A stretch of DNA of 21,071 nucleotides from a virus, in the IMG/VR virus record IMGVR_UViG_3300005613_000480, positions 1 through 21,071 of that record; one strand, given 5' to 3'. The notes under the pieces were generated by a model, which saw only the letters and a list, made by a program, of their open reading frames with translations, ran no database searches and was not told the origin of the DNA. Below are positions 1 to 21,071 of the stretch, one piece after another. The stretch's first letter is position 1. Every line of letters starts with the position of its first letter. The position numbers and the translations under genes are program-made.

Positions 1-26
1 TTATTAAATAAATCTAAACCTGTCAT
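1..26 (-). CDS. 5' end of an unidentified gene (partial)
   Basis: The minus strand has ATG at 24-26 and continues as MTGLDLFN before leaving the window. A strong Shine-Dalgarno sequence (AAGGAGG, 32-38) lies five to six bases upstream, and a sigma70-like promoter lies about 65 bases further up. Eight residues are too few to name a product. The neighbours suggest a gene read after the virion module. Confidence 0.6.
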
Positions 27-31
27 ATAAA

Positions 32-38
32 CCTCCTT
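32..38 (-). promoter_or_regulatory. Strong ribosome binding site for the gene leaving the window
   Basis: The minus strand reads AAGGAGG, then TTTAT, then ATG. It matches the anti-Shine-Dalgarno sequence well, and this fixes the start at position 26. Confidence 0.75.
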
Positions 39-88
39 GTTATTAATTAAGCAAAGTCTAGTGGCCAGCCCAATTGCTGCACCTGCGT

Positions 89-118
89 TATATATAGGGG
101 GTATCCTAGTATTGTCAA
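89..118 (-). promoter_or_regulatory. Sigma70-like promoter after speD
   Basis: On the minus strand a perfect TTGACA (113-118) is followed by an AT-rich -10 region. TATATA occurs at 91-96 (16-bp spacer) and again at 89-94 (18-bp spacer). It sits in the 134-bp gap between the speD-like gene and the next gene, giving a leader of roughly 55-60 nt. This implies host RNA polymerase transcription of the genes to the left, independent of read-through from the virion module. Which -10 register is used cannot be told from sequence. Confidence 0.6.
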
Positions 119-160
119 GGGGTGGTTTCGTTAATCTACGGGCTTCTATGAAAGACTTTT

Positions 161-748
161 TTACAGATTTTTGCTTGGAATTTGGATATGAGCCAAAACT
201 TTTCCTTTATTAGGACCTTCTTTAATTGTGTATCCAGTAGTACCATTTCCATTAATTTCTACTTCTTTTCTACTTTTTAATAATACTTTTTCTTTGGCTT
301 GTTTTTCTTTTTGATTATAATTTTGTGCAACTAAATCTTTTAATCTATCTTTATATACATGATAGCCACCACCAACATCCGTTAAATCATTTTCTCTATC
401 TAAAAATTTATAATCTATTTTTGTAATTTCAAAATCTCTTTGTATTAATCTACAAATTTGTTCTGGATCAAATTCACCACAAGAGTATACATCAAATTGC
501 ATTAACGCTGGAGATGGTTCATCCCAAACATGCATCACAATATGAGAAGTTTCTATAATGGCTGCTCCTGTAATTCCTCTATTTCCTGGTACATCATGAT
601 AGATAACATAAGGACCCATCAATACTTTCATATTAATATATTTAATAAAATCTTCTAACCATTTTGTTAAAAACTCAGGATTCATAGGTGGGCTGATTGC
701 TTCAGCACGAACAATAAGATGTTTATGTACAAGTATTTCTTTCGCCAT
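161..748 (-). CDS. speD: SpeD-family S-adenosylmethionine decarboxylase-like proenzyme
   Basis: This is a pyruvoyl-dependent decarboxylase of the bacterial AdoMet decarboxylase fold, which would make decarboxylated AdoMet, the aminopropyl donor for spermidine. The family core is clear: S68-H69 begins SHIVMHVWDE, and D86-V-Y-S-C-G follows. By comparison with the Thermotoga-type enzyme, S68 is the self-cleavage serine that becomes pyruvoyl, H73 the processing histidine and C90 the catalytic acid. W75 and E77 match family active-site positions. The residue before the cleavage serine is Thr rather than the usual Glu, and two extra residues lie between H73 and C90. At 195 aa it is longer than the roughly 120-130-aa short form; residues from about 125 on are a lysine-rich extension ending in a short beta-like segment. 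It is last in the virion transcript. Related pyruvoyl ornithine or arginine decarboxylases evolved from SpeD, so the substrate is not certain. Confidence 0.85.
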   Translation of the reverse strand: MAKEILVHKHLIVRAEAISPPMNPEFLTKWLEDFIKYINMKVLMGPYVIYHDVPGNRGITGAAIIETSHIVMHVWDEPSPALMQFDVYSCGEFDPEQICRLIQRDFEITKIDYKFLDRENDLTDVGGGYHVYKDRLKDLVAQNYNQKEKQAKEKVLLKSRKEVEINGNGTTGYTIKEGPNKGKVLAHIQIPSKNL

Positions 749-759
749 ATATTTCTTCT

Positions 760-1017
760 TTATTTAAAACTCATTAAACCAATAATGGCAATCACTAAAG
801 CTGATAATCCACCTACTACCCACCAGGTAGTAGTATTAAAATTTCTATCTAATTTTTGATGTAAATTAACAATATGACCTTCAAATTTATCTAATTTACC
901 TTCTACTCTACAAATATCTTTAGCAAATTCTTCATGACCTTTTTTTAAACCCTCTATGTGACCATAGATAGCTATAATATGTTCGCCTTCAGTTTCTGGT
1001 GTTTTGCCATTTGCCAT
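760..1017 (-). CDS. Small coiled-coil, single-membrane-segment protein (XhlA/holin-like)
   Basis: An 85-residue protein with a polar helical region at about 10-60 that can form a coiled coil, then a hydrophobic segment at about 65-83 (WWVVGGLSALVIAIIGLM) and a short Ser-Phe-Lys tail. This layout is typical of XhlA-type haemolysin/holin-accessory proteins and of some phage membrane proteins near lysis genes. The start overlaps the stop of the large upstream gene as TAATG, so translation is probably coupled. No endolysin is adjacent, so a lysis role is inference; a membrane anchor for virion ejection is an alternative. Confidence 0.7.
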   Translation of the reverse strand: MANGKTPETEGEHIIAIYGHIEGLKKGHEEFAKDICRVEGKLDKFEGHIVNLHQKLDRNFNTTTWWVVGGLSALVIAIIGLMSFK

Positions 1018-4000
1018 TACGCTAATCCTCTTTGTCTTAATCTCATTTGTTTCTCATCTTCGCTTAAATACGAAGATTCCGCTGGTGTCAACCCCTGATT
1101 TAATTGACTTACTTGAACTGGAGGTGGCGAAATAACTTGTTGATTAGGCATTGGTTGAGGTGGTAATGGAGGCACCTGAGTCACTTGCCGCTCGCCGCTA
1201 GCTCCTGGGAGCGAGCTCTGTTGTTTAGGTAAATAGTCTTCTAATTTAATTTGTTTATTAAAGTCTTCTTCTAGATTCATTCTATACATATCTTGTGTCA
1301 TTTTTTGAATAGCTCTTAATGTCTCTCTATTAATTCCAGCTGGAATAGATAGATCTTCAAATTTTGCTCGTATGTCTTCTTCTTGTCTTTTTGCTTCTAC
1401 TAAAGTGGTAGCTGTAATTCCAAAAGGAATAAATCGATCTCTTTTAATTGCAGCATAATTTTTTAATTCAGCTCTTTTTGAAAACAATTGAACTAAATCT
1501 TGTTTCTTTGCTTCTAATATTTCTGCTGCATCAATTTTTCTTTTCAATGTTTTAAATTCTTTAAATCTTTGTTGATTCGCAATATAAAAACGAGATATAA
1601 TATCTTCCCCTGTTATAGAGCCTCCTCTTAAAATTTCCCCTGTAAATAAACTTCTAGTGTTTCGGAGTCCTTCTTTAAATTCATTAATTTTATAATTAAG
1701 TCCTTTAATAGGATCTAATTTAATTGGTCTAAGTCCCCAGAATCCTGCTAACTCATCATCTAATTCGTATTTTTCTCCACGTGGTCCTGGTAATTCTTGT
1801 GCAGCTAATCGTAATCGATCTAATTGTTTATAAGATAATGGAGCAACTTCTATTAATGCATACTTTGCAGCCTTACCTATTTTTTCTCCCCATGGAGCAT
1901 CTGGGTTCCAAAGTTTTCTTCCATCGGCTGTTACACCATCTCTAACTAATAAATTAGTCAATACGTTTGTCCAAATAGATTCATCCACATAAGGTCTTAC
2001 AAATCTTTCCAAACCTTTTGCTAAACCTTTTAATACTCCTTGTGTTAAAGGTGCATTAGAATCAAAAACATTTTCTGAATTAATTCCAGCAATGACAGAT
2101 TGCATAGGATTAACTACGGTATCGTAAACCATAAATCCAGATCCATCGATATACTTTAAACTTCCATCTTTATCTCTTATAACAAATAAAGTAGATGATT
2201 CTGAGAAACTAGGTACAAATTCTCTAGCTGCTGAAATCATAGCTGATGTAACTCCATATAGACCACCTACAACAGCAGAAGCTACTACCGGAGCAGTTGC
2301 AGTTGCAGTTGCAAAACCTGCTAATCTTCTGTAACCTATGTCTTTCAAAATAGGATTTCTTGCTTCTTTTAATCCTAATTGCATAATGTTAGCGGCAGTT
2401 CTTGTAACTTCAATAGGAAACGATATAAAGTTTCCAAATGGTAATCTTCTAACCGCTTGTCCAAATTCTCCCACATAAGAATAATTAGGTACAGTATTTC
2501 TTACAATGTTAGCAGCTTCTTTCATAATTTGTAATTCAGAAGGCATTTTTTTAATTAAACCTTTTTTAAAAGCATTTTGATAAGCTTTTGTATAAGAATC
2601 GTTCTCTCCTAAAAAATTAAATACTTTAAATATATCGTCTTCTGCTACATATAAATCGCCTGCTTTTTCATAAAGTTTTTTCATTCCTCTACCAAACTTT
2701 CCAAAAAATCTCATGTACACATCTCCGCCTCTTCCAATATCATCTAATAATCCTGCAATGTCTCTAGCTGTTGCAGAAGAACTAGTAACTTGTTCTTCTA
2801 ATAAAAATTTATACAAAGCCTGGTCTTTTGGTAAATTTCTATATAACAATTGTGGTTGGACAGTATTGAATGCTTGTTTAAAATTTCTAACAATATCTAC
2901 TGGATTTTTAAATAAATTCCCTGTTCCTAGAGAAAATTGTGCAGAAGTTAAAAAGTTTCTAGTATGAGTAAATGGACCTAAAATAGTTTTAGATATTTGA
3001 GTTATTCCTTTAGGAATAAGCACTAAATGTTGATACAATACTTCTTTAGATAATTTATCAAATAATATTTTCTCACTAAATTGAAGAGCATCTTTTAATT
3101 CTTTAGAAGTAAATTGTCCATTTAAAGGATTAGTATAAATAGATTCTCCCAAAGGAGATTTAATTTGTAAACCAGTGGGATTAGTTATAATTTCTTGACT
3201 AGGCAAATTTCTTAATGCTTCTAAACGAGTTGGATATATAGTAGCTCGTTGTCCTTTATCTATTAATTCTTTAGATTTTTGTAACACACCATTATAGAAT
3301 TCATCTTTAGCAGCCAAAGTACCTAAATCATTTATGGTGTTAATAATCGTATTTCTTAAATCTCTTTTTTGCCCATAGAATCGTTGAAAAGCTCTTAAAT
3401 CTTTTTCTGATTGAATTAACGTAGTGGGTTTAAATGCTCCGCCTTTAATATTATCTGCAATATTAATAAGTTGAGTTGCTTTATCGTCTAGCACACTTAA
3501 TACAGTTAAAGGAAATTCAGGTGTTTTAGTTAAATCATTAAATCGAATATTTTTATAAATATCTTCAATAATCGTATCTAAATCTGTCTCAGTTAAATTA
3601 ATTTTATTTTGTTTTGCATATCGTTGAAACACTCCTTTAACATCATTAATAACAGCATCCGTTGGTTTATAATTTAGCATAGGAAATATACTTTTATTTT
3701 CCATAATTTTATATTCGGAATTAAATATATTTCTCATTCTTTCACTCATAATTTGAGAAAATTCTTTATTCGCTGCATTTATATTTCCACCTTTAAACAA
3801 ACTATTTTTAAATACATTGAATTGTTCTCTAACTTTAAACATTTCTCCCACTAAATCTTTTCCTTGTTGTTTGGATATTCCAACTTCATCTAAAAAATTA
3901 TAAAATTGATTTAATTGTTTAGGTTCAAATCCTTTAAATACTACTTTACCACCTTGAATAACATCATCCGAAGATGTTAATAATTCATCTAGTCTTCCTA

Positions 4001-5156
4001 TGATTCGTTTCCAATTTTTATTTCCCGTAGATAATCCAGATTGTTTAGCAACGTTGTATAAAGTTTGATCTATATCTTTAATAAGATCCGTTGCTGTTAC
4101 TTGCCCTGCAGAAATTTTTCCTTCTACTTTTTTTATTCCTTCAAATAAATATTGTTCTTTTTTACCAGCAGGTCTAAATGGTTCCACCATGTATTTATTA
4201 ATTAATTGATCAATTTTTCTATCACTAAATTTTAATTCTCTTCCATGTTGTGCAATTTTTTTAGCCACTTTATTAATTCCATAAGCAATAGGAACAGAAA
4301 CAACCGCTCCTTCGGTTCCAAATTTAAATCGATTCCATAATCTTCTAGTAGCATCTTCATCAGAAGTAGATCTTTGATCTCTATCCAAAGCGCTTGGTCC
4401 TCCTAATACATCACCCCAAGTTCCAATATCTTCTACATCAGCCACCATTGCAGTTCCTGTTGCTCCTCCTAAAATAACAGCTGCATGTTTAGGTACCCCT
4501 GTTAATTTATTCATTTCTTTAGCTCTCATAATTGCTTTCGTAGTATTATTACTAGCTCTTGCTACTTTATTTAATTTAGCTGCATTAGAAAATTTATTGT
4601 ATATTTGTAATGCTTTATCTCCTACTTTTACTGCTCCTGCAGCGCCTACTCTTCCATAACCATATAATTGAGTTAAAGCAGAAGTTAGTTTTCCAACAGC
4701 AGAATCTTTAATAATATCTTCAGATCCTTGTTGTATTTTTCCAAATACAGTATTACTAAAATATTTTTCTAATTGTGCTACTTTTCCTTGGTCTACGGGT
4801 ATATTATCCTCCCCTAACGCATCCATAATTTCTGCAGTTAAAGAAGCAACTCCATATGGAATTTTAACTGTACCATCTACGACACCTCCAACAAAAGCAG
4901 TAAAAGGATCCACATCACCTAATGGTGTTAAATCTTCTTCCTTGACTCCCGCTACTCGCTCCGCGATTCTTCTTGCTGCTTTCCCGGTTGTTAAAAAACT
5001 ATCTCCTGCTAGTTCTACACCTTTAGGGCCAAACAATACATCCATGATGGGGGTATCGGGTCCTTTACGTTCTGGAATCTGTATAACTGGTTTTTCTTTC
5101 TCTGGCTCTTTTTCCGGAGTTAGATCAAACTCATCTGTGTAAAAATCTTCTGCCAT
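1017..5156 (-). CDS. Very large internal virion / DNA-ejection-like protein
   Basis: At 1379 residues this is the largest gene in the window. The N-terminus is acidic and disordered (residues 1-45). A long, mostly helical body follows, and the C-terminal 75 residues are Pro/Gln-rich and disordered. A Gly/Ala-rich hydrophobic stretch around residues 940-975 (AGFATATATAPVVASAVVGG) could enter a membrane. Just before it lies a PFGNFISFP segment near residue 910, a pattern I associate with large marine podovirus virion proteins. Size and position, last of four low-complexity virion genes, match the ejected core proteins of podoviruses (compare T7 gp16 in role, not sequence). No lytic transglycosylase or peptidase motif is evident. 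The start at 5156 follows an AAGGAAA ribosome site. Confidence 0.65.
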   Translation of the reverse strand: MAEDFYTDEFDLTPEKEPEKEKPVIQIPERKGPDTPIMDVLFGPKGVELAGDSFLTTGKAARRIAERVAGVKEEDLTPLGDVDPFTAFVGGVVDGTVKIPYGVASLTAEIMDALGEDNIPVDQGKVAQLEKYFSNTVFGKIQQGSEDIIKDSAVGKLTSALTQLYGYGRVGAAGAVKVGDKALQIYNKFSNAAKLNKVARASNNTTKAIMRAKEMNKLTGVPKHAAVILGGATGTAMVADVEDIGTWGDVLGGPSALDRDQRSTSDEDATRRLWNRFKFGTEGAVVSVPIAYGINKVAKKIAQHGRELKFSDRKIDQLINKYMVEPFRPAGKKEQYLFEGIKKVEGKISAGQVTATDLIKDIDQTLYNVAKQSGLSTGNKNWKRIIGRLDELLTSSDDVIQGGKVVFKGFEPKQLNQFYNFLDEVGISKQQGKDLVGEMFKVREQFNVFKNSLFKGGNINAANKEFSQIMSERMRNIFNSEYKIMENKSIFPMLNYKPTDAVINDVKGVFQRYAKQNKINLTETDLDTIIEDIYKNIRFNDLTKTPEFPLTVLSVLDDKATQLINIADNIKGGAFKPTTLIQSEKDLRAFQRFYGQKRDLRNTIINTINDLGTLAAKDEFYNGVLQKSKELIDKGQRATIYPTRLEALRNLPSQEIITNPTGLQIKSPLGESIYTNPLNGQFTSKELKDALQFSEKILFDKLSKEVLYQHLVLIPKGITQISKTILGPFTHTRNFLTSAQFSLGTGNLFKNPVDIVRNFKQAFNTVQPQLLYRNLPKDQALYKFLLEEQVTSSSATARDIAGLLDDIGRGGDVYMRFFGKFGRGMKKLYEKAGDLYVAEDDIFKVFNFLGENDSYTKAYQNAFKKGLIKKMPSELQIMKEAANIVRNTVPNYSYVGEFGQAVRRLPFGNFISFPIEVTRTAANIMQLGLKEARNPILKDIGYRRLAGFATATATAPVVASAVVGGLYGVTSAMISAAREFVPSFSESSTLFVIRDKDGSLKYIDGSGFMVYDTVVNPMQSVIAGINSENVFDSNAPLTQGVLKGLAKGLERFVRPYVDESIWTNVLTNLLVRDGVTADGRKLWNPDAPWGEKIGKAAKYALIEVAPLSYKQLDRLRLAAQELPGPRGEKYELDDELAGFWGLRPIKLDPIKGLNYKINEFKEGLRNTRSLFTGEILRGGSITGEDIISRFYIANQQRFKEFKTLKRKIDAAEILEAKKQDLVQLFSKRAELKNYAAIKRDRFIPFGITATTLVEAKRQEEDIRAKFEDLSIPAGINRETLRAIQKMTQDMYRMNLEEDFNKQIKLEDYLPKQQSSLPGASGERQVTQVPPLPPQPMPNQQVISPPPVQVSQLNQGLTPAESSYLSEDEKQMRLRQRGLA
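1190..1216. repeat. GC-rich nested inverted repeat inside the large ejection-like gene
   Basis: Arms GCTCGC (1190-1195) and GCGAGC (1211-1216) are perfect complements. Between them GCTCC (1201-1205) and GGAGC (1208-1212) form an alternative short hairpin. The patch is markedly richer in G+C than the surrounding coding DNA and falls in the disordered C-terminal tail (near residues SLPGASGERQV), where sequence constraint should be low. Confidence 0.5.
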
Positions 5157-5165
5157 AAGTTTTCC

Positions 5166-6002
5166 TTACTGGCCTTGATAACCATCTATTCTTTTAAATT
5201 TATTTTTGCCTTCATACAAGTAAACACTACCATCATGATTAACATAAAACTTTCCTGGTATATAATAAGTAGGATTTGGCTCATTAGTTTTTGGATCTAA
5301 AAATTCTTTGTTTATTATTCTTCCATCAATGATAGGTGCACTAGATACATTTGCCCCTACTAAAGGTCGATTACCAGGTCCTAGTATTTTTCCTTTTTCA
5401 ATATCTACTAAAGTTTTTGCCATTTTAGATCTTGATTCTCTATCTACAATTGCTCCTCTTAATTCCATTCCATCTTTTATTTGTGGCCCATAAATTTTAG
5501 CTAATTCTTTTTCTATATCTATTTTTCTTCGTTCTTCACTAAGAAGTTTATCTTTTGCATATTCTCTTTGAGCTTTTACTCTTGCTAATTTCATTTTTTC
5601 TTCATCACTTATTGCACCCGTAACTGCTTGTAATTTAATTTGTCTTTTAAATCTATCTTCTGCTTGTTTTTCTTTTAATAACTGAGCTGTTGGTTCTTTA
5701 AATGATTCTGCAGCTGTAGCAAAAATATTTCCTCTTGGTCTTGCTGACATAAGATTTAATCCACCAGAAATTAATAAATCTCCTAATCGATCACTTTTAG
5801 TTCTATCTTGCCCTGCAAATGCTGAAGTCAATGCTTCTCTAGCAAAAGCATCTTTAATTACAGATTCGTATGCAGGATATTGTTTAATTAATTGTTCAGG
5901 AGACCCATACTGATAATTTCTTCTAGGTTGCGCTAAAGACACTACACCTTCGTTGGTAGGTCCTCCTTTTCTAAACATAGGTCGTTTTAATATTTTAGAC
6001 AT
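5166..6002 (-). CDS. Putative internal virion protein with N-terminal FRKGG motif
   Basis: A 278-residue protein opening with KRPMFRKGGPTNEGV (residues 6-20), a glycine-containing head that recalls the RQLY..GG motifs of the 740-aa protein in the same operon. Residues about 85-200 are highly charged and helical (many Lys, Glu, Arg), likely a coiled coil. The C-terminal ~60 residues are more globular, with Tyr/Gly-rich segments. It lies between two other ejection-type genes with gaps of 2 and 9 bases. No enzyme motif was recognised. Best reading is an internal or ejection-associated virion protein, from context and composition. Confidence 0.6.
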   Translation of the reverse strand: MSKILKRPMFRKGGPTNEGVVSLAQPRRNYQYGSPEQLIKQYPAYESVIKDAFAREALTSAFAGQDRTKSDRLGDLLISGGLNLMSARPRGNIFATAAESFKEPTAQLLKEKQAEDRFKRQIKLQAVTGAISDEEKMKLARVKAQREYAKDKLLSEERRKIDIEKELAKIYGPQIKDGMELRGAIVDRESRSKMAKTLVDIEKGKILGPGNRPLVGANVSSAPIIDGRIINKEFLDPKTNEPNPTYYIPGKFYVNHDGSVYLYEGKNKFKRIDGYQGQ

Positions 6003-6004
6003 AG

Positions 6005-7033
6005 TTATTTTTTTATTAAATTATATATTCCAGCTAACGTAGCAGCAGTCCCTAATCCAGTTTGTAAAGCTGTTGGAGAAGGAGTCATTGTTTGTGTTGT
6101 TTGACCTGGGTATCCTGCAATTAATTGAGTTACACCACTACCTAATGCTTGTGCTGCTTTTAAAGGTTGATACGCTTGTTCTTGCGCTAATTGTTGTTGC
6201 GCTGTTAATGCAGCTTGTTGTTGTGCTTGTTGTTGAGTTCCTAATGCACTTAATCCAGCAATTTGTTGACCAACTAATGCAGGAGATGTTTGTGCTAATC
6301 CTGCTTGGAATTGTCCTAAACCTAATTGTTGCCCTGCTAGTCCCATTTGAGCACCTAATTGAGCTTGACCAACACCTAATTGTTGACCTGCTAATCCTGC
6401 TTGTGCTCCAGCTACTCCCATTCTTTGAGCTTGAGCTTGTTGTGCTAATTGTTGCGCTTGACCAAAACCTTGTTGTAATAATTGCGCTTGCAATGCTGCT
6501 CGATTCCTGTCGCTCGCTGATTGATACTCAGCTCTTTGTACTCCTTCTCTACCACCACCAAATGCACCTGCACCAATTGCTTGTGCTGCTAATGCTGGTA
6601 AACCTTTTTGTGCTTGAATATCATATTCTTTTAATGAAGTATCAATTACATCTTGCTGATAGGGAGACATATAAGATTGATAAGCTGTAGGGCTTATCAT
6701 TCCTCTTGCCGCAGCAATATCTCCCGCTGCAGTTCCTAATTGTCCTCTTGCTGCTGCAATGTCTGTTGGTATACCACCTAAAGTACGTTCAGCAGTTCCT
6801 GCTAATTGACCTGCTTTTTGTAAATAAGGAGCGTAGGATCCTAAACCACCAGCTAATTTTTCAGCTTGTGTTTGAAGTGCGCCTGGTCCAGCAACAAATT
6901 GAGATCCATATAATTTAGAAAGGTCAATTCCTTTCATACCACCAACAGCTTTTGTTAGATCTGCTAAATAAGTTTTACCCGCAGCTTGAATAAAATCTGC
7001 TGGTAATACTTGTGTTTGTTGTAATTCAGCCAT
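6005..7033 (-). CDS. Ala/Gln-rich internal virion protein with repeats
   Basis: A 342-residue, almost entirely Ala/Gln/Gly/Leu protein. Residues 121-165 carry a conserved-looking block (YMSPYQQDVIDTSL, then GAGAFGGGREGV) that I have seen in phage virion proteins of ejection type. DIAAARG occurs twice (91-97 and 105-111). GLAGQQLG occurs at 213-220 and again at 231-238, an 18-residue period. Long amphipathic helix is likely through 170-290. The final residues (about 325-340) are hydrophobic. It starts by a TAATG overlap with the 740-aa gene. The function is inferred as an inner-core or ejection protein; no catalytic motif is visible. Confidence 0.65.
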   Translation of the reverse strand: MAELQQTQVLPADFIQAAGKTYLADLTKAVGGMKGIDLSKLYGSQFVAGPGALQTQAEKLAGGLGSYAPYLQKAGQLAGTAERTLGGIPTDIAAARGQLGTAAGDIAAARGMISPTAYQSYMSPYQQDVIDTSLKEYDIQAQKGLPALAAQAIGAGAFGGGREGVQRAEYQSASDRNRAALQAQLLQQGFGQAQQLAQQAQAQRMGVAGAQAGLAGQQLGVGQAQLGAQMGLAGQQLGLGQFQAGLAQTSPALVGQQIAGLSALGTQQQAQQQAALTAQQQLAQEQAYQPLKAAQALGSGVTQLIAGYPGQTTQTMTPSPTALQTGLGTAATLAGIYNLIKK

Positions 7034-9255
7034 TAGACCATTCCTCCGTTTTCAAGGCGTTTCATTAATGTATACATTTTTTGAGCTCCAACATTTGGAT
7101 CTCCTCCACCTGCATTTTTAACAGCATCTGCAGTAAATACAAATTCATTGTTAGATAACATTGCAGGAATATCATCTGCTCTTTCTTTTACACCAATTGG
7201 TGGAACAAATCCACCTTGATCTCTATAATCTAATTCAGCTACGCCTTGTTGATTTTGTCTAGGGTTTCCTACCGGCATACCCATCATATTGGCTATTTGT
7301 GGAGCAGCCATAATTCCTTGATCTACAGATCCATAAGCATATCCCATTCTCCCACCATTTGCCATTAGTGATTTTGTTGGACCTGATCTATTAAAAGGAA
7401 GTGGTATACCTATTCTTCCACCCGTACCTTCTTCTTCCGATATTCCATAAAAAGGATTATTAGCACTACTTGGTAGTGTGGTACTAGTTCCAGCTAAATT
7501 ACTTGCATACATACGTTCATATTCTGCAACTGCTGCTAAATATGCTTCATTAGATGGAAAATCTTCTGGTTTTGGTGGTGGTGGAACAGCAGCTGCTGAA
7601 GCTAAAGATGCTATACCAATACTAGTTAGTGGGTAATCCATAGCTGCACCTGAAACTTGTTTTAATGCATCCATAGGTCTATAATCTTTTAAAGCTTTAA
7701 TCCCTGTTTCATATCTTTGTGATAAAGGAGTTTCTGCAAATCCAACTTCCCCTGGTTTATAAACTACTCCTTCATTACCAACCCCAACACCAATTGTTTG
7801 TCCAAATTTTCCTTGTTGATATGTAGGACTTTTTATATCTTCAAAAGAATTAAAATAATCAGAAAAATCACTTGTTGGAACAGAAGTTCCTGCAGATGGT
7901 GTAGCCGCTGCTTTAAAAGGATCTGCATTTAAATAATCAGAAAAATCACTTGTTGGAACAGCTTTAGTTGTAGTATTTCCTAATCCTGCTTCTTGAAGAT
8001 AATCAGAAAAATCACTTGTTGGAACAGCTTCACTACCACTAGTTGCTGTCCCTGTTCCTGCACCTATAGAAGAAGTTACTCCTCCTAATCCTGCAGCAAT
8101 TAAACCTTCTTTTAAATTAATTCCTTGACCTGATGCAGCTTGTACCGCTAAATTAGCAAGTCCTGCTCTCATTGCTCCACCAATAAATGGTGACATTCCT
8201 GCTCCAATATTTAAACCAGCAGGTCCTAATGCATAAGTTGCACCAATCGTTAATGCAATTCTTCCTATTGGAGATTTCGCAACAGACTTAACTGCTTTTG
8301 CTGCTCCTTTTACTACACCTGTAACTGCTTTTGTCGCAGATTTAAAAAAACTTCCAAAACCATATTGTTCTCTATTGACTAAACTACCAATGCCTCCATC
8401 AGCATATCCTATTCTTCCACCAAATCTTGCTTCTACTCTTTCGTCGTCTTCAAATTCTTCTAAACTACCTGTTTGTGCAACAGTTTGAATCATCTCCATT
8501 GCAATTCTTCTTGCTTCTTCTTCTGGAATACCTTGTTCCATTAACATCTTAACGATGACTTCAATTGCTTGTTTAGGATCGTTTGCTAAATTTTCTGCAA
8601 TAGGTCTATATTGTTCAGCTTGCATATCCGAAGGCATAGAATCTTGTTGAGGAGCTACTTGCATAATTTCTTCTCCACCCATGTTATATAATTGTCTATT
8701 CATCAATCCACCATCAGCTGCACCACCTCTCATTATCATTTGAAGTTGATTACCTGGAATTACAGGAGCTCCTAATCTTGGATCTCCTACTCCTCCAAAA
8801 ACAGAAGATAAAGGAAGTTGTTGAGTTCCTAATTGTCTTGGTGACTGTAAACCTACTGCCATAGGTGACTGTAAACCTACTGGAATAGGTGTAGAATTAA
8901 AACCAACATTACTTATTCCACCAGTTGGCGCACCTAAATTATTTTGTACTTCGTCAATAGATTGATTAATTTGTTGTAATTCTTGTTCAGCTTCAGATAC
9001 ACCAGATGTTAAACTACCTAGCCTTGGATAAATAGCTTGTTCACCTCCTTGAGATGATACACTCATAGGTCGTGGTGTTTGTCTTGGAAGCATTCCTCCA
9101 AATCCTCCAAATATACCAGCAAGAGGACTATTTTGCATTCCGCTTCCTGGAATAGGTCTAAAAAATCCTTCTCTACCGTTTCCGGCATTAGTGCCTTTTA
9201 TTGCACCTCCTCCAATTGAATATAATTGTCTTTTCATTTTTGATCTTGATATCAT
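7033..9255 (-). CDS. Modular glycine-rich virion protein (ejection/core-like)
   Basis: 740 residues of low-complexity, Gly/Pro/Ala-rich sequence. Three related modules occur: KRQLYSIGGG near residue 9, NRQLYNMGG near 185, and NREQYGFG near 293. GGRIGYADGG (about 279-288) and GGRMGYAYG (about 634-642) are a second recurring motif. A helical, Lys/Ala-rich and then Gly/Ala hydrophobic stretch lies at about 300-400. PTSDFSDY is repeated three times at about 410-468. The C-terminal block (about 692-735, with DDIPAMLSNNEFVF and NAGGG) resembles a conserved tail segment found in many marine podovirus virion proteins. Start choice is uncertain: ATG at 9255 has AAAGGA very close to it, and ATG at 9237 is an alternative. 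Confidence 0.65.
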   Translation of the reverse strand: MISRSKMKRQLYSIGGGAIKGTNAGNGREGFFRPIPGSGMQNSPLAGIFGGFGGMLPRQTPRPMSVSSQGGEQAIYPRLGSLTSGVSEAEQELQQINQSIDEVQNNLGAPTGGISNVGFNSTPIPVGLQSPMAVGLQSPRQLGTQQLPLSSVFGGVGDPRLGAPVIPGNQLQMIMRGGAADGGLMNRQLYNMGGEEIMQVAPQQDSMPSDMQAEQYRPIAENLANDPKQAIEVIVKMLMEQGIPEEEARRIAMEMIQTVAQTGSLEEFEDDERVEARFGGRIGYADGGIGSLVNREQYGFGSFFKSATKAVTGVVKGAAKAVKSVAKSPIGRIALTIGATYALGPAGLNIGAGMSPFIGGAMRAGLANLAVQAASGQGINLKEGLIAAGLGGVTSSIGAGTGTATSGSEAVPTSDFSDYLQEAGLGNTTTKAVPTSDFSDYLNADPFKAAATPSAGTSVPTSDFSDYFNSFEDIKSPTYQQGKFGQTIGVGVGNEGVVYKPGEVGFAETPLSQRYETGIKALKDYRPMDALKQVSGAAMDYPLTSIGIASLASAAAVPPPPKPEDFPSNEAYLAAVAEYERMYASNLAGTSTTLPSSANNPFYGISEEEGTGGRIGIPLPFNRSGPTKSLMANGGRMGYAYGSVDQGIMAAPQIANMMGMPVGNPRQNQQGVAELDYRDQGGFVPPIGVKERADDIPAMLSNNEFVFTADAVKNAGGGDPNVGAQKMYTLMKRLENGGMV
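7855..8027 (-). repeat. Three in-frame 29-bp direct repeats encoding VPTSDFSDY
   Basis: Identical 29-bp copies lie at 7855-7883, 7933-7961 and 7999-8027. The plus strand begins ATAATCAGAAAAATC and ends TTGGAACAG. Spacings are 78 and 66 bp, both multiples of three, so each copy encodes the same VPTSDFSDY peptide. Identity at the DNA level, including third codon positions, suggests recent duplication or ongoing recombination. Confidence 0.9.
8840..8882 (-). repeat. 24-bp tandem duplication in the 740-aa gene
   Basis: GGTGACTGTAAACCTACTG occurs at 8840-8858 and again at 8864-8882 on the plus strand, a 24-bp period. It encodes VGLQSPMA followed by VGLQSPRQ, so the frame is kept. Confidence 0.85.
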
Positions 9256-9266
9256 AATCCTTTAAA

Positions 9267-9278
9267 ATTGTTAACAAT
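9267..9278. repeat. 12-bp palindrome in the gap before the 740-aa gene
   Basis: ATTGTTAACAAT is a perfect 12-bp palindrome in the 56-bp gap between the glycosyltransferase and the 740-aa gene, about 12 bases above the ATG. It could be a weak operator or a chance AT-rich palindrome; no partner copy was seen. Confidence 0.4.
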
Positions 9279-9311
9279 AAGGCAGGCGCAATAGTCCTGA
9301 AAAGTTATACT

Positions 9312-10190
9312 TTACTTGGTTTTTATATCTTCGTCAACGTTTTTGATAGACTCTAAATCATCTTTTAAACGTCCAGTATACTTATATTCACCCACATGAC
9401 TAATAAAATCGTCACTAATTAGTACATGACATTTACCACCTAATTCACTCCATCTTATACAGAAACCAAAATCCTCTCCGTAATATCGCTTAGTTTCTTG
9501 GTCATGATAAGTATCAAAAAAATTATAAAAATAAGGTTTATCATTGGCTACACCATTGACAATAGTAGGTTGACTGATCTTTAAATGAGGTAATTTCTCC
9601 ATCATGGTTTCAAATACCGATCGTTTAATTAACATACATCCAGTAGGAGCATGAGTAACTTCTGCAACTTCATCATATACTTCAAAAGCATGTCTGTTTT
9701 CTATTTTGATAGGCCAAGTAAAACCAAATCTACAATATTCTTTTGGATCTTTAATATTTCTATGTTCTATTTTCTTTTGTATCTTTTCCCAATTAATATC
9801 TTTTAAAGGATAAGGATAGGCAATAATATCTTTATCTGCTTTTATCATTTTCATGATAGTGCTAAATTCAAAATCAATATCAGAATCAATAAACAATAAA
9901 AAATCATATTTAACTTTTTCTTCAAAAAAAGCATTGACACATAAATTTCTTCCTTGTGTAACTAACGAAGATTTTAACATGGTAAAACTAACCATAATAT
10001 TATTCATCAAACATTGTTGTTGAAATTTTAATACTGCTTGTGTGTAATGCATAGATACATCACTATGACATGGAGTACAAACCATGATGGTACATTTAGG
10101 TTGATGACCTATATTGATTTCCGTTACTTTATTTTCTTTAATGGTTTGATAAGTATCTTCATTAAACCATATGGGTTTATTATTTTGCAT
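9312..10190 (-). CDS. GT-A fold glycosyltransferase-like protein
   Basis: 292 residues. After an N-terminal lead-in, a beta strand at 33-39 (CTIMVCT) opens a Rossmann-like domain. QGRNLCVNAF at 79-88 resembles the segment preceding the metal site in such enzymes. FLLFIDSDIDF (98-108) carries the DxD motif (D102, D104) that binds Mn and the nucleotide sugar in GT-A glycosyltransferases. The C-terminal part (ACMLIKRSVF-like and EDFGFCIRW segments) fits acceptor-side elements of GT2-related enzymes; an acidic ED dyad is present in EDFGF. AAGGAG precedes the start, which overlaps the upstream glycosyltransferase by 11 bases. It may glycosylate virion proteins or modify host surface sugars. Donor and acceptor are unknown. 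Confidence 0.75.
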   Translation of the reverse strand: MQNNKPIWFNEDTYQTIKENKVTEINIGHQPKCTIMVCTPCHSDVSMHYTQAVLKFQQQCLMNNIMVSFTMLKSSLVTQGRNLCVNAFFEEKVKYDFLLFIDSDIDFEFSTIMKMIKADKDIIAYPYPLKDINWEKIQKKIEHRNIKDPKEYCRFGFTWPIKIENRHAFEVYDEVAEVTHAPTGCMLIKRSVFETMMEKLPHLKISQPTIVNGVANDKPYFYNFFDTYHDQETKRYYGEDFGFCIRWSELGGKCHVLISDDFISHVGEYKYTGRLKDDLESIKNVDEDIKTK

Positions 10191-11118
10191 GTTGTATTGC
10201 TCCTTGTAAAAATACAGTCCAAGAACTTGCTTGCTTGTTCCAGTTATAATAGCGATTCGTATATTCAGATTGAAATCGTAGATGATCTTGTATAGAGGAA
10301 TGATCTAAATGTTCCGCTGCTGCATGAATGCCATATGCAAATCGTTTAGCTAAATTTTTATAATCATTGGAATAAGGAATATACATTGGAAATTCCGCAC
10401 CCGTTTCAAATAAAGCTCCATAATCGGTGGTAATACAATACAGTCCAGCAGCCATAGATTCTAGCAGCGAGATGCACGATGTTTCTTCCCAGATACTAGG
10501 ATACACATACATTTTATAATCTTGTAAATGTTCTAAAATATATTCATTCGATTTATATCCAATGTAATTTACATTCGGTAATTGTTTTGCTTGATCATAC
10601 AATTCTTGATAATGTTTATCATTAGCTTGCGCAAAATCTTTGCCATACACTTCACAAGAAGAATAGACATCTAAAGTTATCAAAGGATTTTTGACTAGTT
10701 GCATGGCAGCTAGTAAAACATTTAAACCTCTCCACGGAGTATTTTGATGAATAATTTTAATAGGCTCCCCTTTTACATAAGGTTGGGTAGGTTGTATTTT
10801 TACAATTCCATTTTTAATTACCGCGCATTGTTCTGTCGGTAATCCATACATCATTCTAAATTTTTCATAATTCCAATGCGAATTAAAAACATACCAATCA
10901 TATTTTTTATGATTTGATTTATCTTTAAACCAAGGTGCTAGATTCGGTTGATCATAAGAATTCTTTTGCCAAAGAATATTGACTTTCGTAGGATGTAAGG
11001 GAATTTTTTCTGGAACGGAAGTTGTTATTTGTACTTGATCTAATAATTTTGCATCTACATGTTTGTGCAAAAAACCAAGTTGTAATTCTGTGCCGCCTTT
11101 AGGATGTTGGTTTGTCAT
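10180..11118 (-). CDS. GT-B glycosyltransferase (GT4-like), short N-terminus
   Basis: 312 residues. KGGTE at 7-11 matches the glycine-rich N-terminal loop of GT4 enzymes, but the first beta strand normally ahead of it is missing, so the protein starts almost at the loop. YVFNSHW (76-82) and KNGI (102-105) follow the GT-B pattern. The C-terminal domain has the donor-binding EX7E motif, E212 to E220 (EETSCISLLESMAAG), followed by TDYGALFE. The start at 11118 lies within the upstream 77-aa gene (20-bp overlap), so a longer form in this frame would have to overlap it further. It is paired with a GT-A enzyme, and the two probably act in sequence on one glycan. The target is not evident. Confidence 0.8.
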   Translation of the reverse strand: MTNQHPKGGTELQLGFLHKHVDAKLLDQVQITTSVPEKIPLHPTKVNILWQKNSYDQPNLAPWFKDKSNHKKYDWYVFNSHWNYEKFRMMYGLPTEQCAVIKNGIVKIQPTQPYVKGEPIKIIHQNTPWRGLNVLLAAMQLVKNPLITLDVYSSCEVYGKDFAQANDKHYQELYDQAKQLPNVNYIGYKSNEYILEHLQDYKMYVYPSIWEETSCISLLESMAAGLYCITTDYGALFETGAEFPMYIPYSNDYKNLAKRFAYGIHAAAEHLDHSSIQDHLRFQSEYTNRYYNWNKQASSWTVFLQGAIQHAK

Positions 11119-11332
11119 TATTTTGATTCATAACTTTCTGTAAAACATTAAGACCTTTCGGTGAAACTTGTACTTGAACATCTTGCGCAATATCTGCTGC
11201 CGTTGTTGGAGTATTAGGATCCGCAATATCCGCGTCTCTTTCCATTTCGTCTTGATATATTTTATTAGTTTTCGTATTTCTAATAATCACTGTAGTTGTA
11301 CAATGAATTTTTAATAAGTCATCGTGTGCCAT
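11099..11332 (-). CDS. Small protein of unknown function before the glycosyltransferases
   Basis: 77 residues, soluble, rich in Asp/Thr/Asn. A beta-like N-terminal part (HCTTTVIIRNTKTNKIYQDE) is followed by an acidic linker (DADIADPNTP) and a short C-terminal segment (VQVQVSPKGLNVLQKVMNQ). The start overlaps the stop of the upstream gene as TAATG. Coding status rests on the clean reading frame between coupled genes. No family was recognised. Confidence 0.7.
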   Translation of the reverse strand: MAHDDLLKIHCTTTVIIRNTKTNKIYQDEMERDADIADPNTPTTAADIAQDVQVQVSPKGLNVLQKVMNQNNDKPTS

Positions 11333-11670
11333 TATCCGTTTTGATCCTCTCTACTTATTTCTAATATTGATAATGTTGCACTTATACCAGAAGTATCAGA
11401 AGTTTCAAGTGCTATAGAATCACTTTCTTCTAGTATCAAAGGTCCTTTTGCTACATTACATATAGTGGGCCCTGATATAGATGCATGTGCTACAACAAAA
11501 CTTGTAGTTGCTGAATTATCAGTAATATGAACTTTGAATGTTTTAGATCCACTTGAATTAGTGACTTGTACATTTTGTATTATTGCATTAGCATTACTTG
11601 GACAAGTATATGTTGTTACTGCTGTAGTAACTGTTGGATCATAGAATGCGTTTTTATAAAAGTTTGCCAT
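11332..11670 (-). CDS. Small beta-rich virion-associated protein
   Basis: 112 residues rich in Thr/Ser/Val with alternating hydrophobic pattern (TTAVTTYTCPS, AIIQNVQVTNSSG, KTFKVHITDN, SIALETSD, ATLSILEIS), as in small beta-sandwich decoration or fibre-base proteins. No signal peptide. Starts and stops are both joined to neighbours by TAATG overlaps, placing it in the tail/fibre block. Role as a structural accessory is inferred. Confidence 0.65.
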   Translation of the reverse strand: MANFYKNAFYDPTVTTAVTTYTCPSNANAIIQNVQVTNSSGSKTFKVHITDNSATTSFVVAHASISGPTICNVAKGPLILEESDSIALETSDTSGISATLSILEISREDQNG

Positions 11671-12899
11671 TATGTTAAATCAACCCATTTTAATGTGCCA
11701 CAAATATCATCTCCATTAGAAGCTCCTTTTGCACACAATGTTAATGTATCAGAAGAACCAGCAATTGTCTGTCCTAATTGATAGGCAAAATTAAATCCAT
11801 CTTGTGCAAATTGCAAATTGTTTGCACCTTTACCAGATAAATATGCTTGGCCAACAACTGTTCCTCCTGTAATTGTTGTAGTTCCTGTTAAATCATATTC
11901 TACATTATCAGAATAACTGGTATATGAAAATGCTGTACTTGGTGTAGCATTAAGTCTTAATTCTATTTGAAAATCAGAGTTAGAAATAGCGGATGCTGCA
12001 ATATCAATTGGAATAATAACCGCATAAGGTCTTCCTGATTTAATTCTAATTGTTGCTAAATTATAATATGTTCCTGCTGTTGTTAAATTAACTCCACCTA
12101 ATGAAGCCGTTCCAATAGATTGACGTAATCCTTCTGGTGCGTAACCTCCTTCAATCATAGCGGTTGAACATACTTGTTGTAATACTGCTGCTCCTGATAT
12201 GGTTCCTGTAGTTTCAATTTCATATCTTATTGGTAAGTTTGCAGTTTGCATATAAACCGTTGTTAAATCATTTGCATTATAAAATGTATGAGCGGTAATA
12301 AATTTACCATCTATTACAAAACCAACTCTAACAGCACCCATTCCTAACCATTCATAATCTGTAAATAAAATACAAGCTTTATCTACATTTAAATCATAAC
12401 CTGATGCACCTGTACCATCCAATTTATCACCATTCCATTCTGATTGAGATTTTTCAGTGTCTACAGCAGAGCCTGATGTATAGGTACGTCTTACGATTTT
12501 TAATGTAGTACCATCTGCCATAAAAAATATTCCATTGTTAGCATCAAAAGTTCCTACCTTTTGTTTAAGGTCTGCTTCTGGAGTATTCATGACAAATGTA
12601 TTTAATATTAATAATGATTTACCAGGTTGATAGGACATAACTCTTTTGGATTGTCTAATAACTTTATCGCCACTAGCTGTGGTTACATTTAAATTAACTG
12701 TAGATTTATTTGCTGTATAAGTAACGGTTCCTGATCCAGTTAAAGCTTCATCAAAGAGATTGTTCTTTGACATGACATTTTTAGAATCAAAAATAGTTAA
12801 AGGATTTGAAACTCTTAGTCGTCCAAATGCATCATAAGCAGTAGAGCCATTTCCACCGCCAATAACTGTTGGTTCAACGTTGACATTATTACAAGACAT
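11670..12899 (-). CDS. Virion structural protein, 409 aa
   Basis: The opening (MSCNNVNVEP, then AYDAFGRLRVSNPLTIFDSKN) and the segment RQSKRVMSYQPGKSLLI match a virion protein pattern common in marine myo- and podophages. It is beta-rich with few charges and no enzymatic motif. I place the start at ATG 12899, not at a TTG six bases upstream, because ATG here makes a TAATG overlap with the stop of the 58-aa gene, as at five other junctions, and ATGAGG upstream can serve as ribosome site. Position after the nozzle/hub candidate and before the glycosyltransferases suggests a tail or appendage component. The exact role is unknown. Confidence 0.7.
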   Translation of the reverse strand: MSCNNVNVEPTVIGGGNGSTAYDAFGRLRVSNPLTIFDSKNVMSKNNLFDEALTGSGTVTYTANKSTVNLNVTTASGDKVIRQSKRVMSYQPGKSLLILNTFVMNTPEADLKQKVGTFDANNGIFFMADGTTLKIVRRTYTSGSAVDTEKSQSEWNGDKLDGTGASGYDLNVDKACILFTDYEWLGMGAVRVGFVIDGKFITAHTFYNANDLTTVYMQTANLPIRYEIETTGTISGAAVLQQVCSTAMIEGGYAPEGLRQSIGTASLGGVNLTTAGTYYNLATIRIKSGRPYAVIIPIDIAASAISNSDFQIELRLNATPSTAFSYTSYSDNVEYDLTGTTTITGGTVVGQAYLSGKGANNLQFAQDGFNFAYQLGQTIAGSSDTLTLCAKGASNGDDICGTLKWVDLT

Positions 12900-13075
12900 T
12901 AGCAACCAAACCTCATATTAAACCATGTAAATCTTTCCAATTCTTTTCTTAAATCATCTTGAAATGAAAAGTTTAATTCATCTTTCATTGTAGATATAGA
13001 TTGTAAAATTTGTCTTTGATTTTCTGGATCGTATTCTTGTTTTGGTTCAGGTATGTATGTACTTATTTTAGCCAT
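12899..13075 (-). CDS. 58-aa conserved-looking small phage protein
   Basis: A short frame starts at ATG 13073-13075 and ends with TAA at 12899-12901. It encodes MAKISTYIPEPKQEYDP, then NQRQILQSISTMKDELNF, and ends ERFTWFNMRFGC. It fills the gap between two structural genes completely, joining both by TAATG overlaps. An acidic amphipathic helix is likely over residues 18-50. I have seen related short sequences (YIPEPKQEYD...RQI) in marine phage structural operons. Its function is unknown; its place between the hub candidate and a virion protein suggests an assembly or accessory role. Confidence 0.85.
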   Translation of the reverse strand: MAKISTYIPEPKQEYDPENQRQILQSISTMKDELNFSFQDDLRKELERFTWFNMRFGC

Positions 13076-14997
13076 TATCTTCTTCCATCCGGTCTTGCAT
13101 CTACTCTCAAAGTTCCATAACGCCAGGTTTCACCTACAGCATCATTTTCTATTTTAATGGATACAAGTCTTCCCCTTGCACGGGTATCTACTTTATCAGT
13201 AGAAGATGAAATTGTAAAGGGACCCAAAGGTGAACTTGATGCCGTATCCGTTGGATAATTATTTAATAATAAAGTTATTTTTGAATTACCAGTTAATACT
13301 TTAAAATCAGGTATAAATCGTTTAACTGACATAATAAAATCACCGTCTCCTTGTAGGTTAGCAATGTTATTGGTATTGGTAATATCAAAATCACCCGATT
13401 GAATATAAGCATTAATAGATGTAGTAGTACCATTTCTAACTTGATCGGTTCCGGTTTCATGGGCATAATAAGTCGATGCACCATATTTATTGGTAATTCC
13501 TAGTATGGTTGGAAAATTAGGGGTTGCAGTACTATTATAATCAGTTGCATACGGTAGATCAAATACTCCTTGATCCGCATAAGAACTTCTTGCAAGGGAT
13601 GATGTGGTCCAACAATTTTCTGCATAATTATAAGTTACCGATCGATCGATTTGAGTCGATCCTGCTTTTGGATAAAACCAATTAATTTCATTATATAAAG
13701 TATTATGTTCACAATACACCAATTGATTAGAGGCATAGTTAATTCCTAAATTATCTCCTGCAGTGGTAAAGACAAAATCTTCAACCAAACAAGGTAGCAT
13801 TTTAACAGTACCATCGTACATAAAAAATCCACCTTCACCGGACATCCAAAACACAATACCATTGGAATAACTTAAAGCATTTTGACCAATCAAACCACAG
13901 TTGGTACCCACTTGTCTTACAGAGAAAGTAAATGGTGGACCGACATATTGAATGACATATGCTGATGAATCGGTTAGTACTAAGGTATAATCTTTACCAG
14001 ATACCGCTCCAACAATAACATTGCCTTTATCGAGTCTAAACGTTCCTGCAGTATTGGTTGCAGTTGGAGTGTAGGTATTAAAATCTTCTTGATTTGAAAA
14101 TCTTATAAACATTGGATCTTGAGTGGAAGGTGTTCCAATGGTTGTTTCAGTTCCAAAATGAAATACATGTCGATCTCTATCGGATACTTGTGTCAGTCTT
14201 GTTTTAGTTGGTGCACCCGACATAACCGTTGCTCTAGTGGTTCTTGGATTTGATGCTCCGGCGTCCCAAGTATAAGTTTTACCATTATGAATAGTTGCAA
14301 TTAATATTTGACCAAAGTTATCGAGTGACCAGAGACCGGGATCAAGGATAACATTAGTTGTTGATCGTTCTGTTCCCCAAGTCGAATCTCCCCAATAAGA
14401 AGTACCCCAACCAAAATTAGAAGTTTGAAAAATTGGACCGACAATAACATAAGGATCAATTTGCGCTGATCCAGTTCCAGAAGTTGTTGATGCAGAATTA
14501 GATGGCATCGTAATATCAAAAGTATTAGTGGTAACATTAGTAATTTCAAATGTGTTGTCTTCAAAATCAGATGTAGCATATCCTGATCCTGTTGGAACAG
14601 TGACACTAGAAAAAGTTACATATCGTCCATCTTCTAGTCCATGTGATGTTTTATTGACAGTAACCGTTGCTGAACCGGTTGTTGCATCAAAGGTTGCTCC
14701 TGTGATTGCGGTATCTAGTGGAGTGATGTCATAAAACTGACCATTGTAATAAATAAATAATCCTTGAGAGGTACCGATCGCTGCATATTTTTCCCCTGCT
14801 AAAGATATAAAAGTATGTTGCGCTCTTGCTGCTCCAGGTAAAGTTCTATTAGAACCGGTAAGTTGTGACCAGCCACCTATTTTCTCAGGTAAACCATATC
14901 TAAATCTAACAAAATCACCATCAATCCATTGAGACTCGCCACCTGATTCAGTGACTTGTTTATTGAAACCCGGTTTGAAATTAAGTTTTTGTAGCAT
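13075..14997 (-). CDS. Large tail protein, nozzle/hub candidate
   Basis: 640 residues, beta-rich, with Trp/Tyr/Gly-containing repeats such as FGWGTSYWGDSTWG (about 200). The N-terminus (LNFKPGFNKQVTE, then GDFVRFRYGLPEKIGGW) is a recognisable pattern in marine podovirus tail proteins. Repeated blade-like segments across the body would suit a beta-propeller, the fold of podovirus tail nozzle proteins. Residues about 95-185 look like an inserted Ig-like domain (SGSATVTVNKTSHGL...). The length is near that of nozzle proteins. It lies downstream of the adaptor and fibre genes. Nozzle is inference; tail structural protein is firm. Confidence 0.65.
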   Translation of the reverse strand: MLQKLNFKPGFNKQVTESGGESQWIDGDFVRFRYGLPEKIGGWSQLTGSNRTLPGAARAQHTFISLAGEKYAAIGTSQGLFIYYNGQFYDITPLDTAITGATFDATTGSATVTVNKTSHGLEDGRYVTFSSVTVPTGSGYATSDFEDNTFEITNVTTNTFDITMPSNSASTTSGTGSAQIDPYVIVGPIFQTSNFGWGTSYWGDSTWGTERSTTNVILDPGLWSLDNFGQILIATIHNGKTYTWDAGASNPRTTRATVMSGAPTKTRLTQVSDRDRHVFHFGTETTIGTPSTQDPMFIRFSNQEDFNTYTPTATNTAGTFRLDKGNVIVGAVSGKDYTLVLTDSSAYVIQYVGPPFTFSVRQVGTNCGLIGQNALSYSNGIVFWMSGEGGFFMYDGTVKMLPCLVEDFVFTTAGDNLGINYASNQLVYCEHNTLYNEINWFYPKAGSTQIDRSVTYNYAENCWTTSSLARSSYADQGVFDLPYATDYNSTATPNFPTILGITNKYGASTYYAHETGTDQVRNGTTTSINAYIQSGDFDITNTNNIANLQGDGDFIMSVKRFIPDFKVLTGNSKITLLLNNYPTDTASSSPLGPFTISSSTDKVDTRARGRLVSIKIENDAVGETWRYGTLRVDARPDGRR

Positions 14998-15022
14998 AAT
15001 ATGCCTTTATAAACCGTTTTGA

Positions 15023-15049
15023 CTCTAAGATAAAGTTAAATATCTAGAG
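15023..15049 (-). other. Stem-loop in the leader of the 640-aa tail gene
   Basis: On the minus strand CTCTAGATA pairs with TATCTTAGAG around an 8-nt loop, with one bulged A. It lies in the 67-bp gap between the 88-aa gene and the 640-aa gene, about 25 bases upstream of the start codon. No U-run follows, so it is more likely an mRNA-processing or translation-modulating structure than a terminator. Confidence 0.45.
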
Positions 15050-15064
15050 GGTTTTGTGTGCTTG

Positions 15065-15331
15065 TTATTCTGCGTTTAATTCAGCATTTTGACTAGCTAG
15101 AAAAGCCGCATAAGCATCTTTAACATCTTGTGTCCAGACTGCATTACATACGGCTTGAACTTCAGCATCTTCATTTGTAATATCTGCATCTGGATTTAAA
15201 GTATGTCTATGAAAACTTCTTGATAATTCTACACCATCTTCTTTGATTACTGTCGCTTTTCTAACTTGAACGTGTTTGTAATCTCCGACAATTTCAATCT
15301 TATCAATTACTGTCTCTTTAGTTATTGCCAT
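15065..15331 (-). CDS. Small conserved phage protein, 88 aa
   Basis: Sequence AITKETVIDKIEIVGDYKHV followed by VIKEDGVELSRSFHRH is a pattern I recognise from small proteins next to fibre genes of marine phages. N-terminal half is beta-like with alternating charges, C-terminal half helical (VCNAVWTQDVKDAYAAFL). It begins with the shared 18-base start cassette, ending ATGGC. Between a fibre-like gene and the tail hub candidate, it may be a fibre-assembly or attachment factor, but function is unknown. Confidence 0.75.
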   Translation of the reverse strand: MAITKETVIDKIEIVGDYKHVQVRKATVIKEDGVELSRSFHRHTLNPDADITNEDAEVQAVCNAVWTQDVKDAYAAFLASQNAELNAE

Positions 15332-15344
15332 AGTTTATCTCCTT
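15327..15344 (-). repeat. Repeated translation-start cassette, copy 1
   Basis: Minus strand AAGGAGATAAACTATGGC: ribosome site, spacer and first codon and a half of the 88-aa gene. An identical 18-mer is at 17982-17999. Confidence 0.8.
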
Positions 15345-15355
15345 TGTTAAAATTA

Positions 15356-16576
15356 TTATGTTGTGAATCCAATTAAAGTTAAACCAATACGAACAGTACC
15401 ACTAGCTTCTGTTGTAACTGTAAAAGCTGCATCAGTACCAGAAACATTGTTGTCATAAAACAATACAGAACCTCCACTCATAGTAATTCTACAAGGAACA
15501 CCATTTGCATCTAATACATCACCAAAACGAAGACGTCCCCAAAAACCACCACTATAACCATTCGCTCCAGAGATAGAAAAAGGTAAACCACTAAAACTTG
15601 TTATAGAAAGACTATTTGTGTCAATAACCAAATCAGCGTAAACGAAATTACCAATTTTTCTATAATTACCACCACCAATACTGCTTCCACCACTTGTAGC
15701 TGTCCAAGTTCCTTCTTCGTAATCGTCTAATGTATTTGCTGCGTTGTATGTTCCTACGGCAGTTCCTAAGGTTACACCATAAGGTGCAATTACATGACCA
15801 TCACTGTCTATACGCATAACTTCGCTTGTACTTGAATAAAGTGAACCTCCACCTGTAAAAAATGTCATGCCTTCTCTACTTGCAAGAGTGAGTTCATTAA
15901 CTTCAGTCATACCGATTGCAGCCAAATCTGAATCACTTGATGTCCTAGAAAATGTTATGCCAATACCTTCATCAGCAGCATTGTCCATTGATAACTGTTT
16001 AAATCTGGCATTTAAGTTTGTGCCTGCACTAACCTCTAGTTTGCCATCAGGACTAGCTGTACCAATCCCAACATTCTCACTACTATCAATCGTAATCGCT
16101 GTGCTTGTAGCATTGTCATCTATACCTGTAGATGTGAAAGTGGAAACTTTTAAAGTATCTATTGAACTAATTCCTTCTAAAATATTTGTTCCATCAGAAT
16201 AAATTAATTTTTTACCTTTATCTGTTGTTCCCCAAGTCACTCCTGTTCCAGAAGTTGTTTTAACCGTTACCGTAAAGGCGCCACTGGTTGCGTTTTCAAC
16301 AACATAAGTTTTTTCGATAGAGTCAGGAACAATAACATCGACATTTGCGGTAATCGTTCCAGTTAATTTTAAAACTTGATTTTTACCATTGGATAAAGCA
16401 CCGTTTGAAAAAGTTAATGTAGCACCGGTTGTTGCATTTAAAGCAACTGCATCATAACCGCCGATTGCTTGTTCTAGAATAAGTAAATTGGTATTCGTAA
16501 TCTGGCCCCAGGTTCCTGAGTTTTCTCCAGTAGCCTGAACCGTTAATTTTAAATTAGCTGATGTAGTATTTGCCAT
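15356..16576 (-). CDS. Tail-fibre-like protein
   Basis: 406 residues, beta-rich, Ser/Thr/Gly-heavy. The first ~45 residues (TSANLKLTVQATGENSGTWG) look like the attachment head used by many phage fibres. VGIGTASPDGKLEVSAG at 169-185 is the hallmark linker of trimeric phage fibres that often precedes a Peptidase_S74 chaperone domain. Here the chain ends about 220 residues later with a beta-rich receptor-like tip and no visible S74 catalytic domain, so trimer release by self-cleavage is not expected. A TTGACA-type promoter lies immediately upstream. Host-receptor binding is inferred. Confidence 0.75.
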   Translation of the reverse strand: MANTTSANLKLTVQATGENSGTWGQITNTNLLILEQAIGGYDAVALNATTGATLTFSNGALSNGKNQVLKLTGTITANVDVIVPDSIEKTYVVENATSGAFTVTVKTTSGTGVTWGTTDKGKKLIYSDGTNILEGISSIDTLKVSTFTSTGIDDNATSTAITIDSSENVGIGTASPDGKLEVSAGTNLNARFKQLSMDNAADEGIGITFSRTSSDSDLAAIGMTEVNELTLASREGMTFFTGGGSLYSSTSEVMRIDSDGHVIAPYGVTLGTAVGTYNAANTLDDYEEGTWTATSGGSSIGGGNYRKIGNFVYADLVIDTNSLSITSFSGLPFSISGANGYSGGFWGRLRFGDVLDANGVPCRITMSGGSVLFYDNNVSGTDAAFTVTTEASGTVRIGLTLIGFTT

Positions 16577-16600
16577 ATTTTAGATTCCTTAAATTATTTG

Positions 16601-16629
16601 ATATTATTAAATTTAGACATTACTGTCAA
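16601..16629 (-). promoter_or_regulatory. Candidate promoter ahead of the tail-fibre-like gene
   Basis: TTGACA at 16624-16629 overlaps the stop codon of the repeat-protein gene; 17 bases later TAATAT (16601-16606) can serve as -10. It would give a leader of about 18 nt. The -35 also forms part of the small dyad GACA-GTAA-TGTC. The -10 is only a moderate match. Confidence 0.45.
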
Positions 16630-17534
16630 GCGACCTCTTTCCACGGTGAATTTGTACCTGTATCCACTTCTACCCAGCCACTAATTGTGCCTGTATTGAC
16701 ATCAGTATAAGTCGTTCCTGATCCGGTATTTACTTCATTCCAAGTAACTGTTCTAAGTATACCTTCATCTATTGTCAAGCCTATTCCTGTTAAATTTACG
16801 GTTGCAGTTCCTTTAGTATCTACATCATTTTCTTGAATGGTTAGCTCTTGACCGGTTACATTGACATCGGCACCTGCAGTAGCAACAACACTTCCTTCTG
16901 CAATAGTTAATGCTTGACCAGTTATATTGACATTTGCATCTCCAATAATTGAAGGAGTGTTTTCTTGAATTGTTAAATCTTGACCGGTGATATTAACATC
17001 AGCGTTTGCGGTTACTGTTACACTATTTAAATTAGCAGATAACAGTTCTCCAGTTATATTAACATTTGCATCTGCGGTGACCGTTTCATCACCTTCTTGC
17101 ATAGATAGCAATTGACCGGTTACATTGACATCAGCATTGGCTGTAATTGTAACATCATCTAAATTAGCAGATAAGAGTTCACCAGTTACATTGACATCAG
17201 CATTAGCTGTGACCGTGACACTATTTAAATTATTAGATAACAGTTGACCGGTTACATCAACATCAACATCAGCGATTGCTGTAACACTATTTAAAGTTGC
17301 AGATAATAATTGACCTGTTGGAAATACATCGGTTGTAATTTCAATATTAACATTTCCTTCGTTGGTTGTTAAACCAATTCCAGTAAGGTTAACGTTAGCA
17401 TCTGCAGTAACTCCTGCAGTACCATCATTAACGGTTAAACCAATTCCTGTAAGATTAACGGTTTCGGAAACACGGCCCTGGCCCCATAGACCAATGCCCC
17501 ATTCATTAGTACCCCAACCGGAATATGTTGCCAC
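16626..17534 (-). CDS. Virion-associated protein made of eleven exact 22-residue repeats
   Basis: 302 residues in three parts. Residues 1-28 are Trp/Gly-rich (WGTNEWGIGLWGQG). Residues 29-270 are eleven units of exactly 22 residues, each opening TG[QEI]xL[ST] and typically closing ADxNV[NT]-like (for example TGQLLSNNLN...). Residues 265-297 shift to an 11-residue period (WNEVNTGSGTT, YTDVNTGTISG, WVEVDTGTNSP), ending WKEVA. A beta-solenoid or spike-like rod is likely. The start is GTG at 17534, supported by AAGGAGG at 17541-17547 with a six-base spacer. It sits between the 145-aa structural gene and the fibre-like gene, so a tail spike, fibre shaft or adhesin-like role fits. No enzyme motif. 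Confidence 0.75.
   Translation of the reverse strand: MATYSGWGTNEWGIGLWGQGRVSETVNLTGIGLTVNDGTAGVTADANVNLTGIGLTTNEGNVNIEITTDVFPTGQLLSATLNSVTAIADVDVDVTGQLLSNNLNSVTVTANADVNVTGELLSANLDDVTITANADVNVTGQLLSMQEGDETVTADANVNITGELLSANLNSVTVTANADVNITGQDLTIQENTPSIIGDANVNITGQALTIAEGSVVATAGADVNVTGQELTIQENDVDTKGTATVNLTGIGLTIDEGILRTVTWNEVNTGSGTTYTDVNTGTISGWVEVDTGTNSPWKEVA
16644..16742 (-). repeat. Three 11-residue (33-bp) repeats at the end of the repeat protein
   Basis: Residues 265-297 fall into three 11-mers of pattern [WY]xxV[ND]TGxxxx, with a fourth beginning WKEV. The period is exactly half of the 22-residue unit ahead of it, though the motif differs. Confidence 0.75.
16725..17450 (-). repeat. Eleven tandem 66-bp coding repeats
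   Basis: Codons for residues 29-270 consist of eleven consecutive 66-bp units with no insertion or deletion. Units 3-5 and 7 are most alike (LNSVTVTANADVN core), whereas outer units diverge, which suggests expansion from the middle by unequal recombination or replication slippage. Confidence 0.85.
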
Positions 17535-17540
17535 TTAAGA

Positions 17541-17547
17541 CCTCCTT
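17541..17547 (-). promoter_or_regulatory. Ribosome binding site deciding a GTG start
   Basis: Minus strand AAGGAGG, spacer TCTTAA, then GTGGCAACA. The strong site and spacing support GTG at 17534 as the start of the 22-residue repeat protein; there is no nearby in-frame ATG upstream. Confidence 0.75.
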
Positions 17548-17548
17548 G

Positions 17549-17986
17549 TTAGCCGGAGATTCTTAATATAGCTGCCGATGTAGTGAATGCTGGAAAAACG
17601 ATTGTGAAAGTTCCTGCTGTACTAGTTTTATCTCCTCCAAAATCTAAAGCCGCAACAGCTGCATTAGTAGTAGCTGAAGAAGTGTTATAGATTAAAGCCC
17701 CTCTTGCAGTAATTGTTGCACCTGTAAAAGATAAATCTGCAAAGTCAACGATTGCAACACCTGATGCAATTGAAGTATTTTGACTTGTTAAATCACCACC
17801 ACCTGCAGAGTAAGAACCAGAAGCACCTACTTCTTGTGTAGTTGTGTATGAAGTTGTTGCAGAATTAAGAGTAGCTGAAGAGTTATAAAGAGCCAGTTTA
17901 AATTTATCACCACCTGATGAAAAATTATGATCACCTTCTAACAATTGTTTTTTAAAAGCATTTGCAATTGCTTGTGTTATAGCCAT
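17549..17986 (-). CDS. Phage structural protein, 145 aa
   Basis: Opening AITQAIANAFKKQLLEGDHNF, then GGDKFKLALYNSSATL, is a pattern common in marine and other phages for a small virion protein in the tail/neck block. After an N-terminal helix it is Ser/Thr/Gly/Ala-rich and beta-dominated, ending AAILRISG. Starts with the same 18-base cassette as the 88-aa gene. Immediately follows the adaptor-like gene by 11 bases, so a tail or neck component is the likely role. No enzyme residues seen. Confidence 0.75.
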   Translation of the reverse strand: MAITQAIANAFKKQLLEGDHNFSSGGDKFKLALYNSSATLNSATTSYTTTQEVGASGSYSAGGGDLTSQNTSIASGVAIVDFADLSFTGATITARGALIYNTSSATTNAAVAALDFGGDKTSTAGTFTIVFPAFTTSAAILRISG

Positions 17987-17999
17987 AGTTTATCTCCTT
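17982..17999 (-). repeat. Repeated translation-start cassette, copy 2
   Basis: Minus strand AAGGAGATAAACTATGGC, identical to 15327-15344. Close variants begin the 93-aa gene (20005-20021) and the 178-aa gene (20595-20612). Confidence 0.8.
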
Positions 18000-18642
18000 A
18001 TTTTCCTCCGACTCGAGGAACACCTGATTGGTATTCATCTCGTCTTCTTCTTCCCATTTGTTCTACTGAGAAACCTTCAACTGCTTGTTTATATTTACCT
18101 TCATATAATTGCATTAAGTCGTTAGGTCCTTTTAAGAAGCTATACGCTTCTACTAAACATGCATACAAAAGTCCGTTGGGAAAATACTTACTTAAGTATG
18201 TTGTTGTATTACTACTAGATAAACCAGGATCTTTCAAGATATAATTTAATTGAATTTCATATGTTGAATCTGGTGTAGGTGCTAAAACAATAGTGTCTTT
18301 ATCCCACATTCCGTAGTATTTTGGTTCTCCAGAGACTCCTGTTGAATTATATTCTGACATAAAACTCGTATCTCTATATTCTAAAAAATTTCTAGTTCCT
18401 CCTGATCCACCATCTACAATTTGAGCGGATCGAACCACTAATAAATCATCAGGTACATTAATAAATCTGACAGTAGTTACTAAATTTGCTGTTGCATATC
18501 TTTTATTGTTATCTGAATCGACATCTCTGAATATTCTCCATTCAGCATTTTCAATAAATCCATCTACGATAGTAGATGTTAAAACATTACTATCTACTTC
18601 AGTGTAATCTCTAATTTGTTGTACTAATTCTGCGTATGTCAT
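17998..18642 (-). CDS. Head-tail adaptor-like protein (SU10-type family candidate)
   Basis: 214 residues. N-terminal helices (TYAELVQQIRDYTEVDS, VDGFIENAEWRIFRDVD), a central beta region with DDLLVVRSAQI and LEYRD, YGMWDKDTIVLAPTPD, then C-terminal helices (YACLVEAYSFLKGPNDL...YEGKYKQAV). This helix-beta-helix plan with W.D...I.L.P.P matches phage head-to-tail adaptor proteins, in particular the family typified by phage SU10. The C-terminus has a basic run (GRRRRDEY) near residue 196. It would sit below the portal and connect to the nozzle. It joins the upstream gene through an ATGA overlap. Confidence 0.75.
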   Translation of the reverse strand: MTYAELVQQIRDYTEVDSNVLTSTIVDGFIENAEWRIFRDVDSDNNKRYATANLVTTVRFINVPDDLLVVRSAQIVDGGSGGTRNFLEYRDTSFMSEYNSTGVSGEPKYYGMWDKDTIVLAPTPDSTYEIQLNYILKDPGLSSSNTTTYLSKYFPNGLLYACLVEAYSFLKGPNDLMQLYEGKYKQAVEGFSVEQMGRRRRDEYQSGVPRVGGK

Positions 18643-19004
18643 GTTATCGTTACTGTTACACTTCCTAAAGTTACATTAGCTTGTCTTTTATTATTAATAG
18701 AAGAACCATTATCCGGTACCATACCATTGTTTGAATTAAAAGCAAAGTCTCCCGGTAAAGATAAATCTACATTCATAAAACCACCATCCCCTGATGCCTG
18801 AGTAAAGATTTGTGGTCTAGCGTTTCTTAATCCTTGTCCATCTGCTGTAGTTGGTTTTGGTTCTAACTGTGGGTGTTTTGCTTCAAACTCAGAAATATGG
18901 ACTCTGGAACCATTCCATTCAATAACCATTTCAGAATAAGGAAATGCTTGACCTGATCTATCGGATATAAATTGTGCATATTTTCCTTTCGATAAATTAG
19001 ACAT
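18639..19004 (-). CDS. Small conserved phage protein between two adaptor-like genes
   Basis: 121 residues. The N-terminal half has KYAQFISDRSGQAFPYSEMV, then EWNGSRVHISEFE, a pattern seen in small phage structural-operon proteins and reminiscent of a zinc-free ribbon. C-terminal half is disordered then beta-like (KRQANVTLGSVTVTIT). Overlaps both neighbours (8 bases upstream, ATGA downstream), so it is almost certainly co-made with the adaptors; a neck accessory role is inferred. No known function. Confidence 0.7.
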   Translation of the reverse strand: MSNLSKGKYAQFISDRSGQAFPYSEMVIEWNGSRVHISEFEAKHPQLEPKPTTADGQGLRNARPQIFTQASGDGGFMNVDLSLPGDFAFNSNNGMVPDNGSSINNKRQANVTLGSVTVTIT

Positions 19005-19719
19005 TTGGATAATACGTTTTAGGGGTTATAAATGAACTTGAAGCTGAACCATCTTCTTCAAGCGCTCTTTTCAATTCATCTTCATAGAGTAATTTCATTT
19101 GTTGAACCAATTGTGGATTAAATTTTTGTGATAAATAATATGCAAGTCCAGATACCATACACGGTACAAATCGATAAGGTACATCTGCCTCATTCGTATA
19201 GCTTCCGGCATCTTGGATTCTACTTACATAATAGTAATTTAAAAAATTACCTGCTTCTGTTGCACCAGGAGTTAAATATAAATTGATTGTAATTTTATCT
19301 ATAAATCGTTGTACAAAATATTGTGTAGGTACACCGGTTTGTGTTTTATTAGATAGACCTTGATATGCGGATCTATTTATTTTAGTTAATGGAAAATCAA
19401 CACCAGAAGAATTTCTATAAACAGCTTCTAAAACATCATCAACACCATATACTGAAGTTGGATCTGAAGTGCCATCAGCAGTAGATCTAAACATTGTATA
19501 TTCTGTTTGACCATTTACTAATGTAATAGAATTATTTTTTACTTCCCAATAATGCAAACCTCTATTCGCCCATTCTTGAAACATTATGTTTAAAGAACGT
19601 CTTGCAGTTTTTATATCATTACCAGAATAATCAAATCGACCTATACGTTCATAGGCTTCAGTAATTATATCATCAATATAAAAACTTGATTCAAAAGTTG
19701 TAGTACCAGAGGTTGCCAT
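18997..19719 (-). CDS. Head-tail connector / tail-tube-A-like protein
   Basis: 240 residues. Helical start (FESSFYIDDIITEAYERIG, then DIKTARRSLNIMFQEWANRG), then W.V.N..ITLVNGQTEY, a beta core, KITINLYLTPG, and C-terminal helices (FVPCMVSGLAYYLSQKF, QQMKLLYEDELKRALEEDG). This plan is typical of podovirus connector proteins placed between portal and nozzle, the role of T7 gp11 and P22 gp4. A good AGGAGG site precedes ATG 19719. Its C-terminal Tyr/Pro/Asn tail is short. Assignment is by architecture and position; I cannot separate it from the adaptor of the 214-aa gene without structure comparison. Confidence 0.75.
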   Translation of the reverse strand: MATSGTTTFESSFYIDDIITEAYERIGRFDYSGNDIKTARRSLNIMFQEWANRGLHYWEVKNNSITLVNGQTEYTMFRSTADGTSDPTSVYGVDDVLEAVYRNSSGVDFPLTKINRSAYQGLSNKTQTGVPTQYFVQRFIDKITINLYLTPGATEAGNFLNYYYVSRIQDAGSYTNEADVPYRFVPCMVSGLAYYLSQKFNPQLVQQMKLLYEDELKRALEEDGSASSSFITPKTYYPNV

Positions 19720-19727
19720 TGGTCCTC

Positions 19728-20009
19728 CTATTTATCAATCAATACAGTTGCTTTTGCACTTGTAATTGCACTGCAAGTCATTCCACTTTTAAACAAAATT
19801 CCATCTTCAGGCATGTTAAATGAAAACACATCTCCTGGAGGGACTTCTGCAGTGAATTGAGTACCATCAATATCTTGTAAAGTTACAGATCCTGTAGTTG
19901 TTGTAGTAGTTGTATTAGAAAGAATAATTCCTCTTAATCTCGTTCTACCAGCAAAAACTTGAGCTGCTGCTGTAATCTGTACTGCTTTTACATCACCTTT
20001 AGCTGCCAT
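19728..20009 (-). CDS. Small beta-rich structural protein, 93 aa
   Basis: AAKGDVKAVQITAAAQVFAG, then RLRGIILSNTTTTTTTGSV and DGTQFTAEVPPGDVFSFNMPEDGI: a compact beta-sandwich-like small protein with a low-complexity Thr run at residues 33-39. It has a variant of the shared start cassette and is preceded by a very stable hairpin. Similar small proteins occur next to capsid and fibre genes of marine phages; likely a head or neck decoration piece. Function unproven. Confidence 0.7.
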   Translation of the reverse strand: MAAKGDVKAVQITAAAQVFAGRTRLRGIILSNTTTTTTTGSVTLQDIDGTQFTAEVPPGDVFSFNMPEDGILFKSGMTCSAITSAKATVLIDK

Positions 20010-20031
20010 AGTTTTTCTCCTATTAAAATTG

Positions 20032-20051
20032 TGTGGGCCCGAAGGCCCACA
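20032..20051 (-). terminator. UUCG-loop hairpin between the 178-aa and 93-aa genes
   Basis: Minus strand TGTGGGCC-TTCG-GGCCCACA: a perfect 8-bp GC-rich stem closed by the extra-stable C(UUCG)G tetraloop. It is followed by CAATTTTAATA, a weak U-run, so termination would be partial. It lies 11 bases past the stop of the 178-aa gene and about 22 bases ahead of the next ATG. It probably attenuates transcription or protects the upstream message from 3' exonucleases, giving higher output of the 178-aa protein. Confidence 0.75.
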
Positions 20052-20062
20052 TTAATTATTTA

Positions 20063-20599
20063 TTAACTTACTGCTGCACTAAATGGTGTAGCTGGTGCTC
20101 CAGTACATCCTGAAGTCACCGATACTTTCCATTTACCTGAAGCAAGAGCTGTACAAACAATCTCTGCATAAGTTACACCACCTGTTGTACTACCATTTAA
20201 AGTAATAGTATCAGATGTTGAAGCTGTTTCAAACCCAACAACGTTGTCAGATGTGTCATCAATAAATAATGCACTTCCAACCATAACATCAGTTGCGTTT
20301 GCAACTTGCACAACTAAATTTCCAGTCTTTGTAATAGATGAGAAAATTGTAAAGGTTGCACCAATGTTACTTAAGTTATTTAAGTCTGCTCCTGGTCCTG
20401 CAACTGCAGAATCAGAGTTAGCATTGATTGCTGGTAATGTGTAAGTTACTGCTCCGGCAGCATCATTGTGTACAATTTTACCCGCATGAGTAGCAACTGT
20501 TAATGATGTGCTTGAATCAGCATCTACAACATTACCTGGACCTGTTGAGTAAAATCCATTTTTAGATATTACTGGTCCTTGAAACGTAGTGTTTGCCAT
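20063..20599 (-). CDS. Head-decoration / fibre-like virion protein
   Basis: 178 residues. ANTTFQGPVISKNGFYS is a common opening of virion proteins in marine phages; GKIVHNDAAGAVTYTLPAIN and GATFTIFSS follow, all beta-rich with Ser/Thr/Ala/Val dominance and no enzyme motif. It has AGGAGG at 20607-20612 and its own leader with an inverted repeat, and a stable hairpin directly after the stop, so it is set up for strong and separately tuned expression, as for abundant virion proteins. Capsid decoration is the favoured reading; a fibre base is possible. Confidence 0.7.
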   Translation of the reverse strand: MANTTFQGPVISKNGFYSTGPGNVVDADSSTSLTVATHAGKIVHNDAAGAVTYTLPAINANSDSAVAGPGADLNNLSNIGATFTIFSSITKTGNLVVQVANATDVMVGSALFIDDTSDNVVGFETASTSDTITLNGSTTGGVTYAEIVCTALASGKWKVSVTSGCTGAPATPFSAAVS

Positions 20600-20620
20600 A
20601 GTTTATCCTCCTAGTTTTTC

Positions 20621-20661
20621 GAATACTGTCTCTAGGCCGTCGACTATACGCGTCAGTATTC
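20621..20661. repeat. 8-bp inverted repeat in the leader of the 178-aa gene
   Basis: GAATACTG (20621-20628) and CAGTATTC (20654-20661) are perfect complements separated by 25 bases. The spacer includes ACGCGT and GTCGAC palindromes and is far richer in G+C than the flanks. It lies between the candidate promoter and the ribosome site, so it could be a leader hairpin or a bipartite binding site. Confidence 0.6.
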
Positions 20662-20682
20662 TAATATTTGTATAGTAATTAA

Positions 20683-20711
20683 TTTATATACTAGATTTTA
20701 GTAGAGTGCAA
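20683..20711 (-). promoter_or_regulatory. Possible promoter ahead of the 178-aa gene
   Basis: Minus strand TTGCAC (20706-20711), 17 bases, TATAAA (20683-20688). The -10 is one base off consensus, the -35 matches only its first half. It would give a leader of about 77 nt containing the inverted repeat. The rest of the 159-bp gap (20600-20758) is AT-rich with no gene seen. Confidence 0.35.
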
Positions 20712-20758
20712 GAGATCCCTAGGAATGATAAACCTTCCTGTAATTTTAAAAGTCCTAA

Positions 20759-20971
20759 TTAACCAGCGTAAAGATGGACTTCTCCATCTAACGGATTTGT
20801 ATGGACTTCTGCTTCTTGTTTCCTGATAATTGATCTAATTACTTGTTTGATCTCATCACCAAGAACAGACATTTCAGCGGTAATTTGTCCTCTGTTTTCA
20901 AGAAACAGCTCATTCCATCTAGATTCGAGCTTGAGTTTCTTCGCGAACAATACCATGTTGTCCTGAGCCAT
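20759..20971 (-). CDS. Small helical protein of unknown function, 70 aa
   Basis: Sequence begins MAQDNMVLFAKKLKLESRW and is mostly charged amphipathic helix (WNELFLENRGQITAEM, EIKQVIRSIIRKQEAE), ending in a short HTNPLDGEVHLYAG tail. An in-frame ATG 15 bases upstream is rejected as start because the codons after it are the Shine-Dalgarno itself (AGGAGG, 20978-20983, six bases before ATG 20971). It overlaps the end of the upstream gene by 53 bases in another frame. A small structural-operon accessory or scaffold-like factor is possible; not recognised. Confidence 0.7.
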   Translation of the reverse strand: MAQDNMVLFAKKLKLESRWNELFLENRGQITAEMSVLGDEIKQVIRSIIRKQEAEVHTNPLDGEVHLYAG

Positions 20972-21071
20972 TTGTAACCTCCTCATAGGTTATATAAAAA
21001 TCATTGACAGTACTTGTATACTGTAAATCATTTTCTTCCCAGTTTATATCAGATTTTCCTAGAAAGTCAAT
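20919..21071 (-). CDS. C-terminal end of an unidentified upstream gene (partial)
   Basis: From the right edge of the window an open frame on the minus strand reads 50 residues to TAG at 20919-20921. It starts IDFLGKSDINWEENDL, continues YTSTVNDFYITYEEV and ends GIVREETQARI. The composition is protein-like, with regular hydrophobic spacing. Its last 53 bases overlap the start of the 70-aa gene, and the ribosome site of that gene lies inside it. The product cannot be named from this fragment; capsid- or scaffold-type genes would be expected here from gene order. Confidence 0.55.
   Translation of the reverse strand: MDFLGKSDINWEENDLQYTSTVNDFYITYEEVTNGSGQHGIVREETQARI
20978..20983 (-). promoter_or_regulatory. 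Ribosome binding site deciding the start of the 70-aa gene
   Basis: AGGAGG with spacer TTACAA before ATG 20971. It lies just inside the longer in-frame option, which argues against that longer start. Confidence 0.8.
21007..21024. repeat. Dyad ACAGTA-N6-TACTGT near the right edge
   Basis: Perfect 6-bp arms at 21007-21012 and 21019-21024 with a 6-base spacer, about 25 bases upstream of the AGGAGG of the 70-aa gene and within the end of the upstream gene. The ATACTG/CAGTAT element also forms the arms of the leader inverted repeat at 20621-20661. Confidence 0.5.

Follow-up and report, generated by a model that had tools for sequence, protein, structure and literature searches.

A pelagiphage SpeD homologue, probably an arginine decarboxylase, joined in frame to a pelagiphage mini-protein

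The locus and its genomic setting

The window analysed here is the whole stretch of 21,071 nt formed by positions 1 to 21,071 of the IMG/VR record IMGVR_UViG_3300005613_000480, and the fusion gene is numbered therein. This gene encodes a protein of 195 amino acids in which a homologue of SpeD is followed by a small phage protein (Table 1). The ORF is far beyond what chance would produce, because 321 relatives were found in IMG/VR and dN/dS against close relatives is low, at ~0.1 for the SpeD core and ~0.15-0.3 for the C-terminal part, which evolves faster than the core.

Table 1. Features of the fusion gene and of its neighbours (positions in the window)
Feature	Positions	Strand	Basis
Start of next gene (MTGLDLFN...), probably Hsp20; leaves the window	1..26	-	Preceded by AAGGAGG
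SpeD homologue fused to phrog_32989-type mini-protein, 195 aa	161..748	-	ORF, PF02675, phrog matches, AlphaFold2
SpeD core, residues 1-125	374..748	-	PF02675 match to residues 22-118, AlphaFold2, Foldseek
Predicted beta chain, residues 1-67, C-terminal end ...Ile-Glu-Thr67	548..748	-	Alignment with T. maritima SpeD; cleavage predicted
Codon of Ser68, where cleavage is predicted and the pyruvoyl group would arise	545..547	-	Ser in 54/54 clade members
Fused phrog_32989 mini-protein forming the C-terminal extension (residues 133-195)	164..352	-	Profile match, alignment with standalone ORFs, AlphaFold2
Conserved motif RKEVEINGNGTTGYTIKEGPNKG, residues 160-182	203..271	-	Invariant positions in two alignments
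85-aa upstream gene with a membrane segment at the C-terminus and weak similarity to XhlA	760..1017	-	phrog_1193, E 0.0012; Pfam XhlA below cut-off
Putative structural protein, 1379 aa, upstream	1017..5156	-	Match to HTVC027P

The 1379-aa protein is 30.6% identical, over 95% of its length, to a putative structural protein of Pelagibacter phage HTVC027P, and a 640-aa virion protein of the window shows 67.6% identity to HTVC027P and 60% to HTVC023P. In HTVC027P the structural protein is followed by a small gene and a convergent helicase gene. The relatives of the window have a gene similar to the XhlA-like one at the same place and carry SpeD and usually Hsp20 between it and the convergent helicase gene (Hsp20 and helicase identified by Pfam). 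In one of them (L001), a protein starting with MTGLDLINKF... lies at the same distance from SpeD and matches Hsp20 (PF00011, E 1e-15). By these sequence matches, the phage is a pelagiphage of the HTVC023P type, one of the most abundant phage types of the ocean (PMC12753301), in which the SpeD gene is flanked by virion genes on one side and by a probable Hsp20 gene on the other. The preliminary description of this DNA had placed the gene at the end of the virion operon; it does lie behind the virion genes and near the end of the operon, but it is not the last gene, because the probable Hsp20 start follows on the same strand.

Late expression of the fusion gene, which the preliminary description linked to polyamine supply for DNA packaging or for the end of infection, can only be inferred, and a role in packaging found no support. 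Promoter-like sites near the gene were fewer than in shuffled sequences, and no terminator-like site was found near it on its strand. In HTVC027P, genes of differing timing have a mosaic arrangement (PMC12753301).

Several other features of these loci were observed. Among the virion genes, the window encodes a group 1 glycosyltransferase (10180-11118) and a phrog_1574 protein (9312-10190). In three relatives (L007 5206-5916, L029 and L059), a PD-(D/E)XK nuclease-like gene, for which the Pfam match comes from L007, directly precedes SpeD. A contig filed as a Thermoplasmatales archaeon MAG (L166) shows the phage order of XhlA-like gene, SpeD, Hsp20-like gene and convergent helicase, and is probably viral.

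The SpeD core and its clade

The AdoMet_dc profile PF02675 matches residues 22-118 with an E-value of 1.1e-16, above its curated cut-off, and phrog_3125 matches as well (E 4.3e-18), while the score for TIGR03330, the AdoMet decarboxylase equivalog, is 53.0 bits against a cut-off of 75.65. Residues were referred to Thermotoga maritima SpeD (S63/H68/C83), whose solved chains are split at 62/63. In this alignment S68, H73 and C90 of the window protein form the Ser/His/Cys trio, W75 corresponds to W70, E77 to E72 and Thr67 to E62, with two additional residues between Ser and Cys. The preliminary description had listed all of these features, together with about 70 extra C-terminal residues, and each was found. 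It had also proposed a structure prediction and a phylogeny. The AlphaFold2 model of the core has a pLDDT of ~95, and a Foldseek search of the PDB with this model returned T. maritima SpeD first (1tlu, E 2.6e-5). Sequence profile, fold and catalytic trio all place the protein in the SpeD fold superfamily (class 1b). These data support, at the level of sequence, a SpeD homologue with the full residue set for self-processing; such an enzyme would cut itself before Ser68, which would thereby be converted into the pyruvoyl group.

When 54 clade members were aligned and compared with five AdoMetDC-type sequences, Thr67, Ser68, His73, Trp75, Pro80, Gln84, Tyr88 and Cys90 proved invariant in the clade. 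Thr67, Pro80 and Gln84 occur in none of the five AdoMetDC-type sequences, and Tyr88 in one. The two-residue insertion before Cys90 is common to all 54, including the SpeD of Pelagibacter phage HTVC201P, and this protein also shares Asp76, which stands where the HTWPE motif has Pro. Position 85 is Phe in nearly all members of the window's phage clade and Leu in HTVC201P and the bacterial homologues. Thr67 and the insertion had been singled out as oddities; both are real but neither is private to this protein. They can be ruled out as signs of damage, since the whole clade has them and so does an enzyme with measured activity: HTVC201P SpeD is active with Thr before the cleavage Ser, so Thr67 need not preclude activity, and the earlier expectation that a change at this position need not block processing is borne out.

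Two trees were built, of 66 and 70 rows, from short alignments that left many forks unresolved; phage ornithine decarboxylases with published assays (ATV46410, QMP83838 and others) were not retrieved by the searches and are absent from both. In these trees the window belongs to a phage clade nested within a larger clade with HTVC201P and marine bacterial homologues. The clade joining the window and HTVC201P has support of 94/87 in one tree and 92/78 in the other, rising to 100/96 when L199 is added, and it is set apart (100/99) from the enzymes with assayed AdoMet decarboxylase activity, those of T. maritima and Vampirovibrio (SpeD1). The proposed phylogeny thus groups the window with HTVC201P, with the pyruvoyl Ser kept in all 54 aligned members.

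A genome scan showed that SAR11, Thioglobus, HIMB59 and related marine bacteria also encode homologues, several of which lie on contigs of more than 100 kb among ordinary chromosomal neighbours. These same-clade chromosomal genes (L168-L194), mostly in genomes without spermidine synthase, are a candidate origin of the phage gene. No substrate was indicated by the genes that flank the bacterial homologues.

Many phages carry the mini-protein without SpeD, which could suggest that selection acts on the mini-protein and that the SpeD part is a vestigial carrier. This is highly improbable, given a core dN/dS of ~0.1, slower change in the core than in the C-terminal part, and retention of S68, H73 and C90 in 54/54 clade members.

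Substrate of the decarboxylase

Based on sequence comparison, the window protein is probably a self-processing pyruvoyl-dependent arginine decarboxylase that would supply agmatine to host enzymes. Arginine is preferred over AdoMet because of the clade, the signature residues and the company that the relatives keep. HTVC201P SpeD was shown to decarboxylate arginine with a kcat/Km of 290 per M per s and to have no activity on ornithine or lysine, and a speD mutant of E. coli did not regain spermidine with it (PMC9992855). The suspicion raised in the preliminary description, that the protein could act on arginine or ornithine, is supported. After self-processing, the enzyme would most likely convert L-arginine, rather than S-adenosylmethionine, into agmatine, from which an agmatinase or agmatine deiminase of the SAR11-type host could produce putrescine and further polyamines in the infected cell.

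A true S-adenosylmethionine decarboxylase, providing the aminopropyl donor for spermidine, would fit the fold, the catalytic residues, W75 and E77, but is quite unlikely. The retention of W75 and E77 carries no weight as a sign of AdoMet and is ruled out as proof, since the arginine decarboxylase HTVC201P SpeD has both residues. Moreover, the window protein lies under the TIGR03330 cut-off, and HTVC201P SpeD, the nearest assayed relative, is without AdoMet decarboxylase activity. A Pro invariant in true AdoMetDCs is reportedly lost in arginine decarboxylases (PMC10407285). We take this to be the Pro of HTWPE, which is Asp76 in the window, with the caveat that this Pro is also missing from phiN3 SpeD, for which true AdoMet decarboxylase activity has been reported.

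It was also proposed that a SpeD found without spermidine synthase is suspect as an AdoMet decarboxylase (PMC10407285). Neither spermidine synthase nor agmatinase was found in 17 phage relatives (records of 25-60 kb, some of them fragments). Polyamine enzymes were also sought in 24 homologue-bearing genomes of marine bacteria, which are incomplete. Each has a single SpeD, and 23 have no full-length spermidine synthase; the full-length match occurs in one genome, and two more genomes have matches above the family cut-off that are weaker and partial. Both observations argue against AdoMet. The arginase/agmatinase family is present in 17 of the 24 and the agmatine deiminase family in 14, with one or both in every genome. 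These families are consistent with arginine decarboxylation but do not prove it, because they are non-specific and common and because PLP-type decarboxylases occur in most of the genomes (18/24).

The main rival substrate is ornithine, which a pyruvoyl-dependent ornithine decarboxylase (SpeDC) would turn directly into putrescine. The 42% identity to HTVC201P SpeD over the core leaves room for a change of substrate, and Leu85 of that enzyme is replaced by Phe in the window protein and in nearly all of its phage clade. Freshwater phages described as similar to HTVC201P have SpeD homologues of which several decarboxylate ornithine and one acts on both substrates (PMC9992855), and the SpeDC clade of another study includes HTVC201P (PMC10407285). 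However, the window protein has only one (Thr67) of the four SpeDC diagnostics (Gln, Thr, Phe and Tyr), with the positions deduced through two CPR sequences (L223/L224), a mapping under which phiN3 SpeD, reported as an AdoMetDC, fits three of the four. Ornithine as the substrate of the window protein is considered unlikely.

Gene finders call these proteins AdoMet decarboxylases, while those of HTVC023P-type pelagiphages are probably arginine decarboxylases. More distant SpeD-like sequences were noted in the course of the searches. The record of 'Microcystis phage MaAM05' (loci L161, MW495066.1, 246755-250024, and L198) contains a speD-speD-speE-speB cluster nearly identical to that of Vampirovibrio chlorellavorus, and is probably bacterial sequence misfiled as phage. 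In CPR bacteria (L230, L235, L237-L244), ORFs of ~440-470 aa end in a diverged SpeD-like domain, mostly with Asn for the His after the Ser (SNSNLVIHTWPE). Four clostridial loci (L205, L206, L208 and L209) encode tandem SpeD domains, the first seemingly without the cleavage Ser and the Cys.

The fused mini-protein and comparison with known systems

The C-terminal extension was correctly recognised in the preliminary description as lying outside the core, but it is a separate phage mini-protein fused to it: the last 63 residues are a complete mini-protein joined in frame. The profile of phrog_32989 matches residues 146-184 with an E-value of 3.5e-12, over positions 13-52 of 54, and the extension aligns with standalone phage ORFs, which places it in this family. 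Its AlphaFold2 model, of moderate confidence (pLDDT ~78, pTM 0.37), shows a long helix and then a short hairpin. The extension is basic (pI ~9.9) and the SpeD core acidic (pI 5.0). No significant match to the mini-protein was found in Pfam, nor in the PDB either by sequence (best E 0.16) or by fold (best E 1.7).

Standalone copies measure ~54-73 aa in nearly all cases, and SpeD is the only partner among the fused copies examined. When 50,697 phage records were searched with the copy from HTVC011P, the matches were 24 records of Pelagibacter phages and a single uncultured phage from the Mediterranean; phages with the mini-protein span podo-, sipho- and myo-types. Of 60 mini-protein genes that have a close neighbour, 30 are directly preceded by a gene for a small membrane protein, compared with 32% of small ORFs generally, and one of the membrane proteins examined is a GTA-type holin with three TM segments. 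In several pelagiphage-like contigs (L101, L107, L154 and others), the phrog_32989 gene adjoins that of phrog_33111, a membrane protein of 61 aa.

In several relatives SpeD ends at ~126-135 residues and an ORF of its own encodes the extension, either close to SpeD or, in three loci, ~5 kb away, sometimes with a small membrane-protein gene in between; this ORF is upstream of SpeD in L116 and L079. L078, which seemed to have SpeD only, was found by profile search to carry the mini-protein gene in the same record. Among distinct loci, 59 are fused, eight have both genes within 1 kb and three have them ~5 kb apart, in a collection made with the fused query, which over-represents the fused state. 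The tree requires at least five switches between fused and separate genes and the linkers vary in length and sequence, which together indicate repeated gain or loss of the fusion. However, only one of six SpeD-bearing reference phages (five isolates and one uncultured) has the mini-protein, so a general linkage with SpeD is ruled out and the link holds for the window clade only.

After self-cleavage, the alpha chain would retain the mini-protein as a basic appendage, and one may guess that it places or regulates the enzyme, or merely rides along. A more specific and rather doubtful suggestion is that it acts as an adaptor across podo-, sipho- and myo-type Pelagibacter phages, delivering the arginine decarboxylase to nucleic acid, to the membrane or to a lysis complex, or switching the enzyme. 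If so, polyamine synthesis would be tied by fusion to a pelagiphage-specific function. The fusion provides a first lead on a mini-protein seemingly special to SAR11 phages.

No report of the fusion was found in the literature searched, which was covered in part, so this absence does not prove that it is new. A survey of HTVC023P-type phages mentions no decarboxylase in its main text (PMC9599517). In a paper on SpeD homologues, the fusions described are of SpeD with SpeD only (PMC10407285). The locus is read as encoding a SpeD-derived pelagiphage decarboxylase, probably SpeDA, joined to a pelagiphage mini-protein; the enzyme type is already known, and its joining to the mini-protein is not described in the literature searched.

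The closest assayed system is HTVC201P SpeD (AXH71538; SpeDA, PMC9992855), which shares with the window the HKH N-terminus, the Glu-Thr-Ser site, WDE, Pro80/Gln84/Tyr88 and the insertion, but differs at two positions, with Leu85 for Phe85 and Gln63 for Ala63 of the window. Unlike the window protein, it is 122 aa long without an extension, and its gene lies among those of DNA polymerase, exonuclease and ribonucleotide reductase, whereas the window copy lies by virion genes. HTVC201P also has the mini-protein, unlinked to its SpeD. The chromosomal homologues of SAR11, Thioglobus and HIMB59 are closer (47-56% identity, with the same signature residues) but are unfused single-domain ORFs of 124-138 aa, and no published assay of them was found in the literature searched.

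The phrog_32989 mini-proteins of HTVC011P, HTVC019P, HTVC027P, HTVC201P and Kolga resemble the window extension over most of their length and share with it the motif RKEVxIxxNGTxGYxIKxG, but these pelagiphage proteins are standalone (~54-65 aa); in several podophages their genes lie near small membrane-protein and terminase genes. T. maritima SpeD (1TLU, 3IWB), a class 1b AdoMet decarboxylase, has the same fold and Ser/His/Cys trio at 16% identity in a structural match, and differs by Glu before the Ser, by HTWPE and by two fewer residues before the Cys. Finally, the bacterial SpeD-SpeDC fusions (PMC10407285) also hold a SpeD domain within a larger polypeptide, with the difference that the partner is a second SpeD domain, whereas in the window it is an unrelated phage mini-protein.
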